Source of the DNA: a virus
Reading direction: 5' to 3' (one strand)
IMG/VR virus record: IMGVR_UViG_3300020580_000015
Coordinates: 1-60,636 of that record
DNA: 60,636 nucleotides
The notes under the pieces were generated by a model that saw only the letters and a program-made list of their open reading frames with translations, was not told where the DNA came from and ran no database searches. Each line of letters starts with the position of its first letter. Position 1 is the first letter of the stretch. Positions 1 through 60,636 of this stretch are shown here, piece after piece. A program made the position numbers and the translations under genes.

Positions 1-425
1 CATCGGCGACGGGCGCCCGGGGCGCTGCATCGGCGACGGGCTCCCGGGGCGCTGCATCGGCGACGGGCGACCGGGGCGCTGCATCGGCGACGGGCGACCA
101 GGGCGCTGCATCGGCGACGGGCGCCCGGGGCGCTGCATCGGCGACGGGCTACCGTGGCGCTGCATCGGCGATGGGCGACTGGGGCGCTGCATCGGCGACG
201 GGCTACCGTGGCGCTGCATCGGCGACGGGCTACCAGGGCGCTGCATCGGCGACGGGCTACGCTGGGAAAGTGAAGGGTGCTCTGGGTTGCGCTCTGTTGC
301 TAGTTGAGCGAGATGAGAACTATAACGCCATTGCGGCGGCCGGCGCGATTGTCGGTAAAAAAGGCATCAAGCCGGATACCTGGTATGTGCTGAAGCGTGG
401 TAAATTTACGAAGGTGGCGGAGTAA
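1..425 (+). CDS. DUF7666-family repeat protein, C-terminal part (gene continues from 60255)
   Basis: The frame is open at the left edge and stops at TAA 423-425. It continues the gene starting at 60255: joining base 60636 to base 1 keeps the frame and gives 268 residues. The first 87 codons here encode GAASATGxx repeats (xx is YR, SR, DR, DQ, AR, DW, YQ or YA). A conserved-looking cap follows from about joined residue 216, with ALLLVERDENYN and GIKPDTWYVLKRG, the usual ending of phage proteins of this family (family knowledge). Stacked 9-residue repeats suggest a beta-helix-like rod (inference). The ATG at 171 is only one repeat's ACG codon changed to ATG and has no ribosome site, so it is not the start. 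Function unknown. Confidence 0.85.
   Translation, partial: SATGARGAASATGSRGAASATGDRGAASATGDQGAASATGARGAASATGYRGAASAMGDWGAASATGYRGAASATGYQGAASATGYAGKVKGALGCALLLVERDENYNAIAAAGAIVGKKGIKPDTWYVLKRGKFTKVAE
3..263 (+). repeat. 27-base tandem repeats coding GAASATGxx
   Basis: Nine full units start at 21, 48, 75, 102, 129, 156, 183, 210 and 237, with a partial unit at 3-20. The first 21 bases (GGCGCTGCATCGGCGACGGG plus C) are identical in every unit except one C-to-T change at 172. Almost all variation sits in the last two codons. The array continues at the right end of the window (60591-60636). Confidence 0.95.
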
Positions 426-432
426 TATCCAG

Positions 433-744
433 ATGCACTACATCATCAAAGTGAACGAAGATGGTAGTTGGCGCCGTGTGTATGAGAAGCCGGAGCCGGT
501 CTCGGCCCAGCGCGTCATCTACGCAAGCAAGAAAGGCGGCAAACCCGTGCGCATCGGCATCAACAAGGCGAAGCGCATCGCGCACGACGCCGACCGACGC
601 GATCAGCTCATCGTGCTCGCGAAGCTTGGCCCGGGACTGCCGCGCGAGCACAGCCACCATCAGCAGCTGGTGCGCTCGCGTCACCGGTACTATCACGAGC
701 AGCACGAGGAATTCATTCGTGAGCGATCAAAAGCAGCTGCGTAA
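433..744 (+). CDS. Small basic protein, unknown
   Basis: 103 residues starting MHYIIKVNEDGSWRRVYEKP at ATG 433, just after the DUF7666 gene stop. The C-terminal third is rich in His, Arg and Gln (REHSHHQQLVRSRHRYYHEQ) and looks nucleic-acid or metal binding, but no family is recognised. The last 26 bases overlap the next gene, which starts with GTG at 719 in another frame, so the two are probably co-translated. Confidence 0.7.
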   Translation: MHYIIKVNEDGSWRRVYEKPEPVSAQRVIYASKKGGKPVRIGINKAKRIAHDADRRDQLIVLAKLGPGLPREHSHHQQLVRSRHRYYHEQHEEFIRERSKAAA

Positions 745-931
745 GAACACGGTGGAGACGCTAGCGCTGCTAGTCGAGCGCTATCCTAACCTGCGGCTCG
801 GGCAGATCCTGGGTAACGCGCTGGTTGGTGATCTGTATTACACGTCGGACGTCGAGCTGGCGCGCGGATTGAATCAGCTTTTCATCAGTTTTACGCAGAT
901 GGAAGCAGCAGGGATAATGAAACATGGGTAA
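719..931 (+). CDS. Small helical protein, unknown
   Basis: GTG start at 719 with AGGA at 707-710 eight bases upstream; 70 residues beginning MSDQKQLRKNTVETLALLVERYPNLRLGQ. The pattern of Leu and charged residues suggests two to four helices. The frame stays open upstream to 461, but that part only mirrors the preceding gene. The stop overlaps the following mini-gene (ATG 924). Confidence 0.7.
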   Translation: MSDQKQLRKNTVETLALLVERYPNLRLGQILGNALVGDLYYTSDVELARGLNQLFISFTQMEAAGIMKHG

Positions 932-1004
932 GATTTGCTCCTGGTGTACTAAACCGATGTTGGCGCGAGGTATGTGCGCCATTCAATACGAGGGTAAAGT
1001 ATGA
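924..1004 (+). CDS. 26-residue Cys-containing mini-protein
   Basis: ATG 924 to TGA 1002-1004 encodes MGKICSWCTKPMLARGMCAI and six more residues. It has a CxxC pair (CSWC) and a third Cys, like half of a zinc knuckle. It overlaps the stop of the gene before it, and its own TGA overlaps the ATG of the next gene (ATGA at 1001), the coupling pattern of this operon. Unknown function; it may act mainly as a translational link. Confidence 0.5.
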   Translation: MGKICSWCTKPMLARGMCAIQYEGKV

Positions 1005-1219
1005 GCGCACCGAACTTCACCATCCTCACGCAGAAAGAGCTGACCATCGATCTGTCGCGGCCGGCGATGCAGCACATAATCTCTGTACTGGAGGGGCGAG
1101 ATCCGCCTGTCATCAGCAAGAGCGCCGAATGCGAGATTGACAACTTCCGCAACACACTTCAGAATCTCATGGAACGATCCGAACCAAAAGCTGAAAACTT
1201 CGATCTGATAGGAGAGTGA
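1001..1219 (+). CDS. Hypothetical 72-residue protein
   Basis: Starts at ATG 1001 in an ATGA overlap with the preceding mini-gene and ends one base before the SLOG gene. The sequence (MSAPNFTILTQKELTIDLSR) looks like a small soluble alpha/beta protein. No motif recognised. Position in a tightly packed early operon supports it being real. Confidence 0.7.
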   Translation: MSAPNFTILTQKELTIDLSRPAMQHIISVLEGRDPPVISKSAECEIDNFRNTLQNLMERSEPKAENFDLIGE

Positions 1220-1220
1220 G

Positions 1221-1583
1221 ATGATTGTCCTCGTCACAGGCGGCCGCGACTACAGCGACCGTGACACGGTACGCAAGACGTTGGACCGCGTTCACGCCGA
1301 GCACCACATCAGGCTGCTCGTGCACGGCTGCGCCACGGGCGCGGACACCCTGGCGGCGATATGGGCGATGGAGCGCGGCATCCAGCCCGCCGGCTGCCCC
1401 GCACTGTGGGACTTCTACGGCAAGCCGGCGGGTACCATCCGCAACGGCGCCATGATCCTCCTGCGGCCCGAGCTGGTCGTAGCGTTCCCCGGGGGCGACG
1501 GCACAGCCAACATGGTCGGGCAGGCGCTGCAGGCCCGCATCCGCGTCATCAAGGCCGATAACTCTGACCTGGTGGGAGGCTGA
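1221..1583 (+). CDS. SLOG-superfamily protein (DUF2493/YspA-like)
   Basis: 120 residues. The N-terminus MIVLVTGGRDYSDRDTVRKT is the Rossmann-type nucleotide-binding start of the SLOG family; LLVHGCATGADTLA and a later VVAFPGGDGTANM are its other two signature segments. SLOG domains bind nucleotides or nucleotide-derived ligands and recur in phage and anti-phage systems (family knowledge); the ligand here is unknown. A ribosome site (AGGAG) lies at 1210-1214. It stands alone, without a fused effector. Confidence 0.85.
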   Translation: MIVLVTGGRDYSDRDTVRKTLDRVHAEHHIRLLVHGCATGADTLAAIWAMERGIQPAGCPALWDFYGKPAGTIRNGAMILLRPELVVAFPGGDGTANMVGQALQARIRVIKADNSDLVGG

Positions 1584-1584
1584 G

Positions 1585-1971
1585 ATGGCTAGCAGCTACG
1601 TCAACCCCGACGCCTGCGCGCCGACAGCACTGTCGAAACTCTTCTCTGAATCTTTCGAGCGCGCATGTGACCGTATACGCCGCGCTGGCGGCGACCCGCG
1701 GGCTGTGACCCGAGACGTGTTTGATCGGCTCCTGGCGCCGCACGGTATCGAGCAGCGCACGATGTTCAAGCGGGCCGCCGTATTCGCCCGCTGGCGTCGT
1801 TGGAAGCGCGGGGCGTGGGTGGTTGTGGTCACAGGCGACGGCGCCAGCACCGGCCACTGCGTCACCCTGCGCGACGGCCGCGCTATGGGTAACCGCTGGT
1901 GCCGGTTCGAGCCGGGCCGCTTCCGGTACGAGTCCCTGAGAGTGCACGCCGCCTGGAGGGTGGCCGCATGA
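1585..1971 (+). CDS. Papain-like / C39-like cysteine peptidase fold protein
   Basis: 128 residues. Near the N-terminus NPDACAPTALSKL matches the Cys-helix of papain-like enzymes; residues GHCVTLRDG later in the chain supply a His in the right context, followed by RAMGNRWCRFEPG. This resembles small phage cysteine-peptidase-like proteins and could be a peptidase, amidase or deubiquitinase-like enzyme. The substrate is unknown and catalysis is inferred only from motif spacing. It is preceded by GGGAGG and overlaps the following HNH gene by 4 bases. Confidence 0.6.
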   Translation: MASSYVNPDACAPTALSKLFSESFERACDRIRRAGGDPRAVTRDVFDRLLAPHGIEQRTMFKRAAVFARWRRWKRGAWVVVVTGDGASTGHCVTLRDGRAMGNRWCRFEPGRFRYESLRVHAAWRVAA

Positions 1972-2477
1972 TAGTCATCATGAAATATTGCGGTAAGTGT
2001 CATGAGCACACGCCGCGCGGGCATCGAGGTAGCTGTAAGCCGTGCAAGAACGCCAGAGCCAGGGTACGTCGTAGTACGCCAGAAGGTAAAGCTGCGGCAT
2101 GTAAATCCTCGACCGATTGGCGACTGAAACACCTGGATCGCGCCAACGCTACGCAGACCGCACGAAGGTCGACTCCGCAAGGTGTAGCAGTCGTGTTGCT
2201 TCAACGCGCCCGCCGTCGCGCCAAGAGCGCAGGTTTACCATTTTCTCTTAGTCTAGATTCGTTGCGACAGAAACTTGAGCGTGGCGTATGCGAGGTATCT
2301 GGACTTCCTTTTGTTTTGACGCCATTTGGCAATCCGCGTCGTCCGTCAATCGACCAGATACGGGCCGGTGAGGGATACACACCACAGAACACCCGCGTAG
2401 TGCTTTGGGGTATCAACGTCGCTTGCCATACCTGGGGACTTGAAGCTATAACTGAAATTTTTAGGAGCGTCCCATGA
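1968..2477 (+). CDS. HNH homing endonuclease
   Basis: 169 residues from ATG 1968 (ATGA overlap with the preceding gene). The N-terminal zinc knuckle has paired cysteines (CGKCHEH, GSCKPC), then basic DNA-contacting repeats (RRSTPEGKAA, RRSTPQGVAV), then an HNH-type core with CEVSGLPFVLTPFG, RPSIDQIRAGEGYTPQNTRV and a conserved Trp-Gly-Ile-Asn segment, as in phage HNH nucleases with the PSIDRI..GYT..N signature. It is free-standing and sits between two intact genes, so it does not split a host gene here. The stop overlaps the start of the serine recombinase (ATGA at 2474). Confidence 0.85.
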   Translation: MIVIMKYCGKCHEHTPRGHRGSCKPCKNARARVRRSTPEGKAAACKSSTDWRLKHLDRANATQTARRSTPQGVAVVLLQRARRRAKSAGLPFSLSLDSLRQKLERGVCEVSGLPFVLTPFGNPRRPSIDQIRAGEGYTPQNTRVVLWGINVACHTWGLEAITEIFRSVP

Positions 2478-3010
2478 AAGCTGTCGGATATGTCCGCGTT
2501 TCCACAGTGGAACAGGCACAGAGCGGTTTAGGGCTGGAGGCGCAGCGCGCCGCTATCACCCGGTGGGCCGCCGAGCGCGGTCTGGAGCTGACCATCTACG
2601 AGGACGCCGGCATTACTGGCACCTCTATGGCGAAGCGACCGGCTCTGGAGCAGGCGTTGTGCGATGCAAAAAAAGGCTCCGTGCTGGTAGCCTACTCCTT
2701 GTCTCGCTTCGCAAGGTCCACCAGGGACATGCTAATCATCGCTGAGCGGCTCAAGCGGCAGGGGGCCGACCTTGTAAGCCTGACGGAAAGCATCGACACC
2801 ACGACTGCCACAGGGCGTCTAGTGTTCACCTTACTGTCCGCCCTGAGCCAGTTTGAACGAGATCTTACGTCTGAAAGAACCCGTGCGGCATTATATGCCC
2901 TGAAGGCGCGCGGGGTGAAGCTGGGGCCGAAGCGGCCGAACCCCACCGCCGGCAACGAGGCCAACCGATTGAAGTGGGAACGGATCCGTGCTAACATGGC
3001 ACCCGCCTGA
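2474..3010 (+). CDS. Small serine recombinase (resolvase/invertase catalytic domain)
   Basis: 178 residues. MKAVGYVRVSTVEQAQSGLG carries the catalytic serine (YVRVST, Ser10); later come EDAGITGTSM, LVAYSLSRFARS (the conserved SRxxRS arginines) and FERDLTSERTRAAL (E-helix region). This is a full resolvase/invertase catalytic domain. After KLGPKRPN only about 22 residues remain, too few for the usual helix-turn-helix DNA-binding domain. Resolution, inversion or a regulatory role are all possible. No attachment or crossover site was recognised nearby. Confidence 0.85.
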   Translation: MKAVGYVRVSTVEQAQSGLGLEAQRAAITRWAAERGLELTIYEDAGITGTSMAKRPALEQALCDAKKGSVLVAYSLSRFARSTRDMLIIAERLKRQGADLVSLTESIDTTTATGRLVFTLLSALSQFERDLTSERTRAALYALKARGVKLGPKRPNPTAGNEANRLKWERIRANMAPA

Positions 3011-3032
3011 AACTTGACACTAGGAGCCAAAT

Positions 3033-3200
3033 ATGACTCGCAAAGACTTTGAACTGATAGCCAGTCTGCTACGCGCGGTTGGACTAGATTACGATACACA
3101 GCAATACGCCATCACCGCTTTTGCTGACGCTCTCGCAACCGCCTACCCTAATTTCAATCGCAGCAAGTTTTTGAAGGCTGCCGGAGCGTACAAGCCATGA
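3033..3200 (+). CDS. Small conserved phage protein (MTRKDFELIA type)
   Basis: 55 residues from ATG 3033 with a TAGGAG site at 3021-3026: MTRKDFELIASLLRAVGLDY, then ITAFADALATAYPNFNRSKF and LKAAGAYKP. Short proteins beginning M(T/N)RKDYELIA and ending with a FxRxxFLxAxG motif are common among phages of Gram-negative bacteria (family knowledge). Function unknown. The stop overlaps the next ATG (ATGA, 3197). Confidence 0.75.
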   Translation: MTRKDFELIASLLRAVGLDYDTQQYAITAFADALATAYPNFNRSKFLKAAGAYKP

Positions 3201-3373
3201 TCTACGCCTATCGATGCAGCCCGTGCGACCGCGAGAAGCTGGAGCAGCGCGCGGTCAAGCACATGCTGACGAAGCTTCCCAAGTGCGATCAGTGCGGGCG
3301 ACGGATGAAGTTCTTCATCTCCAGCCCGCCGCTCGCCATCGTCAAGAATCCAGCAGCGGGGTACCGGTCATGA
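3197..3373 (+). CDS. Zinc-ribbon mini-protein (FmdB-like)
   Basis: 58 residues with two CxxC knuckles (YRCSPC near residue 7 and KCDQCG near residue 33), the pattern of FmdB-type zinc ribbons. It ends in a Pro/Ala-rich tail. ATGA overlaps on both sides tie it to the preceding gene and to the PRTase-like gene. Probably a small protein- or nucleic-acid-binding regulator (inference). Confidence 0.7.
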   Translation: MIYAYRCSPCDREKLEQRAVKHMLTKLPKCDQCGRRMKFFISSPPLAIVKNPAAGYRS

Positions 3374-3870
3374 GCGACATCGTCACCGTCCCGCTGAATC
3401 CGCCGGCAGTGGTCGGCAGCCGCCACGGACAGCAGTACAGCGACTGGGCGTACAACGATCCCGCCGGCATCGTCACAGCGGCGTACCGCAACCTGCAGGG
3501 TGTCGAGTTCGACACCTTCGTGGCCCGCGGACTGTCTGGCATCCTCGTGGCGCCGCTCTTGGCCCGCGCGATGTCGCGCAACTTTCTGATCGTGCGCAAA
3601 CCCGACGAGAATAGTCACTCGTCATGCAAGGTCGAAGGCACCTTCGGGCGCAAGTGGATCTTCCTGGATGACTTCATCTCCGGCGGCGGCACATTCCGCG
3701 CGTGCCGTGAAGCCGTCGAAAGACACGCTCGCGTGCCGCACGAGCTGATCGGCGCCTACTGCTATCAGACTCCGCCGTGGGAGTACACTGAGGCGCCAAG
3801 GTGCGCGGCGAACTGGGGGCAGTTCCGTTACTGGGATATAAACACCAACGGGTGGCTAGACAGCATATGA
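3370..3870 (+). CDS. Type I phosphoribosyltransferase-like protein
   Basis: 166 residues. The segment KWIFLDDFISGGGTFRAC matches the PRPP-binding loop of type I phosphoribosyltransferases (two acidic residues followed by a Gly/Thr-rich loop), preceded by a beta-strand and by the region GLSGILVAPLLARAM that fits the upstream flavour of this fold. Such enzymes serve nucleotide salvage or act as regulators; the base used here cannot be told. The start at ATG 3370 overlaps the zinc-ribbon stop. Confidence 0.75.
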   Translation: MSDIVTVPLNPPAVVGSRHGQQYSDWAYNDPAGIVTAAYRNLQGVEFDTFVARGLSGILVAPLLARAMSRNFLIVRKPDENSHSSCKVEGTFGRKWIFLDDFISGGGTFRACREAVERHARVPHELIGAYCYQTPPWEYTEAPRCAANWGQFRYWDINTNGWLDSI

Positions 3871-4001
3871 GTGTCACTATTCGCATCATCGATTACAAAA
3901 ATCTTCGCCGCAGCTACGTGCTGTGGCGGAACGCTCACCCAGCCATCCTGGACTGGTACAAGCGGTGGATGGATAACTGGAGAGCAACAACAAATGCGTA
4001 G
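3867..4001 (+). CDS. Hypothetical 44-residue protein
   Basis: ATG 3867 overlaps the PRTase stop (ATGA). It encodes MSVTIRIIDYKNLRRSYVLW and a Trp-rich basic C-terminus (WYKRWMDNWRATTN). No family recognised. Kept because of the coupled start and the coupled overlap with the next gene. Confidence 0.5.
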   Translation: MSVTIRIIDYKNLRRSYVLWRNAHPAILDWYKRWMDNWRATTNA

Positions 4002-4260
4002 CAATCATCCCTGGCGCGAAGCCAGTCCCGGCGTGAAGACCATCGACCCGGTGGTCAGCACCCGCAGCGCATCGTTCGCTGCATATCTATACGCGCTGCC
4101 GCGCGAGGAGCGCCGGCAGATCGAGGCGGCGGAGCGCGCGTTCGTGCTGAAGGCGAACGCCTTCACCAGTCCGCAGCGATCTGCGGCCAGGGATCATGCC
4201 GGCGGCATGCTCGGCGTAAAGGAAAACGAGCCGGCGGACTACCGCGGGTTCGTTGTTTGA
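3994..4260 (+). CDS. Hypothetical 88-residue protein
   Basis: Begins MRSNHPWREASPGVKTIDPV at ATG 3994, overlapping the preceding gene by 8 bases. Mostly charged and helical in the middle (LPREERRQIEAAERAFVLKA). Last gene before a promoter-like sequence at 4257. Unknown function. Confidence 0.65.
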   Translation: MRSNHPWREASPGVKTIDPVVSTRSASFAAYLYALPREERRQIEAAERAFVLKANAFTSPQRSAARDHAGGMLGVKENEPADYRGFVV

Positions 4261-4284
4261 CAGGGGGCAGATTTCTGTTACTCT
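4257..4284 (+). promoter_or_regulatory. Promoter-like TTGACA-16-TACTCT
   Basis: TTGACA at 4257-4262, 16-base spacer, TACTCT at 4279-4284. The -10 hexamer is non-consensus, but the same TACTCT element follows TTGAC at 50079 and 53895. It lies directly ahead of the Ala/Lys-rich gene at 4329, whose ribosome site AAGGAG is at 4313-4318. Confidence 0.55.
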
Positions 4285-4328
4285 GAAAATGTAGCTACTG
4301 TTTTTCAACCTTAAGGAGATCGAAACCG

Positions 4329-4733
4329 ATGAACCACGCAAAAATTGCGGCCGCGCTCCACGCGCTCGCCGACGCCTTCCTCGAAGGCGTAGAGACTGTC
4401 GAGACCGCCGTGACAGGCGGCAAGAAAGGCGGTAAAAAGGCCGCCGCAGAGACATCGGCGGCACCCGCTGCCGGCGCAGCTCAGACCCCCGCCCCGGCGC
4501 TCACGCCGGCACCCGCTGTTCCGACCATCGACAAGGCGAAGCTGAACGCGGCCGTCCTCAAGGTGGCCGCGAAGAGCCGTGACGCGGCGGAAGCGATCCT
4601 AGCCCGCTTCGGTGCGAAGAACACCGTGACGCTGCCCGCTGAGCAGTGGCAGGCGGTGTTCGACGCGTTCGAAGAGGAGATCGCGAAGATCGACGCGGCC
4701 GCTGTGCAGGTCGCACAGGCGTCACTGGTCTGA
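4329..4733 (+). CDS. Ala/Lys-rich hypothetical protein
   Basis: 134 residues: a helical N-terminus (MNHAKIAAALHALADAFLEG), a low-complexity Lys/Gly and Ala/Pro linker (about residues 35-62), and a helical C-terminal domain with SRDAAEAILARFGAKNTVTL. This layout, a short helix joined by a flexible basic linker to a compact domain, resembles phage accessory DNA-associated proteins, but no family is recognised. It has its own promoter-like element, so it may be strongly expressed. Confidence 0.75.
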   Translation: MNHAKIAAALHALADAFLEGVETVETAVTGGKKGGKKAAAETSAAPAAGAAQTPAPALTPAPAVPTIDKAKLNAAVLKVAAKSRDAAEAILARFGAKNTVTLPAEQWQAVFDAFEEEIAKIDAAAVQVAQASLV

Positions 4734-4744
4734 CCGTCTAGCCT

Positions 4745-4802
4745 CCACACTCGCCCCTAGATTCACTAGTAGGGAGCGGCGAGATCCGACGGGCGGGTGT
4801 GG
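4745..4802 (+). other. Long inverted repeat in an intergenic gap
   Basis: Left arm CCACACTCGCCC (4745-4756) can pair with GGGCGGGTGTGG (4791-4802) through 12 pairs, one a G-U wobble, around a 34-base loop that contains CTAG twice. There is no T-run after the stem, so it does not look like an intrinsic terminator. It may be a structured leader or RNA processing site for the following small genes. Confidence 0.5.
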
Positions 4803-4824
4803 ATGTGCTTTAGGAGCTGAAGCT

Positions 4825-4977
4825 ATGAAATGGAAAATGAGCATCCAGCAGTACGCGCACGAGATCAGCTATGTCTGGACCGTGCGGCAGAAAGTCAGTC
4901 TCTGGCTACGTAGCCGCACGCTGTGGCTTTCCATCTGGCTAACCGCGCGGAAAATGAAGAGGAAGTGGCAGCATTGA
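4825..4977 (+). CDS. Small Trp/Arg-rich protein, unknown
   Basis: 50 residues from ATG 4825 with TAGGAGCTG just upstream. It is rich in Trp, Arg and Lys (WLRSRTLWLSIWLTARKMKR), which could make an amphipathic helix at a membrane. Its TGA overlaps the probable TTG start of the metallopeptidase-like gene (TTGA at 4974). Confidence 0.6.
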   Translation: MKWKMSIQQYAHEISYVWTVRQKVSLWLRSRTLWLSIWLTARKMKRKWQH

Positions 4978-5387
4978 TCATCCACGACCGGCCGCCGAAC
5001 TTCGAACTGATTAAGGCTGCGTTCCCGGGCGCGGAGAAGCCTGGGGTTATTTTTGCGTACGCGGGTAATATTTACCACCCTACCGGTGGCGTCATTCCGC
5101 CGGCACTGATCGCGCACGAAGAGGTGCACTTGAAGCGCCAGATCATGCACGGTGCCGACATCTGGTGGGACCACTATCTGCGCGACTCCGAGTTCCGCTA
5201 CCACGAAGAGCTGTTGGCGCACGTCGCCGAGTTCAACATGCAGAAGGTCACAAAAGATCGCAACTTCGGCGCCGCGTTGTTGATGCGCACCGCCATGCGG
5301 CTGGTGGCGCCGCTGTACAATTACCAGCCTCCTCGCACCTTGCAGGAAGCGATGAAAGACATACGCCGGGAGATCGCACATGCTTAA
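4974..5387 (+). CDS. HExxH putative zinc metallopeptidase-like protein
   Basis: The chosen start is TTG 4974: AGGAAG lies 8 bases upstream, the TTGA overlap couples it to the previous gene, and the protein then begins IIHDRPPNFELI, as do related phage proteins (family knowledge). The frame is open back to GTG 4923. The core is ALIAHEEVHLKRQ, a HExxH zinc-binding motif, followed by WWDHYLRDSEFRYHEELLAH, which offers a further Glu/His ligand. A zincin-like fold is likely; substrate and activity are unknown. Confidence 0.7.
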   Translation: MIIHDRPPNFELIKAAFPGAEKPGVIFAYAGNIYHPTGGVIPPALIAHEEVHLKRQIMHGADIWWDHYLRDSEFRYHEELLAHVAEFNMQKVTKDRNFGAALLMRTAMRLVAPLYNYQPPRTLQEAMKDIRREIAHA

Positions 5388-5661
5388 GAAATTCGAGAGC
5401 TGGCTGTTCCACCGTCTGTTTCCTAAACAGCGCGCCGTCATATTTTATGCGGCAAAGGTCTGTGCTGAGGCGGAGGTGGGTCGTAAGTACCGCAAAATGC
5501 TCTACAGTATGCAGCGCTCCCCGCTCGATGAAAGCGTATGGGTGCGCAAGTTCGTCACCCTCGATGCCGACTACGATAAACTGGAGCAAGAAACGTCCAA
5601 ACTGCGCACGGAGAATCTAGGCTTGAAAACCTCGTTGGCGATTCTACAAGAGCGGAAATGA
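5380..5661 (+). CDS. Hypothetical protein with C-terminal coiled coil
   Basis: 93 residues. The N-terminal part is basic and aromatic (LKKFESWLFHRLFPKQRAVI); residues from about 65 on form a heptad-like coiled coil (YDKLEQETSKLRTENLGLKT). It overlaps the gene before it by 8 bases and the DUF2800 gene after it by 4. It may be a partner of the DUF2800 nuclease (inference from context only). Confidence 0.65.
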   Translation: MLKKFESWLFHRLFPKQRAVIFYAAKVCAEAEVGRKYRKMLYSMQRSPLDESVWVRKFVTLDADYDKLEQETSKLRTENLGLKTSLAILQERK

Positions 5662-6863
5662 GCGGCACGCACTCAATCCTGGCACCGTCCGGCTCGTCGC
5701 GCTGGCTGCGATGCGTCGGCGCGCTGTATCTGTCGCGCGGCGTGCAGGATCCAGACAAGGAACACAGCGCCAGCGGGACGTGCTCGCACTGGCTGCTGCA
5801 GTGGCAGCTTGAGAATCCGACGCTCGACCTGGACAGCTGGCTCGGCAAAGAGCTGACGTTCGGCGACAACCCGCCGTTCAAGTTCAAGATCGACGAGGAG
5901 CGTCTGGACCGCGTCCGCTCGTGCGTCGCCGTGATCAATCGCGAGCCTGGCGATATGCTGGTTGAACACCGGCTCGATACGACGCCGGTCCTGGGCGTGC
6001 CAGATCAGCAAGGGCACAGCGACATCATCAAGCTGTATCCCGAAGGCGGCGCGGTCATCCGCGAGCAGCTGTACAAGGGCGTGCTCAGCGTGCACGACTA
6101 CAAGGACGGGTACCTACTCGTCAACGCAAGGGACAACACGCAGGGTCTGATCTACCTGTGCGCCGCGATGACCGAGTTCAGCATGATCGGCGATTTCAAC
6201 GCGTTCCGATTCTGCATCCACCAGCCAAAGCTACATCACTACGACGAGTGGACCTACACGCGCGCCGAGCTGGAAGCGTTCATGGCGCTGGTGCGGCCGG
6301 TGGCGAAGCTGGCGTACGACATCTATCACGAGAACGTACCGTTCGATCCGGCGGCGCACCTGGTTGCCGGCGAGGAGCAGTGCACCCACTGCCCGGTCCG
6401 CGGCCGCTGCGTCGCGCGTGCGAAGCGCGTCATGAGTATGTTCGAGCCGCTGGTGAAGCGGCACGAGCTGGATGACAAGTCGCTCGGCATCGTGTACGCG
6501 CAGCTCGATGAGATCGAGGCAGCGATCACGGACTTCCGCGCCGAAGCGTTACGCCGTGCGAAGATCGGCGTCATACTCGAAGGTCAGAAACTGATCTACG
6601 GCAACAAGGGCAAGCGTGTGTGGGTCGACAAGGCCAAGGCACAGGCGGCGCTGGAGATGACGCTGGAGCCGGAGAAGCTGTACGAGCCGCGCGAGATCAT
6701 CTCGCCGACGCAAGCGGAAAAGATTTTGAAGAAAGGCTACGAAGCCATCGAAGATCTGGTGACACAGTCGGACCCTCAGCTCCGCCTCGTGCCGCTGGAT
6801 CACAAGGGAGAGGCGGTGACGCCTGTCCAATTTATCCCGACGCAAGAGCCGGGACTGATCTAA
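5658..6863 (+). CDS. DUF2800 / Cas4-like PD-(D/E)XK exonuclease
   Basis: 401 residues. MSGTHSILAPSGSSRWLRC is the typical start of DUF2800 phage proteins. The nuclease core shows GHSDIIKLYP (metal-binding Asp), VHDYKDGYLLV (D-x-K) and a downstream Q-containing motif (NTQGLIYLCAA); QCTHCPVRGRCVARAK gives the cysteines expected of a Cas4-like Fe-S or zinc site. Such proteins are thought to resect DNA for recombination and replication. The following DUF2815 protein is its usual neighbour, which supports the call. Confidence 0.85.
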   Translation: MSGTHSILAPSGSSRWLRCVGALYLSRGVQDPDKEHSASGTCSHWLLQWQLENPTLDLDSWLGKELTFGDNPPFKFKIDEERLDRVRSCVAVINREPGDMLVEHRLDTTPVLGVPDQQGHSDIIKLYPEGGAVIREQLYKGVLSVHDYKDGYLLVNARDNTQGLIYLCAAMTEFSMIGDFNAFRFCIHQPKLHHYDEWTYTRAELEAFMALVRPVAKLAYDIYHENVPFDPAAHLVAGEEQCTHCPVRGRCVARAKRVMSMFEPLVKRHELDDKSLGIVYAQLDEIEAAITDFRAEALRRAKIGVILEGQKLIYGNKGKRVWVDKAKAQAALEMTLEPEKLYEPREIISPTQAEKILKKGYEAIEDLVTQSDPQLRLVPLDHKGEAVTPVQFIPTQEPGLI

Positions 6864-6881
6864 AGCAACAGGAGATTGAAA

Positions 6882-7556
6882 ATGTCGAATGAAAATGTAC
6901 TCCGTCAGATAAAGATGGACAACGTGCGGCTTCTGCGCGTGTCGCTTACCAAACAGTACATCGGTAAGGACGCGAAAATCGATCCGACCACGGGCAAGCA
7001 GGAAGGCAAATACCACATCGATGCGGTGTTCGCCCCGACCCATCCGCAGTTCCCCGAGCTGCAGAACCTGATCCGCGGCGTCGCGACGGCGAAGTGGAAA
7101 GAGCAGACGCAGCAGACACTGGACATGATCAAGGGAAACAACCAGCGCTTCCCGCTGCAGCGTGGCGATCAGTACCGACCGGGCAAGCCGGCATACGCGG
7201 GCATGCTGTACATCAGCGCTGGAAATAAGGATCAGCCCACGATCCTCGTGACCGAGAACGGTGTGAACATCGCGAACCGGAACACGCCCGTGATCCTGAC
7301 GCCGAGTCACCCGTGCTACCCGTACGAAGGCTGCTACGCCAACGTGCTGCTGGAGTTCTACACGTACCTGTACGGCAACAGCCCCGGCCTGGGGTGCAGC
7401 GTGCTCGGCGTGCAGTTCAACAAGCACGGTGAGCGGTTGCGCGGCAGCTCGGTGGCGAGCGGCAGCGAGTTCGGATTGGTCCCCGCCGACGCGGACGGCG
7501 CGCCGGCAGGCGCGATTGCTCCGGCCGCGCAGACTGGCGGCGCAGGCTTGATCTAA
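6882..7556 (+). CDS. DUF2815 ssDNA-binding protein
   Basis: 224 residues from ATG 6882, with CAGGAG upstream. The body contains YHIDAVFAPTHPQF, NNQRFPLQRGDQYR and the conserved YPYEGCYANVLLEFYTY, the OB-fold-like signature of the DUF2815 single-strand binding family. The C-terminus is a flexible Ala/Gly tail (GAPAGAIAPAAQTGGAG), as in phage SSBs that recruit partners. It follows the DUF2800 nuclease and likely works with it on single-stranded DNA. Confidence 0.85.
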   Translation: MSNENVLRQIKMDNVRLLRVSLTKQYIGKDAKIDPTTGKQEGKYHIDAVFAPTHPQFPELQNLIRGVATAKWKEQTQQTLDMIKGNNQRFPLQRGDQYRPGKPAYAGMLYISAGNKDQPTILVTENGVNIANRNTPVILTPSHPCYPYEGCYANVLLEFYTYLYGNSPGLGCSVLGVQFNKHGERLRGSSVASGSEFGLVPADADGAPAGAIAPAAQTGGAGLI

Positions 7557-7584
7557 ACAGAGTTCCCGAAAGGGTGGGGCCGAG

Positions 7585-7665
7585 TCACTGGTGTGGCGGG
7601 CGAGGGTGAAGTCGGACTGCAAACGAGCAATCCCAAGCTTCTTGGTTCGATTCCGAGGTAGTGAT
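7585..7665 (+). tRNA. tRNA-Cys(GCA)-like gene with a 7-base insertion
   Basis: The T-arm is canonical: CTTGG, loop TTCGATT, CCGAG (7641-7657). The acceptor TCACTGG (7585-7591) pairs with GTAGTGA (7658-7664), 6 of 7, and the discriminator base is T, as in bacterial tRNA-Cys. The anticodon loop reads CTGCAAA (7617-7623), anticodon GCA. The expected 3' strand of the anticodon stem is displaced by CGAGCAA (7624-7630); removing those 7 bases restores 4 of 5 stem pairs and a 5-base variable loop. The D-stem pairs poorly and no CCA is encoded. It may be a degraded tRNA. Confidence 0.45.
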
Positions 7666-7691
7666 CACAAGGCCCCAATTTTACAGGAGCT

Positions 7692-7829
7692 ATGAAGATG
7701 ACCGAAATCAGAATAAAGTTGGTGACGGAGGACCGTCTAGGTTCTCAGGTTGTAGAGCCTGTCGCCGTCGAAGTGGAAGATGACGGATCTATCACAATAA
7801 TTGTTGAAGCATGGAGACAGCCACAGTGA
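7692..7829 (+). CDS. Hypothetical 45-residue protein
   Basis: ATG 7692 with ACAGGAG upstream. It encodes MKMTEIRIKLVTEDRLGSQV and an acidic beta-rich remainder (VEVEDDGSITIIVEAW). No family recognised. The stop overlaps the GTG of the following gene (GTGA at 7826). Confidence 0.6.
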   Translation: MKMTEIRIKLVTEDRLGSQVVEPVAVEVEDDGSITIIVEAWRQPQ

Positions 7830-8269
7830 CCGAAGCACAGAAACGATGGCCTAGCTTTGGATACATACAGGTACCGGGATTGGCTAACCGCCTAATTTCT
7901 CGCTACCTGCGCACGCAGCGCAAGAACATGCTACGCTTCTTCCAGGAGCGCGGTCTGTACGCGCTCGCGGAGAGGATGAAGCAGATCCGAAACTCAAGAC
8001 AGGGCATGCTCGCCAAGAACCGATACTTCCAACAGGTGCTAAATGAATACTCGAAACTCGCTACTCCCGCCACCGCCACCGTCACTAGCGTCCTGGAAGC
8101 CTGCTACAATCGCCGACGACCGCAATCGTCGCCGTACCGGAAGCCGCTGATCAGCAGGCTGCCGGGGACCAGCACCTGGGTGTGCCGGTACCGTAGCAAT
8201 ACCGGAGTGCACGGCTATGGACTGACGCCGATGCTGGCGTACCTCTCCTGGCGCGAGTACTTGTGTTGA
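7826..8269 (+). CDS. Hypothetical basic protein
   Basis: GTG 7826 is preferred: GGAGA sits 8 bases upstream and it overlaps the previous stop. ATG 7811 is also in frame but lacks a ribosome site. About 147 residues, strongly basic, with an Arg/Lys/Gln-rich helical N-terminal half (RYLRTQRKNMLRFFQERGLY) and a C-terminal YRKPLISRLPGTSTWVCRYR segment. Possibly nucleic-acid binding; no family recognised. Confidence 0.65.
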   Translation: MTEAQKRWPSFGYIQVPGLANRLISRYLRTQRKNMLRFFQERGLYALAERMKQIRNSRQGMLAKNRYFQQVLNEYSKLATPATATVTSVLEACYNRRRPQSSPYRKPLISRLPGTSTWVCRYRSNTGVHGYGLTPMLAYLSWREYLC

Positions 8270-8523
8270 TCGAGTGGCGCGACATCCCAGGATATCCGTA
8301 CTATCAGGCTAGTAGTGACGGCAGCGTTCGCTCGCTTGACAGATATGTGCAGTATCCGAACCACGTTCAGTTGGCGCGCGGCCGGAAGCTTACTCTAGCC
8401 GAAGCTGACGAGGTGAGAAAACTTCGAGCAGATGGTTGGTCTCTTCCGGCTCTATCGCGACGGTTCGATATGAATACGGGACAGCTGTGGCACATCACAA
8501 AAGATCATCAGTATGTCCGTTAA
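8263..8523 (+). CDS. NUMOD4-type homing-endonuclease fragment lacking the HNH core
   Basis: The N-terminus IEWRDIPGYPYYQASSDGSV followed by RSLDRYVQ is the NUMOD4 signature of HNH homing endonucleases. The C-terminal part (LTLAEADEVRKLRADGWSLP then LSRRFDMNTGQLWHI) is a helix-turn-helix like the NUMOD1/IENR modules that follow the nuclease. The HNH nuclease core that should lie between them is missing, so at 86 residues this is probably a deleted endonuclease now reduced to a DNA-binding protein. The start is GTG 8263 or TTG 8266. It overlaps the DNA polymerase gene by 11 bases. Confidence 0.75.
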   Translation: MLIEWRDIPGYPYYQASSDGSVRSLDRYVQYPNHVQLARGRKLTLAEADEVRKLRADGWSLPALSRRFDMNTGQLWHITKDHQYVR

Positions 8524-10738
8524 AATATTATGGCTGGATTCTGAGACCAGGAGCCGAACCGACATCAGCGCCGGCACGGACCGCTACACGCGTGATTGCG
8601 AATGCCTCATTGTCACGTACGCGTTCGCCACTGACCCAGCTAAGATATGGTTCCCGCGCGTCGACCCGTTACCACCACGAGATCTGATGGATGCTCTGAA
8701 TGATCCAGAGTTTCTATTTGTAGCTCATAATGCCGCCTTCGATAGGTTAGTGCTTGAGCGCGCACTTCACCTTCGCACACCGCTGCGCCAGTGGCGGTGC
8801 ACGATGGCCGGCGCCTCCGCGCATGGGCTCCCGGGATCCCTCGATGCGCTCGGCAGGGTCTGCATGCTGACCGAGGACGAGGCAAAGCTGACGGACGATA
8901 AGGGGCTGATCCACACCTTCTGCGAGCCGAACACGGCGACCGGCAAGTTCAACGAGCCCGAAGATATGCCAGTAGAGTGGGCGCGCTTCTGCGCCTACGC
9001 CATTCGCGACACCGAAGCACTACGCACGATCTTCAATCGCATGCCGCAGGTGAACTATGCTGGCGTGAACCTTCGCAGCTGGATGCTGGACCAGCTCATC
9101 AACGAGCGCGGCTTCGGGTTCGACGTACCGCTCGCGAACGCCGCCTCAGATTTTCTTGACCTGGCGCGCGAGGCGTCGCGCAAGGTGATGCGCGCCAACA
9201 CAGAGGACCAGATCGGATCTGCCACACAGGCGAAGCGGCTGCTAGCGTACATCCGCAATCGTTACGACATCGACATCGAATCACTCCGCGCTGGTGACGT
9301 GAGGGACTACCTTGAAAGTGACGACCTGGACCCAATTCTTCGCACTGTTCTCGAAGAGCGGCTCGAAGCCGGAAAAAGTGCTGGTACTAAATTCAAGCGG
9401 GGACTTGCACTGGTTGGCCCCCAAAATCGCATCCGTCACTGGTGCCGTTGGTCAGGTGCGGGCCGTACAGGTCGTCACGCGGCACGCGGATACCAGCCGC
9501 ACAACATGGCTCGTCCGTCTATCACGGTGCGGCGGCCTCCTGGACACAAGCGAGCCGGACGCATCGAGCTGGAGCCGGTTAAAGCAAGCGTTATCGACGA
9601 TGTCATTATCCCCGGCATCTACAACAAGACTGCACTGAACAATCCGCTCGTGTACGGCGGCCCGTTCGAAGCGGTCGCCATCGCCGTGCGCCACGGCATC
9701 ATCGCCGCGCAGGGCAACGAGCTGGTCGTCGCCGACTTCAAGAACGTCGAGTCAGTGATCACTGCCTGGGTCGGCGGCGAGCAGTCGGTGCTCGATGCGT
9801 TTCAATTCTCGTTCGACAATCCGAAGGATAAGTCGAAGGATCCGTACCGCATGCTCGCCGGCAAGATGCTTGGCAAACCGCCCGAGGAAGTGAACGAATC
9901 CGAGCGGCAGATGGGTAAGGTCTGCATCCTGGCGTTCGGCTTCGGTGGCGGCGTCGCGGCGCTCGTCAACATGGCAATCGCGTATCAGATGGATCTGGAG
10001 CCGCTGGCCTTCATCGTGTTGCCGTCGGCAACGTCCGAGCAGCTAGAGAAAGCCAACAAGGCGTGGGAGCGCGCGTTCCTGACCGGCGAGGACTTCGAGC
10101 TGGAGCGCGACGTCTACATGGCCTGCGATATTTTGAAGCAGGCGTTCCGCACAGCCAACCCCGCGATCAATCAGATGCGCTACGATCTGAACACCGCGAT
10201 CCTCGAAGCGGTGGCCGACAAGAACGGTACGATCTACCACGTCGGTCGCTGCGCGATCTGGTGCAACGCTTCGTTCCTGGTGATCGAGCTGCCCAGCGGC
10301 CGCCGGCTGCTGTACGCTGCGCCGATCCTGAAGCAGGAAGAGGTTGAAGATCCGCTCGGCGGCAAGCCGTGGAAGTCCCGCTACATCACGTACTTAACGG
10401 TGCGTGGCCGAAGTTGGCGCCGTGAGCGAGCGTGGTCTGGTCTTTTCGTTGAAAACATCGTGCAGGCGATTGCGAACGACGTGCTGCGCGCTGCGATGCT
10501 GCGCGTGCACGACGACACGCTGACAGTGCCAGCCATCGCCGCGTATCTCGCGACGCTGGAGCCGTTCGCACGCACTGCTATCAGTTTACATGTACATGAC
10601 GAGATAGGTTTGGACTGCCCCAAAGGTAGCTATTCGGCTGAGAGATTCATGTCGGTAATTAAAACTAAGGAGCCGTGGATGGCTGGGCTGCCTATAGCCG
10701 CAGACATCTGGATCCACGAACGCTATGGTAAGCGCTAA
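8513..10738 (+). CDS. Family A DNA polymerase with 3'-5' exonuclease
   Basis: 741 residues. The exonuclease domain shows the three DnaQ-like motifs: WLDSETRS (Asp-x-Glu), FVAHNAAFDRLVLERAL and YAIRDTEAL. The polymerase domain carries motif A (VVADFKNVESVITAW), motif B (ERQMGKVCILAFGFGGG) and motif C (LHVHDEIGLD, the catalytic His-Asp-Glu), with ARGYQPHNMARPSI upstream as in phage Pol I-like enzymes. It is the replicative polymerase of this phage. It is bracketed by two endonuclease-related genes (8263 and 10725) but is itself intact. Confidence 0.95.
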   Translation: MSVKILWLDSETRSRTDISAGTDRYTRDCECLIVTYAFATDPAKIWFPRVDPLPPRDLMDALNDPEFLFVAHNAAFDRLVLERALHLRTPLRQWRCTMAGASAHGLPGSLDALGRVCMLTEDEAKLTDDKGLIHTFCEPNTATGKFNEPEDMPVEWARFCAYAIRDTEALRTIFNRMPQVNYAGVNLRSWMLDQLINERGFGFDVPLANAASDFLDLAREASRKVMRANTEDQIGSATQAKRLLAYIRNRYDIDIESLRAGDVRDYLESDDLDPILRTVLEERLEAGKSAGTKFKRGLALVGPQNRIRHWCRWSGAGRTGRHAARGYQPHNMARPSITVRRPPGHKRAGRIELEPVKASVIDDVIIPGIYNKTALNNPLVYGGPFEAVAIAVRHGIIAAQGNELVVADFKNVESVITAWVGGEQSVLDAFQFSFDNPKDKSKDPYRMLAGKMLGKPPEEVNESERQMGKVCILAFGFGGGVAALVNMAIAYQMDLEPLAFIVLPSATSEQLEKANKAWERAFLTGEDFELERDVYMACDILKQAFRTANPAINQMRYDLNTAILEAVADKNGTIYHVGRCAIWCNASFLVIELPSGRRLLYAAPILKQEEVEDPLGGKPWKSRYITYLTVRGRSWRRERAWSGLFVENIVQAIANDVLRAAMLRVHDDTLTVPAIAAYLATLEPFARTAISLHVHDEIGLDCPKGSYSAERFMSVIKTKEPWMAGLPIAADIWIHERYGKR

Positions 10739-11084
10739 CAAACTTGCTGCCAATAAACGTTGGGGAGAGCGCAACAAAGAGAGGATGCGCAAGTATCGCG
10801 CGCGTTGGGCGAAAGAAAAACGCGCCAAAGATCCGACTCTCTTAATGACGATTCGCAAACGAAGGGGCCTGCCTGAACCTACGCGAGCGACACCGTCAGC
10901 ATGCGAGTGCTGCGGAGTACCAGCAAGTAAAGCGCTCGATTTAGATCATTGCCACATATCTGGCGTGTTCCGCGGATGGCTGTGCAATAGATGCAATCGC
11001 GGATTAGGTTTCTTCAACGATAGCATCGAAGGTTTGATGAACGCGGTGCGCTACCTACAGCGCGCAGCCGGAGAACAGTCGTGA
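10725..11084 (+). CDS. EndoVII-like (recombination endonuclease VII) HNH nuclease
   Basis: 119 residues. A basic N-terminus (KRWGERNKERMRKYRARWAK) is followed by the EndoVII His-Me core: CECCGVPASKALDLDHCHIS, then RGWLCNRCNRGLGFFND, with the DxDHCH and CNRCN motifs that hold zinc and the catalytic metal. Such enzymes cut branched DNA or act as mobile homing nucleases. It starts inside the polymerase gene (14-base overlap). Confidence 0.9.
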   Translation: MVSANKLAANKRWGERNKERMRKYRARWAKEKRAKDPTLLMTIRKRRGLPEPTRATPSACECCGVPASKALDLDHCHISGVFRGWLCNRCNRGLGFFNDSIEGLMNAVRYLQRAAGEQS

Positions 11085-11338
11085 GCGACGAAGACGACGA
11101 GTTTCGCAAACACATCTTAGGAATGGTTCAGATCCTAACCTTTGCCATCGCGCTGTGCCTTCTGGCGATGGTGTACTACACACAACCGGAGATAAATTAT
11201 GGACAAGACGAAGTACGAGCTGAAGGCGGAGGTGGAGACAGCGATGGTGCTCCCCAAAACGCTGCAGGCACAAACGGAGATGATGCCGTTCGCGGGCGCG
11301 ACCGTCGCGATGTACGCGGTGTACGGCAAGACCGATGA
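11081..11338 (+). CDS. Small single-TM protein, overlaps next gene by 140 bases
   Basis: GTG 11081 with GGAGAA five bases upstream. An acidic N-terminus (MSDEDDEFRKHILG) is followed by a transmembrane helix (about residues 15-32, MVQILTFAIALCLLAMVYY). After about residue 44 the frame runs over the next gene and becomes Gly/Asp/Arg-rich, as expected of out-of-frame translation, so only the first half may be under selection. Confidence 0.5.
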   Translation: MSDEDDEFRKHILGMVQILTFAIALCLLAMVYYTQPEINYGQDEVRAEGGGGDSDGAPQNAAGTNGDDAVRGRDRRDVRGVRQDR

Positions 11339-11504
11339 CGACCGCCGCGTCTGGTGCGCCACGTTTTTAGATTCGGATGAAGCTATGGCTTGGGTGCAGG
11401 CGAGCAAGGTGTTCGGTCGCGCTGTGACCGGCGCAGTGATCGCGAAGCAACTAGCGGTCGTTGATGGTATCGCAGCCGCCACTGAGGGCGAGAAGCTGAA
11501 CTGA
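11199..11504 (+). CDS. Hypothetical 101-residue protein
   Basis: ATG 11199 with CGGAGAT upstream. A helical N-terminus (MDKTKYELKAEVETAMVLPK), then a beta-rich segment with MYAVYGKTDDDRRVWCATFL and a C-terminal helix. Soluble, unknown function. It lies just before the VRR-NUC gene. Confidence 0.75.
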   Translation: MDKTKYELKAEVETAMVLPKTLQAQTEMMPFAGATVAMYAVYGKTDDDRRVWCATFLDSDEAMAWVQASKVFGRAVTGAVIAKQLAVVDGIAAATEGEKLN

Positions 11505-11505
11505 C

Positions 11506-11997
11506 ATGGCGTACAAGGATCCGGCTACCAAAAAAGCGTACGACGCGCTCTGGAAACTTAGTCCAGAATATAAGGCTAGACAGAAAGTGTACGCTAAAAA
11601 GTATCGAGCTAAGCCGGAAGTAGCAGCTGCAAGGTTGGCGTATAAGAGAATGAAATATAAAACAGACCCGACGTACGCTGCGACGGTTAAAAAAGCGTCT
11701 AGGGATTTTAGCAAACGGCTTGCTCCAGAAGCTGTCGCTGAGGAGCATCTTGTAAATTCGGTTAAGCTGATTGGGGGCATGTGCCCCAAGTTCATAGACC
11801 CAGGTCGCCGAGGAGCCCCGGATCGTATGGTGATGCTGCCGGGACATCCAGTGTATTTCGTAGAAATGAAAAAAGAGAAGGTAGGTAAATTATCCAGCTG
11901 GCAGAGTAGGTATCACGACGACTTACGTGCATTGGGTCACAAGGTGTGGGTTCTGTGGAGTAAGGAAGATGTCGACGCTTTCCTCCGTTCCATTTAA
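11506..11997 (+). CDS. VRR-NUC nuclease fused to a basic HNH-type N-terminal region
   Basis: 163 residues. The C-terminal half is a phage VRR-NUC domain: HLVNSVKLIGGMCPKF, GRRGAPDRMVMLPGH (catalytic Asp), YFVEMKKEKVG (Glu-x-Lys), then SWQSRYHDDLRALGHKVWV. VRR-NUC enzymes are Holliday-junction or flap-type nucleases. The N-terminal 75 residues are very basic (KARQKVYAKKYRAKPEVAAA) and resemble the DNA-contacting front of this phage's HNH genes rather than a normal VRR-NUC, which starts directly at the nuclease. The N-terminal coding DNA also looks richer in A and T than the rest. Confidence 0.85.
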   Translation: MAYKDPATKKAYDALWKLSPEYKARQKVYAKKYRAKPEVAAARLAYKRMKYKTDPTYAATVKKASRDFSKRLAPEAVAEEHLVNSVKLIGGMCPKFIDPGRRGAPDRMVMLPGHPVYFVEMKKEKVGKLSSWQSRYHDDLRALGHKVWVLWSKEDVDAFLRSI

Positions 11998-13372
11998 TCC
12001 TCGCGATTACCAGCGCATAGGTGCGCAGTTCATCATTGACCACCCACGTTGCATGCTGATCGCAGACCCTGGGCTAGGTAAGACCGGCACTGTGCTGATG
12101 ACGCTTGATCTTTTGAAGCTAGTTGGGTCGAATTACTTTCCGGCTCTAATACTTGCGCCAAAACGCGTAGCGGACGTGGTGTGGACAAACGAAGTGCAGA
12201 AGTGGTCAACGTTCAAAGACCTATCTATCGTGCAGATCACTGGTACAGAGAAGCAGCGGCTGGAGATCCTCCGCGCGCCGCGGTCCGACGTTTACGTTTG
12301 TAATTACGAACTTGTTGAGTGGCTGGTGAATCTCTGGCCGCAAGAGAAGTGGCCGTATAAAATTGTAGTAGCTGACGAGTGTTCTCGGCTTAAGGGGTTT
12401 CGCCTCAACAAAGGGACGAAGCGATCTACAGCTTTAGCTAAGATATCTCAGGTCACAGGACGTTGGATAAATTTGACCGGTACACCTTGCCCTCTGGGGC
12501 TACAAGATTTATGGGGGCAATATTACTTTTTGGACCGTGGTGAAAGGCTCAAGCGGTCGTACACAGCGTTCATGGAAGCGTACTTCATCGAGAACCAATG
12601 GACGCATCGAATCACTACGCAGCACGGCGCCGACACCGCTATCCATGAGGCTGTAAAAGACATCACGCTAGCGTTCCGCGCTGAGGATTGGCTCGACATT
12701 ACGCAGCCGCAGCTGCTGCCGGTAGAGTTCGAGATGCCGCCCGTCGCCAAGGCGCACTACAAGCGGATGGAGAAAGAGTTTTTCATGGAGGTGGACGATG
12801 CGCAGATCGAAGCTGGTACAGCTGCTATTAAGTCCTCTAAGCTTTTGCAAATATGCGCGGGCAGCGTTATCGATACGGAGACCCAAGCTACGCACAGCGT
12901 GCATGATGGCCGGCTCGAAGCCCTTGACGATGTCCTGGACCAGATCGAGCCGGAGCCGCTCCTGGTAAGCTACTGGTGGAAGAGTGACCCACCGCGCATC
13001 CTGGAGCATCTGAAGCGGCGTAAGATACCGGTTCGGCTCTACAGCGGGAAGCAGGATGAGGCGGATTGGAATGCGAGGAAGTTTCGTGTATTATTGCTGC
13101 AGGAGCAGTCCGCGTTCGGGCTGAACCTGCACGAGCCATGCCGTGATATCTTGCACTACAGCTACATCTGGAACGCTGAGCTGTGGACGCAAATGATCGA
13201 GCGGGTCGGCCCCGCTCGCCAGGTGCAAGCTGGCAAGACGGCCGTGGTTCGTGTATGGTACGCCATCGCGAAAGGCACCGTCGATCACGATGTGATCGAC
13301 AGCAATTTTGGCAAGATAACTGTAGAGCAGGCGTTCAAGCGCGCCCGCCGGAGAAGTAGAAATGGCGAATGA
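11969..13372 (+). CDS. SNF2/DEAD-type superfamily 2 helicase
   Basis: 467 residues from ATG 11969 (MSTLSSVPFNPRDYQRIGAQ), overlapping the VRR-NUC gene by 29 bases; an in-frame GTG at 11927 would only add residues from the neighbour's frame. Motif I is ADPGLGKTGT, motif II VVADECSRLKG, motif III NLTGTPCPLGL; the second RecA domain has LLVSYWWKSD, LLLQEQSAFGLNLHE and a diverged motif VI (QMIERVGPARQ). Typical of phage SNF2-like ATPases used in replication or recombination. Confidence 0.9.
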   Translation: MSTLSSVPFNPRDYQRIGAQFIIDHPRCMLIADPGLGKTGTVLMTLDLLKLVGSNYFPALILAPKRVADVVWTNEVQKWSTFKDLSIVQITGTEKQRLEILRAPRSDVYVCNYELVEWLVNLWPQEKWPYKIVVADECSRLKGFRLNKGTKRSTALAKISQVTGRWINLTGTPCPLGLQDLWGQYYFLDRGERLKRSYTAFMEAYFIENQWTHRITTQHGADTAIHEAVKDITLAFRAEDWLDITQPQLLPVEFEMPPVAKAHYKRMEKEFFMEVDDAQIEAGTAAIKSSKLLQICAGSVIDTETQATHSVHDGRLEALDDVLDQIEPEPLLVSYWWKSDPPRILEHLKRRKIPVRLYSGKQDEADWNARKFRVLLLQEQSAFGLNLHEPCRDILHYSYIWNAELWTQMIERVGPARQVQAGKTAVVRVWYAIAKGTVDHDVIDSNFGKITVEQAFKRARRRSRNGE

Positions 13373-15038
13373 ACTGAGACCGCGCTGCCCCAAGTGCGAC
13401 AAGCTGATGATGCGCGGCGTCGACACACGAGGCAAGAAGCGCTGGGTGTGTCGCACGGCCGGCGTGCATTGCTATTCAACCGTAGGAGATCCCAACGTGG
13501 TAAAGAAACAGGACGGCTCGACGACACGGAAGGGGCCGCCCCCGAAGTTCAAGCGCTCGCTCGATTCGAAGATCTTCGTCGTCACGGCCGCGCAGAACGC
13601 GACGCCGATACACGAAGCGTTTTGGGCGTCGCTGCTGCAGTACTGCAAATTCCGTGGCGCGGAGCTGATGGTGATCCCCATCCGCTACAAGAACGCGACG
13701 TCGCGCTGGACCGAGTCGCAGGCGAATGCCGAGTGGTGGCTCGACCGACCGGACCTGCCGTACGAAGTCGCTGTCGCCGCCGGTACAACGAAGCAGGGCG
13801 AGACCGAGGAAGCGTACTACGCTCGCGTCTATCCGAATCGCAAGTACCTGTGGAACGTGCGCAAGGATCTCAACAAGAACATCACCGTGCTCGGTGACAT
13901 CAAGGTGCAGCCGACAGCCGTCAGCCCGTTGACCGGCTTCGAGGGCATCACGCACGGCGAGTCCGGCATCTTCGGTCACACGAAACTGCAGCTCAAGGTG
14001 GTCGCTACGCCGCAGGGTAAGTACCCGAAGATCCTCACTACGACCGGCGCCTGCACTGTGAAGAACTACACCGACACACGCGCCGGCAAGCTGGGCGAAT
14101 TCCACCACGCGCTCGCCGCGGTTGTGGTAGAGGTAGATGGGCCGCGCTTCCATCTGCGTCAGATCAACGCGAAAAGTGACGGCACGTTCTATGATCTAGA
14201 CTACCTGTACGACGGCACGAAGCGTAACCCGACCAACTACATAGGCTCTGGCGGTAACACACCCGCTCTCGTGATGGGTGATACGCACGTCGAGGGTATA
14301 GACCCCTCAGTGGAGCGCGCAACGTTCCAGGACATCGTCCCGTTCTTCCGTCCGAAGAAATTGTTTTGGCACGACCTGGAGGACGGCGGCAGCGTGAATC
14401 ACTGGGCGGCGAAGAACCCGTTCGTCACGGCGGCGCGGCATTATTCGAGCGCCGGTTCGGCGTCCGAAGAGTTCTATAGCGCGCTCAAATTCGTGAAAGA
14501 TCGTACGCCGGACGGCGCCACGTCATACATAGTAGCGTCTAATCACAACGATTGGTTACACCGCTGGATCCTGGATCGGGATTGGAAGACGCTGTCTCCT
14601 AAGGACCGCGGTTTCTACCTGCAGGTGGCGAGTAAGCTGTATGAGCAGTCAAAGCTACTCACGGGGGACGAAGCTGAAAGGCTAAACGCTTTCATTCTGC
14701 TAGCGAAGGAACACTTCGCAGGCGATCCCAGCGTGTCCGTGCTCGAATATGAGCAGAGCGCGCTGGTCGAAGGTATCGAGTGCGGCATGCACGGGCACTA
14801 TGGCTCGAATGGCTCGCGCGGCGGCCTGAAGAGTTTCCGCCGCATCGGTGTGAAGTCGATCACAGGGCATGAACACACGCCGGGAATCGAGGAAGGCGCA
14901 TACCGAGTGGGTACATCCACCCTGCTGTCGCGCGGCTACACGCACGGCCCCAGCTCGTGGCTGAACACGCACTGCGTGATATATCCGAACGGAAAGCGTA
15001 CATTGATCAACGTCATCGACGGAAAATGGAGGCTGTAA
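13362..15038 (+). CDS. T5 A1-like metallophosphoesterase with zinc-ribbon N-terminus
   Basis: 558 residues. The N-terminal knuckle RCPKCDKLMMRG plus WVCRTAGVHC gives four cysteines. The C-terminal half contains the calcineurin-like phosphoesterase motifs VMGDTHVEG (metal-binding Asp-x-His), VASNHNDWL (a variant of GNHD/E) and SITGHEHTPG (GHxH). Size and layout fit the phage T5 pre-early protein A1, which is needed for host DNA breakdown (family knowledge; homology here is inferred from motifs). A nuclease role in host takeover or replication is likely but unproven. It overlaps the helicase gene by 11 bases. Confidence 0.75.
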   Translation: MANELRPRCPKCDKLMMRGVDTRGKKRWVCRTAGVHCYSTVGDPNVVKKQDGSTTRKGPPPKFKRSLDSKIFVVTAAQNATPIHEAFWASLLQYCKFRGAELMVIPIRYKNATSRWTESQANAEWWLDRPDLPYEVAVAAGTTKQGETEEAYYARVYPNRKYLWNVRKDLNKNITVLGDIKVQPTAVSPLTGFEGITHGESGIFGHTKLQLKVVATPQGKYPKILTTTGACTVKNYTDTRAGKLGEFHHALAAVVVEVDGPRFHLRQINAKSDGTFYDLDYLYDGTKRNPTNYIGSGGNTPALVMGDTHVEGIDPSVERATFQDIVPFFRPKKLFWHDLEDGGSVNHWAAKNPFVTAARHYSSAGSASEEFYSALKFVKDRTPDGATSYIVASNHNDWLHRWILDRDWKTLSPKDRGFYLQVASKLYEQSKLLTGDEAERLNAFILLAKEHFAGDPSVSVLEYEQSALVEGIECGMHGHYGSNGSRGGLKSFRRIGVKSITGHEHTPGIEEGAYRVGTSTLLSRGYTHGPSSWLNTHCVIYPNGKRTLINVIDGKWRL

Positions 15039-15039
15039 T

Positions 15040-15195
15040 ATGAAGTGGCTGCTAGTGTGGTGGATCATCTGCCCAGGTCATTCGCAGAAGATACACATGG
15101 AGAAGTACCAGAGCTACGAAGCCTGCGTGCACGAGATCACAACCATCCCGGTGCCGCCGGGGCGAACGCTGCGCGCACGTTGCAGCAAGGAGTAA
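15040..15195 (+). CDS. Small exported or membrane-anchored protein
   Basis: 51 residues from ATG 15040 with GGAGG seven bases upstream. It begins MKWLLVWWIICPGHSQ, a short hydrophobic stretch that could be a signal or anchor, then a polar part with two further Cys. Unknown function. Confidence 0.55.
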   Translation: MKWLLVWWIICPGHSQKIHMEKYQSYEACVHEITTIPVPPGRTLRARCSKE

Positions 15196-15201
15196 AGACA
15201 G

Positions 15202-15444
15202 ATGGCACAAACGAAACTTGGATCTATAGCGGAGGCCTGGGCGAACATCGCCGTCGGTTTCTCCATCAACTATTGCGCGAACCTGGTGATCCTTCCGCTG
15301 TTTGGCTTTCATAGCCTGACCGCGCGCAACAATTTTATCATCGGCTGCATCTACACCGTGATAAGCCTCGTGCGTAGCTACGTGCTGCGTCGCTGGTTCA
15401 ATGGACTGAAGTTCGGTCACGACAGTAAGCCGGCGGGAGGTTGA
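15202..15444 (+). CDS. DUF7220-like two-TM membrane protein
   Basis: 80 residues. Two hydrophobic helices (about 12-33 and 43-60) with GFSINYCANLVILPLFG and NFIIGCIYTVISLVRSYVLR, followed by a basic RRWFNGLKF end. This matches small phage membrane proteins of the DUF7220 type, of unknown function. AAGGAG lies upstream. Confidence 0.8.
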   Translation: MAQTKLGSIAEAWANIAVGFSINYCANLVILPLFGFHSLTARNNFIIGCIYTVISLVRSYVLRRWFNGLKFGHDSKPAGG

Positions 15445-15445
15445 T

Positions 15446-15835
15446 ATGTCACTGTTTCCTGAAGACGACAAGGGTCGCAAGATGCTCCCCATCTTCGACT
15501 ATTTCACGCGCTATTTCCCCAAGGCGCATCGCGAGGTGACGAAGGTGTGCGTTGTCAACAACGTGCGCTACAATCCCGAGCGGGCGCCGAACGACATCAA
15601 CTGGGCGCGCGGCAAGAGTCCGAACCAACTCGGCAGCGGTTTCCGACACATGCTGGAGTCCGCGGTCGACGGCAAGGTGTTCGAAGCGGTACCGAAGAAC
15701 ATCGCCGAGCTGACCGGCATCGAGAAGGTGTACGTGCTCGCCGAGGCTGCTTGGCGCATTCACGCTGAGCTGGAGCTGACCATCGAGAAAGAGGAAGCGA
15801 AAGTGCCGCCTCAACTCGATTTACGGCACGATTGA
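15446..15835 (+). CDS. dATP/dGTP diphosphohydrolase-like protein (DUF5664)
   Basis: 129 residues. YNPERAPNDINWARGKSPNQ and GSGFRHMLESAVDG match the family of phage nucleotide pyrophosphohydrolase-like proteins annotated as dATP/dGTP diphosphohydrolase N-terminal domain. Later LAEAAWRIHAELELTIEKEE supplies the acidic helix. In other phages relatives adjust dNTP pools. No purZ-like gene was seen, so there is no sign of a modified-base pathway here. Confidence 0.75.
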   Translation: MSLFPEDDKGRKMLPIFDYFTRYFPKAHREVTKVCVVNNVRYNPERAPNDINWARGKSPNQLGSGFRHMLESAVDGKVFEAVPKNIAELTGIEKVYVLAEAAWRIHAELELTIEKEEAKVPPQLDLRHD

Positions 15836-15846
15836 GGAGCGCGCCA

Positions 15847-16377
15847 ATGCTGGACAAACTGCTAGAATTTTTATCGAGCATATGGAACGACCTGATTCCT
15901 ATCGCGGTGCTGAACCCGTACACCGGAGGCGTACAGATCCGTTTGGGGAGAACTTTGCGCGTGCTCGGAGGCGGCAACTGGTATTGGAAGATCCCGTTTT
16001 TTGACTACATCCTCCACGACTTCGTGGTGCCGAGAACGGAGCGGCTGACGGGCATGGCGACAACGACAAGCGACGGCAAAGCTATCGGGTTCGATGCGGT
16101 GATCACGTACCGCATCTCCGATGTGGCTAAGGCGCTGCTAGAAGTGCACGACCTGAAGGACGCCATCGCAGACAGCTGCGCCGGCATCATAGGCACCGAG
16201 CTGAATACTCGGTCATGGGCCTCGATTATTCATGGTGACACGGTCGATGAGCTGACCGCGGCGTGCCGCAAGCGTGGGTGGAAGTGGGGAGTTGAGATTC
16301 AGCTGGTGCAGCTGACTGGCGTTGCGCCAGTGAAGAATTTGCGCGTGTCCCTGAGCGGCCACGCGCATGTACCTTGA
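15847..16377 (+). CDS. SPFH / band-7 (stomatin-prohibitin-like) domain protein
   Basis: 176 residues from ATG 15847, with GAGGAG upstream. PRTERLTGMATTTSDGKAIG and the following VITYRISDVAKALLEVHD plus ADSCAGIIGTELNTRSWASI are the beta-strand and helix segments of the SPFH domain; LVQLTGVAPVKNLRVSL closes it. There is no clear transmembrane helix, only a hydrophobic N-terminus. Host SPFH proteins scaffold membrane proteases, so a phage copy might modulate those (inference). It is the last gene of the plus-strand block. Confidence 0.8.
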   Translation: MLDKLLEFLSSIWNDLIPIAVLNPYTGGVQIRLGRTLRVLGGGNWYWKIPFFDYILHDFVVPRTERLTGMATTTSDGKAIGFDAVITYRISDVAKALLEVHDLKDAIADSCAGIIGTELNTRSWASIIHGDTVDELTAACRKRGWKWGVEIQLVQLTGVAPVKNLRVSLSGHAHVP

Positions 16378-16400
16378 ATGGTGGTGAGTGCGAGACTTTG

Positions 16401-16428
16401 GGGCGCTTCGGCGCCCTCTTTTTATTTT
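16401..16428 (+). terminator. Intrinsic terminator closing the plus-strand operon
   Basis: GGGCGC, tetraloop TTCG, GCGCCC (16401-16416), followed by TCTTTTTATTTT. A textbook Rho-independent terminator for plus-strand transcription between convergent genes. The reverse strand lacks a T-tract after the stem, so it seems to act in one direction. Confidence 0.9.
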
Positions 16429-17066
16429 ATGACGTTGACTATTTTGTGCCGATACTGCGTAGTCTGCGCCCGGTGTCTGGCTACAAAATCTTTCATTGTG
16501 ATACGACTACCTGAGACTGGCACCGTGGGTGTGGTCGGCGCTGCGGCGGATGTAACTGGCGCCTGCGCTGGGACTGGCTTCGCATCCATCGCTACAGGTG
16601 GCGGCGGTGTCGATGGCGTTTCATCCACGATGCTGCCGTTCGATACACGCGCGGTCGACATCTTATCGCCGAAATCGTCTTTCGATACCTTCGAGCTGGC
16701 GGGATCGAACATTCGGATCTTGTTGTCGTCGTACGCCAGCACGTAGCTCGGCACCTTCAGCTGCTGGGCGGTGCTGATGTCGTCTTCCGAAAACTGCGTC
16801 GAGCGTTTGCCTGACGGGTGCGAGTGGTAGGTCGAGTCAAGCGACCATCCCTTAGGTATACTCACCGCCGCCGCAAAGTGCGACCCGTCATTCTGACCCA
16901 CCGGCTCGGTTGCCGCGTATATGTTCTGCTCTTTGTTGTATAGCACCCCGCCGCCGCGCTCGAATTTCTTGGTGTCTATACCGCGTAGCGCCGCCGCCGA
17001 CGCCTCTCTGGCCGTCGGATATGTTTGATATGAGTCTGCTAATCTGGACGGTACTGGTTTTGCCAT
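16422..17066 (-). CDS. DUF4329/JAB-like domain protein, virion-region
   Basis: 214 residues. The N-terminal half has STYHSHPSGKRSTQFSEDD: the HxH plus SxxD arrangement of JAMM/Mov34 metalloproteases with a longer spacing, as in DUF4329 domains often found at the ends of toxin and phage proteins. The C-terminal half is a Pro/Ala/Thr-rich linker and a basic tail (HRAQTTQYRHKIVN). It is the last gene of the late operon, downstream of the tail fibres, so a secreted or virion-associated enzyme is possible. Confidence 0.65.
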   Translation of the reverse strand: MAKPVPSRLADSYQTYPTAREASAAALRGIDTKKFERGGGVLYNKEQNIYAATEPVGQNDGSHFAAAVSIPKGWSLDSTYHSHPSGKRSTQFSEDDISTAQQLKVPSYVLAYDDNKIRMFDPASSKVSKDDFGDKMSTARVSNGSIVDETPSTPPPPVAMDAKPVPAQAPVTSAAAPTTPTVPVSGSRITMKDFVARHRAQTTQYRHKIVNVIK

Positions 17067-17067
17067 T

Positions 17068-18627
17068 TTATGTGTAGAAGAACACAGCCGCGCCGTTCTG
17101 TCCGGCGGAACCGTTGCCGTTCAAGTTCACGCCACCGCCGCCCGCCGCACCGTATGGGCTGCCGTCGCTGGCAATGCTTCCACTCGTGCCCGTGGTACCG
17201 CTGCCGGTAGTGTTAGTAGTGTTGCCACCAGACGCTGTGCCGCCGGCTCCTTGAGCCCCGTCCGCTCCTCCCGTGGCATGAATCCCCGGGCCGCCGCCGT
17301 TAGCTGTCATCGTTGTGAAGCCTGTGACCGTCCCCGCTGTGATCGATCCGGCGCCGCCCGCCGTGCCGTCCCCACCGTTGTACGCGCCGCCCGCGCCGCC
17401 TGCCGGGACGGTGTAGTTGAAGGTGCCGCCACCTCCACCCAACGCCGACGCGGCGTATACGCTGTACGAGAAGCCGCTACATCCGCCGGAGCCGCCAGTG
17501 TTGAATCCGCCACCGGTAGCCGCGTGCGCGCCGCCGCCGCCGCCACCCGACCCCCACACCTCCACTTTAACTGTTGTCGTGCCGAGCGGGATAGCGTCTG
17601 AGCCGCTGCCGCTGGTGAAGATGTGGAGCACCGTCAGGCTGGACAGGTTGATGGTGCCACTAGCGACGACAGGCGAGCCGGTGATGCTGGTCGACAGCTG
17701 GTACGTGCCGTTCGCCACACCCTGCGCGGTTGTGGCTATATTAATCCCGCCGCTGGTGATGTTGGTCCACGCACCCTGCGCCGCAGAGAAGTTCACGCCC
17801 GGCGTACCGCCCGTGCGCGTGATGTTGATGAAATAACCGGCGCCGACGTTGGTCGTTGCTGGCGTGAACCAGTTACCAGGCACCGCGGTGCCGCCGGTCG
17901 CTGTCGTGACACCGTTACCGCCAAATGTGACGGAGGTGGCGTTGATAATTTCTCCGAGCGCCGACGGACTCGAAGCGTACGGCGTGAAATTGTTCCCGTG
18001 CCAGATAGGCGTATAGTACTGCACGCCGTCGCAAGTGATAGGCAGCCAGCCGGCCGGCGAACTGGTCGCCGTGCCGGGCTTATTGGTGGCGGTAAACGTC
18101 GCCGTCTGCGCGCCGGTCGTCGCCGAGCTGTTCACGATCAGTGCAGAGTTACCTGGCAGGTTCGAAGATATCTGCAGCGGTGTGGTGCCGAGCGCGCTGG
18201 CGTTCAACGTGAGCGTGACGCCAGAGCCGCCTGTGTTGGGCGGCGGCATGGTGGCTTCGCCTGTAGGCGCGATACGAAAACCAAACGCGGAGAGCGTGGA
18301 GGTGCCCACTGTTGAGAGCTGTGAAGTGTACGGATCAACCTGCCACTGCTGAACGTTTAGTCGGTTGAAGAACTGCACACGATAGATGATCGACGGATCG
18401 AGATAGATAGCAGGGAACCTACCGAAGTTGTCCGATACGACCTTACCCGTCCCGGCCGACGTGAACGGTGTCGTCAACGTACCGTTCTGGTATACGTTGG
18501 TCGGCGTCGAGGTGCCGGACAAAAAGAATAGGTAGTACGAGTTCGCGAACTTCGGTCCAAGGTCCGACTGCGCCTCGCGATACAGCAGCCCTTCGACAGC
18601 TCGGCCCTTTATCGTTGGGTAGCTCAC
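17068..18627 (-). CDS. Tail fibre with glycine-rich receptor-binding domain
   Basis: 519 residues. The N-terminal virion-binding module (ANSYYLFFLSGTSTPTNVYQ ... IIYRVQFFNRLNVQQW) is followed by the adaptor segment GAQTATFTATNKPG ... WLPITCDGVQYYTPIW and a long C-terminal part packed with Gly runs (GSGGGGGGAHAATGGGFNTG). Such Gly-rich sheets of polyglycine helices are used as receptor-binding tips in other tailed phages (family knowledge). It is followed upstream in the operon by a shorter paralogue. Confidence 0.85.
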   Translation of the reverse strand: MSYPTIKGRAVEGLLYREAQSDLGPKFANSYYLFFLSGTSTPTNVYQNGTLTTPFTSAGTGKVVSDNFGRFPAIYLDPSIIYRVQFFNRLNVQQWQVDPYTSQLSTVGTSTLSAFGFRIAPTGEATMPPPNTGGSGVTLTLNASALGTTPLQISSNLPGNSALIVNSSATTGAQTATFTATNKPGTATSSPAGWLPITCDGVQYYTPIWHGNNFTPYASSPSALGEIINATSVTFGGNGVTTATGGTAVPGNWFTPATTNVGAGYFINITRTGGTPGVNFSAAQGAWTNITSGGINIATTAQGVANGTYQLSTSITGSPVVASGTINLSSLTVLHIFTSGSGSDAIPLGTTTVKVEVWGSGGGGGGAHAATGGGFNTGGSGGCSGFSYSVYAASALGGGGGTFNYTVPAGGAGGAYNGGDGTAGGAGSITAGTVTGFTTMTANGGGPGIHATGGADGAQGAGGTASGGNTTNTTGSGTTGTSGSIASDGSPYGAAGGGGVNLNGNGSAGQNGAAVFFYT

Positions 18628-18628
18628 G

Positions 18629-19249
18629 TTACTGCCAGAGCGGAATGTAGTACGTCGCGCCGTCGCAGGTGAGCGGCAGCCACTTCGTAGGTGCGGTCGT
18701 GCCGGCCCCGGGCTTGTTCGTGGCCGCGAACGTCGCGGTCTGCGCTCCTGCGACCACGGTAGTGTTCGCGATAAGTGCCGGCGCGCCAGCGCCAGACCCT
18801 ATCAATTCCAGCGCGGTGCCGCCCGCCCGTGCGTTCAGCGTCAGCGTGATACCTGTGCCACCGAATATCGGGGCGTTGATAGTCATCTCGCCCTGCGCAT
18901 CGAGCACGATTTGCCCGTTGCCGGTGACCGGCATCGACGGCACGTACGGGTCAACGTCTTCGATCAAGCTCCAGGTCGAGCTGTACAGTTGAACCCGGTA
19001 GATAGTCACCGGGTTCAGGAAAATCGGCGGCATCGCGCCCGTGCCATCAGCCTGGACTATTGAGAACAGCGGCGAGGATCCGTTGAGTGCGGCCGCAGGA
19101 TACGGCAACGTGAGTCCAGCGTCCTGGTACACAATCGCCGGGTTCGTCGTGCCGGACACGTAGAAATTATAATACGCGCCGGGCATCGCAACGCCCAGCG
19201 AAGACAGCGGTCGCGCGACCGGATCATAAAACAGTTGACCTGTTGCCAT
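18629..19249 (-). CDS. Short tail-fibre paralogue (adaptor only)
   Basis: 206 residues, parallel to the N-terminal part of the neighbouring fibre: GAYYNFYVSGTTNPAIVYQD, IYRVQLYSSTW, ITLTLNARAGG, GAQTATFAATNKPGAG and WLPLTCDGATYYIPLWQ. It stops right after the adaptor and has no receptor-binding domain. It may be a baseplate-side adaptor on which the longer fibre or the tailspike is mounted, or the remnant of a duplication. Confidence 0.8.
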   Translation of the reverse strand: MATGQLFYDPVARPLSSLGVAMPGAYYNFYVSGTTNPAIVYQDAGLTLPYPAAALNGSSPLFSIVQADGTGAMPPIFLNPVTIYRVQLYSSTWSLIEDVDPYVPSMPVTGNGQIVLDAQGEMTINAPIFGGTGITLTLNARAGGTALELIGSGAGAPALIANTTVVAGAQTATFAATNKPGAGTTAPTKWLPLTCDGATYYIPLWQ

Positions 19250-20896
19250 TTACTCTTCGTCCTTTGGTGCGCTCTTACCTGCCGCCCGTCGTTCCTGTCT
19301 GACCTGCTCTAACCGCTCTGCCGCTGAAATGAGGGCAGGTCGGAGAGCTTTTGCAGCAGCCTCGCGCGCTTTGCTTGAACTGGCTGTGTCGGCGCCTTGG
19401 CTCTTCCACTCAGCCATCCGGTCAGCATTTGCTGCAAAGCTTGAGGACTGGAGGAGTCCGCGGTGTTCGCTGGTGCTAAAGAGTTGGTGGAAGTCGGGGG
19501 TACTGCGGATGAGTTCATCTGTGATCGCTCCTTTCTTGACTAAATCGGGAATGCTGATATCGCTGCCTTTCTCTTCAGCGTGCTCGTAGGCGGTCTTCGC
19601 CCACGACCACACGGTCTCTTGCACTTCGGCCGGCGTCCACGTCTCGCCTGTGAGGTGTGAGATCATGCGCGCGGCTTCACGCACCTTCGCGCTCATCGCA
19701 AGGTATGTTGGAGACTTGCCGGGACCGGCGGCATTTAGACTGCCGCTCATTTTTGAACCCTTGGCTGACGGGTCTATCTTGGCGAATGATGCCATCCATG
19801 CATCGTTCGTCACCTCATGCACGTTGTTGGTGAGGTTGTTATAGAAGCTGTGCACCTTAGGTCCAGACAGCTTGATGTTGGTCGGATCATACGCGGTGAG
19901 TGCACGCACGGAGTTGTTCACCCACGCATCGAGCACGTTCGAAGATCCCGGCGCCGCCTTCGCACTCTTCTGCGAACTTTGCTCCATGATGGCGCGAATC
20001 TCTGACGGATCTTCCGGTCGGCCAGCCTTGTCCCAGTTGATGAAGGTCTTCAGCGCGTTCGCGAAGTTGGTCTGCACGCTCACCTGCGGTGACATGGCGG
20101 ACAACAGGCCAGCGAAGCGCGGCGCATCTGGACCGAACTGGTTCACGATGGTCTGCGCGCTGTTCTTGTACCAGCCACGCTTGGCAGCGCCCGCGAGCGC
20201 GGCCGCGGCGTACTCTTTCGTTGCCGGCGCGCTATTGAACGCGTCGATCAATCGTTTCGTGGTGTCGGTTCGCAGCTGCGAGCGTTCTTTGTCGGTCAAC
20301 TGGTTCGTGATGTGGTGCTCGTCCGCACCGACACCTTCCTCAGCCGACTTCACGACGTCCCGCGGCAAGAGACCAGCTTTCTGATCCGCGTAGATCGTGT
20401 CCGCACCCGAGGCGCCTTTGTTGAGCGCGCCCGCTGGCCCCGAGTTAACCCAGGAGTTTTGTCCCAGCGTCTCCGCATCCATTGCGCCACGAGCTTCTGG
20501 AGAATACATCTGACGATGGGCTCGCCAAGCATTATATTCACCGTTCGCTCTGAAGCCGTTCCCTTCCGCAGCGTGACCGTAGTAATCGTGCACCGCTCGG
20601 AAGAGATCGTTGTACGTCGCATCTTTACCGCCCATCTGGATCGGCGCTTTCTCCATCAACGGATGATCGGCCGCAGCGGCATCAGATGAACCGAAGCCAG
20701 CCTCCGTCGGATAGATGCTCATGTGATTGTTGTCGCGAACGTCCGCGTGCATCTCGCGTGGGTTCTTGTACGGGTAGTCGGTGTCGAGACTGGTCTTGAC
20801 GCCGGCCTTCATCATCTGCTTGTACTGCGCCAAGGTCTCTGCCTTGAACGCTGCGTACGACTTCGCGACCTTCGGGTTCGTCGGGTCGTGCTTCAT
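19250..20896 (-). CDS. Polyvalent protein, C-terminal part (-1 frame relative to upstream gene)
   Basis: 548 residues from ATG 20896. NDLFRAVHDYYGHAAEGNGF and AWRAHRQMYSPEARGAMDAE plus TLGQNSWVNSGPAG are signatures of large phage polyvalent proteins carried in the virion (family knowledge). The ATG has no ribosome site. The reading frame runs upstream of it for 39 more residues of clearly related sequence (DYKPLDSYRFIDPKVAKNVA) up to about 21013, where it meets the frame of the 1279-residue gene. This is therefore most likely the end of one longer protein of about 1827 residues. Confidence 0.8.
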   Translation of the reverse strand: MKHDPTNPKVAKSYAAFKAETLAQYKQMMKAGVKTSLDTDYPYKNPREMHADVRDNNHMSIYPTEAGFGSSDAAAADHPLMEKAPIQMGGKDATYNDLFRAVHDYYGHAAEGNGFRANGEYNAWRAHRQMYSPEARGAMDAETLGQNSWVNSGPAGALNKGASGADTIYADQKAGLLPRDVVKSAEEGVGADEHHITNQLTDKERSQLRTDTTKRLIDAFNSAPATKEYAAAALAGAAKRGWYKNSAQTIVNQFGPDAPRFAGLLSAMSPQVSVQTNFANALKTFINWDKAGRPEDPSEIRAIMEQSSQKSAKAAPGSSNVLDAWVNNSVRALTAYDPTNIKLSGPKVHSFYNNLTNNVHEVTNDAWMASFAKIDPSAKGSKMSGSLNAAGPGKSPTYLAMSAKVREAARMISHLTGETWTPAEVQETVWSWAKTAYEHAEEKGSDISIPDLVKKGAITDELIRSTPDFHQLFSTSEHRGLLQSSSFAANADRMAEWKSQGADTASSSKAREAAAKALRPALISAAERLEQVRQERRAAGKSAPKDEE

Positions 20897-23800
20897 TGCA
20901 TCGTACGCGTCGGCAACATTCTTCGCGACCTTCGGGTCGATGAAGCGATAGGAATCGAGCGGCTTGTAGTCGATGCCGGCGCTCTTGGCGTAGACCGCGG
21001 CCGCTGCGCGTGCTTTGCCATTGGGTCTGTCCCATCAGTAGGAGCGCCGGCCAGCGGCTTCTCGTTCATGACGCGAACGGAGCCGCGCTGATTCGACGGG
21101 CCGCGGATGCCTACCACACGCTCAGCTTTGTCGCGTAGCTCGGTATCTTTATCCATCATATCCTGATCCGCACCGTTCAGCTTCTCGCTGACGTTCTCAG
21201 AGATATCAAGAATCTTATTCTTGAGCCTTTTACCGATGGAGTTATCGCCTCTGATGCCTAGGAAGCGTTCCACGTTGTCGCGTACGTCGGTGGCTTTATC
21301 CATGACGTCTTGATCGAAGCCGTGAAGACTCTCACCCACATCTTCCATCTTATCGCGTACCTTGTTCGCGACGTCTTTCATTACTTGTACGGATCCACGC
21401 TGTCCCGAAAGTCGGCGCAGAATGTCGTTCTGCTCAGCGGTGAGCGGCTTGCGGCCGCCCATCTGCGCATTGGCAACACGCTCGTTCCGTTCATTGCGGG
21501 GTTCAATTCCAACACCGCGTTGTCGGTCACGAGCTGCAGATGTGGCGTTGTTCAACTCATTGTCGTTTTGAAACGAGAACGAACCGCGCTGTCCCGGGTG
21601 ACCGCGGAACTGTTTGGCGTCGAACTTATCCCAGCCCTGTTCCTTCGCAATAGCTTCGTGACTGGGCGCGACGTGCATGGACTCAACACCGGCATCCGTG
21701 CGCTGCGGGATCGCTGACTGTTTGGTCTTGGCGAGAACCTTCTGCATCTCAGGATCAGACAGCGGCCGGTCGGTGCTTGCCACGAGCGTCGGCTCGGACA
21801 CACCATGTTCTTTCGGTGTGAGAACAGAAGTTTTCGTGGTCTTCGCGCCGGTCGATTCGATGGCACCCTGCGCTTCCTGTTTGCTCATGCTACGGAAACC
21901 GGGCTGGCCTTCCTGTCCCTGGTGCAGGCCGACGTTGAGCGTCGAGCCTTTACCTTTCGGCGGACGCACCTCGAAGACGTGATCGCCGTGCGCCTTCAGT
22001 TCACCTTGAACGTTCTCGTAGGGCTTCGCTTTAACGTCGTAGCCTAGTTTCACGAGATTCTTATAGGCGCCTGCCTGACTCTCGGAAACCTGACTGTCGC
22101 TATGAAACGTCTGCCCGGCCTCGTGTGCGTCATCGACAGCGCGCTGCAGTGTGCGGGTACCCCACCCCTTGCCGCGCTCCGCCGCGGGCTGTGTCGCTCT
22201 ATATGATTTTCTTACGCCCAGCCCAGGTATCTCTCTGACGTCCAACCCGCCACCGTGCGGCGTGCTGTAGCTGTGGTACCGCAAGCCAAGGCTGGGCGCG
22301 TCCTCTACCTCGTGGTTGACAGCATCGCGCTGACTGAGATCTCCTACCGCGCCGCGCTGTTTGCCCGTGCGGTCAACGATGCGCTTCGCCACCGCTTTGT
22401 CGCGAGACGATTCAGATATCTTGCCGCCGAGACCTTCGACACCGCGCTCCATCGCGCGGCCGACCATGCGGCCGACGACCGGGATGTCATGAGCCAGACC
22501 CGAGGCGATGTTGCCGCCGGCTTCGAGGATGTGACCCACCGTTCCGGTGCGCTCGGTCTGAGCCGCGGCACCGGGGTAGTGCTTGTCCATGTGCAGCGTG
22601 TTGCCGGCATCGTTGATCGTCTTTAGGTTATTGAGGACGTCGGGACGATCTTTGAACAGCGCCGGAGCGTTGCGCGCATAGCGGTCCGCTGCGTTGTAAA
22701 ACTTGCGAGCGTTCCAGCTGCCATCGGCGTTCCGCGCAGCGTTGTGCATGCGGCTGATGACGTGCGCTTGTATCTCACGCAGCGCCGCCGCGCTACCTTC
22801 CGCCAGCTCACCGCCACCCAAATGCGCGCCGGCACGCAGCACGTTCAGGACGTGCTCGTGTTGCTCACGCGGCAGGTCGGCGATGTAGTCCATCACCTTG
22901 TGCTCGGGGATCGCATGATTGATGCCCTGGCTGTCAGATGGCGCCAAGAGTTTCTTGATGCCGGTAGGCTCTTCGAGCATCTGCGCGCTGTGACGTCGCA
23001 TCGCACGCGCGGCCTGGAAGAGTCCCGGGCCACCGTGTTCAGCGACGTCCATATCGAGATGGTTCTTCAGATCCTTGGCAACACCCATCGCGTTGGGGTT
23101 GCGACCCTTCTCGTTCAAAAATTCACGCATACGCTCGGCCGCATTCACGCTGCCGGGCGGTGTGCCTTTGTCAGGATCACCGATCGTCCACAATCGCTCC
23201 ATGCGTTGCTTCGCGGCGCGCTGCAGGCCGATCTCCGCATCATTGGTGAAGTTCGAGTCATCGTTCAGATAGTCACTGACCCGCTGCAGCTTAGAGATCG
23301 GTCGGCCCTGGTTCTGCGAGCGGGCGGTGTCGTAGATCTGATCGGTGGCCTTGTCGAACCATCCCTCGATACCCTGGATAGCGTTGCGCGCCACGCGGCC
23401 GCGGTCGCCCAAGGTCTGGCTGTCGACGCTGTTCTCGAATTCTGACCCGATGCTGTTGTGTACGTTCTCGGTAGCAGTGTGCATCGCGGCGTTCTCGCTC
23501 GCGACCTGTTTGCGCATCTGCTCGTTGCCGACTTCCTTCATCTGGAAATCGTCCCCGGTGGCGTTGTAGTCGCCGGTCAGAGCCGAGAGACGGCGGGTAG
23601 GGAGCTGGCCGCCGGACAGCCGGTCAATGGCGTCCAGGTGACCAGCGCGCTCGTTCTGCTGCTCGGGGGCAGGTGTTTCCTTCGGACCTTCCTCAGCTGG
23701 GGAGTTGAAGATCCGCACGGAGCCGCGCTGGCTGTCGAGCGCGTCCAGCGCCCGGTTCGCCGCATGGCGCTCGGCGGGGGTAATTGGGCCGGCAGGAGTC

Positions 23801-24732
23801 GCCGGCTGGGCGGCAGTTTCTTGGACGGAGGGTTGGGTCTCGGCTGCCGGCGTCGGCTCAGCGGGCTTCGCAGGAGGCGCAGCAGGGGATCTGCCGTCTT
23901 CGGTGGCTGACCGGTGGAGGGTGCCTTCGGGGGCCGGGATCGGGTTCGGCGCGGCGCGTAGCGTGTCGCCCGTGATAGGTTCGCCGGTTGGCGGCTTCAG
24001 GGACGGCTCGGGCGTCGGCTCGGGTGCCGTAGCTGAAGCCGCTTCACTGGCGGCGAAGCGCTTGGCAGCGCCCACGCCGGCCTTCATGCCCTTGACCCCG
24101 GCACGCACCGTGCCAGGCGCGCCGAGCGCCGGCAGGTCGGTACCGATGTCCTGGGCCACGTCGCCCACGGCCTGGTAGGCGTTGTCTGGCAGCACCTTGC
24201 CGAGGGTGCTGTCGGACGTTTCCTTGATCAGGTTCGCCGGCAGGCCGGTGAGATCGTTCGAAAACTCAGCGCCGCGCTTCGTGGCCGGCACATAGTTCGC
24301 TAGGTTGTTGACGTTCTTCGCCCACTCACGCCCACGGTCGCGACCGCGCTCAAGCGCTTTGCCGGCGAGGTCTGTGTCTCCTGTGCCTAAAGCCGCTACA
24401 GCGTCCGCTGCGCCGCTCGCCTGACCGGCAATGCTGGCGACGCCCGCTGGAACGGACAGCGCGATGCCGGCCGCAGCTCGCGGTAGACCAGTGAGTTGCG
24501 ACACTGCCTTGCGTGCCGTCGGCTGGTAGTTGCCCTGGTTCACCGGGTTCTTCATGAACTCATCGAGCGCGTACTGGGTAGCCGGATAGGTGCCGGTGGC
24601 TTTCTTGAACAGCTCCTTGGGCTCGGGCATGCCGTCCGTCGGGTCCGCCTGCGCCGCCGGACTCAGGCCGATGGAACTGGGGTCAGGCATGCCGCTGATG
24701 TCTACGTTATCATCGGCCACAGGATCGGCCAT
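20893..24732 (-). CDS. Giant polyvalent (large polyvalent-protein) virion protein, N-terminal part
   Basis: 1279 residues. The start MADPVADDNVDISGMPDPSS leads into Ala-rich helical and Pro/Glu-rich linker regions. A GNAT-like acetyltransferase segment (AERGKGWGTRTLQRAVDDAH, then SQAGAYKNLVKLGYDV) lies near residues 840-900. Copies of a (Q)RGS/A(V/F) motif mark probable module borders. The last 39 residues (from HAQRPRSTPRAPAS) are a basic out-of-frame tail: homologous coding continues in the -1 frame into the next gene. Its place between ejection proteins and fibres suggests it is injected with the DNA. Confidence 0.8.
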   Translation of the reverse strand: MADPVADDNVDISGMPDPSSIGLSPAAQADPTDGMPEPKELFKKATGTYPATQYALDEFMKNPVNQGNYQPTARKAVSQLTGLPRAAAGIALSVPAGVASIAGQASGAADAVAALGTGDTDLAGKALERGRDRGREWAKNVNNLANYVPATKRGAEFSNDLTGLPANLIKETSDSTLGKVLPDNAYQAVGDVAQDIGTDLPALGAPGTVRAGVKGMKAGVGAAKRFAASEAASATAPEPTPEPSLKPPTGEPITGDTLRAAPNPIPAPEGTLHRSATEDGRSPAAPPAKPAEPTPAAETQPSVQETAAQPATPAGPITPAERHAANRALDALDSQRGSVRIFNSPAEEGPKETPAPEQQNERAGHLDAIDRLSGGQLPTRRLSALTGDYNATGDDFQMKEVGNEQMRKQVASENAAMHTATENVHNSIGSEFENSVDSQTLGDRGRVARNAIQGIEGWFDKATDQIYDTARSQNQGRPISKLQRVSDYLNDDSNFTNDAEIGLQRAAKQRMERLWTIGDPDKGTPPGSVNAAERMREFLNEKGRNPNAMGVAKDLKNHLDMDVAEHGGPGLFQAARAMRRHSAQMLEEPTGIKKLLAPSDSQGINHAIPEHKVMDYIADLPREQHEHVLNVLRAGAHLGGGELAEGSAAALREIQAHVISRMHNAARNADGSWNARKFYNAADRYARNAPALFKDRPDVLNNLKTINDAGNTLHMDKHYPGAAAQTERTGTVGHILEAGGNIASGLAHDIPVVGRMVGRAMERGVEGLGGKISESSRDKAVAKRIVDRTGKQRGAVGDLSQRDAVNHEVEDAPSLGLRYHSYSTPHGGGLDVREIPGLGVRKSYRATQPAAERGKGWGTRTLQRAVDDAHEAGQTFHSDSQVSESQAGAYKNLVKLGYDVKAKPYENVQGELKAHGDHVFEVRPPKGKGSTLNVGLHQGQEGQPGFRSMSKQEAQGAIESTGAKTTKTSVLTPKEHGVSEPTLVASTDRPLSDPEMQKVLAKTKQSAIPQRTDAGVESMHVAPSHEAIAKEQGWDKFDAKQFRGHPGQRGSFSFQNDNELNNATSAARDRQRGVGIEPRNERNERVANAQMGGRKPLTAEQNDILRRLSGQRGSVQVMKDVANKVRDKMEDVGESLHGFDQDVMDKATDVRDNVERFLGIRGDNSIGKRLKNKILDISENVSEKLNGADQDMMDKDTELRDKAERVVGIRGPSNQRGSVRVMNEKPLAGAPTDGTDPMAKHAQRPRSTPRAPASTTSRSIPIASSTRRSRRMLPTRTMQ

Positions 24733-26630
24733 TAGTTCATACCTAACGCTTTACGCGTCGCTTTTTCGTCCTGAAGTCCATGCTTCTGCATGTACGCTCT
24801 CACCTGTGCATCATTGTATTTCGGGGCAGTGACGCCCGCGTTGGGTTTCGCTGGAGTCGGAACAGTTTCCGTCTCCATCGGGAAGTGATCCTGGTTCCAC
24901 GTCGCGAACTGATTCGCATCCTTGCCGCCGTGCAGATACGCCGGCACGCGCTTCGCGGAGTCGACAGTGTACTGTGCCACCTTCGCACCCTTCGCTATCA
25001 TGTCGCGCATCGCCGTTGGATCCATGCCGGGCGACGGGTTCAACTCAGTGAGCAGCATCTTCGCTTCCATCTGAGTCATCTTCGCGAAGATGCCTTTACC
25101 AGACTGTAGCGCCGCGACGCCCAGGTACTTGGCAACTTCCTGGTAGTCGCCGGTCATGTGATTCTGCCAACCAGCCGGCAGCCACCGAGAATACTTCGCC
25201 AGCTCCGCGTTCCACGCGCCGCCATCGTAGCGACCTTTCGCGAGCACGTCCTGCGCGGCCTTGTACATCGTCAACGCAGCGGACGCAGCGCCGATACCTT
25301 GGCTCGAATCCTTCGCGAGGTTGTTACGCGCTGCGGTTTGATTCTTCATGTCTTCGAGCACGGCGGGTGGCGGCGTGTGGCCGATCTGCGGCTTGTACGG
25401 CTCACCGTTGTTCGACGGCGTGTAGTTGTACTTGTCGTCGTGCAGCGCGTCGGTCAACTTAGGATCGATGTTGCCCTGCGCGTTGCGCGCGGCGCCAACG
25501 CCGTTCTGAGACTTCGGTGTCCCGTCGGCATTCGTACCTGGCGCATCGGCGTGCTGACCTTGAACTCTATCGAGCGCCGCCTGTGCGGTAGCTCGGGCCT
25601 CCTGCTTCTGCGCGCTGGCTGCGGGTAAGGTAGAGGCGGCGCCCGGCAGCCCTTGCTGAGACGCACGCACCATCATCCAGTCGCCGGGACCGTTGATGTT
25701 CTTCGCGCCGCCCATCTGCGCGGCCTTCCACGGAGCGACCTTGATCTTGCCGCCGTTGCCGTCGTCCATCTCGACCGACGGCGTGATCGCTTCATGCGCA
25801 AGCTTCACGTACTGGTCGGTCGAGAGACCGACCTTCTCGACGCCTGGGATTGGGATGCCCGTCACTTCATCTCGATACACTCCAGCGTCATCTTTCACCG
25901 CCTTGCGTCCGGTATATTGGTGCACGGAGCCGGCGGCGTGAGACGCGAACATGCGTGCGGCAGAGTCTTCGTCCTGCGCAGCTTCTGAGTCCGGCTCCTT
26001 CGAGAATTGGCGACGGATAGCGGCCACGGTATCAGGGTGCGAGGCTTCTAGCACGTCCATCGCGTTACCTTCCGGCGCGTCGGTTACAGCGTGCATCTTG
26101 TCAAATTCGTTATTCGCTCCGAGCTGGCTCTGTTGCGTCTGCTGCGCAATGCGAAACTCGCGCTGCGCCATCACGGCCTGCGGACCTACGCCATATTTGC
26201 CGGTAGGATCCGCCGCGTACGCCTTACTAAGCCCATCGCTCTCTTGTGGCGTTACCGCCGGTACGAAGAAGTGTTTTCGATATGCCGCATCGATCTTGTC
26301 TGGCTGATAGAAGTTTTGGTCTGGAGCGACAGCGGACTTATTCTGCGACGCTACGCCTTTAGGTTCAGCGCCTGCGCCGGATGCTTCGTCATCGTCGACA
26401 CCAGACTGATCACCCGCGCCAGTAGTCTCGCCATGCAATCGCGAGAGGATCAGCGGCAGGCGCGCCTTCAGGATCTGATTTTCCATGGCAGCAGCTTGTG
26501 TTTGCTGCTGCACGTTTTGCGTCTGCGCGCCAGCGAGACCTTGATTGGTGGTCGCAGTTGGCCCGTAGTTCTGCGACGCGATGTTCGCGAGGCCGAGGTT
26601 GAATGAGCCGTTGTCAGATATATCGGCCAT
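24732..26630 (-). CDS. Internal virion / ejection protein candidate
   Basis: 632 residues. Gln/Ala-rich helical N-terminus (NVQQQTQAAAMENQILKARL), a low-complexity middle and a helical C-terminal region (GKGIFAKMTQMEAKMLLTEL). No enzymatic motif is visible. Size, composition and location between another ejection candidate and the polyvalent protein match podovirus internal head proteins that form the trans-envelope channel. Adjacent genes abut directly (stop and start share bases at 24732). Confidence 0.7.
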   Translation of the reverse strand: MADISDNGSFNLGLANIASQNYGPTATTNQGLAGAQTQNVQQQTQAAAMENQILKARLPLILSRLHGETTGAGDQSGVDDDEASGAGAEPKGVASQNKSAVAPDQNFYQPDKIDAAYRKHFFVPAVTPQESDGLSKAYAADPTGKYGVGPQAVMAQREFRIAQQTQQSQLGANNEFDKMHAVTDAPEGNAMDVLEASHPDTVAAIRRQFSKEPDSEAAQDEDSAARMFASHAAGSVHQYTGRKAVKDDAGVYRDEVTGIPIPGVEKVGLSTDQYVKLAHEAITPSVEMDDGNGGKIKVAPWKAAQMGGAKNINGPGDWMMVRASQQGLPGAASTLPAASAQKQEARATAQAALDRVQGQHADAPGTNADGTPKSQNGVGAARNAQGNIDPKLTDALHDDKYNYTPSNNGEPYKPQIGHTPPPAVLEDMKNQTAARNNLAKDSSQGIGAASAALTMYKAAQDVLAKGRYDGGAWNAELAKYSRWLPAGWQNHMTGDYQEVAKYLGVAALQSGKGIFAKMTQMEAKMLLTELNPSPGMDPTAMRDMIAKGAKVAQYTVDSAKRVPAYLHGGKDANQFATWNQDHFPMETETVPTPAKPNAGVTAPKYNDAQVRAYMQKHGLQDEKATRKALGMN

Positions 26631-26631
26631 A

Positions 26632-28431
26632 TTACCAGCCTCCTGTACCGTAATCGCTGCTGAAATCTGTGCCAGATGTATCCGGTATGTTTATATCCGA
26701 CAGACTGCCGGTATCTATCTGTCCAACGTTGATGTTACCTATCCCGTCCGTACTATTAGAGATGTCGCCGGCCGTTGGTCCGTTGTTGGCGTTATATGCA
26801 TTGTACGCGCCGGAGTTGTTCGCGAACGGCGTACCGCCGAATGGGTTATTGCCACTCACTCCAGTAGTGTTTCCGCCGCCTCCACCCGTAAGCGCCCGGC
26901 CAGCTGCGCCGACCAAGCTGGTGCCAGCGCCGTTGACTCCGAAGAGTCCGCCGACCACATTCGCCGCGCCGGACACGCCCGACGCTTGCGCTTGGCCGAT
27001 ATTCTGCTGCAGTTGGCTGATATTCGCACCCGTCTGCAAGTTAGACGTCTGCAGGCCCTGATTTGCCGAAGTACCTAAGCCAGCCGCACCCATCAACTGA
27101 CTTATATAGGTGTTGTAGTCCTGCATGGCGGTGCCGGTCACGTACTGGCCGATGGCCTCTGATGTGTTCGGTGTGTACGCGTTGCCCAACGCCGAAGCCT
27201 GCCGCTGAATAGCTTGCGTGCCCTGGTTCACAGCGAACTGGTAGCCCGGCATGTTCAGGAAGTTGGAGGGATCGGCAGGCTTGCCGCCAAGCCCTAAAGA
27301 AGACTGTAGCGCGGTGTTGGCGCCCTGCCCAGTCTGCTGCTGCGTGTTCCAGATGTTGTTGATGTTACCCATCGTGGACTGCTGCGTATTGATCGCACTG
27401 TTGTCCGCGTTCTGCTGCGCCTGCGCGGCATTCTGTGCGCCGTAGACACCGGCCGCGCCTTGTATCAGGCCGGGAACTGCGCCGCCGATTGTTTGAGCGA
27501 GAGTCGAATCTGTACTAGGTGCGACGTAATTTGCGGAACCAAGTGCATTGTTATTAGACGGCGCTAACGCCATGCCGCTCGATACTGTCGCGCCGTTGAT
27601 GTTGCCGTACGTTTGCGGATTAACTGCTGCCATATTGCCACTGTTCCCTTGTTGCGGACCGCCGCCACCACCGAGCGCGCCGCCTAGATAGTTCGATAAT
27701 TGTGATGCGCCAAAACCAGCGATGGCGCCTGTGAGCGCGCCTCCGCCGAACGCGCTATTCGCGCCGCTCGCCAGCCCCGAGATCCCACCAGACAGTGCGC
27801 CAGTAGAAATATTTCCGCCCGAAAGAGCTGATCCTAAAGCGCCCGTGCCGGCTTTCACCAAGCCACTAGATAGTGTGGAATTTAATCCTGTGGCATCGCT
27901 GACTGCCCCAGTCAATCCATTAGAGGCGGCGCCACCGACCGCGCCCATCGCAGCGCCCTTACCTACGCTACCTAAGGTAAGAGGCGCGCCGGTAAGCGCA
28001 TCTCTAAGTCCAGCTCCCGCCGCTCCAGCTGCGGCGCCGCCAGCGACGGCCCCGCCAAAACCGCCGCCCGCCGCTGCCGCCACGCCTGATCCGATACCTG
28101 CGGTGGCGACACCGAGACTAAGCGCGAGAGCGGCGTTACCAACAATATTGGACAGATAGTCGTCGTGTGAAAATATCTGATTGGAGTAGTTGCTATTGAT
28201 CGCCGCGTCTATTTTCGATTGCAGCGCGGGTGATATGGCGTTGGTTTGTGCCAGATGATTGTACTGATCTAACGTCAAGCCAAACTTAGCCAACAGCGCC
28301 GACTCATCGTCGTTATAATTCTTCGCTGCTTGCGGAGATAGCACCCCGTAATTGTTGTTTTGATTCTTTGAACCGGCTGGAGCCTGCCCCATAGGCGTTC
28401 CGCCATACTGGTTCGGGGTATCATAAGTCAT
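26632..28431 (-). CDS. Gly/Ala-rich ejection protein
   Basis: 599 residues. A polar N-terminal part is followed by a long glycine-zipper-like hydrophobic stretch (about residues 95-260; AGGGFGGAVAGGAAAGAAGA), then a Gln/Asn-rich region and NMPGYQFAVNQGTQAIQRQA with YISQLMGAAGLGTSANQG, typical of podovirus DNA-injection proteins. Probably inserts into or crosses the cell envelope during infection. Confidence 0.75.
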   Translation of the reverse strand: MTYDTPNQYGGTPMGQAPAGSKNQNNNYGVLSPQAAKNYNDDESALLAKFGLTLDQYNHLAQTNAISPALQSKIDAAINSNYSNQIFSHDDYLSNIVGNAALALSLGVATAGIGSGVAAAAGGGFGGAVAGGAAAGAAGAGLRDALTGAPLTLGSVGKGAAMGAVGGAASNGLTGAVSDATGLNSTLSSGLVKAGTGALGSALSGGNISTGALSGGISGLASGANSAFGGGALTGAIAGFGASQLSNYLGGALGGGGGPQQGNSGNMAAVNPQTYGNINGATVSSGMALAPSNNNALGSANYVAPSTDSTLAQTIGGAVPGLIQGAAGVYGAQNAAQAQQNADNSAINTQQSTMGNINNIWNTQQQTGQGANTALQSSLGLGGKPADPSNFLNMPGYQFAVNQGTQAIQRQASALGNAYTPNTSEAIGQYVTGTAMQDYNTYISQLMGAAGLGTSANQGLQTSNLQTGANISQLQQNIGQAQASGVSGAANVVGGLFGVNGAGTSLVGAAGRALTGGGGGNTTGVSGNNPFGGTPFANNSGAYNAYNANNGPTAGDISNSTDGIGNINVGQIDTGSLSDINIPDTSGTDFSSDYGTGGW

Positions 28432-28434
28432 GGT

Positions 28435-28878
28435 CTAGTGTTGCCCAGCAACGCCTTTAATTTTCTCAATAGTGCGCGTGATATGACCCATTCCCAACAT
28501 ACCCGCGAGCGTGCTCTGCAATAGCGGATCGTTCGGAATCGGAAACGGTGTTGGATGACCCAGCAATGTGGTCAACCATGTGAACGTCGGACCGATAATG
28601 GCAGACATCGCCAAGCCGGTGCCGCAAATCCAGCCGATGTATGGACGCCACCCAGCAACCCACCACGAAGTTGAAGCCGCTTCAACTTTGTTGATGTCGG
28701 TCTGCGCCGTGGTGACGGACTGCAGCTGCGCCATTTCTTCCTGCAGCTGGCCCGCGGCGAGCATGGACTGCAGCTGCGCGGTAGCGGCCGCAGCTGCGGC
28801 TTTGTCCGGGACAACTTTCAAAATGATGTCGCTAATCGGCTTCAGGATGCCGGCAATACCGTCGGTTATAAGACTCAT
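28435..28878 (-). CDS. Holin (3-TM / GTA-type holin family)
   Basis: 147 residues. A helical Ala-rich N-terminus, then TSWWVAGWRPYIGWICGTGL and a second hydrophobic helix (SAIIGPTFTWLTTLLG), ending with TLAGMLGMGHITRTIEKIKG. The Trp-rich 'WWVAGWRPYIGW' motif is the hallmark of this holin family. It overlaps the endolysin gene by 4 bases, giving a standard lysis cassette. Confidence 0.85.
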   Translation of the reverse strand: MSLITDGIAGILKPISDIILKVVPDKAAAAAATAQLQSMLAAGQLQEEMAQLQSVTTAQTDINKVEAASTSWWVAGWRPYIGWICGTGLAMSAIIGPTFTWLTTLLGHPTPFPIPNDPLLQSTLAGMLGMGHITRTIEKIKGVAGQH

Positions 28879-29375
28879 GTTGGATACTCACCTGTTAGAA
28901 AATAATTCGCGATGCGCGTGGCGCGGCCAGGTTTATCGAAGCCGTGCGGCTGCACCTCTTTTGCCCACAGGCTGGCGAGTAAGTGATCGTGCACCCCCTG
29001 CCAGTCCTTTGCCTCGATCAGCTTGATCGTCGGCCCCCACATCTCGAACTTGTGCGCCATGTTGAACGCCAGCTCTGTAAGCGCGTTCTTGCGGCAATCC
29101 GTGTCGCATGATGTGAATTCCGGCCAGCTAGATGCGAGCCGCATGGCGTTCATGATGTCGGTACTGAACCAGCGGTCGCTGGTCGACTGGACTACCGTAA
29201 AGCCTTCCCACGACCGTCCCGAAGCCGGGCGTGGCAGCAGGTGCCCACGGCCGGCGGTCCAGTTACCTTCAGTGTCAAGGTACGCTACGAGAGAATCGTT
29301 CTCTGCGGCGTCGAGATCTACCGCGAGGCGCCGATCAATTGACGGATCGAGAACTGTTTCATTCGTGATTGCCAT
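28875..29375 (-). CDS. Endolysin, T4-lysozyme-type (GH24)
   Basis: 166 residues. LDAAENDSLVAYLDTEGNWT then AGRGHLL places Glu25, Asp34 and Thr40 with exactly the spacing of the T4 lysozyme triad (Glu11, Asp20, Thr26). The downstream helical lobe (RKNALTELAFNMAHKFEMWG) fits the family. No signal sequence, so release depends on the holin next door. It hydrolyses peptidoglycan glycosidic bonds. Confidence 0.9.
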   Translation of the reverse strand: MAITNETVLDPSIDRRLAVDLDAAENDSLVAYLDTEGNWTAGRGHLLPRPASGRSWEGFTVVQSTSDRWFSTDIMNAMRLASSWPEFTSCDTDCRKNALTELAFNMAHKFEMWGPTIKLIEAKDWQGVHDHLLASLWAKEVQPHGFDKPGRATRIANYFLTGEYPT

Positions 29376-29652
29376 GTTGCGTTTTCCTCACCTGAGATTG
29401 AATGTCGTGTACGGTGTCTTTGATGTCATCCACAGACTGCTTCATCGCGGAGTTCTGCTGCTGGATGATGGACAGCTGATCATCGTGCTTTGCGACGTGC
29501 GCTTCAGTTTGCGCGTTCGCGTTCCTAAGATCAGTGATCTGCTGATCGACAATGCCGCCGTGGTGCACGGTCGTATATATGCTGCCGGCTGTGGTAAGCA
29601 CCACAGCGGCGGCAGCCCAAGCAGATTCCATCGTCCACTTCAACATAGACAT
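29359..29652 (-). CDS. Spanin-like membrane protein (i-spanin candidate)
   Basis: 97 residues. One N-terminal transmembrane helix (about residues 8-28, MESAWAAAAVVLTTAGSIYT) followed by a long hydrophilic coiled coil (DDQLSIIQQQNSAMKQSVDD, IKDTVHDIQSQV). This matches inner-membrane spanin architecture and it overlaps the endolysin gene by 17 bases. No lipoprotein partner was recognised, so an alternative role as a holin regulator remains open. Confidence 0.65.
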   Translation of the reverse strand: MSMLKWTMESAWAAAAVVLTTAGSIYTTVHHGGIVDQQITDLRNANAQTEAHVAKHDDQLSIIQQQNSAMKQSVDDIKDTVHDIQSQVRKTQHGNHE

Positions 29653-29658
29653 CTCATC

Positions 29659-29919
29659 TCACTTCGGGGATAATCCACCAAACGGCACGCCGGGTTGCGG
29701 TTGTTGCCGGGGTGCGTGCTGCTGCACGTACTGATATGCTTCCACCCACGCGATAGCTTCCATGCCATCCGATTTAACGCGCCGCAAAAACTCCAGCAGG
29801 TTGCTGGCGATGTGCGGCGGGATCGCTGCCTGTATGGTAGGGTTCACGCGCACTTCTGCGTGCGGGTGATCTTTCAACGCGTCAGCTATGTGCTGCGCTA
29901 ATTCTGTGTCGTTTGTCAT
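29659..29919 (-). CDS. Hypothetical 86-residue protein in lysis region
   Basis: Starts MTNDTELAQHIADALKDHPH; helical and charged, with a Gln/Pro-rich C-terminus (QQHAPRQQPQPGVPFGG). No family recognised. It lies between the tail protein and the spanin-like gene, in the same operon. Confidence 0.7.
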   Translation of the reverse strand: MTNDTELAQHIADALKDHPHAEVRVNPTIQAAIPPHIASNLLEFLRRVKSDGMEAIAWVEAYQYVQQHAPRQQPQPGVPFGGLSPK

Positions 29920-29927
29920 GTCTCACC

Positions 29928-30290
29928 TCATACAATGCCGACCCAAGCGCCGGCAGATTTCACATAGATTCTTTGATTCGCTGTTCCAGGAGTGTCAGTC
30001 CTGAAATAAAAATCGCCGTTGTTGCCGTTGGCGTTCGAGGGAGCGCCCGAACCCTGATAAATCGCCCCTGCCTGAGATGCCCCCGCTGGAGTAGCCAAAC
30101 CTATGGTCGCGTACGGACTTGCGATGTTGCCCGTCACCTTGATGCCGTTCGCCCCGATAGCATTGCGAACATCCGCACCTTTCAACGAGTTGTTGATTAG
30201 CTTACGGAACCACGTCGCATCCCATTCCACTGGTATCGAGAGAATGTTCGCGCCGTTGATGCCTGGCTTAGTTGGTAGTGCGGTTACCAC
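29928..30290 (-). CDS. Tail-associated protein with fibre-type C-terminal motif
   Basis: 120 residues. The N-terminal part (GINGANILSIPVEWDATWFR) is unknown; the C-terminal part GAPSNANGNNGDFYFRTDTP followed by NQRIYVKSAGAWVGI is a short module seen at the ends of many phage tail proteins. Probably a virion component attached near the gp10-like hub, whose gene overlaps it by 7 bases. Confidence 0.7.
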   Translation of the reverse strand: MVTALPTKPGINGANILSIPVEWDATWFRKLINNSLKGADVRNAIGANGIKVTGNIASPYATIGLATPAGASQAGAIYQGSGAPSNANGNNGDFYFRTDTPGTANQRIYVKSAGAWVGIV

Positions 30291-31828
30291 TTACAAGGCT
30301 CGACCATCGCGGTCACTGAAACTGTGAAGGTGGGTGATGCGTCCGTCACTCGAAATTGCATCACCAAGCTATAATACTGTCCGACGTTCCACCAGATCGC
30401 GCGGTTCGATGTATCTCCCGGCACGCCGAGCGTCTGCGAGTCATCGCCCGAAACATCAAACGTCTCACCCCAATTGTCAGAGAGCAGTAGATCTATGCGT
30501 GGCGCAACGGACGGCGTCGGCCCCTGGCCTGCCGTCACCACTGCCTCAACACGACGTACGATCTGGCGGTTGTTCGCCTTGTAGAGCGGCTGCGTCGTAA
30601 AGGCGCACACGACCGGCGCGTTCACGTTTCCAAATTCATTCTGGACGGTGTCGTCCAGGAAACCGATGGTGCCGCTCTCTGAGTCGCCGACCAGCTGCTT
30701 ACCGAACGCGTTCAGATAGCTTAAGCCCCGGTACTGCACCTCTTGGCCGTTGAGCACCGACACCAAATCGAACCACTGCTGCGTCACGCAGTCGTATACG
30801 AGCGTGCGCTCAGCGAGCGGTATCGTCAAAATGTAGAACGGGTGTCCGTTCCAGGTCGGGCCGCCGGCAGGGGACGACAGCGCGTACATACCGGGCAGCA
30901 GCCCGAACTTGTTCGCGTTCGATAGTACCGCTTCCACGTCGGCCGTCGAAATGCGCACCGGGGTCTGGCCGCTGCGACGCCGCACCGTCAGATCGTTGGC
31001 GACCCACATCACCGAGTTGTCCTGCAGTGCGATGCTGAAGGGGCACTGCGGGTGCACGCCGTACGGCATGTAGGTGTCAGACGCGGCGCTGAACGGCGTG
31101 CCGGTCGGGTTGCCGGTGTTCACGAAACCTTCCGAGGATCGCGAACCGAACATCAAGATCTCGCGGTGGTCCACACACATCCCATAGAACGGGTCGGTGC
31201 CGAACTGCCGATTGAACGATGCGGCGGTGGTGAAGGTTATCTGCGCATTGCCAGACACCTGCCGACCGTCGTCGTTGAAAAACGTGAACGAACCGTTACC
31301 GCCATTGTTGTTCGCGAGGAACACAATGAAGGTATCGACGTACCATACGTCGATGGCGCCGCCGAGCGCCAGAAAGAACGCGCTGGTAAGTTGCTGCAAT
31401 CCGCCACCGCCAGCGAACGGCGTATACGTGAAGCAGGTGTCCGTGCCCGGTACCAGAATCACTAGGCACGCCTGGTTGTCCGTCATCCGCACGAACCCGT
31501 TACCGATAATAGCGCCAGTGGATCCCGGCACGAGAGTGAACGTACCGAAACTGTTGACCGTAAAAAGATCGAACCCAACCACGGCATACACGGTGCCGGC
31601 CATCTCCCACATGCCGCGCAGCGGGTTAGTCAGACCGCTCGGCGTGAATGGCGTTAGTCCCGGCCAACGTCGTAGGGATGCCGGCTGCTGATCTTCGCTA
31701 TCGTCTGGCTGTGTCTGCTGCGCCGGCTCCGGGTAGCAGCCGATCAGTCGCTTCGAGCCGGCGCGAAGATCGGCCAGTTGATACGAAGCGAGCGGCAGCG
31801 GTATCGATTCAAGTTGCGCCTGGCCCAT
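30284..31828 (-). CDS. P22 gp10-like tail hub / DNA stabilisation protein
   Basis: 514 residues. Sequence features match the P22 gp10 family: SKRLIGCYPEPAQQ near the start, repeated beta-blades (TVYAVVGFDLFTVNSFG), and AASDTYMPYGVHPQCPFSIA. Gp10 plugs the tail machine below gp4 and keeps the packaged DNA in. It sits next to the gp4-like adaptor, as in P22-like phages. Confidence 0.85.
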   Translation of the reverse strand: MGQAQLESIPLPLASYQLADLRAGSKRLIGCYPEPAQQTQPDDSEDQQPASLRRWPGLTPFTPSGLTNPLRGMWEMAGTVYAVVGFDLFTVNSFGTFTLVPGSTGAIIGNGFVRMTDNQACLVILVPGTDTCFTYTPFAGGGGLQQLTSAFFLALGGAIDVWYVDTFIVFLANNNGGNGSFTFFNDDGRQVSGNAQITFTTAASFNRQFGTDPFYGMCVDHREILMFGSRSSEGFVNTGNPTGTPFSAASDTYMPYGVHPQCPFSIALQDNSVMWVANDLTVRRRSGQTPVRISTADVEAVLSNANKFGLLPGMYALSSPAGGPTWNGHPFYILTIPLAERTLVYDCVTQQWFDLVSVLNGQEVQYRGLSYLNAFGKQLVGDSESGTIGFLDDTVQNEFGNVNAPVVCAFTTQPLYKANNRQIVRRVEAVVTAGQGPTPSVAPRIDLLLSDNWGETFDVSGDDSQTLGVPGDTSNRAIWWNVGQYYSLVMQFRVTDASPTFTVSVTAMVEPCKW

Positions 31829-31832
31829 CAGT

Positions 31833-32267
31833 TCACAACCAGTTCGGGCCGCCGAAGGGCCCGCCCTGCGGGCGCGAGAGTTCTCCGAGATCGCTTTCAG
31901 TGTACTTCAGGTAGCGCTTCGTCAAACGACGCATCGCTTGAAAAATCAATGCCGCCAAATCGAAACCATTCAACGGGTCCGGCGACGGCGGAATCGTCAC
32001 ACCGTAGTGCACGGAAAGCCATCCAGCCAGGATCCATTTGACATCGCCGATGTCTTCGTCTTTGAGAGGTGCGGTGCTGTTCAGCTGCGCAATCGTCTGC
32101 GGGTACCAGCCTATGTTCCCCCAACCGTCACGCATCTGCGTGAGCAGGTTGTCGTTGAGGATAGTCATCCCGTTGGCGGACTGCGTGGGCGTAGGTTGCC
32201 GCCCTTCGCGTACGACGCCAAGCTTCTGGAAAGCTTCGGTGATGATCTGCTGATTGGTCTGAACCAC
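31833..32267 (-). CDS. P22 gp4-like head-to-tail adaptor
   Basis: The chosen start is the GTG at 32267, 5-6 bases after an AGAGAGG site; the protein then begins with the family-like VQTNQQIITEAFQKLGVVRE (144 residues). The frame is open back to 32309 but without a better site. Body: TILNDNLLTQMRDGWGNIGW, PDPLNGFDLAALIFQAMRRL. Matches the family of P22 gp4-like proteins that extend the portal. Confidence 0.8.
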   Translation of the reverse strand: MVQTNQQIITEAFQKLGVVREGRQPTPTQSANGMTILNDNLLTQMRDGWGNIGWYPQTIAQLNSTAPLKDEDIGDVKWILAGWLSVHYGVTIPPSPDPLNGFDLAALIFQAMRRLTKRYLKYTESDLGELSRPQGGPFGGPNWL

Positions 32268-32375
32268 GCGCGCCTCTCTGAAAAATATGCCGTCTCTCCG
32301 AGCTGTCACGCCTACTTAAATTGGTGGGCGTTCACGCTACCACTCACTGGGTGAGGGCAGTGGTGGTATTTCTTT

Positions 32376-32789
32376 TTATTGCACGCGGATCCAAGTACGC
32401 GGATTCACCGCCGCTCCCGAGGCCGGCTGGAAGCCGTTCAGGGTGTACTTGTACTTGATGGTGGCAGTCGCGCCGCCGGCACCCGCAGAGGCAACCGGCG
32501 TGAGGCCGGTCACAGCTGCAAGGACGCCGTTGACGATGACGTCACCAGTGTTCGCGTTCACAGTCAGGGACGTGAGGATCTGCGTGGAGGTGATCTCCGC
32601 GCACGCGCCATCGACCGGGTTCAGCGGGAGGTTGACCGTCAGAGCAGCCAACGTACCGGTGGGGTTGACCACCAGTTGATTGGTTTGCATCGTGATGGTC
32701 GACCCTGTCACCAGGGTCGCGCCCGCGTAGAAGTCGAAAGGAACGCCTACAACGTCACCGTGACCGTAACCGACTTGGAAGTTAGCCAT
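32376..32789 (-). CDS. Structural (head decoration-like) protein
   Basis: 137 residues, beta-rich, with small and hydroxyl residues: MANFQVGYGHGDVVGVPFDF, TLAALTVNLPLNPVDGACAE, LTSLTVNANTGDVIVNGV. No catalytic motif. It is immediately downstream of the coat gene, with a good ribosome site (AAAGGAAA), a usual place for decoration or head-stabilising proteins. Confidence 0.65.
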   Translation of the reverse strand: MANFQVGYGHGDVVGVPFDFYAGATLVTGSTITMQTNQLVVNPTGTLAALTVNLPLNPVDGACAEITSTQILTSLTVNANTGDVIVNGVLAAVTGLTPVASAGAGGATATIKYKYTLNGFQPASGAAVNPRTWIRVQ

Positions 32790-32817
32790 TTTCGTTTTCC
32801 TTTGTGGTCAGGTCAGA

Positions 32818-34101
32818 TTAAGCCGCCGACGCGACTTCGATGTTCCGCACGGCCAGCTCGGGGTAAGCGAGCACGGCGCCGACAATCGAGTCGAGACGAG
32901 CCGGGAGTACGTCGTTAGACGGATCCCACTGTTGCGCGAAGCGGATGTTGTACCCTTCGAACGCTTCCGCAGCCGTCATCTTGACGAGGGGGCTGAGGTC
33001 GAGCATCGGGGGGTTCGCAAACACAATCGCGTCCCGGTACCAGCCGAGGGACTGCTTGATCAACGCGCCGTTCAAGGCCGCGATGGGGGCAGCGCCGCTC
33101 TGACCGAAGACACTGATGACAGCGCCCGCGGCCGGAACGTTGTCCACGTTCTGGTACGCACCGCCAGTGATGATGCCCGGGGCTATGGGAATCGAGATCG
33201 CGCCCGCGGTGTCACTGATGGTCGCAGTCACTACGAACTGCTTGGGTCGGCCCAAGGACGCCTTCGTCTCGGGGTCGACTTCGTTCACGCCAGCGATGGA
33301 AATCACATCGCCCGCGTTCAGGGTGGTGCCACCCGAAGTCCAGCCGTTGGTGTTCAACGTGAACGTCGAGACGAACGCGTTGCCGGCACCGGGGTTGGAT
33401 TGACCGGCGCCGTTCACAACGGGAGCTGCGGTCGCGCCGAAAGTTCCGATGACGTGCGTCGGCAGCTTCGTGTTACGGAAGCAGACGTAGCCAGCGGCCT
33501 TGTCGGAGATCACGCCTTCCAACCACTGGTCGGAAATCGTGGACTCGGGGTTGAAGAGACCCTTGTTGTCACGGACGAAGTACCGCGAGGTTTGCGGAGT
33601 CGCCGTGAAAGTGCGCCGGTCGTCTTCAGGGGCCAGGGCTTCCGTCAGATACTGCTCGTTCTGCAGCAATTGATCGTAGGTTGCCGTGGTGTTGAAGGCG
33701 CCCGTGAACTTCGGCACGTTGTTGACTTGTCCCGTGGTGAAGTTCTCGATGCCGGCCGCCAGACGCGCCATTGCAGGTTCTAGCACTTGTTCCTGGAAGT
33801 TGTTCAGCAACATCGCGCGCTCCACCGAAGTGAAGTTGATGTCGACGCCGAGCTGCTGGTTGACCAACAGGGTGGCGAAGCGCTGTACCGAGTTCTGTGC
33901 ATTCATCTGCGGACCGGTACGGAGAGTGTACTGGAACGGCAGACGGATCGAGAGCTGTTGACCCAAGATGACCCCGTTGATGGGGCCGGGCAGCAAGCTC
34001 TGATAATCACGGTTCGTGCGACCCGTGAAGTTGCTCTTGGCGTGCAGCAAGACGAGAGCCTTGCGAGCGACCCATTGAGCGGTGATGAGTGAATTTGCCA
34101 T
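32818..34101 (-). CDS. Major capsid protein (P22 coat-like)
   Basis: 427 residues: MANSLITAQWVARKALVLLH, FTGRTNRDYQSLLPGPINGV, then RLPFQYTLRTGPQMNAQNSV and ending LPARLDSIVGAVLAYPELAV. These are the features of P22 gp5-like HK97-fold coat proteins, including the N-terminal QWVARKAL segment and an inserted middle domain. It follows the scaffold gene. Confidence 0.9.
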   Translation of the reverse strand: MANSLITAQWVARKALVLLHAKSNFTGRTNRDYQSLLPGPINGVILGQQLSIRLPFQYTLRTGPQMNAQNSVQRFATLLVNQQLGVDINFTSVERAMLLNNFQEQVLEPAMARLAAGIENFTTGQVNNVPKFTGAFNTTATYDQLLQNEQYLTEALAPEDDRRTFTATPQTSRYFVRDNKGLFNPESTISDQWLEGVISDKAAGYVCFRNTKLPTHVIGTFGATAAPVVNGAGQSNPGAGNAFVSTFTLNTNGWTSGGTTLNAGDVISIAGVNEVDPETKASLGRPKQFVVTATISDTAGAISIPIAPGIITGGAYQNVDNVPAAGAVISVFGQSGAAPIAALNGALIKQSLGWYRDAIVFANPPMLDLSPLVKMTAAEAFEGYNIRFAQQWDPSNDVLPARLDSIVGAVLAYPELAVRNIEVASAA

Positions 34102-34121
34102 TGATCCTTTCCGATTTTATT

Positions 34122-35333
34122 TTAGTTCAGTCCGCGCATCTTCCGAACCTGTTCGCGGGCTGACTGTTTGCTTCCTCTGTGCTGACGCGCGAATTCTTCC
34201 ATCGACATGTTTGGGTCGAGTGGATCGCGAGTCTGTGCACGTCCGCCACCCTTCGTCGGGGTGGGAGGAGGAGGCGCCGTGGTGATGGACTTCTTTTGCC
34301 CTGGTTTCGCATCGGGCTTAGAGCCGTTCTGCTTTGATCCTGAAGCGGGTGCCGCTTCTGCCTCGATCTTCGCGATCATCTTCCCGATGGTGATGCACTG
34401 TTGGGCGGGCGACTGCTTAGCGGTGCGAACCGCCAGCGCAGGATCCTTTCCAAATTCGTACAACAGTCGGGCAGTGTGCTCCGATTGAGCGACAGCAATG
34501 CCGGCGTCCGGCGCCAACTGGTTTTGAGCCAGCACCGGATTCTCAGTCACGACCTTTTTATAATCGGGATGCGCTTTCGCAAACACCTCGATTTTTGCTT
34601 CGACCGCCTGACGTCGCTTCACAGCTTCGTCCTGGCCGGTCATCTCGCGAACTGCTTCACGAGTTCCGATCTTGATCTGATTTTTTGTCCACTTCTGCAT
34701 CTTGACGCGATACTTGTCGTTGTCGAAGGCGATATCCTCGTCGGCTAAATCCGGCATGGGTTCGTCTTCGTCAGCGTGAGGCGCAGCTGCAGCGGCGGTT
34801 TGCTCGGCCGTGGGTTTACCACCGCCCTTCAACCGTTCCAGCTCGGACAATGCGTCCTTGAGCTGGCTCTGCATGTGCTTGCCAAATATCTTCGTGCCTT
34901 CGAGCAGATCATTCAGCTCTACTATGCGTTCCTCAGCAGATCCTTTCTTGGGAGCCGGCCGAGCGGGTGACGCCTCTACGTCATCTGCATCGCCAGTCAA
35001 ATCCCCGTTGGGGTCTGTTTCATCGCTGAGTTCGACGGCTGCGGTGGACGAGTCCGCGTCTTCGTCCGAAGTCCCCGCACCAGAATCGGTCTGGTCGCCG
35101 AGTGTTCCGTCTTCGTCAACGATGGGGGCATCTTCGTCGACCAACGGATCCGAGGCTGCGGCTGCAGCACTGCCTCCCGGAGTGGCATCAACTTGACCCG
35201 CGGCGACCGCAGCTACTGCGGCGGCATCAGCGACACGGGCGGGTGTAGCACCGCGAAACGGGTTCAACTTATCGTCGACCTGTTTCTGCGGTTGCTTTTC
35301 GTAATTCTCCAAATCCTCTCTCGAAAAGGCCAT
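34122..35333 (-). CDS. Scaffolding protein
   Basis: 403 residues: acidic, Ala/Asp/Glu-rich (long DEDAP / DEDADSS stretches in residues 60-120), a helical middle (GSAEERIVELNDLLEGTKIF, QSQLKDALSELERLK) and a small basic C-terminus (RQHRGSKQSAREQVRKMRGL), the usual coat-binding end. Position between portal and coat genes confirms the role in procapsid assembly. Confidence 0.85.
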   Translation of the reverse strand: MAFSREDLENYEKQPQKQVDDKLNPFRGATPARVADAAAVAAVAAGQVDATPGGSAAAAASDPLVDEDAPIVDEDGTLGDQTDSGAGTSDEDADSSTAAVELSDETDPNGDLTGDADDVEASPARPAPKKGSAEERIVELNDLLEGTKIFGKHMQSQLKDALSELERLKGGGKPTAEQTAAAAAPHADEDEPMPDLADEDIAFDNDKYRVKMQKWTKNQIKIGTREAVREMTGQDEAVKRRQAVEAKIEVFAKAHPDYKKVVTENPVLAQNQLAPDAGIAVAQSEHTARLLYEFGKDPALAVRTAKQSPAQQCITIGKMIAKIEAEAAPASGSKQNGSKPDAKPGQKKSITTAPPPPTPTKGGGRAQTRDPLDPNMSMEEFARQHRGSKQSAREQVRKMRGLN

Positions 35334-35392
35334 GATTGTCTCCTAATTACACGGCATGCGCTGCCGCGAGGCGAGTCCCACCAGACTGAAAA

Positions 35393-37852
35393 TCAAGCAG
35401 CCTTTTTCGGCTTCTTGGGTTTGGCAGCGGCCAACGCCTTAGCGGCGGCAACCTTCTGCTCGTTCAACTCCTGTTGATGTTTCAACGTCAGCGCGTGCTT
35501 CTCGTGCATGCGCCGCATCTCGGCCTCGTGGGCCGCGGTGTGTCGCGCCAGCTCTGCTTCATGCTGCTGCTGAGCACGGGCTTGCTCTGCCTGCAGGTTC
35601 AGATGCGCGGCGCCCTGATCGGCAACGTGCTGTTGGGCTGCGTGTACAATATTCTGTTTGTGCTGCTGATCGGCGTGCGTCATATCCTGGAGGTTGCCGA
35701 CGTGCTTAGCAGCGAGATCCATCTGCGCGGACTGCGCGGCGGTCTGACTTTCCTGTGAGTCGGACTTGATCTCGTTCGCCATCTTGATGTTCGCCAGGTG
35801 CTTGCCGGCGGTCTCGAACTGAACTTTCTGCTGCTCCATCGGGCTGATCTGAGCACGAGACTGCGCTATCTGCGCGTCCGCGGTCATCTTCGTGGTCTTA
35901 CCCTGCAGCAGCTGCATCTCAAGCTGTTGCTGTTGCTGCTGCATCTGCTGTGCGGCGGACTTCTGCGAGCCGACACCGGCCGCCTTCTCCTTCTCAGTCG
36001 GCTGGATGATGCCTTGCTGTATCAGCGGGATCCGCAACCGGTTCGCCATCTCTTGCGCGTCCGGCGAGTCGATGTTCTTCGCGATCAGGTCGCTGATCAT
36101 CGGCGCGTTCTGCGGCATCGCTTCAGCAAACGAGATCAATGTATCGAGCGCTTCTTGGCGCGCGGACTGGAAGCTTGGGCCGATGGTGACTTCAACGTCA
36201 TAAGAACCCTGCGACAGATCGTTCATCACGTCGCCGGTCAGGTCGTTCTCTTTGTTGATCTCGACCATCTTCTCGACGCCGTCGTGACCAATTATGCGCT
36301 CGACACGCGCCGAGTCATAGACGGATGGGATCATGTCGACAAACATTTCCCAAGTGAGCTGCAGCGCCGAGCTGAAGCCGTCAATGAATTCGAAGCTGCC
36401 CAGGTCCGAGCGCTTCGTGTGTTGCACGAGCGCTTTGCCTGAGACGCGGTTCATATCTTCCGCGTTGCCGAGCGCTGGGTCGAAATACCCTATCGTGGCT
36501 TGAATGTCCTGGATCGACATCTGCGCGAGAGCCATCGCACCCTGCGGCAGGTCGAGTGGCTGCGTGCGGAACGGCATACCGCCTTCGGCGTTCTTGTCGA
36601 CGTTGTACGGCAAGTACGGGCGCGAGGCGACGTTCGCCTGGTTCCACTCGTTCTCGTAGCCCTTGATCATCGCCTCAGTGACGAGGTACGGCGCCTTCGG
36701 CAGGAGCGCACTGCGCTCGATCATGTCCGAGGCGCGGGAGTTGTAGCTGCGCTGCGCGTCTTTGGAGTGACGGATCAGCGACTGGAATTTCTTGCGGCCT
36801 TCGATGTTGATGTAACGACCGGGACAGCGCACGACCGGAATTCTCTTCCAGTCATAGTAGTACGGGCCTTCGAGCACGGTAGAGCCGTCGATCTTGGCCC
36901 ACATGACCTGCCACTTCGTGGTCTTACGGATCATCGGTTTGCCGGTCTTCTTGTTCGTCGCGATGCGCGTGACGCCGCTCTTCTCGAACGTCAGACCGTG
37001 CTCTTCGAGATGCTTTTCTGTTGCCTTTAGATCGGCGTCGTACTCGCGTACGGTGCCGTCGGTCATCTTCGCGATCCACTTCTCACGCGGCACGCGCTCG
37101 AAGTATTCGGCGATGCGAACTTCTTTGTCAGTGAACCAGCCGTAGCTGTCACGCGAGACAGTGAAGCTGTTCATATTGCCGTCCGGGTACAGAGACTCGT
37201 AGATCTCGTCGGAGATGCGCTCCGCCACGATGCAGCGGTTGGCGTCGGCCGCGCACGCGTCAGCGCACTGCGGATCCCACACCACTGTCTGAGGGTTCGA
37301 GATGTTGAGGACACGCAGCACCTGGTCGAAGGCGCCTTCACCGTCGTCTTGCATGTAGGTCGGCATGATGCGCCATGCACCAAAGCCGCCAGCGACGGCG
37401 AACTTGAATTGTTCCTTGTAGATCTGATCAGCACGGCTGCACTGCTCAATGGAACGGCACAGACCGGCGAATACGTCGGAGATTGCCTCAGACGCGCCAT
37501 CGGACGCGGGCCGCACCTTGCCAGCGGGGCGCGTCTGACGCATATCAGCCACCACCATGTTCACTGGCTGCAAGCAGCGATTGAACGTGTAGCACGGCTT
37601 GCCGCGGCGATTTTGGAGCACGACGGGATCCCATTGCCCCATCGCTTCGGCGTTGTAGATGAAGTTCAGATCTTCGGAGTGCATGCGACGGTTCTCTTCC
37701 CACGCACCGACACCTTCGTCATAGAAGTTGCGGATGCGCGAGAGGAGACCTTCGTTGTCCTTGATCTGGAACCCAGGCGAGTCGGGGAGCGTGCCGCGTT
37801 GTCCCGGCACGTCCCCGATCAGATCCCAGTTATCGCCTGCGTTGCCGCTCAT
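35393..37852 (-). CDS. Portal protein (P22 gp1-like)
   Basis: 819 residues. GVGAWEENRRMHSEDLNFIY and GQWDPVVLQNRRGKPCYTFN, then VNMVVADMRQTRPAGKVRPA, match the P22-type portal. The C-terminal 200 residues are a Gln-rich coiled coil (AAQQMQQQQQQLEMQLLQGK ... ARAQQQHEAELARHTAAHEA), which could form an extended barrel as in P22. The N-terminal GQRGTLPDSPGF resembles the QRGS motifs of the polyvalent protein. Confidence 0.9.
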   Translation of the reverse strand: MSGNAGDNWDLIGDVPGQRGTLPDSPGFQIKDNEGLLSRIRNFYDEGVGAWEENRRMHSEDLNFIYNAEAMGQWDPVVLQNRRGKPCYTFNRCLQPVNMVVADMRQTRPAGKVRPASDGASEAISDVFAGLCRSIEQCSRADQIYKEQFKFAVAGGFGAWRIMPTYMQDDGEGAFDQVLRVLNISNPQTVVWDPQCADACAADANRCIVAERISDEIYESLYPDGNMNSFTVSRDSYGWFTDKEVRIAEYFERVPREKWIAKMTDGTVREYDADLKATEKHLEEHGLTFEKSGVTRIATNKKTGKPMIRKTTKWQVMWAKIDGSTVLEGPYYYDWKRIPVVRCPGRYINIEGRKKFQSLIRHSKDAQRSYNSRASDMIERSALLPKAPYLVTEAMIKGYENEWNQANVASRPYLPYNVDKNAEGGMPFRTQPLDLPQGAMALAQMSIQDIQATIGYFDPALGNAEDMNRVSGKALVQHTKRSDLGSFEFIDGFSSALQLTWEMFVDMIPSVYDSARVERIIGHDGVEKMVEINKENDLTGDVMNDLSQGSYDVEVTIGPSFQSARQEALDTLISFAEAMPQNAPMISDLIAKNIDSPDAQEMANRLRIPLIQQGIIQPTEKEKAAGVGSQKSAAQQMQQQQQQLEMQLLQGKTTKMTADAQIAQSRAQISPMEQQKVQFETAGKHLANIKMANEIKSDSQESQTAAQSAQMDLAAKHVGNLQDMTHADQQHKQNIVHAAQQHVADQGAAHLNLQAEQARAQQQHEAELARHTAAHEAEMRRMHEKHALTLKHQQELNEQKVAAAKALAAAKPKKPKKAA

Positions 37853-38346
37853 TACGTGGGCATCTCGTCGATGATAGCTCGCTGGCCGTCGCCAACGAAG
37901 ACGCCGTCAAACGTGTTGGACGGGATGTACTTCGGCGGTCCGTCGTTCTTCCACTCGTGCACGGGTTTCTTATCCTGTGTTTTTCGGCCGCTGTCGACCA
38001 ATCGTTGGTACTGGACGCGGACCTGGTTGCGAATCGAGTTGTTCTTGAAGTTGAACGGAGCGACCTTGCCCTTGCGTTCGACGACCAGATTGTTCGCGCC
38101 GGAGGTGACGTGTATGGTGTACGTCCCCAGCTTCATCTTGCGGCCGTTGTTGTCGACGCGCCGCGGATCTTCATCCTGTTGGCACTCCTCGACGATCTTG
38201 CCATCCGATGCCGGACGTTTCGTGAAACGCCAATCGACGGTCTGCGTCACCGCACCCGTCTTCTCGTCTTTGTGCTCGATCTTGTGGGCCGCTTGCTGTC
38301 GCAGGCGGATACCCTCTTCGTGCACCAGCTTCAATGTAACGCTCAT
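37852..38346 (-). CDS. Hypothetical protein between portal and terminase
   Basis: 164 residues. Basic/acidic mix: MSVTLKLVHEEGIRLRQQAA, a beta-rich middle (KMKLGTYTIHVTSGANNLVV) and a polar C-terminus. Its ATG overlaps nothing upstream (24-base gap after the terminase nuclease half), while its stop touches the portal start. No family recognised; packaging or head-completion accessory by context. Confidence 0.7.
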   Translation of the reverse strand: MSVTLKLVHEEGIRLRQQAAHKIEHKDEKTGAVTQTVDWRFTKRPASDGKIVEECQQDEDPRRVDNNGRKMKLGTYTIHVTSGANNLVVERKGKVAPFNFKNNSIRNQVRVQYQRLVDSGRKTQDKKPVHEWKNDGPPKYIPSNTFDGVFVGDGQRAIIDEMPT

Positions 38347-38370
38347 TTGGTCTCACCCTCTGTTGAAAAA

Positions 38371-39147
38371 TTAACCACTCCACACTCCGCCTTGCGTCGC
38401 CATCTCAGGCACCCAGCTGAACCACGGCAAGCCGCCATCGCTCGCGGGCGGCGCCTTCGCCACGTCGTGGCCGCTCATCACGTTGTAGCGTGTGGCGTCC
38501 ATCAAATGGTCGTTCTTTTTTATAATGTTGCCTTTCTCATCGCGACGATACAGGCGCACCTCTTTGAACCAATTAACGCAGGTGCTGAAGATGCGCAGCT
38601 GCTGCGTCGAGAGCATGTCCCAGGTCTGCACCAGCCCGGTCACGACCGTGTTGTCGGCCTTGCTGACCTTCAGCCCGAGGTTGCAGTACGTGTCGATCAG
38701 CAATTCACCGTCGGTGCCGCGCGCTTTCTGCGCCGCAGGGTCTATCACGCCGTGAATCCACGGACCGCGCCGATTGATCGCTGCGACATGTACTGCAGGG
38801 TCGGCTTGACCGCGATAGTACTCGTCGTACATCACCGCCGGGTACCGTTGGTTGCCGGCGGCGTCTTTGAATCCGTTGTCGATGTCCCAAGCGAACCAGC
38901 ACACCGCGGTGCAGTTCCAGCCCGGGTCCATCCCGTACGAGCGCGGCCAGTGGGCCGGGATATCGAACGGCTGGATCGACATCACGCTCTCGGGGATCGG
39001 GTAGATCGCGCCGACGCCGTGCCCGGGTATGCCGGACTTACGTGCTTGGAGCTGCCACGCCGGCACGCTCGACAAGATTTTCTTTTTCTCCGATTCGGTC
39101 AAATGAGCGACATCGTCCATGTCTAAAAAAACGCATGATTTAGACAT
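38371..39147 (-). CDS. Terminase large subunit, C-terminal nuclease half
   Basis: 258 residues. Begins MSKSCVFLDMDDVAHLTESE, which in intact terminases lies after the ATPase domain. PRSYGMDPGWNCTAVCWFAW (catalytic Asp74), IHGVIDPAAQKARG (Asp136) and KNDHLMDATRYNVM (Asp217) form the RNase-H-like nuclease site that cuts the concatemer. The ATG directly follows the HNH stop (TAAATG) with only a weak ribosome site, so it probably relies on re-initiation. The ATPase half is encoded separately at 39641-40537. Confidence 0.9.
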   Translation of the reverse strand: MSKSCVFLDMDDVAHLTESEKKKILSSVPAWQLQARKSGIPGHGVGAIYPIPESVMSIQPFDIPAHWPRSYGMDPGWNCTAVCWFAWDIDNGFKDAAGNQRYPAVMYDEYYRGQADPAVHVAAINRRGPWIHGVIDPAAQKARGTDGELLIDTYCNLGLKVSKADNTVVTGLVQTWDMLSTQQLRIFSTCVNWFKEVRLYRRDEKGNIIKKNDHLMDATRYNVMSGHDVAKAPPASDGGLPWFSWVPEMATQGGVWSG

Positions 39148-39648
39148 TTACGCCACCGCGAAGCTGTGTTTCTTGCTGCTATTTTCAGATTTAGATAGCA
39201 GTCGTAGATTTTCTGGCACATGTAGACCGCTGACGCGGGCTCCTTGTAGCGGAATTATATGATCGACAGTTAATCCTGCCGCAACGGCTTGATCGTAAAA
39301 AACCTGAATAGCGTCGAGGTCAGCCCAAGCTACGGTACGCTGAAGCTGCGCGGCGCGTCTCTTAGCCTCGTACGCGTTATAGGCGCCTCTGTGCGAATCC
39401 TTATACACCGCCAGATGTTCTCTGTTGAGCGCTTTCCAATTTTCGGAAGCCGTCAGATCTCTGGTAGGGTCTGTCGCGTATCTATCTCTCCTGCGCTGCT
39501 GTGCGCACTCTATGCAGCGCGATTCTCGGCGCGTAGACGGTTTGCCCTGCGTCGTAGTATACGAATACCAGTAAAAATCTTCTGGAGCTTTACCTTGTCC
39601 GCACATAGTGCACGGCTTGTGCTGTGGTCGTATTTTTACCTCACTCAT
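39148..39648 (-). CDS. HNH endonuclease inserted between terminase halves
   Basis: 166 residues. Two zinc pairs (KPCTMCGQGK and SRCIECAQQRR), a basic middle (NAYEAKRRAAQLQRT) and the HNH core LTVDHIIPLQGARVSGLHVP then ENLRLLSKSENSSKKHSF. The start overlaps the ATPase-half stop by 8 bases (ATGAGTGA), and the stop is followed at once by the nuclease-half ATG. The whole insertion is just this ORF, with no flanking ribozyme-sized sequence. It likely homes into uninterrupted terminase genes. Confidence 0.9.
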   Translation of the reverse strand: MSEVKIRPQHKPCTMCGQGKAPEDFYWYSYTTTQGKPSTRRESRCIECAQQRRRDRYATDPTRDLTASENWKALNREHLAVYKDSHRGAYNAYEAKRRAAQLQRTVAWADLDAIQVFYDQAVAAGLTVDHIIPLQGARVSGLHVPENLRLLSKSENSSKKHSFAVA

Positions 39649-40537
39649 CGACGACCGTCTCCTCTTCCAGCTCCCACTGCTCAGTCGGCATCGCGTCTGG
39701 CTCGGGCGACAGCTCGGGCATGAACGTGATCATCAGGTCCGATACGCCCAACAGCGGCGTCTCTGTCAGCACCAGCGTGCCGTTCACTTCGCCGGGCACC
39801 GTGCTCATGAGCCGCATGCCGCACTCGGCGTAAATTTCCAGCTTCGGCTCTTCGTCGAGGTGGATCCTGTCCTGGCGCGTGCCTTGGAAGGCTTCGCGGC
39901 CCTGATCGTACGACTTAAACTGCAGCGTCGAGATGCCGCCGGACACGTGACGCACAAAAACCGACTCGAACGCATCGGCGAGACCGTGTTTCACCGTCCG
40001 CCGCACCAAAAGGTCGCCAGGAATCATCCCGGTGCCGTACGCGGACTCAACGCCGGGCTTACCGCACATCTTTTCTTGTAAAATGTCGCGCGTGTTCTTC
40101 GCGGTATCGGTCGCCAACCACATATCGATGGGTCGGTCGTATCTTCGTCCCGGCCACCAGTCAGGGTACAGCCCGGTAAGGTGCAGCGCATCCGCAAAAC
40201 AGCCGCAGTGCGTCTTACCAGTTCTGTTTCCACCGAAAAGTGCAATTTCATCGTCCTTCGCTTCTGAGGCGAAGAACTGCATCTGCTTCGGATAGTGCGC
40301 CCGACCGAGCGGGCAGTTTTTCAGCGCCGGATGGTCAGTCGGATCCTGAAACCAGGTCACTATTTGGGTCTGATCCTGGATTTTCGCTCGCTGGCTCAGG
40401 ATCTGGATCAGTTTCGTTGTCTCTGCCAGACTCAACGAGCTGATATTCTGCTTCGATAACAGACTCGTCAGCTGTGTCGGCAGCGGCGAGTAAACCCTGT
40501 CGATTAAATCTCGATAGGATTGTGGAAAGTTGCGCAT
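39641..40537 (-). CDS. Terminase large subunit, N-terminal ATPase half
   Basis: 298 residues. Walker A is FGGNRTGKTHCG (residues 101-112), Walker B DRIHLDEEPK (223-232), coupling motif LVLTETPLLG (256-265). The protein ends soon after LMITFMPELSPEPDAM with a Glu-rich tail, before the RNase-H-like nuclease, which is encoded by 38371-39147. A split exactly between motor and nuclease domains suggests the two polypeptides act together. The first 203 bases overlap the terminase-small-type gene in another frame. Confidence 0.9.
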   Translation of the reverse strand: MRNFPQSYRDLIDRVYSPLPTQLTSLLSKQNISSLSLAETTKLIQILSQRAKIQDQTQIVTWFQDPTDHPALKNCPLGRAHYPKQMQFFASEAKDDEIALFGGNRTGKTHCGCFADALHLTGLYPDWWPGRRYDRPIDMWLATDTAKNTRDILQEKMCGKPGVESAYGTGMIPGDLLVRRTVKHGLADAFESVFVRHVSGGISTLQFKSYDQGREAFQGTRQDRIHLDEEPKLEIYAECGMRLMSTVPGEVNGTLVLTETPLLGVSDLMITFMPELSPEPDAMPTEQWELEEETVVDE

Positions 40538-41411
40538 GTGCCTGGTCCAACGTTAGGTTTTGCTTCACGTTGAGATCCATTTTTAGGTTCTCACCGAATT
40601 TTTCAGGAAAAAGGTTCGCAGCGATGCGTCCCAGCATCCGCGCATCACCTTTAACGGCGGAGGCAGACGCTGCGTGGTCGAAAACTGCGCGCGCTACCTG
40701 CGCGGCGTCGTCAAATGCGCGCTGAAAATCCGAGTTCGCAGACAATTCCTTGTGAAACTGCACGTTGGTGGCGCCGACGGCGCGTAGCGCCTGCTTCATG
40801 TCTGCCGTGTTGGCGTACGTGATCAGAAAAACGCGCTGCTTGTCGTCGGTCCAATCGAAATCTTCCGTAACCTGCTGCGTACGGGCGATGCCCATACTCT
40901 CTTCGAGCCGGTTCACCGCCTCACGGAACGTTGTGTTCCAGCTAAGTATCGCCAAAAACTCTGATTCGGTCCGCCCGAGCGATTCGGCGGCTAGCACGAA
41001 ATCTTTCAGCTCCGCGTACTTCTCAAGAAATTTCTTCTCGGCGGTACTCGGCTGTGCCGGACCTGCCGGCGCGGTGTTCTTCTGCGTGTACGCGCGCCTG
41101 CGCGCTTCCTCCAGCTCCGGGACGCCTTTGCCGTACACCGGCATCAAACCTTTCTCGACGCGTTGGCAGTCGACGCAGATGCTGCTGTTCGCTACGTAGC
41201 GAGCAGCGCGGTGGCCGGTGACGCATACGGCACCGGTCCAAAAGTGTTTCCAGCCGCGCGCCTTCGCCTCTTCAAGAGAGACGAAGCGCGTCGGCTGGTA
41301 ATTGTACATGTCCGGCCGGCCGTCACGCAGTGGCGCAACGGTCTCGGGCCGGATCTTCGGCCACTTCCCCCATTCGTGCTTCGGGGATCCGGGCGGATTT
41401 TCGCCTATCAT
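40335..41411 (-). CDS. Terminase small subunit-like protein with zinc-knuckle N-terminus
   Basis: 358 residues from ATG 41411 (ATGA overlap with the GroES-like gene). The N-terminal ~110 residues contain GAVCVTGHRAARYVANSSIC followed by VDC, a zinc knuckle usually seen at the front of HNH/EndoVII proteins. Two helical DNA-binding repeats follow (FLEKYAELKDFVLAAESLGR and FLITYANTADMKQALRAVGA), as in small terminases, then NLFPEKFGENLKMDLNV. An acidic tail (ETDPDPEPASENPGSDPNSD) overlaps the ATPase-half gene by 203 bases. Confidence 0.75.
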   Translation of the reverse strand: MIGENPPGSPKHEWGKWPKIRPETVAPLRDGRPDMYNYQPTRFVSLEEAKARGWKHFWTGAVCVTGHRAARYVANSSICVDCQRVEKGLMPVYGKGVPELEEARRRAYTQKNTAPAGPAQPSTAEKKFLEKYAELKDFVLAAESLGRTESEFLAILSWNTTFREAVNRLEESMGIARTQQVTEDFDWTDDKQRVFLITYANTADMKQALRAVGATNVQFHKELSANSDFQRAFDDAAQVARAVFDHAASASAVKGDARMLGRIAANLFPEKFGENLKMDLNVKQNLTLDQAHAQLSTILSRFNRQGLLAAADTADESVIEAEYQLVESGRDNETDPDPEPASENPGSDPNSDLVSGSD

Positions 41412-41950
41412 GCGCGGTGCCAGTCTTCGCTGCCCGACATGAAATTTCCCTTCCTGTCGTAGCCAGCGCTCTGCTGCCACATCAGGCACTCGTTCAACGA
41501 CTCGTCGGGGTCGACCGAGTAGATGGCCTTCTGCCAGACGAACGCGAGATCTCCGATGCCAGGGAATCCAATGCGGTCGAAGTCCACGAGAGTGATATTG
41601 CGGAAACTGAATTCCACCACATCACCAGGCTTCACCTGCATCGGAATAATTTGTCCGGTCTCTGCGCCATCCTCGAACCACAGCGTGCGGCCCGAGAGTT
41701 TGCTTGGCGCGAACTGCATGATCTTGCCGTCCGGCCCGAGCACAGGTGGCCCATCGCTGATGGATTGCTGAAACGCCACTTTGCGCCGCTGGCGGCGGCC
41801 GTAGCCAACACCAACAACCACCCCTTTATGAATTTCCACCCCCGGCGTGAGTAAAGTAGGATGGACGTACGGTAAAACCTTCACCAAAACCCGGTCGCGT
41901 AGCACGCGCACGCGCTTGCCGATGTCTTCCAGCTCTTCTGTTAGCATCAT
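41408..41950 (-). CDS. GroES-like (Cpn10-fold) protein, longer copy
   Basis: 180 residues. RVRVLRDRVLVKVLPYVHPT, HKGVVVGVGYGRRQRRKVAF and VKPGDVVEFSFRNITLVDFD follow the beta-barrel order of GroES (start 'RPLxDRVLVK', 'GxVVxVGxG', 'VKxGDxVxF'). The C-terminal 70 residues (GDLAFVWQKAIYSVDPDESL) are extra. With the second GroES-like gene at 42033 it makes a tandem pair. Phage co-chaperonins help the host chaperonin fold coat proteins (family knowledge); whether both do so here is unknown. Confidence 0.75.
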   Translation of the reverse strand: MMLTEELEDIGKRVRVLRDRVLVKVLPYVHPTLLTPGVEIHKGVVVGVGYGRRQRRKVAFQQSISDGPPVLGPDGKIMQFAPSKLSGRTLWFEDGAETGQIIPMQVKPGDVVEFSFRNITLVDFDRIGFPGIGDLAFVWQKAIYSVDPDESLNECLMWQQSAGYDRKGNFMSGSEDWHRA

Positions 41951-42036
41951 AGCTGGTGACTCCTCAAGTATCGAGCCGCGGCTATGAGCGTATCAGAGCT
42001 GTCTTTAAAACTGCCTATGCCATGAGGCGATGTCAT
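41947..42036 (-). CDS. 29-residue coupled mini-gene between the GroES-like genes
   Basis: ATG 42036 overlaps the stop of the upstream GroES-like gene (ATGA) and its own TGA overlaps the ATG of the downstream one (ATGA at 41950). It encodes MTSPHGIGSFKDSSDTLIAA and nine more residues. Two exact 4-base overlaps in a row argue that it is translated. It may be a small helical protein or only a translation bridge. Confidence 0.6.
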   Translation of the reverse strand: MTSPHGIGSFKDSSDTLIAAARYLRSHQL

Positions 42037-42329
42037 GGCCGCACCTCGACTGCATCCACGTCAGTATCGCGCATCAAGCGAATTTTCTTACCAACACCGT
42101 AGTCAGAATCCATGCCAGCGGTGGCGGCGAAAGTGACTACGTCGCCAACTTTCGTCTCCATAGGTGTGCGTTCGCCGAGCGGGAGCATTCGTCCAGGCCC
42201 GACCGCGACCACCTCTCCTCGTAGCGTTCTTTGCCAATCAGGGAGTTTTATTACTCCCTCCGCTTTATCCAGGAGCGCCACCGCCACCAGATCGTCAAGC
42301 AATCGCTGACTGAAATCTATCTTCGCCAT
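42033..42329 (-). CDS. GroES-like co-chaperonin
   Basis: 98 residues, the size of GroES. LLDDLVAVALLDKAEGVIKL (first strand and mobile loop), WQRTLRGEVVAVGPGRMLPL and TKVGDVVTFAATAGMDSDYG match the Cpn10 barrel. Only the start departs: FSQRLLDDLVAVAL in place of 'RPLxDRVLVK'. It likely caps the host GroEL during capsid folding. Confidence 0.85.
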   Translation of the reverse strand: MAKIDFSQRLLDDLVAVALLDKAEGVIKLPDWQRTLRGEVVAVGPGRMLPLGERTPMETKVGDVVTFAATAGMDSDYGVGKKIRLMRDTDVDAVEVRP

Positions 42330-42362
42330 GTTCTGTACCTCTAACCTTACAGAATGAAAAAT

Positions 42363-42815
42363 TTAATACGCGAGGCCACTCACCGTTGCGAGGGCGCACA
42401 ATTCAATGACTGCAACCACGGCGGTCGACGTGAACGGCTGGCCCGTGACGGAGTCGACGGCCGTGAACTGCATGCCGACCTGGCACAGCTGCGAGCCGAT
42501 GTACGGGAACGTCATCTGCCACGCAGACGCGAGCACCTGAAGATACATGGTCGCAGCGAACGCAGGATACGTAAACGGCGAGCCAGCCGAGCCTACAGCG
42601 CCGGCCGGGTTCAATGTGATCGGGCCGCAGTTGGGCAGCACGACGCTGTTCGTGATGTCATCGATCTCGATGCTGATCGAGGTCGGAATGACGGGCGTGT
42701 TCGTGTGATCCACGAACTGCAGATCCATGAAGATGTCCGTGTTCGGGTATGCTTTGACGTTTGCATATGGTAAAATTGGGCTTCCCTGGAGGTAGCGATT
42801 TCCAATTACACTCAC
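42363..42815 (-). CDS. Structural-type hypothetical protein
   Basis: 150 residues, beta-rich: MSVIGNRYLQGSPILPYANV, TDIFMDLQFVDHTNTPVIPT, SIEIDDITNSVVLPNCGPIT. The GTG start (42815) has GGAGAAG upstream. It resembles an Ig-like or decoration domain. Its place upstream of terminase genes in the late operon suggests a head protein. Confidence 0.7.
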   Translation of the reverse strand: MSVIGNRYLQGSPILPYANVKAYPNTDIFMDLQFVDHTNTPVIPTSISIEIDDITNSVVLPNCGPITLNPAGAVGSAGSPFTYPAFAATMYLQVLASAWQMTFPYIGSQLCQVGMQFTAVDSVTGQPFTSTAVVAVIELCALATVSGLAY

Positions 42816-42839
42816 GAATTCTTCTCCAGGTATGCCACT

Positions 42840-42911
42840 CTACCGCCAAGAGCGGTCGAGACGGATGCTGCAGTAGCAGACTCCGAGGCGAATCTGAGTG
42901 AGGATGATCAT
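42840..42911 (-). CDS. Possible 23-residue mini-gene
   Basis: ATG 42911 overlaps the stop of the following (upstream) gene as ATGA and runs 23 codons (MIILTQIRLGVCYCSIRLDR...). It has no ribosome site of its own. Listed because the coupling pattern matches other mini-genes in this operon, but it may be chance. Confidence 0.3.
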   Translation of the reverse strand: MIILTQIRLGVCYCSIRLDRSWR

Positions 42912-43252
42912 CGCAGCCCTTTCATCTTGCGCTCGCCGCTCTTGCCTTTGAATTCACGCACCGGCCGAGCCGATAGGACGTGCTTCGCGCGAGCGTGAAC
43001 GGCAGTGTGCTCCGCCGTGGTCATGTGACCCGAGACCCAGCTGTCTGTCGCGTTGCGCATCGCGCGCTTCGTGTCTTCCTTCACGCGCTGCTTCTCGGTC
43101 GGCTCTTTGTAGGACGCCAGCTCTCCGTGCTGTTGGCCCTGCTCGGTAACTGACTTCTCGCCCTTCGATTTCTTGGCGCGCTTTTTGTCTTGCCCTTTCG
43201 GGGTTCTGCTGACGCCTAGGATGGCGCCGAGCATGGGTGCGATCTCAGCCAC
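42908..43252 (-). CDS. Small Lys-rich virion-region protein
   Basis: 114 residues from GTG 43252, which follows a strong AAAGGAGG site by 5 bases. MAEIAPMLGAILGVSRTPKG, then a strongly basic middle (KGQDKKRAKKSKGEKSVTEQ). Charged and probably disordered; it may bind DNA or the inner capsid. The longer frame to 43330 is rejected because that part only mirrors the neighbouring gene. Confidence 0.7.
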   Translation of the reverse strand: MAEIAPMLGAILGVSRTPKGQDKKRAKKSKGEKSVTEQGQQHGELASYKEPTEKQRVKEDTKRAMRNATDSWVSGHMTTAEHTAVHARAKHVLSARPVREFKGKSGERKMKGLR

Positions 43253-43565
43253 CGACGCCTCCTTTGCCACCCGTGATCTCGAACGCTGCGGCCGCGCTAG
43301 CGATGAAGAATGAGTTGGCTGGAACCTCAATGTACATCACTGTGCCGACTGTCGCCATGCCGAGTGTGTTCATCACCGGCACGCCGGCAGTGGGGGCGCC
43401 AGCAGCGGCGATGGTGCTCTTGTTGCCCCAGGTCAAATACGCAGCTACTTTGCACACGACACGGAACGTGTTAGCGTCCAGCTGCGTGTCCGTCGCTACC
43501 TGCACCGCGGCCGCGCCGACGAGAACCGTCTGCGTGATCGGGTGAAACGTCGTGTCGATGCTCAT
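43245..43565 (-). CDS. Structural-type hypothetical protein
   Basis: 106 residues from ATG 43565 (ATGA overlap with the preceding gene). Beta-rich: MSIDTTFHPITQTVLVGAAA, DTQLDANTFRVVCKVAAYLT, MATVGTVMYIEVPANSFF. Similar in style to phage head-decoration proteins. No firm family. Confidence 0.7.
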   Translation of the reverse strand: MSIDTTFHPITQTVLVGAAAVQVATDTQLDANTFRVVCKVAAYLTWGNKSTIAAAGAPTAGVPVMNTLGMATVGTVMYIEVPANSFFIASAAAAFEITGGKGGVGG

Positions 43566-43813
43566 CGATAACTCCCGCGTTTGCCAGAGCACCACTCGTT
43601 CAGGATATCGCCCTGGTTGACGTGCTTCAGCTCTTTGGATTCGCGCTGCTTGTGCGGCGCTTGTTTGTCGGACGTGTTGGTGCCTGGGCGCGGACCTGTG
43701 CGGTGCGCTCGCTTGGCGACTTTCTTCGTCTCATGATCGCCGCCACCGAGGCTGGCGCGTGGGCCGTCGACGTGCTTGAACGAGCGACCTTCAGAATTTT
43801 TCTTTTTGAACAC
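43562..43813 (-). CDS. Small basic protein, unknown
   Basis: 83 residues, Lys/Arg/His/Gly-rich (MFKKKNSEGRSFKHVDGPRA, KVAKRAHRTGPRPGTNTSDK). Likely disordered and nucleic-acid binding. One of three consecutive small charged proteins (43562-44278) that abut with no gap. Confidence 0.7.
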   Translation of the reverse strand: MFKKKNSEGRSFKHVDGPRASLGGGDHETKKVAKRAHRTGPRPGTNTSDKQAPHKQRESKELKHVNQGDILNEWCSGKRGSYR

Positions 43814-44035
43814 TCAGGTCTCCGGGGCAGCGTACGTGTTTCTCTGGCCGTGCGCCCACTTATCCAGCTCGCGCTTACGGTCCGCGCGACCTTCACGGGT
43901 CTTGTGCGCGGACTTCTTCATATCTGCGTGCATAAACTCTTTCGCAACAGCGACCGGCGGACCGCCGCCCGTGGGTTTGAACCCATGAGCGACGGCCCGC
44001 ATCAGTTTCGCTTGGGCCGGGGACTTGCTTGGCAC
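43814..44035 (-). CDS. Small virion-associated protein (SPAQAKLMRA type)
   Basis: 73 residues. MPSKSPAQAKLMRAVAHGFK and PPVAVAKEFMHADMKKS form a motif pair found in short proteins near terminase or head genes of many phages (family knowledge). Role unknown, perhaps a head-assembly accessory. Confidence 0.75.
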   Translation of the reverse strand: MPSKSPAQAKLMRAVAHGFKPTGGGPPVAVAKEFMHADMKKSAHKTREGRADRKRELDKWAHGQRNTYAAPET

Positions 44036-44278
44036 TTACCGCTCGGTGAGCGCTTTGTCGCCGTGCTTGTCGCCGCGGCCGCCGACTGCATCTTTGTAGA
44101 TGCTGCGCGCGACGCTGTTCAGCTCGCTCTCGCCGCCGGAGTCGCAGGTATCGGAGTGCGGCAGCGCCGTCTTCTCGGCAACACCCTTACGGCTCGCGCC
44201 GTGAGTGCCTTCAACGCCGGCTCGACGGCCCTTCAAATACTCTTCGCCCTTCATCTTGGCGTGTTCGGATTTACCCAT
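44036..44278 (-). CDS. Small charged hypothetical protein
   Basis: 80 residues: MGKSEHAKMKGEEYLKGRRA, HSDTCDSGGESELNSVARSI, KDAVGGRGDKHGDKALTER. Repetitive short basic/acidic stretches, probably flexible. Abuts the SPAQAKLMRA-type gene directly. Confidence 0.65.
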   Translation of the reverse strand: MGKSEHAKMKGEEYLKGRRAGVEGTHGASRKGVAEKTALPHSDTCDSGGESELNSVARSIYKDAVGGRGDKHGDKALTER

Positions 44279-44310
44279 GTAAAAAATTCCTCTTGATTGA
44301 ATCGAAAGAA

Positions 44311-44802
44311 TTACGCGGCCGTGATGGCGCCAGCGTAGATACTCTGCATCGTGACGGTCGTCGGAGACGTGACGGTCACAATGAACGTGCGCTCGGTGTT
44401 GATCGCAAGCGTGTTGGTGCCGCTGATCGTGACTCCGGTTCCGCCCGTGAGCGTGATCACGCCCGCAGTGTTGTTGAAGTTCAGGATCGTCAACGTGTAG
44501 ACCACGTTGAACAGATTCGGCACGCCGGCCGGCGGATTGACGCCCGCGGCAAAGGTGCCAAGACCTTGCTTGTACGCAGTCGCCACCGCCTGTTGAATCT
44601 GCGCGATGATATTGACGGCGGTGTCGGTCGTCAGCGCCTGCGCGCCAGCTTGACCACTGAAGCTCGCGTACACATCGCCGGCACCTGCAAGCAGTGTCGC
44701 GGAGATCGTTCCACCGTTCTGCGTGGAGCTGTTGATCTGCGACTGCGGCAACACGGAGACCGCGTTATAAAAATCGTCTCGAAAGACGCCCAATGCTGTC
44801 AT
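44311..44802 (-). CDS. Structural-type hypothetical protein
   Basis: 163 residues: MTALGVFRDDFYNAVSVLPQ, GTISATLLAGAGDVYASFSG, then Thr/Gly/Asn-rich strands (VITLTGGTGVTISGTNTLAI). The mix of helix near the start and beta-rich Thr repeats looks like a capsid decoration or tail-tip protein. Confidence 0.7.
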   Translation of the reverse strand: MTALGVFRDDFYNAVSVLPQSQINSSTQNGGTISATLLAGAGDVYASFSGQAGAQALTTDTAVNIIAQIQQAVATAYKQGLGTFAAGVNPPAGVPNLFNVVYTLTILNFNNTAGVITLTGGTGVTISGTNTLAINTERTFIVTVTSPTTVTMQSIYAGAITAA

Positions 44803-44897
44803 GAAATTTTCCTCGCGCTCTCAGCGCATCAAATCGACGCCGCCAATTTAATTAGCGGATAAGCAGCAGGCGGTCGTTTAACTACCTGCATGAAAAA

Positions 44898-46358
44898 TTA
44901 TGCGGCTCTATACCAAAGAGCGGTACTGGGATCCCAAGTAAATTTGCGCGCACTTAAAGCCGGGATCGCGCTCGTCGCGCCGTCTGCCACGTTGCTGTTA
45001 GCGGCGATGTCGAATGTGATGGTGAAGGCTGACTCATTGATGAGTGTGCATTCCTGGGCACCGGTCGAGGCAGTGCCCGGACCCGCTTGCATCTTGATCG
45101 TACTCACATTCGCGCCACCAGCAATAGTGCAACGTACTGTAGTAGTATTAAGAGTCGTAATAGTTGAACCGTTCGCCAAAGCTGCGGCGTTTGCCGCGAG
45201 CGGAGAATACAAATTACCATTACCAAGTTCGGCGACACCCTGAGTAGTAAGTGCATCGCCAGGTAGAATGAAACACTTACTGACCGTCCCATATTGGATA
45301 TTGGCGGTCCCGAAATTACTGAAAAATGACGGCACAGACCAATGCACGCCGGACGCCTTGACAAGGTTGAGGCCGATAGCGCCGGCCGCTGTATTCGCCA
45401 TGATGGTACCGTGGAGGGTAAGTCCTTGGATCTGACTCGTGGCCCCTACCCGAATCTCTCCCACCGTATTGGCGTTATTCTCAAAGTGGCAACTGATCAC
45501 ATAGTCAGCAACGAGCGTGCTGGTGGCATCGATATCTATGCCTACTACGGTCCCGGCGCCACGCAAACCTTCGCAATCACAAGACAACACAGAGAGCGAA
45601 TTAGAATCAACAATCGACAGGCCTATAGGCGTAAGATTTGTGCCGCTTGACCCGAAGGCTACGTTGAACAGACTCAACGCATGAGTCTGAGCGCTCGCAA
45701 ATATGTTGCGATTACGGTTCCCCTCGATCCTGCTGTTTGAAATCTTATTACCGAAATTCGAACCACTGAAAAAATCCAGACCTAAACCAAAGCCGGTAAT
45801 ACGCACTCCATCTATGATATTGTCGTGGGAACTCTCAAAGGTGATACCGTCTTGAGTAGCCGCCGTGTATATACCAGTAAATCCGAAATCTCGGAGTGTG
45901 TTACCATAGCCCGCACCGAGATTGTTCAGCGTGAGCATCGTAATGTCGTTTTGTGCTACAAGGAAACTATTAAGCCAGCCGTTGCCCGTGATCTTAATTG
46001 GGCGTGTGGCGGTGGCGCCCGCGTTAATGAAAAACCCCGTAGTCGTCGTGGGTATAAATATTGCTGCGGAGTAGTTTGCAAACTGATTCGCCTGCGCAAC
46101 GGCTGCGAGCCACGCTGCTGTATCTAGCGCGGTGTTTCCGCCAACTCCGCCGTACCGACGAAGATCCCCAGGAGGCCAGAACGGATTTACCGGCGTAACT
46201 CCAGCCGCAGCTTCAGCAGGGGTTTGAAGAAATGGCGCGAAGGCGCTGCTAGCGCTATACAGCTCAGTGAAATTCGAGTTGATCTTATCGAATGCGGACT
46301 TTGGTGAGTCGCCCTGCCCGCTGTTTGCGGGTATGGTGATAATTTGCTGCTGCGTCAT
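44898..46358 (-). CDS. Tailspike with right-handed beta-helix
   Basis: 486 residues. The N-terminus (FDKINSNFTELYSASSAFAP) is the common phage head-binding start; the body carries pectate-lyase-like coils rich in Asn and Gly (LNNLGAGYGNTLRDFGFTGI, SHDNIIDGVRITGFGLGLDF, GNKISNSRIEGNRNRNIFAS). It probably binds or cleaves surface polysaccharide. It is encoded far from the tail-fibre genes, near the promoter end of the late operon. Confidence 0.85.
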   Translation of the reverse strand: MTQQQIITIPANSGQGDSPKSAFDKINSNFTELYSASSAFAPFLQTPAEAAAGVTPVNPFWPPGDLRRYGGVGGNTALDTAAWLAAVAQANQFANYSAAIFIPTTTTGFFINAGATATRPIKITGNGWLNSFLVAQNDITMLTLNNLGAGYGNTLRDFGFTGIYTAATQDGITFESSHDNIIDGVRITGFGLGLDFFSGSNFGNKISNSRIEGNRNRNIFASAQTHALSLFNVAFGSSGTNLTPIGLSIVDSNSLSVLSCDCEGLRGAGTVVGIDIDATSTLVADYVISCHFENNANTVGEIRVGATSQIQGLTLHGTIMANTAAGAIGLNLVKASGVHWSVPSFFSNFGTANIQYGTVSKCFILPGDALTTQGVAELGNGNLYSPLAANAAALANGSTITTLNTTTVRCTIAGGANVSTIKMQAGPGTASTGAQECTLINESAFTITFDIAANSNVADGATSAIPALSARKFTWDPSTALWYRAA

Positions 46359-46684
46359 AACTGACTATCTGCCACATCAGGCGACTCTTGATCGGCCGTC
46401 CACACCTGCTTCGTGCTATCGTCCGCATAAACTTGATCTGCGGTTCTGCCGCTGACCGATGCGTTCGACAACCCTATCGGAATTCTGCGATTGTTCTTCG
46501 CGTCATAAATGTCCGTGCCATCACGCGACGCGTTCGAAAGATTCACGAGCGGTGACTTCGGCTGTGCGACGGGTACGGCGCCGCCGCCGTTCGCGCCCCA
46601 GGTGTCGCCACCCATCTGGACCAACGCGAATACGTCAGGGTTCGGTGTCAGCGTCTGACCGCCGTTCGCTGCTGTGCGGGCCAT
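46355..46684 (-). CDS. Hypothetical 109-residue protein
   Basis: MARTAANGGQTLTPNPDVFA, GANGGGAVPVAQPKSPLVNL, NNRRIPIGLSNASVSGRTAD. Gly/Asn/Pro-rich, soluble. First of three similar-style Gly/Thr/Asn-rich proteins (46355-47639) upstream of the tailspike; they may be accessory virion proteins. Confidence 0.65.
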   Translation of the reverse strand: MARTAANGGQTLTPNPDVFALVQMGGDTWGANGGGAVPVAQPKSPLVNLSNASRDGTDIYDAKNNRRIPIGLSNASVSGRTADQVYADDSTKQVWTADQESPDVADSQL

Positions 46685-47164
46685 TTACATCCCTGAGAGG
46701 TTTGGTGCGTTCGCCGGATACGTGACAACGTTCGCGACGCGCGCCGTAGCCGGCTGTGTGATGCTCGCGGCGGGTGACGGCACCTGCGGGCTCGCGCCGC
46801 CGTTCGACGGAATGAATCCGCCCTGGCCGTACGTCGAGTCACAGAGTAGTACCTGGCCGCGCGACATCTTAGCGAGCAGCGAGTCGCCGCCCGCGTTGCC
46901 GCCCTGATTCGCCGGACCCGCACCCTGCAGCGTGGTCGTGTCCTGCAGGTTCATCGGCATGAAGCCAGACGAAACCTGCGTGCCGGTCAGCTGCTGTACC
47001 GGATTCTGCGGCGTACCCGGCTCAGTGCCAAGACAGTTGTCTTGCAAGCCGCCCGGGTTCGGGTTGCCTTGCATCTGCGCGCCGTTGGGCGCCGCGCCTG
47101 GCATGCCTACGGATGTGGCGAAGGAGTCGGGGTTTGCGGTCGGTGTCCAGAACGTGTTTGCCAT
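46685..47164 (-). CDS. Gly/Asn/Pro-rich hypothetical protein
   Basis: 159 residues: MANTFWTPTANPDSFATSVG, GAQMQGNPNPGGLQDNCLGT, AASITQPATARVANVVTYPA. Low complexity and low charge. No motif recognised. It directly abuts the 109-residue gene. Confidence 0.65.
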   Translation of the reverse strand: MANTFWTPTANPDSFATSVGMPGAAPNGAQMQGNPNPGGLQDNCLGTEPGTPQNPVQQLTGTQVSSGFMPMNLQDTTTLQGAGPANQGGNAGGDSLLAKMSRGQVLLCDSTYGQGGFIPSNGGASPQVPSPAASITQPATARVANVVTYPANAPNLSGM

Positions 47165-47165
47165 C

Positions 47166-47639
47166 TCAGCCCCCGTATACCGTCGCAGCGGTCGGCTGCG
47201 TGAACGTGTTCATTGGCTGCTGCGTCGAAGCCTGGCTGGCCTCGCCGGATGTCGGTCCTTCGGTTTGGTTCGCGCCGCCAGCACCAAAACTCTGTCCGCC
47301 GTTCGCATCGCTGTTGAGTGTGTCGCCGCCGACTTGCGTACCGGAACCGTTACGATCACCGGACGACAACGCGTCCGCCACCGTGCGACCGCCTGGGCCA
47401 GTGCCGGCGCCCGCCTGAGACGTCACACCGTAGCCCGACCCTTGCAAGTTAAGCGGCAGCGTGGCGCGCGACGCGGACGCGAGAACGGTGTCACCGCTCG
47501 CGTTGTTCGAGTTAGGCGGGAAGAGACCCACGCCAGGATTCACGGGCTGCAGGGTGGCCTGGACGAGGTTCCCTAGTTGAGTGCCTTGGAAGGGTGTGGT
47601 ATTAAGCGGCGTACCGCCCGGGGTTCCGAAGATGGTCAT
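47166..47639 (-). CDS. Gly/Thr-rich hypothetical protein
   Basis: 157 residues: MTIFGTPGGTPLNTTPFQGT, NSNNASGDTVLASASRATLP, SSGDRNGSGTQVGGDTLNSD. Shares the 'GDT(V/L)' and Gly/Asn/Thr style with its neighbours. The ATG overlaps the stop of the frame-disrupted gene 47636-47895 (ATGA). Confidence 0.65.
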   Translation of the reverse strand: MTIFGTPGGTPLNTTPFQGTQLGNLVQATLQPVNPGVGLFPPNSNNASGDTVLASASRATLPLNLQGSGYGVTSQAGAGTGPGGRTVADALSSGDRNGSGTQVGGDTLNSDANGGQSFGAGGANQTEGPTSGEASQASTQQPMNTFTQPTAATVYGG

Positions 47640-47895
47640 CCCTGAAAAACTCCTGAAAGCAATGTAACGTTCGCGGTCGTGGTCGAACCAGCGAGCGGCG
47701 CGCTGACTACCGATTCATTGTTGAACGGTGTCGGGCCAGTCGATAGGCTATCGTTCGCGTTCGCGATACCGTCGACAAATACTTGGTTGTTGACGCCCAT
47801 CGTAGTCGTGGCTACGTTGTTGTTTGCATTCGGCTCGCGGGCGGGCCAATCGGCGGGACGCCGAGCGGACCCGCGCCATTGTTTCCAAAAGTCAT
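47636..47895 (-). CDS. Frame-disrupted small protein (needs a -1 shift)
   Basis: ATG 47895 (AGGAG upstream) begins MTFGNNGAGPLGVPPIGPPA in the style of the neighbouring genes but stops after 27 codons (TAG 47812-47814). In the -1 frame the natural-looking continuation EPNANNNVATTTMGVNNQVF ... TTANVTLLSGVFQG runs to TGA 47636. The switch must lie in the GC-rich stretch at about 47835-47850. Either a single-base deletion (mutation or assembly error) or a real frameshift; alternatively translation restarts at ATG 47800 (54 residues). Confidence 0.6.
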
Positions 47896-48030
47896 GAGAG
47901 ACTCCTATGCATCATAAAACAGGCGCTAAGCCTGATAAGATACCTTTTACGGTACACTCGGGTCTCTCACCACCCGTTCAAAATTCATCCCCAGTATTGA
48001 CGCGCCCTGGAGGACCGGCTACCGGTTCAG
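47896..48030 (-). other. Structured intergenic stretch
   Basis: On the minus strand this gap holds three small hairpins: GGGT/ACCC with an 8-base loop, GTACC/GGTAT with a 6-base loop, and CAGGC TTAGC GCCTG (47920-47934) followed by TTTTAT. The last has the form of a weak intrinsic terminator, which could separate the promoter-proximal small genes from the structural genes. No gene seen. Confidence 0.45.
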
Positions 48031-48183
48031 TTACGAGACGCCGCCGCCAATCGCTTTGAATAACATCGAGCCGATGGCAAACAGCAACTGATTCGTGCGA
48101 GCGAGTTCCGCCGTGACGATCAGCAACAAAGCCAGCGCAGAAACGCGATATACCGCGGTACATGCGGGACGTAAAAAATTCAT
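48031..48183 (-). CDS. Small transmembrane protein
   Basis: 50 residues from ATG 48183 (ATGA overlap with the gene before): MNFLRPACTAVYRVSALALL, then LIVTAELARTNQLLFAIGSM and a final LFKAIGGGVS. One or two membrane helices. Unknown; small membrane proteins next to the late promoter could affect the envelope. Confidence 0.65.
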   Translation of the reverse strand: MNFLRPACTAVYRVSALALLLIVTAELARTNQLLFAIGSMLFKAIGGGVS

Positions 48184-48446
48184 ACTCGTTGCTCCAGCAC
48201 GGCCTGCGCCCTGCGTTTATCACCCGCTACCGCTGCGATGCAGTGGCCGCGCCACGTCGGGAACTGGCCGACGAGGTGCATGAGCGCATCGATCATCGGA
48301 GCGAAGATCTTGCCGCGCAGCTTGCCTTCGAGGAGCGCGGAGCCGGCGCGGCCGGACATTGACTCGCCGGGCTGGCCGCCAGTGATCGCGGACCCGAGGA
48401 TATCGAGCGCGAACACGAGATTGAAAACGTAGCCGCTCATCGACAT
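48180..48446 (-). CDS. Small conserved phage protein with hydrophobic N-terminus
   Basis: 88 residues from ATG 48446 (GGGAG four bases upstream; ATG 48440 in an ATGA overlap is the alternative). LVFALDILGSAITGGQPGES followed by MSGRAGSALLEGKLRGKIFA resembles widespread short phage proteins with a 'LDxLxNAxxGGxPxExxSxRAG' motif (family knowledge). Function unknown. Confidence 0.7.
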   Translation of the reverse strand: MSMSGYVFNLVFALDILGSAITGGQPGESMSGRAGSALLEGKLRGKIFAPMIDALMHLVGQFPTWRGHCIAAVAGDKRRAQAVLEQRV

Positions 48447-48583
48447 TGGCTCCCTACGCGCACCTTAAAGCCGTGCGCCTTCATCATGATCAAATTCTCG
48501 TGGAGCATCGTGATCAGGCAGTGCGCCGTCTTCCAGCGCTGCTGCACGTCGCTCCACACCTGGAACTTCAGGCGGCCGTTCAT
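48437..48583 (-). CDS. Hypothetical 48-residue protein
   Basis: ATG 48583: MNGRLKFQVWSDVQQRWKTA, then HCLITMLHENLIMMKAHGFK. It starts at the end of a 6-codon ORF (ATG 48600, MNKRRK) that itself overlaps the previous stop, forming a chain of ATGA junctions. Its stop overlaps ATG 48440 of the next gene. Confidence 0.6.
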   Translation of the reverse strand: MNGRLKFQVWSDVQQRWKTAHCLITMLHENLIMMKAHGFKVRVGSQCR

Positions 48584-48596
48584 TTGCGTCGTTTGT

Positions 48597-48767
48597 TCAT
48601 TTGCTCACCACCCCTCGCTGATACGCGTCGTGCTCGCGCAGGTCGGCGGCGCAGTCCATCACGCCGTGCCAGTCGTCGCGCCAAAACTTTCCTATCATGT
48701 CTTGCTTGATCACTTCGCGCTGCTCGGCGGGCGATAGTGTCGGCATGGTCGACGTGTTGGCGCTCAT
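48597..48767 (-). CDS. Hypothetical 56-residue protein
   Basis: MSANTSTMPTLSPAEQREVI, KQDMIGKFWRDDWHGVMDCA, ending DLREHDAYQRGVVSK. Short helical proteins with a 'F..DDWHGVMDCA.DLRE' motif occur in other phages. The ATG overlaps the stop of the DNA-binding-like gene (TGATG at 48765-48769). Confidence 0.65.
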   Translation of the reverse strand: MSANTSTMPTLSPAEQREVIKQDMIGKFWRDDWHGVMDCAADLREHDAYQRGVVSK

Positions 48768-49087
48768 CAGCGTTTCTTCCATCGCTCCAACGTGCGTTGC
48801 ACGGTGGCGGTCGCGTTCTGCACTTCATCAATGTACCACAGAATGCAGCCGTCTATGCGCACGGGCAGCGGCGCCATCTTGCGCGCGAGGAGTCGGCCCA
48901 GCTCGCCGTGGCTGCACTTGAAGAGCACCGTCAGGTTCTCTCGGGTGTACATGGCCGGCGGCTCTTTGCGAGGTTCCCGTGGCTCGGCAACCGGCACGAT
49001 GGTGCGATGTTCTTTGTCGTAGACCAACGGCACGAAGGGTTTCTTCGGTGTATCTGTCCACGGGATCGTCGTTTGAATCTCACTCAC
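48767..49087 (-). CDS. Small HTH DNA-binding-like protein
   Basis: 106 residues. After a Pro-rich leader (TDTPKKPFVPLVYDKEHRTI), the part YTRENLTVLFKCSHGELGRL then ARKMAPLPVRIDGCILWYID looks like an AlpA/excisionase-type winged helix (helix-turn-helix, then a wing with a Trp-Tyr strand). It is the second gene of the late operon and may regulate it (inference). Confidence 0.65.
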   Translation of the reverse strand: MSEIQTTIPWTDTPKKPFVPLVYDKEHRTIVPVAEPREPRKEPPAMYTRENLTVLFKCSHGELGRLLARKMAPLPVRIDGCILWYIDEVQNATATVQRTLERWKKR

Positions 49088-49448
49088 CAGTGAATTCCTT
49101 CGTCAGCTGCTGCTCCAGATACATCGCGGCAGCGCGAGCCAGGAGCGGACTCTCGCGCAAAGCGCCGATGGCTGTATTACACCCGCCACAGAGTAAAGAA
49201 CGAACCCGACCTGTCTTATGATCGTGATCGACATGTAGCGTGCGGTCGCTGGGTGTTCTGCAAATCGCACAGACGCCATTCTGCTGTACGAACATTCGAT
49301 TAAAATCTTCGACCGACAACCCGTACAAACTCTTAAGTCGATATCTCAGGTTGTACTTTTCCTTCAGTGCCTTCGCTCTTGCCGACTCAAGGTACTTTCG
49401 CTTATATGCCGCGCGTCTGCCAATGTACGGATCTGAGGCTTCTTTCAT
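49080..49448 (-). CDS. EndoVII-like HNH nuclease
   Basis: 122 residues. A basic N-terminus (RRAAYKRKYLESARAKALKE) then YGLSVEDFNRMFVQQNGVCA, ICRTPSDRTLHVDHDHKTGR and VRSLLCGGCNTAIGALRES: the full EndoVII zinc and His-Me pattern. First gene of the minus-strand operon, with AAGGAG before its ATG. Could resolve branched DNA before packaging or be a homing nuclease. Confidence 0.9.
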   Translation of the reverse strand: MKEASDPYIGRRAAYKRKYLESARAKALKEKYNLRYRLKSLYGLSVEDFNRMFVQQNGVCAICRTPSDRTLHVDHDHKTGRVRSLLCGGCNTAIGALRESPLLARAAAMYLEQQLTKEFTGE

Positions 49449-49527
49449 AACAACTCCTTAATGCTGCGGTGCGGCGGGCGGGCGGGCGGCCGACACGAAT
49501 CCAGCCCTACCCACCTTGTTAGGGCAT

Positions 49528-49555
49528 TTTATAGACTTTTGGCCCCAGTCGTCAA
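49528..49555 (-). promoter_or_regulatory. Sigma-70-like promoter of the minus-strand operon
   Basis: Read on the minus strand: TTGACG (49550-49555), 16-base spacer, TATAAA (49528-49533). Close to host consensus. It points into the EndoVII-like gene and the whole late operon, with a roughly 75-base leader. Confidence 0.75.
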
Positions 49556-49951
49556 TATGACGATGCTGACGATGGTTCCTGTTACTTCACCGCTGGGCCT
49601 AACCTGTTTTGACCCCCCGGCGCGACGATGCGGAGGTAACCGAGACTTCCGATCCCTTAGGGGGTTTCGAGATATCCCCAAGCATTATGACAGCATGGGG
49701 TACCCCCGCACCCGACGGCCAGCAGCCAGGCAGCAGGCAGCGGCCCAGGTCGACCACGATATGGGCGTATCGTGCTAGATGATGGTGCATGCTGCACTCG
49801 CACATGAATACTATTCATCGAGAGCCAGCATAGGTTGAATTTAACCGCCATATCTTTATCGCACCGCACCATACGTCGCGAGGTGGGGGCAGTCCGTGGT
49901 CAGAGTGGGGTAGCCCCAGCGGCTAGTAGTGCGTGGTGGGGCAGGGCTATA

Positions 49952-50067
49952 TGATGATGATGGTTGATACCTATCTTACCCCACACCCCCACATATACTA
50001 TCACTACTGTATACCTAATAATACCGACTCTCACGTCTAAGGGGATAGGTATCAACTATCATCATCA
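49952..50067. repeat. 24-bp inverted repeat around TTGATACCTATC
   Basis: Left arm 49952-49975 and right arm 50044-50067 are reverse complements at 23 of 24 positions (the odd pair would be G-U in RNA), separated by 68 bases of AT-rich sequence. The core TTGATACCTA occurs a third time, in direct orientation, at 50113-50122 just after the promoter. The pattern fits operator or initiator sites, or a large cruciform. Confidence 0.75.
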
Positions 50068-50071
50068 GTAG

Positions 50072-50108
50072 TTGACACTTGACTGGGGGTAGCGGCTGGC
50101 CTTACTCT
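50072..50108 (+). promoter_or_regulatory. Early promoter region, TTGAC-TACTCT type
   Basis: Two overlapping -35-like hexamers, TTGACA (50072-50077) and TTGACT (50079-50084), precede TACTCT (50103-50108), the second at an 18-base spacing. The initial transcribed region contains TTGATACCTA. It drives the gene at 50145, whose ribosome site GGAGGG is at 50131-50136. Confidence 0.6.
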
Positions 50109-50144
50109 GTAATTGATACCTAACATATTGGAGGGCTGGTACAC

Positions 50145-50498
50145 ATGGGAAGCACGGTCGCAGCGCAGCGCAGCAGGCTGCACAACGAAGGATATGTGGC
50201 GCTACGCGCCAAGATCATAGCGCACTACAAGACGCTGCCATTGATGGGCCGCGAGGCGGGCGCCAAGGCGTACAAGCTGCCGCCGAAGCTTGGGCACTGG
50301 CACGATACGCACAGCGCCCTGGTGCTCTCTGTGTGCCCCGAGCTGGATGATGTGGTGCGAGCCATAGACGAGCTGCGAGCACAGCGCGACGCAGATGCTA
50401 TTGCTGCGCAGCATATCAGACGCAAGCCGGGCGGTAGGGGCTCGAACATCAGTCACCAGACGCCTGAGCTGGTTGGCGAGTGGCCGCCACGTCAATAA
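50145..50498 (+). CDS. Early protein, paralogue of the C-terminal part of the next gene
   Basis: 117 residues: MGSTVAAQRSRLHNEGYVAL, LPPKLGHWHDTHSALVLSVC, PELDDVVRAIDELRAQRDAD. The H(S/T)ALVL..xPEL...V.AI..L pattern recurs at the end of the 276-residue neighbour, so the two share a domain by duplication. First gene of the early operon. Unknown family. Confidence 0.75.
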   Translation: MGSTVAAQRSRLHNEGYVALRAKIIAHYKTLPLMGREAGAKAYKLPPKLGHWHDTHSALVLSVCPELDDVVRAIDELRAQRDADAIAAQHIRRKPGGRGSNISHQTPELVGEWPPRQ

Positions 50499-50534
50499 TG
50501 TGACGCACCTCTAGTATCCAGCATCAAGCCGTGC

Positions 50535-50540
50535 TACTCT
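50535..50540 (+). promoter_or_regulatory. TACTCT element ahead of the gene at 50578
   Basis: TACTCT at 50535-50540, followed by TTGAGTTGTACCCA. The downstream part matches the initial region after the other TACTCT elements (TTGTACC). No good -35 hexamer is visible at 16-18 bases, so this is a weaker or activator-dependent copy. Confidence 0.4.
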
Positions 50541-50577
50541 TGAGTTGTACCCAACACCGAAGCTAGGAGCGCGAGAC

Positions 50578-51408
50578 ATGAAGACCAAAGGTCAGCACCG
50601 CGGACACTGCCAGAAGTGTGGCGCCATCCAGGTCGTGCTACCCACGGGCAAGCTGGCCGATCACGGCTACACTGTCCCCAACGGCTACTTCAAAGGCACA
50701 TGCCAGGGCAGCAACCAACTCCCGCTCCAGGTCTCGCGCGTCATCACCGACGCCATCATCCGCGCGATGAATGACCTGGCCGCACGCAACGAGGTGCACG
50801 CCATTGCACTGGGCGCCGGGCAGCTCAAGCCCGAGCAAGTGCAGCAGCTCACCGCATGGGGCAGCCGCGAATACACCTACGTTGATCGCAAGCAAGTGCC
50901 GATCATGAAGCCCTGGAGCGAGGGCACGGGCGCAGAGCGCACTGAACAGCTGAAGCTTGAGATCGGCCGGGCCGAGAGCGATGCCCACTTCTTCCGCTCG
51001 CATGCCAAGAGCATGAGCGAGCTAGCGCAGGCCGTGCACGGCACCGCACTGATTGACCGCGACGCTGAAGAGCTGGCGCGCAAGGCGGAGCGCGCTGCGA
51101 AGACCGCACCAATTGCCGGCGCGTATCGCACGAAGATCGAACAGAAGCGTGCGCTCGAAGCGCTCGGTGTTGAGTACAGCAAAGCGCGGCGCGTCATCAT
51201 GGACCGCTACCTCAGCACAGCGCACAGCGAGCGCACCGATGCCGGCAGCAACGTCTACAACAGCATGCCGTTCAACCTGCATTGCTGGAGAGCGAAGCAC
51301 ACCGCGCTGGTGCTCGACACGTATCCCGAGCTGGCGCCCACCGTTGAAGCCATCGAGATCCTCGTCATCAACCGCAACGAGATCAAGGCACGGCCGGTGA
51401 TCAAGTGA
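50578..51408 (+). CDS. Early protein with zinc-knuckle N-terminus
   Basis: 276 residues from ATG 50578, with TAGGAG upstream. The N-terminal knuckle (HRGHCQKCGAIQVVLPTGKL ... TCQGS) offers Cys/His zinc ligands. A helical middle (LKLEIGRAESDAHFFRSHAK) is followed by a C-terminal domain (HCWRAKHTALVLDTYPELAP) shared with the preceding gene. The layout suggests an RNA- or DNA-binding early regulator, but no family is known. Confidence 0.75.
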   Translation: MKTKGQHRGHCQKCGAIQVVLPTGKLADHGYTVPNGYFKGTCQGSNQLPLQVSRVITDAIIRAMNDLAARNEVHAIALGAGQLKPEQVQQLTAWGSREYTYVDRKQVPIMKPWSEGTGAERTEQLKLEIGRAESDAHFFRSHAKSMSELAQAVHGTALIDRDAEELARKAERAAKTAPIAGAYRTKIEQKRALEALGVEYSKARRVIMDRYLSTAHSERTDAGSNVYNSMPFNLHCWRAKHTALVLDTYPELAPTVEAIEILVINRNEIKARPVIK

Positions 51409-51485
51409 GCACCTTTCTGCTCCTCGTGCTCGGCATCGCGTGCACGATCTGGTACACCAACAGTGTGAGGAAGAATCGCAAATGA
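51405..51485 (+). CDS. 26-residue membrane mini-protein
   Basis: GTG 51405 overlaps the previous stop (GTGA). It encodes MSTFLLLVLGIACTIWYTNS followed by VRKNRK: one transmembrane helix with a basic tail, as in many phage micro-proteins. The stop overlaps the ATG at 51482. Confidence 0.55.
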   Translation: MSTFLLLVLGIACTIWYTNSVRKNRK

Positions 51486-51610
51486 ACCCACGCAAAGACT
51501 GGTCATGGCGGACCGATGCCGAGACGCGCAAGGCGCTCGACGTAGGTGCCAAGAAGATCAAGGCAGCCAAGGCCAAGGCTGCACCACCGAAGCAGGAGAG
51601 ACGCAAGTGA
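51482..51610 (+). CDS. 42-residue Lys/Ala-rich protein
   Basis: ATG 51482 (ATGA overlap): MNPRKDWSWRTDAETRKALD, then GAKKIKAAKAKAAPPKQERR. Basic, probably disordered, nucleic-acid-binding in style. Its stop overlaps the next GTG start (GTGA, 51607). Confidence 0.55.
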   Translation: MNPRKDWSWRTDAETRKALDVGAKKIKAAKAKAAPPKQERRK

Positions 51611-51777
51611 GCAGACTCATCGAGCTGGTGCGCGAGCAGATCCTTGAAGAGCTGCCGCAAATCACGGACTCGTTCATACGCGAGCGTGCCGTCGATCGCG
51701 AGATCAACAGCCTCACGCCGCTCGAACTGTTGGAGCGCATCAGCGACGCGCTACGCAAAGGCTACAGGCAGTTGTGA
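51607..51777 (+). CDS. Hypothetical 56-residue helical protein
   Basis: GTG 51607: MSRLIELVREQILEELPQIT, DSFIRERAVDREINSLTPLE. Strongly helical and acidic. GAGAG lies upstream. No family recognised. Last of a run of four genes with 4-base overlaps. Confidence 0.65.
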   Translation: MSRLIELVREQILEELPQITDSFIRERAVDREINSLTPLELLERISDALRKGYRQL

Positions 51778-51780
51778 TGG

Positions 51781-51812
51781 TCGACGGCCAGGCTATTTGC
51801 TTGGAGTTACCA
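51781..51812 (+). promoter_or_regulatory. Degenerate copy of the early promoter motif
   Basis: TCGACGGCCAGGCTATTTGC, then TTGGAGTTACC, aligns with the motif at 53895 (TTGACGGCCGGCCAGGCTGT then TTACTCTGGATTTGTACC) with a 4-base gap in the spacer. The -10 position is TTGCTT. It precedes the gene at 51842. It could be a decayed or weakly active copy. Confidence 0.35.
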
Positions 51813-51841
51813 CACAATCAAATCATGGACGCGAGGTACAT

Positions 51842-52459
51842 ATGAGCATTACCGACGATCAATCAGGATTCAATGGGCTGGAAGCGTATAGCAAGGCGTG
51901 GCTGATCGCGCCGAACCCAAACAAACTCACCACGGAGAACGCTGAGAGTGAAGAGCGCAGCACCTACAAGAGCGCGACCGAAGGCCCGATTCCACTGTCC
52001 TTCAAGGGCCGGCACCTCATGCAACGCCTGCGCACCTCCACGATGGCGGCGATTCAGTTCGGCAACTGGCATGTGTTCGGCGAAGCAGTGTCGCGCAGCC
52101 GCGCCGCGATTGCTCGGCGCATGGGCGAGCTGGAAGCGCGAGTCGCGGCAGCCGATTCATTCAGTGCCTGGGCGAACAGCATTCGCACGAAGAATCTGAT
52201 CAAGCGTTGCGTAAACGCGGAGCACAAAAACCAGGAGCTGATGTTCGACTACCAACTGCTGCAACAGAAGCTGACGGACTCATTGACTGAAGTTCACCGC
52301 TCGTGGGCGGCTGAGCGTGCTGAGTGGCAGGAGCGGACCGCGATTGATGAAGCCTTCATCGTATTGCTTGGCGACCGGTTGGGCAAGCGCCTGGCGCAGA
52401 TCGACACCATACGCCGCGCATGCGACGTAGCTGCCAGCGACGCGCGGCTAGATCCGTGA
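51842..52459 (+). CDS. Hypothetical 205-residue protein
   Basis: ATG 51842: MSITDDQSGFNGLEAYSKAW, then GRHLMQRLRTSTMAAIQFGN and a helical C-terminal half (ELMFDYQLLQQKLTDSLTEV). Earlier frame extension to 51644 mirrors another gene and is not used. The helical second half may be a coiled coil. Family unknown. Confidence 0.75.
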   Translation: MSITDDQSGFNGLEAYSKAWLIAPNPNKLTTENAESEERSTYKSATEGPIPLSFKGRHLMQRLRTSTMAAIQFGNWHVFGEAVSRSRAAIARRMGELEARVAAADSFSAWANSIRTKNLIKRCVNAEHKNQELMFDYQLLQQKLTDSLTEVHRSWAAERAEWQERTAIDEAFIVLLGDRLGKRLAQIDTIRRACDVAASDARLDP

Positions 52460-52557
52460 ACGAAGAGCGCAGAATCGGCCTAATAGTAGGCATTTGCGGG
52501 CTGGTTGCGCTCGTAACGTTTGCCTGTATAATGGTGGCGCTCGGAACCAAAAACTAG
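52456..52557 (+). CDS. 33-residue membrane mini-protein
   Basis: GTG 52456 (GTGA overlap): MNEERRIGLIVGICGLVALV then TFACIMVALGTKN, a single transmembrane helix with charged N-terminus. Its own coding DNA holds a strong promoter (52505-52532). Confidence 0.55.
   Translation: MNEERRIGLIVGICGLVALVTFACIMVALGTKN
52505..52532 (+). promoter_or_regulatory. Sigma-70-like promoter inside a mini-gene
   Basis: TTGCGC (52505-52510), 16-base spacer, TATAAT (52527-52532): a near-consensus host promoter. It would start transcription about 25 bases before the gene at 52567. The promoter is read through by the membrane mini-gene's codons (GCC TGT ATA ATG). Confidence 0.65.
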
Positions 52558-52566
52558 GAGATTGAA

Positions 52567-53016
52567 ATGGCGAACAAATTTGACGGCGACATCCGCCCGC
52601 TCTCGAACGATCAGCGCTACATGGGCGTGGTCTTCACTGGCTCGATGAAGAACGCGATCAAGCAGGCCAAGGCCGCGCCTGATCACGGCCTGGCGCCGCG
52701 CAATCCGGCGGCAGCTCACGGCATCAGTCGCAATCGCGCGGCGCTCCTGGAGCACCTGAATCTGTTGTCGGAGCCGGCCATCGGTCACGACGTGTACATG
52801 CACGGGAAGATCGACCCAAGCATCCCGGCGTTGCGCGCCCACATAGCCGACCTTGAGACGGTGCTTCAATTCTACGTCGATGCCTTCCCAGCGTTTCGCA
52901 GCAAGCCAGTTGGAGCGCCGGGTAGCATTGAACGGAAAGCGCAGAACGTCCATATCGACTACGAGAATCTAGCGCGAAAGTTTTTGCCACAGGCTAATAC
53001 AGAGGTGAAACCGTGA
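52567..53016 (+). CDS. Hypothetical 149-residue protein
   Basis: MANKFDGDIRPLSNDQRYMG, then KNAIKQAKAAPDHGLAPRNP and a helical C-terminal half with LRAHIADLETVLQFYVDAFP. TAGGAG lies upstream. The stop overlaps the GTG of the RMF-like gene. Unknown function. Confidence 0.75.
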   Translation: MANKFDGDIRPLSNDQRYMGVVFTGSMKNAIKQAKAAPDHGLAPRNPAAAHGISRNRAALLEHLNLLSEPAIGHDVYMHGKIDPSIPALRAHIADLETVLQFYVDAFPAFRSKPVGAPGSIERKAQNVHIDYENLARKFLPQANTEVKP

Positions 53017-53309
53017 GCGCATATGATAAGGGGTTTGCCGCTGGTCTAGAAGGAAGACAGGCTGCAACTTGCCCCTATAAGTCTCAGCGCAATGCGCGCG
53101 TCCAATGGTTCGACGGATTCGATAAAGGCTGTTTAGAGCGAGAGGCAGCAAAGCAGATTCCGGTCAATCTGCCTTTCGAGCGTATACCGCAGCACGCGAG
53201 CGATCCAGGCTTTGGTCCAGTTCCGCCTGAATCAAATGTCGTATCTATTTTGAGTGTAGAGGCCGAAGTGCCACAATCCGATGTAGAAGCAGACGTGCCC
53301 CGATTGTGA
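53013..53309 (+). CDS. Ribosome modulation factor-like (RMF/CrpP-type) protein
   Basis: 98 residues. YDKGFAAGLEGRQAATCPYK followed by ARVQWFDGFDKGC is the RMF signature (A/GxxG..A...CPY....R..W..G...). RMF binds and shelves 70S ribosomes; related short domains (CrpP) occur on plasmids and phages (family knowledge). Here the domain is followed by an acidic extension (VEAEVPQSDVEADVPRL). It may alter host translation (inference). Confidence 0.7.
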   Translation: MSAYDKGFAAGLEGRQAATCPYKSQRNARVQWFDGFDKGCLEREAAKQIPVNLPFERIPQHASDPGFGPVPPESNVVSILSVEAEVPQSDVEADVPRL

Positions 53310-53500
53310 GCAACCAACACACTGAAACGTGCGGCTGTGTCGTGACCATCGAGCCTGGTCACGTCTACACGAAGATGTGCGAGCAGCATAAGGATGAGGC
53401 GTTTCGATACACTCGGCAAGACATGATCAATAGTCTTGACGACCTGATAAGAACCGGCTTTAGAGGCAGTACCGACAACCGCGATCTAATAGGAGGATGA
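53306..53500 (+). CDS. Hypothetical 64-residue protein with Cys/His pattern
   Basis: GTG 53306 overlaps the previous stop (GTGA). MSNQHTETCGCVVTIEPGHV, KMCEQHKDEAFRYTRQDMIN: Cys-x-Cys and Cys-x2-His positions allow zinc binding. It is followed by a strong AGGAGG site for the next gene at 53492-53497. Confidence 0.65.
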   Translation: MSNQHTETCGCVVTIEPGHVYTKMCEQHKDEAFRYTRQDMINSLDDLIRTGFRGSTDNRDLIGG

Positions 53501-53501
53501 T

Positions 53502-53870
53502 ATGTGCTTAGACATCGATCCAGAAATCAAGACGCTGAAAAATCGCGTCGTGTGGAAAGTGTTCGACAAGGAAACCGGCAAGATCGCATCGCTGCACAGG
53601 GGCGCGGTTTATCCGAAAGGTAAACTGGTCGAGCGCTCTCCCGGCCCAACCACCATGACCATGTATGAGGATACAGTCGTCGGCACGCGCGGCCTGCATT
53701 TCTTTCGCAGCAAAGCGCTGGCCCTGGCTGAGGCCCGCACCTTGCACAACACCTACATCGCCAAGTTTGCGGTGAACCCGGCGGATTTCATGTTCGCCAA
53801 TAGCACGGAAGTGATGTACGAGCGCGCAACGCGCATCAGCAACTTCATCAAGGCCGGCTACGGCGATTGA
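53502..53870 (+). CDS. Hypothetical 122-residue protein
   Basis: MCLDIDPEIKTLKNRVVWKV, TMTMYEDTVVGTRGLHFFRS, AKFAVNPADFMFANSTEVMY. The pattern 'GLHFFRS..LAL..A' and a beta-sandwich-like mix suggest a small enzyme or binding domain reminiscent of the front part of DUF7666 proteins, but homology is not certain. Confidence 0.65.
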   Translation: MCLDIDPEIKTLKNRVVWKVFDKETGKIASLHRGAVYPKGKLVERSPGPTTMTMYEDTVVGTRGLHFFRSKALALAEARTLHNTYIAKFAVNPADFMFANSTEVMYERATRISNFIKAGYGD

Positions 53871-53894
53871 CCATCAACGCACCTGGTCGGCCTG

Positions 53895-53922
53895 TTGACG
53901 GCCGGCCAGGCTGTGTTACTCT
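53895..53922 (+). promoter_or_regulatory. Promoter-like TTGACG-16-TACTCT
   Basis: TTGACG (53895-53900), 16-base spacer, TACTCT (53917-53922), then GGATTTGTACCTACGAGG. It shares hexamers and the TTGTACC initial region with the copies at 50103 and 50535. It lies 28 bases before the exported protein gene at 53950. Confidence 0.6.
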
Positions 53923-53949
53923 GGATTTGTACCTACGAGGTAAAAATTT

Positions 53950-54258
53950 GTGCGAAGTCGCCACTGGTTTTGGGCCGCAGTTATCCTGATGTTAGGTGGG
54001 ATCCTCTACATGGGACTCGCTCCCGCCGCTGAGGCGGCTACTCCGCGTGTGAGCACCCAACCCACTGTTGAGGTCGACGTGGTGTTAAAGACAGATAAAG
54101 CCTGGACGCATCGCAAGGCTACCGTAGACGCATTCAGCGACGGTAAGATAGTTGTCTGTGAAGAGTTCAAAGATAGTGTAGTCGCCCAGTGCATTGTGCT
54201 GGTAGACGACGGCGATGTTCCGATGCTGCCTGTCCGATTGTTAGAGGATAAAATATGA
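53950..54258 (+). CDS. Secreted or periplasmic small protein
   Basis: GTG 53950, 102 residues. The N-terminus MRSRHWFWAAVILMLGGILY then MGLAPAAEAATP is a signal peptide with an Ala-x-Ala-type cleavage site. The mature part (VSTQPTVEVDVVLKTDKAWT, CEEFKDSVVAQCIVLVDDG) is beta-rich with two Cys. It may act in the periplasm during infection. Confidence 0.7.
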   Translation: MRSRHWFWAAVILMLGGILYMGLAPAAEAATPRVSTQPTVEVDVVLKTDKAWTHRKATVDAFSDGKIVVCEEFKDSVVAQCIVLVDDGDVPMLPVRLLEDKI

Positions 54259-55208
54259 GTCTCGGCGCATCGGCCGAAGACTGGGCACACTTCGATTTAA
54301 TACTCGGACTAGGCACCAACCTATTACCCTGCGTGCCAGCATCGTCGGACGTGAAAGTGGCAGAAGGCTCCGCGCTGGCCGGGAAGGTGGGGAAGATTCC
54401 GTCGATGATTAATGGCCGTGGTGAAGCTCATGGCCTATTAGCCTGGCAGAAGCGTGAGATCGCATCGAGTGAGGTGCAGTACTGGTCCAGCGACCGGCGC
54501 CTCAACATGTGCGTGCGCACCGGCCCGATCAGTGGCATCTATGCTCTCGACATCGACATCGACGACGATCCCACCGTCGGCCCTGACCGCGCAACTGACG
54601 TTGTCGACGCGATACACTCAACACTCGGCGCGCTTCCCACGCGATGGCGCGAGAACAGCGGCAAGTGTCTATTGATGTTCAGGATGGAGGAGCCATGCAA
54701 GAAGCGCAAGATCAAGCTCGATGCGAATCCCAAAGGTCCGGCCATCGAGCTGCTCGCCGATGGTCAGCAGTTCGTTGCCTGTGGCACGCACTCCTCTGGT
54801 GTGCGCTACCGCTGGGGTGCCGAGCTGCCTTCGAACATTCCGACGATCACGCTGGCTCAGCTGGATTCATTATGGAAGACACTGACTACCAGCTATGCGA
54901 GGAGCGATACGTCACCCGTCCCGAATGCTCTGGCCAAGGCATCGAACCCATCTACGGGTACGGACCAATCAGCGGGGGTGATGAAGACGATAAGCGAGCC
55001 AGACTGGGAACATTTGCTGGCATGCCTTCGCTTCCTGGTTCCACACGCCGCGGACGAACAAGTATGGGCGGAAATAGGAATGGCTCTATTGTCGATCAAA
55101 GATTGCGGTAAGCCGGTGCGGCAGCTGTGGCTAGACTTCAGCAGAAAAGCACCAAATTGGGAAGAAGGCGCGGCCGAGCAATGGTGGGAGGCGCACGCTC
55201 GTGAATAG
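54255..55208 (+). CDS. Prim-pol primase half of a split primase-helicase
   Basis: 317 residues. GRGEAHGLLAWQKREIASSE, ISGIYALDIDIDDDPTV (acidic catalytic residues, Asp99 and Asp101) and AIELLADGQQFVACGTHSSG then VRYRWGAE are the prim-pol (bifunctional DNA primase/polymerase N-terminal) signatures. A PriCT-2-like segment follows (WAEIGMALLSIKDCGKPVRQ). The frame ends with QWWEAHARE, where relatives continue into 'SDFRxIFxxAxxxG' and the helicase; that continuation is encoded by 55667. The stop overlaps the HNH start by 8 bases (GTGAATAG). Confidence 0.85.
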   Translation: MSLGASAEDWAHFDLILGLGTNLLPCVPASSDVKVAEGSALAGKVGKIPSMINGRGEAHGLLAWQKREIASSEVQYWSSDRRLNMCVRTGPISGIYALDIDIDDDPTVGPDRATDVVDAIHSTLGALPTRWRENSGKCLLMFRMEEPCKKRKIKLDANPKGPAIELLADGQQFVACGTHSSGVRYRWGAELPSNIPTITLAQLDSLWKTLTTSYARSDTSPVPNALAKASNPSTGTDQSAGVMKTISEPDWEHLLACLRFLVPHAADEQVWAEIGMALLSIKDCGKPVRQLWLDFSRKAPNWEEGAAEQWWEAHARE

Positions 55209-55683
55209 GCTGCAGATTTACTATCAGCTTAATAAGGAACGTCTCAAGGCGCAGGCCAGAGCACGTTACGCCACTAAGCGAGAAGAGATACGCCAGAAAT
55301 TAAATGAGTATGGACGTAAGAACAGAGTCGCAGCTAAAGAGCGTCTTCAGAAATGGAGAAAAGATAACCCCGATAAGGCTAAAGAACAATCGCGTCGGTA
55401 TTACGCAAACAGCGTAGCTAGACGGGCGCATGTAAAGCTTGAGACTGCGTACCGCCGCGCGGCAATAGCCAACAGAAAGTGCATTTGCTGTACTAATATC
55501 ATGTTTCGCACTGTTTACGCAGCGTCTGAACTGGTAGGCGGCGAGGTCGACCACATAAAAGCGATAGCGCTCGGAGGAAAGCACTGCGTGAAGAATCTAC
55601 AGATTCTCAGTGTGGAAGAGCACAAGGAAAAAACCAAGCGCGATCTAGCTGAATGTCGGAGGCTCCGTGCAGCCGCGAAGTGA
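55201..55683 (+). CDS. HNH endonuclease inserted between primase and helicase halves
   Basis: 160 residues from GTG 55201. The front is a long basic helical region (LKAQARARYATKREEIRQKL, NEYGRKNRVAAKERLQKW) for DNA contact. The nuclease core KCICCTNIMF, then GEVDHIKAIALGGKHCVKNL and QILSVEEHKEKTKR, is HNH-type. The DNA is visibly richer in A and T than the flanks. It overlaps the primase half by 8 bases and the helicase half by 17, so the insertion consists of this gene alone. Confidence 0.9.
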   Translation: MNRLQIYYQLNKERLKAQARARYATKREEIRQKLNEYGRKNRVAAKERLQKWRKDNPDKAKEQSRRYYANSVARRAHVKLETAYRRAAIANRKCICCTNIMFRTVYAASELVGGEVDHIKAIALGGKHCVKNLQILSVEEHKEKTKRDLAECRRLRAAAK

Positions 55684-57346
55684 CTTTAGGCGTATATTCA
55701 ATATGGCGCGGCAGCGCGGCATGCAACGAATCGCCTCACCTGACGACTTCCCGCCAGTGGCAGCGGCCGACTCGCCTCCAGCGGCGAATTCTGATCTGGT
55801 TGATGTCATGCCACCGGAAACTCAGATAACGCCTGGCGAGCGGCGCACGATTCTTCTGATTGACGCGAACTTCCCTAACATTTTGGATGAACTGGAAGAA
55901 GTAATTAGTCCGTACGTCTACACACAAGGATCACACCTGGTTCGAACATCGGAAGCTCACAATGACGCCGCCATACAGCGCAGCGCCGACGCGTTGATGC
56001 TGGTTGGTGCATCAAAAGATTGGGCGCGCAAGCGGCTCGGCCAGCTTTGTGATTTCAAGAAATATTTATCGTCGCGTGAGGAATGGATATCAGTTAGCCC
56101 AAGTGCCGAACATGTCAACGCGATGCTCGGGCTGGGCGGATGGAGCACGCTACGCCCGCTTGACGCCATCGCCCGCGCGCCGTTTTTACGGGAAGATGGA
56201 AGCATCTGCGATGTTCTCGGGTACGATTGTGCAAGTCGTGTTTTATACATCCCAAGCACGAATTATCCGCCGATCCCAGAGACACCGACGCGTGACGACG
56301 CGGTGGCAGCGCTCGCGCGCATCCGCGAACCGTTCAATGAGTTTCCCTGGAAGGAGGAGGCATCGGAGAGCGCGTTCCTGTCGCACATCCTCGCCGAGGC
56401 CGCGCGACTAGCAATGGAGCGCTGCCCGATGTATTTCTACGACGCGCCGATGGCCGGCACTGGCAAGAGCACACTGCAAGAGATGGCCGCGCGCATCGTG
56501 CACGGCACCGAGCCGGCACTGCGCCCTTGGGTGGCCGACGAGGACGAACTACGCAAATCACTTTACGCATGTCTGATGGCGGGTGACCGCTCCATCTGGT
56601 TCGACAACGTGCCGGATGGTGTGAAGGTGCGCTCCTCTGTGCTCGAAGCGTTCCTCACCAGCGCGGTGTGGAAGGATCGTAAGCTGGGCGAGAGCATGAC
56701 CACAGCGATACCGAACAAGACGGTGCTGGTGGCTTCAGGCAACAACCTGACACCAGTCTCCGCACTTGCACGGCGTAGCCTCGTGATACGCCTCGACGCC
56801 AACACCGAGCATCTACGTGAGCGTGTGTTCAAGATCGTGAACCCGCGCCGGCACGTCATGGAGCGACGCGGTCAGATGCTCATTGACGCGCTCACGATCA
56901 TCAAGGCGTATCTCTTGACCGGCGGCAAGGAACAGATGCCGGTCGCGCTGCCCAGCTTCGAGGATTGGTCGCGCCTCGCGCGTGATCCGTTGATCTGGCT
57001 TGGCCTCGCGGATCCTGTTGTCACACAGCTCAATGAAACGGATGACGAGTCTCAGCCGCTCGGTCCGATCTTCGAGAAGCTGGCAGCCAACTTCGGTGAA
57101 CGCACGTTCACCGCTGGCGACATGGCGCGCGTCGTCGGCAGTCTCTCCGATGAGAAGAACGAGCTGAGCGACGCGCTGATGCAGATGGGATGCATGGAAC
57201 CCAACAACCCCATCAAGATCGGCTACTGGCTCCGTGCCTCGAAAGATAAAATCGGCAGCGGCTTGAAACTCGTGCACGACGGGCATAGCATGCACGGTGT
57301 GAGATGGCGGTTACGAAACACGAACGGAGATCTGACCAATGGCTGA
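55667..57346 (+). CDS. AAA+ (SF3-like) helicase half of the split primase-helicase
   Basis: 559 residues. The chosen start is GTG 55667 with GGAGG upstream, because the first residues QPRSDFRRIFNMARQRGM are the natural continuation of the primase half; ATG 55703 is the alternative. Walker A is YDAPMAGTGKSTL (about 258-270), Walker B GDRSIWFDNV (306-315), then VLVASGNNLTPVSALARRSL with sensor and Arg finger. Unwinds DNA at the fork, presumably with the separate primase polypeptide. Confidence 0.85.
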   Translation: MQPRSDFRRIFNMARQRGMQRIASPDDFPPVAAADSPPAANSDLVDVMPPETQITPGERRTILLIDANFPNILDELEEVISPYVYTQGSHLVRTSEAHNDAAIQRSADALMLVGASKDWARKRLGQLCDFKKYLSSREEWISVSPSAEHVNAMLGLGGWSTLRPLDAIARAPFLREDGSICDVLGYDCASRVLYIPSTNYPPIPETPTRDDAVAALARIREPFNEFPWKEEASESAFLSHILAEAARLAMERCPMYFYDAPMAGTGKSTLQEMAARIVHGTEPALRPWVADEDELRKSLYACLMAGDRSIWFDNVPDGVKVRSSVLEAFLTSAVWKDRKLGESMTTAIPNKTVLVASGNNLTPVSALARRSLVIRLDANTEHLRERVFKIVNPRRHVMERRGQMLIDALTIIKAYLLTGGKEQMPVALPSFEDWSRLARDPLIWLGLADPVVTQLNETDDESQPLGPIFEKLAANFGERTFTAGDMARVVGSLSDEKNELSDALMQMGCMEPNNPIKIGYWLRASKDKIGSGLKLVHDGHSMHGVRWRLRNTNGDLTNG

Positions 57347-57677
57347 GCAGATGATTACGAACACGCAGGGCGACGCACTGTCCCGATTGATCCAACTACA
57401 GGCTGGACGACATGACATCCGTCAGACCTGGTCGGGCAACGGTGTCACGGATCTGATCGCGCTGTGCAATGCGCACGCTGTCAAAGCGCGACTGTCCAAA
57501 CACCTGTGGACCAGCATGCGCGAGCTTATGACGATGCCCGAGCTACGTGAGCTACCCGAGGCGCTGCAGGCGCAGATCATGTCCATCATCTTGTCGGCGC
57601 AGGCGCTGATGGAATTGGACAACGAGAGTCACGCGAAGAAACTCGCGCAGCTGGACAGGCCGAAGGGATCGCTATGA
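57339..57677 (+). CDS. Hypothetical 112-residue helical protein
   Basis: ATG 57339 overlaps the helicase stop by 8 bases. MAEQMITNTQGDALSRLIQL, NAHAVKARLSKHLWTSMREL, QIMSIILSAQALMELDNESH. All-helical in appearance. Position between helicase and sigma-like genes suggests a replication or transcription accessory. Confidence 0.7.
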   Translation: MAEQMITNTQGDALSRLIQLQAGRHDIRQTWSGNGVTDLIALCNAHAVKARLSKHLWTSMRELMTMPELRELPEALQAQIMSIILSAQALMELDNESHAKKLAQLDRPKGSL

Positions 57678-58429
57678 CACACAGCGCATCGGAAGTCTTC
57701 ACCATGCAGCTCGCACGCGCGGCTGCCAAGCAGGCCAACAAATTCCTGAGCGCTCGTGGCCTGCAGAAGTCTGACCGCGACGATGTGATTGCGGCCGCGA
57801 TGCTGTGGTGCTGGGAGAATCGCGACAGCTACAGCCTGACCACCACGCTGGAGACCTGGTTCATGAACGCGGTGCGCGACGCGTACAAGGGACTACAGCG
57901 CGAGGAGCTGCCGACATCTGACCAATCGATGGAGCAGATGGGTGGCGGCGATGACACGTACAGCACCGTCGCTGCGGAGTCCGCGGCCATGACGCTGATC
58001 AGTGCGCTGAATCAAACCGGCAAGATGGTGGCGGTCATGACGATGGGCGGCTACACACGCGCCGAGATGATCGAGCGCGGCATCTCGAAGCGCGCGATAG
58101 ACGAGACACATCAGCGCATCAAACAGCTGCGCCGGCTGGTGCCAGACGCCGACGGCGTGCGCCTCATTGCCAGGACGATGCCCGCTGTATCGTCAGACGA
58201 TACGGATGATCAATTATCGGAGATCGACATGGCTTTGGAACAATTGGATTTCGCACCGCCCGCCGGCAAGGACTGCCCGCCATGTTTCAGGTGCATGTGG
58301 TATTACGGATTCCTGCCAGACGGCAAGCGCGGCACGCGGCTGGAGATCGAAGATCAAGACGTGCGCGAAGCGGTGAAGAACACCGAAGCGCGCAAGATAG
58401 AAATTGCACATCAGGTAAGAGGAGAGTGA
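57674..58429 (+). CDS. Sigma-70-family-like factor
   Basis: 251 residues. Region-2-like segment: KFLSARGLQKSDRDDVIAAA, MLWCWENRDSYSLTTTLETW, FMNAVRDAYKGLQREE. Region-4-like helix-turn-helix: VMTMGGYTRAEMIERGISKR then AIDETHQRIKQLRR. A Cys-rich tail (CPPCFRCMWYYGF) is added. Could direct host RNA polymerase to phage promoters such as the TACTCT elements (inference). ATGA overlap with the preceding gene. Confidence 0.7.
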   Translation: MTHSASEVFTMQLARAAAKQANKFLSARGLQKSDRDDVIAAAMLWCWENRDSYSLTTTLETWFMNAVRDAYKGLQREELPTSDQSMEQMGGGDDTYSTVAAESAAMTLISALNQTGKMVAVMTMGGYTRAEMIERGISKRAIDETHQRIKQLRRLVPDADGVRLIARTMPAVSSDDTDDQLSEIDMALEQLDFAPPAGKDCPPCFRCMWYYGFLPDGKRGTRLEIEDQDVREAVKNTEARKIEIAHQVRGE

Positions 58430-58430
58430 A

Positions 58431-58691
58431 GTGTCTGTAGATGCAAAGATAATGACGGTGGTGAGCGCGATCAAGCAGTCGCTGCAGATGTCGGGCAGCC
58501 CGGGGTCGAGCGTGAACAGCCACCCGAACCCGTTCTTCTTGAACGTGAACGGTGAGATCGATCTGAAGCACGCCGCCACGTTAATCCTTCAGCGGCTGGA
58601 GGAATATGAGGCGGCGCTGAAGGCGCGGATCGAGAAGTCGATCAAGGAAGCCGAAGCCAAGGCGGCAGCGGTCGAGGTGAATCTGGATTAG
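58431..58691 (+). CDS. Hypothetical 86-residue protein
   Basis: GTG 58431 with GAGAG upstream. MSVDAKIMTVVSAIKQSLQM, Pro/Ser-rich middle, and a helical C-terminus (ATLILQRLEEYEAALKARIE, KSIKEAEAKAAAVEV) with coiled-coil character. Unknown. Confidence 0.7.
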   Translation: MSVDAKIMTVVSAIKQSLQMSGSPGSSVNSHPNPFFLNVNGEIDLKHAATLILQRLEEYEAALKARIEKSIKEAEAKAAAVEVNLD

Positions 58692-58712
58692 GTTAAATGG
58701 CGGGCTGGGGGG

Positions 58713-58742
58713 TTGCGTCCCGGTCCGCTTTCCGATTATACT
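58713..58742 (+). promoter_or_regulatory. Sigma-70-like promoter ahead of the UvrD-type helicase
   Basis: TTGCGT (58713-58718), 18-base spacer, TATACT (58737-58742). Reasonable match to host consensus in an 82-base gap. Drives the helicase gene and the DUF7666 gene after it. Confidence 0.5.
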
Positions 58743-58773
58743 GGCCGCACGTAACTTGAACCTGGAGATGCAG

Positions 58774-60240
58774 ATGGAATTTTCGACCTACCAGAACGCG
58801 ATCTTCGCCTTCCTCGCCAACACCCTCCGCAACCTGGTCGTGCGCGCTGGCGCCGGCTCCGGCAAATCCACCACGCTGATCGAGATCGTCAAGCGCCTCG
58901 TCGGCAACACCATTTTCCTCGCGTTCGGCAAGGACATCGCCGAGTCGCTGAAGTCGCGCGGCGTCAACGCCCGCACCTTCCACAGCCTCACATACATCCC
59001 GGTGACCCGCTTCTACTCGACGACGGTCCGCGCCTCTGTCGACGGCAGCAAGGTCCGCAACATGATCCGCGAGCGCTACAGCGAAGCTGATCAGCGCACG
59101 TACGGCAACTTTGTCAACAAGCTGGTGGGTCTCGCGAAGAATTCCGGCATGGGTTTTCTGATCGACGACACCGAGCAGAACTGGGACGACCTGGCCGCTA
59201 AGCACGACTTGGAGATCGAAGACGGCAAGGGCGACCACCGCACCGCGCTAGAGCTGGCCCGCGCGATGCTGATCAGCTCGAACAACGCCGCCACCCAGCA
59301 GGGACTGCTTGACTTCGATGATCTGCTCTTCCTCGCCGTCAAGGAAGGCATCACGCTACCGACGTTCGACAACGTGCTGGTCGATGAGGCGCAGGACACC
59401 AACGCGATCCAGCGCGCCATCATACGCAAGATCATGAAGCCCACCTCTCGCCTGGTAGCGGTCGGTGACCCGAGCCAAGCCATCTACGGTTTCCGCGGTG
59501 CCGACAGCGACGCGATGGACCTGATCAAGTCAGAGTTCGACGCCGACGAGCTGCCCCTGACGGTTAGCTACCGCTGCGCGAAGTCCATCGTCGAGTACGC
59601 TTCCCAGTTCGGCGTGATCGAGGCCGCCCCGGGCGCCATCGACGGCGAAGTGAAGAGCCTCAAGCGCACCGACAAGTATGTGGATCTGATGGGTGCCGCT
59701 GACCTGGTGGTGTGCCGCCTCACGAAGCTGCTGATCGAGCTGGCGTACGATCTGATGATGGCCCGCAAGCCGGCGTACATGATGGGCCGCGAGATCGGCG
59801 AAGGTCTCGTGAACCTGATCAAGAAGCAGCAGGCCAAGGGCATCGAGCAGCTGATCGTCAAGCTGGAAGCCAGCACCGCCCGCGAGGTAGAGCGCGCCAA
59901 GGCGAAGAACGACGACGCCAAGGCCGAGCGCGCTGAAGACCGCCGCGACTGCATCCTGTTCCTGGTTAACACGCTGGAAGAGAACGACCGCACGATCCCC
60001 GAGCTGATCCGCGTCATCGAGAACCTGTTCCGCAACAAGGCGGACGCGGTGGTCCTGGCGACGGTGCACAAGGCCAAGGGTCTCGAAGCGGCCCGCGTGT
60101 TCTGGCTGAACCACGACTACGTCAGCAAGTGGGCGCGTCAGCCCTGGCAGAAGCAGCAGGAAGTGAACCTGCGCTACGTCGCCGCCACCCGCGCGAAGTC
60201 TGAATTGGTCCTGATCCCTTCACCCCCAAAATCCAAGTAG
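58774..60240 (+). CDS. UvrD/Rep-type superfamily 1 helicase
   Basis: 488 residues from ATG 58774 (GGAG 6 bases upstream; ATG 58768 and TTG 58756 also in frame). Motif I VVRAGAGSGKSTT, Ia RTFHSLTYI, II VLVDEAQDTNAIQ, III LVAVGDPSQAIYGFRGA, IV LTVSYRCAKSIVEY, V LATVHKAKGLEAARVF, VI LRYVAATRAKSELVLI. All motifs are present and the accessory 2B-type region is short. Likely a replication or recombination helicase. Confidence 0.95.
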   Translation: MEFSTYQNAIFAFLANTLRNLVVRAGAGSGKSTTLIEIVKRLVGNTIFLAFGKDIAESLKSRGVNARTFHSLTYIPVTRFYSTTVRASVDGSKVRNMIRERYSEADQRTYGNFVNKLVGLAKNSGMGFLIDDTEQNWDDLAAKHDLEIEDGKGDHRTALELARAMLISSNNAATQQGLLDFDDLLFLAVKEGITLPTFDNVLVDEAQDTNAIQRAIIRKIMKPTSRLVAVGDPSQAIYGFRGADSDAMDLIKSEFDADELPLTVSYRCAKSIVEYASQFGVIEAAPGAIDGEVKSLKRTDKYVDLMGAADLVVCRLTKLLIELAYDLMMARKPAYMMGREIGEGLVNLIKKQQAKGIEQLIVKLEASTAREVERAKAKNDDAKAERAEDRRDCILFLVNTLEENDRTIPELIRVIENLFRNKADAVVLATVHKAKGLEAARVFWLNHDYVSKWARQPWQKQQEVNLRYVAATRAKSELVLIPSPPKSK

Positions 60241-60254
60241 AGGAGTTTACGCAA

Positions 60255-60636
60255 ATGACTACGATCAAGAGTTACAAAGGCTTTGATCAGAACTGGAAGT
60301 GCCGCGACATGCAATACGCCGTCGGCAACACCTACGAGCATACCGGTGATGTTGCGGCGTGCAGCGCCGGCCTTCACGCCTGTGAATACCCGCTCGATGT
60401 GTTCAACTACTATACTCCGGCTTCATCGCACTTTGCTGAAGTCGAGCAATCTGGCGTATTGAGCAGACACGATAGTGACTCAAAGGTCGCCAGTTCAAAA
60501 CTGCATGTGAAGTTGCAGCTGTCTTTTGGCGACCTCATCAAGGCAGCGATTGACTACACATTCGCACGCGCTACGCCAGAAGGCAAAAAGGCAACGGGCG
60601 ACCAGGGCGCTGCATCGGCGACGGGCTACCAGGGCG
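60255..60636 (+). CDS. DUF7666-family repeat protein, N-terminal part (continues at 1)
   Basis: ATG 60255 with AGGAG upstream. MTTIKSYKGFDQNWKCRDMQ, AVGNTYEHTGDVAACSAGLH and ACEYPLDVFNYYTPASSHFA then EVEQSGVLSRHDSDSKVASS are the conserved N-terminal domain of this phage family. The repeat array begins near residue 113 (KKATGDQ). The frame is open at the right edge; joining to base 1 preserves it with one Ala codon missing at the junction (GAS instead of GAAS), giving 268 residues. Confidence 0.9.
   Translation, partial: MTTIKSYKGFDQNWKCRDMQYAVGNTYEHTGDVAACSAGLHACEYPLDVFNYYTPASSHFAEVEQSGVLSRHDSDSKVASSKLHVKLQLSFGDLIKAAIDYTFARATPEGKKATGDQGAASATGYQG
60591..60636 (+). repeat. Start of the 27-base tandem repeat array
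   Basis: One partial lead-in (GCA ACG GGC GAC CAG) and one full unit (60606-60632) with the same 21-base core as at 21-263, then four bases of the next unit. Because the units are near identical, the copy number across the circular junction may be collapsed or miscounted in the assembly. Confidence 0.9.

Follow-up and report, generated by a model that had tools for sequence, protein, structure and literature searches.

How does a phage come to encode its primase-helicase in two pieces with an endonuclease gene between them, and do those pieces still amount to an enzyme? The locus that raises this question lies in a whole IMG/VR virus record of 60,636 bases, which we refer to as the window (the entire stretch of DNA analyzed) and which represents a tailed phage, as judged by its portal, capsid, terminase, and DNA ejection genes. 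Three open reading frames (ORFs) on the plus strand are concerned, each found where the initial annotation of this DNA had placed it: a primase half (54255-55208), a predicted HNH endonuclease gene (55201-55683), and a helicase half (55667-57346). The primase half comprises a Prim-Pol domain (Pfam, 3.4e-11) and most of a PriCT-2 domain (Pfam PriCT_2, 3.8e-6), and it terminates in ...EQWWEAHARE, with its stop codon at 55206-55208. The helicase half starts at a GTG codon (VQPRSDFRRIF...), carries the last segment of PriCT-2, and contains Walker A (GTGKS) and Walker B-like (IWFDN) motifs. Both halves match one protein family profile of 887 positions, phrog_29234, the primase half at positions 33-302 and the helicase half at positions 348-863 (8.7e-66). 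Because these matches follow one another in order, we regard the two halves as parts of one protein, in agreement with the annotation's view that the second continues the first.

Relatives of this protein indicate that it is ordinarily encoded without interruption at this point. Nine IMG/VR contigs (L001-L009) encode relatives of the helicase half that are 73-88% identical to it; an alignment-based scan for distant relatives recovered the same nine contigs, and a search of genome contigs gave none. All nine are continuous across the insertion point (e.g., AAEQWWSAHRSQQPRSDWRHILNLARQRGM in L003), and in seven the gene is whole and single, with 853-865 codons. The primase half is 60-68% identical to the N-terminal part of the seven intact proteins. 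Alignment of the halves to these uninterrupted homologs thus identifies the HNH gene as a real insertion. The same alignments bear on an alternative in which primase and helicase were ancestrally separate genes with an HNH gene lying between them, as is the situation at the terminase of this very genome (see below). A continuous gene of 853-865 amino acids in seven of the nine relatives, together with continuity at this point in the other two, refutes that history, to which we assign next to no probability; primase and helicase are thus not always separate genes, the prospect against which the annotation had cautioned.

Comparison of protein and DNA junctions with those of L001-L009 delimits a net insertion of 464 nt at 55203-55666 on the plus strand (equally 55206-55669, given an ambiguity of one codon), which is missing from all nine relatives. 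The relatives read H-x-x-Q-x-P-R and the window reads H-A-R-(E or V)-Q-P-R; hence no flanking codon was lost and at most one was changed. The gap between the halves is filled, as first described, by a gene of 160 codons with a GTG start. Its PHROG matches are of the HNH/endonuclease VII type (phrog_1035, 3.4e-8; phrog_333, 5.3e-8), and the HNH catalytic pattern C-x2-C...DHI...KNLQ...EEHK is present with its H-N-H residues visible; the match to Pfam HNH reaches 15.4 bits, under the cut-off of 21.4. This gene begins inside primase sequence, overlapping the primase stop by 8 nt, and its final codons and TGA stop are read from helicase sequence, overlapping the helicase start by 17 nt. A search for other carriers of this HNH gene gave weak partial matches alone.

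The annotation had located the break at the border between domains. Placed solely by Pfam profile positions, the cut instead falls approximately 13 model positions inside PriCT-2 (counted along the L001 match): the PriCT_2 profile is matched to position 76-77 of 77 in the intact proteins of L001 and L005, but to position 61 in the window's first half, and the final segment (RRIFNMARQRG) goes with the helicase half. The PriCT-2 portion retained by the primase half scores 27.6 bits, equal to intact relatives. An AlphaFold model of the intact L003 protein, with a mean pLDDT of 37, was left unused.

If the halves were rejoined after transcription or translation, the enzyme would still be made in one piece. 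An intein at 55203-55666 is excluded because the three ORFs lie in three different frames (HNH in +1 and helicase in +2). A small self-splicing intron of the group I type, with the HNH ORF as its homing endonuclease and splicing restoring the full-length protein, would be in keeping with the frequent presence of HNH genes in phage introns and with phage ICP1, in which both the terminase and the tape measure gene undergo splicing, in the tape measure gene around HNH genes (PMC10448857). It is also possible to draw a boundary (55203-55669) that has U before the insert, G at its end, and an in-frame join. The insert nevertheless matches no Rfam model, either at the gathering level or at E<=10, and its predicted RNA fold is barely better than that of shuffled sequences (z -1.4). 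Moreover, the HNH ORF takes up the whole insert and extends past it on either side, so that no room is left for a separate ribozyme core, and both new starts are preceded by top-1% Shine-Dalgarno (SD) sequences, which splicing would render unneeded. Inserts at a second site in related phages, described below, are likewise without an Rfam match (E<=1). Given the empty Rfam searches, the extent of the ORF, and the ordinary fold, we consider an intron very improbable, and we saw no sign of the intron or intein that the annotation had named as a refutation of its reading.

The SD-like sequences point to separate translation of the pieces. One of them, GGGAGG (55186-55191, plus strand), precedes the GTG of the HNH gene and is formed by the primase codons for WWEA; its duplex energy of -10.2 kcal/mol is equaled by 0.5% of start-like codons in the window. 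The other, GGAGG (55658-55662, plus strand), lies within the insert, 4 nt ahead of the GTG of the helicase half, and reaches -9.5 kcal/mol (equaled by 0.8%). These strengths fit three separately translated, coupled genes. The account that we hold to be very probably correct is one in which the HNH insertion produced a gene in pieces. Sequence comparison indicates that a free-standing HNH homing-type gene entered a one-piece prim-pol/helicase gene, giving rise to three tandem, overlapping genes while keeping all host codons on either side. The SD within host codons would serve the HNH start, and the insert-borne SD would serve the helicase restart. Primase half, HNH gene, and helicase half may be translated from a single message, with reinitiation coupled to termination, and the halves, as separate polypeptides, would assemble or work side by side as the replicative primase-helicase. 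The HNH gene probably arrived by recombination from a divergent relative, bringing flanking host-gene sequence with it, and its family membership suggests homing by cleavage of insert-free alleles. The inferred components of this account are that the halves function together, that translation is coupled, and that the HNH gene homes actively.

A less constructive possibility is that the split allele belongs to a dying or assembly-chimeric genome, with the primase-helicase inactivated and another replication gene serving in its stead, or with the contig misassembled. The 55203-55666 insertion is seen in one genome only, which is a metagenomic contig, and a UvrD-type helicase gene (58756-60240) and a DNA polymerase gene (8513-10738) are also present in the window. 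Several features argue for a maintained enzyme instead: both halves are open, the Walker motifs and the PriCT-2 score are retained, pN relative to L003 is close to 0 in the 3' portion of the helicase, and the helicase restart has a strong SD. In addition, other contigs (L002 and L004) independently show the same architecture. We therefore regard inactivation or misassembly as quite improbable, and favor a gene in pieces whose products would continue to function.

The DNA around the insert carries a pattern that is relevant to how it arrived. Relative to the nearest relative, L003, DNA identity is ~95% in most bins more than 1 kb away but only 46-60% to either side of the insert, defining by DNA identity and pS a co-conversion-like tract of raised divergence centered on the insert (54400-56400, plus strand). 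Over the same comparison, pS rises from 0.11 at the primase start to ~1.0 beside the insert and declines to 0 at the helicase end; since synonymous sites are affected, the tract reflects an exchange for divergent DNA and not a relaxation of selection. The final 70 residues encoded by the primase half share 50-54% identity with the relatives, which share 67-84% with one another. A trough of this kind is the pattern expected of co-conversion around a homing insertion, for which it provides moderate evidence, because mosaicism between the window and L003 is also seen elsewhere. Within the portal gene (35401-36000), for example, identity to L003 drops from 98% to 73-77% with no nuclease gene present; we take this to be ordinary phage mosaicism, and it serves as a control for the divergence argument. 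Much of the 22-31 kb region is likewise mosaic between the two. No donor of the divergent PriCT-2 stretch was found in IMG/VR or phage records.

The two relatives in which the gene is not whole are themselves informative. L002 (4937-5503) and L004 (5063-5503) each carry an HNH insert within the Prim-Pol domain, before a conserved KKRK motif. The HNH genes at this second site belong to a different subfamily from that of the window's insert and are related to another window gene, at 1899-2477. Their upstream overlaps are 1 and 4 nt, and in both contigs the downstream half restarts at an ATG that overlaps the HNH stop as ATGA. As in the window, the HNH starts are preceded by strong SD sequences formed by host codons (-9.3 and -9.8, top 1%); the downstream halves restart behind weaker ones (-5.9 and -4.7). 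On the evidence of these sequences, L002 and L004 represent an independent second case of HNH insertion into the primase-helicase gene. Between the two contigs, dS is ~1 and dN/dS is 0.16 and 0.18 in the two halves, ratios that may largely reflect the time before the split, and their HNH genes have diverged at least as much as the halves; it is thus unlikely that the insert recently passed from one lineage to the other. Protein trees, which are poorly resolved, do not pair L002 with L004, and a search for further carriers of the L004 HNH gene returned that gene alone. Separately, we noted that the sequence ENSGKCLL just upstream of the second site (54640-54690 in the window) occurs in the window as well as in L002 and L004 but not in the uninterrupted relatives, and may be a trace of past exchange.

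Related phages therefore carry two HNH families at two sites of one enzyme gene. We tentatively suggest, while recognizing that this generalization may well prove wrong, that the primase-helicase gene could be a repeated landing site for unrelated HNH families in this phage group, each situated just behind an SD formed by host codons and each providing a downstream restart, so that translation signals, and not domain borders, would select or filter the insertion points. Such a pattern would make a testable rule possible, namely that insertions survive where host codons already hold a ribosome-binding site.

The initial annotation had based its idea of a repeated, tolerated mode of insertion on the terminase, as a second core enzyme bisected by an HNH gene with the same junction geometry. 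Recurrence is better documented by L002 and L004, with their second HNH family and second site. The large terminase subunit (38371-40537, minus strand) is encoded by two genes, for the ATPase and the nuclease, with an HNH gene (39148-39648) between them in the window. In all eight relatives that are readable here, ATPase and nuclease are already two ORFs in different frames, separated by a short gap or overlap, and none of the eight has an intact HNH gene at this position. The simplest reading of these sequences is that the terminase HNH gene sits between genes that were probably separate before it. The nearest relative at this locus, L010, retains the first 15 and last 25 nt (40 nt) of the window's terminase HNH gene, so that a deletion must have removed the gene from a lineage that once possessed it. 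In phages outside the group, a single gene appears to encode the terminase (e.g., EBPR podovirus 1 gp39), which dates the split to the group's common ancestor or earlier; an older HNH insertion, since lost, is a possible cause. Nor does the shared 8-bp overlap denote a shared mechanism. Overlaps of this length occur natively, both where the 3' end of the helicase half meets the gene starting at 57339 (ATGGCTGA) and between the terminase genes of L012 and L015 (ATGAGTAA), and the corresponding overlaps in L002 and L004 are 1 and 4 bp. The terminase case carries a warning that a nuclease gene found between the halves of an enzyme need not be what split it.

Events of this type are already known, and the window is a well-supported further case. 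In Aeromonas phage Aeh1, nrdA is split by the HNH gene mobE and the pieces make a working enzyme (Friedrich et al. 2007, as related in PMC2988022). From that account, the two systems share an HNH gene within the coding sequence of a core enzyme and separately encoded halves without an intron; they differ in the host gene and in that function of the pieces was shown in Aeh1, whereas here it is inferred. In phage T4, mobA splits the topoisomerase gene 60/39 and overlaps the upstream ORF by 23 bp (PMC2988022). There too an HNH gene splits a replication enzyme and overlaps the ORF before it, and ribosome scanning at overlaps has been proposed (PMC2988022), although the enzyme is a topoisomerase rather than a prim-pol/helicase. 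Gene 43 of Aeromonas phages 25 and 44RR (PMC2988022) is closer to the window's terminase, in that a homing endonuclease lies at a gene that is in two parts even in a relative lacking the endonuclease; the primase-helicase differs in that all nine relatives are continuous at the insertion point and seven of them have the gene whole. ICP1 resembles the window in that core genes, there those for the terminase and tape measure, are fragmented and associated with HNH or T5orf172 genes (PMC10448857), but the ICP1 pieces are rejoined by RNA splicing, whereas an intron was not detectable at the primase-helicase insert. A limited literature search, of partial coverage, found no earlier split primase-helicase. 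The primase-helicase thus joins the few core enzymes of phages that homing-type genes are known to have split, and close relatives with the gene intact provide the controls.

The window encodes further nuclease genes. The one at 1899-2477 (plus strand) is a third HNH-type gene (phrog_3322, phrog_1035) that is 100% identical in L003 and is of the same subfamily as the HNH genes inserted in L002 and L004. Two small genes resembling endonuclease VII (Pfam Endonuclease_7) lie at 10725-11084 on the plus strand and 49080-49448 on the minus strand; the former shares 14 nt with the 3' end of the DNA polymerase gene.
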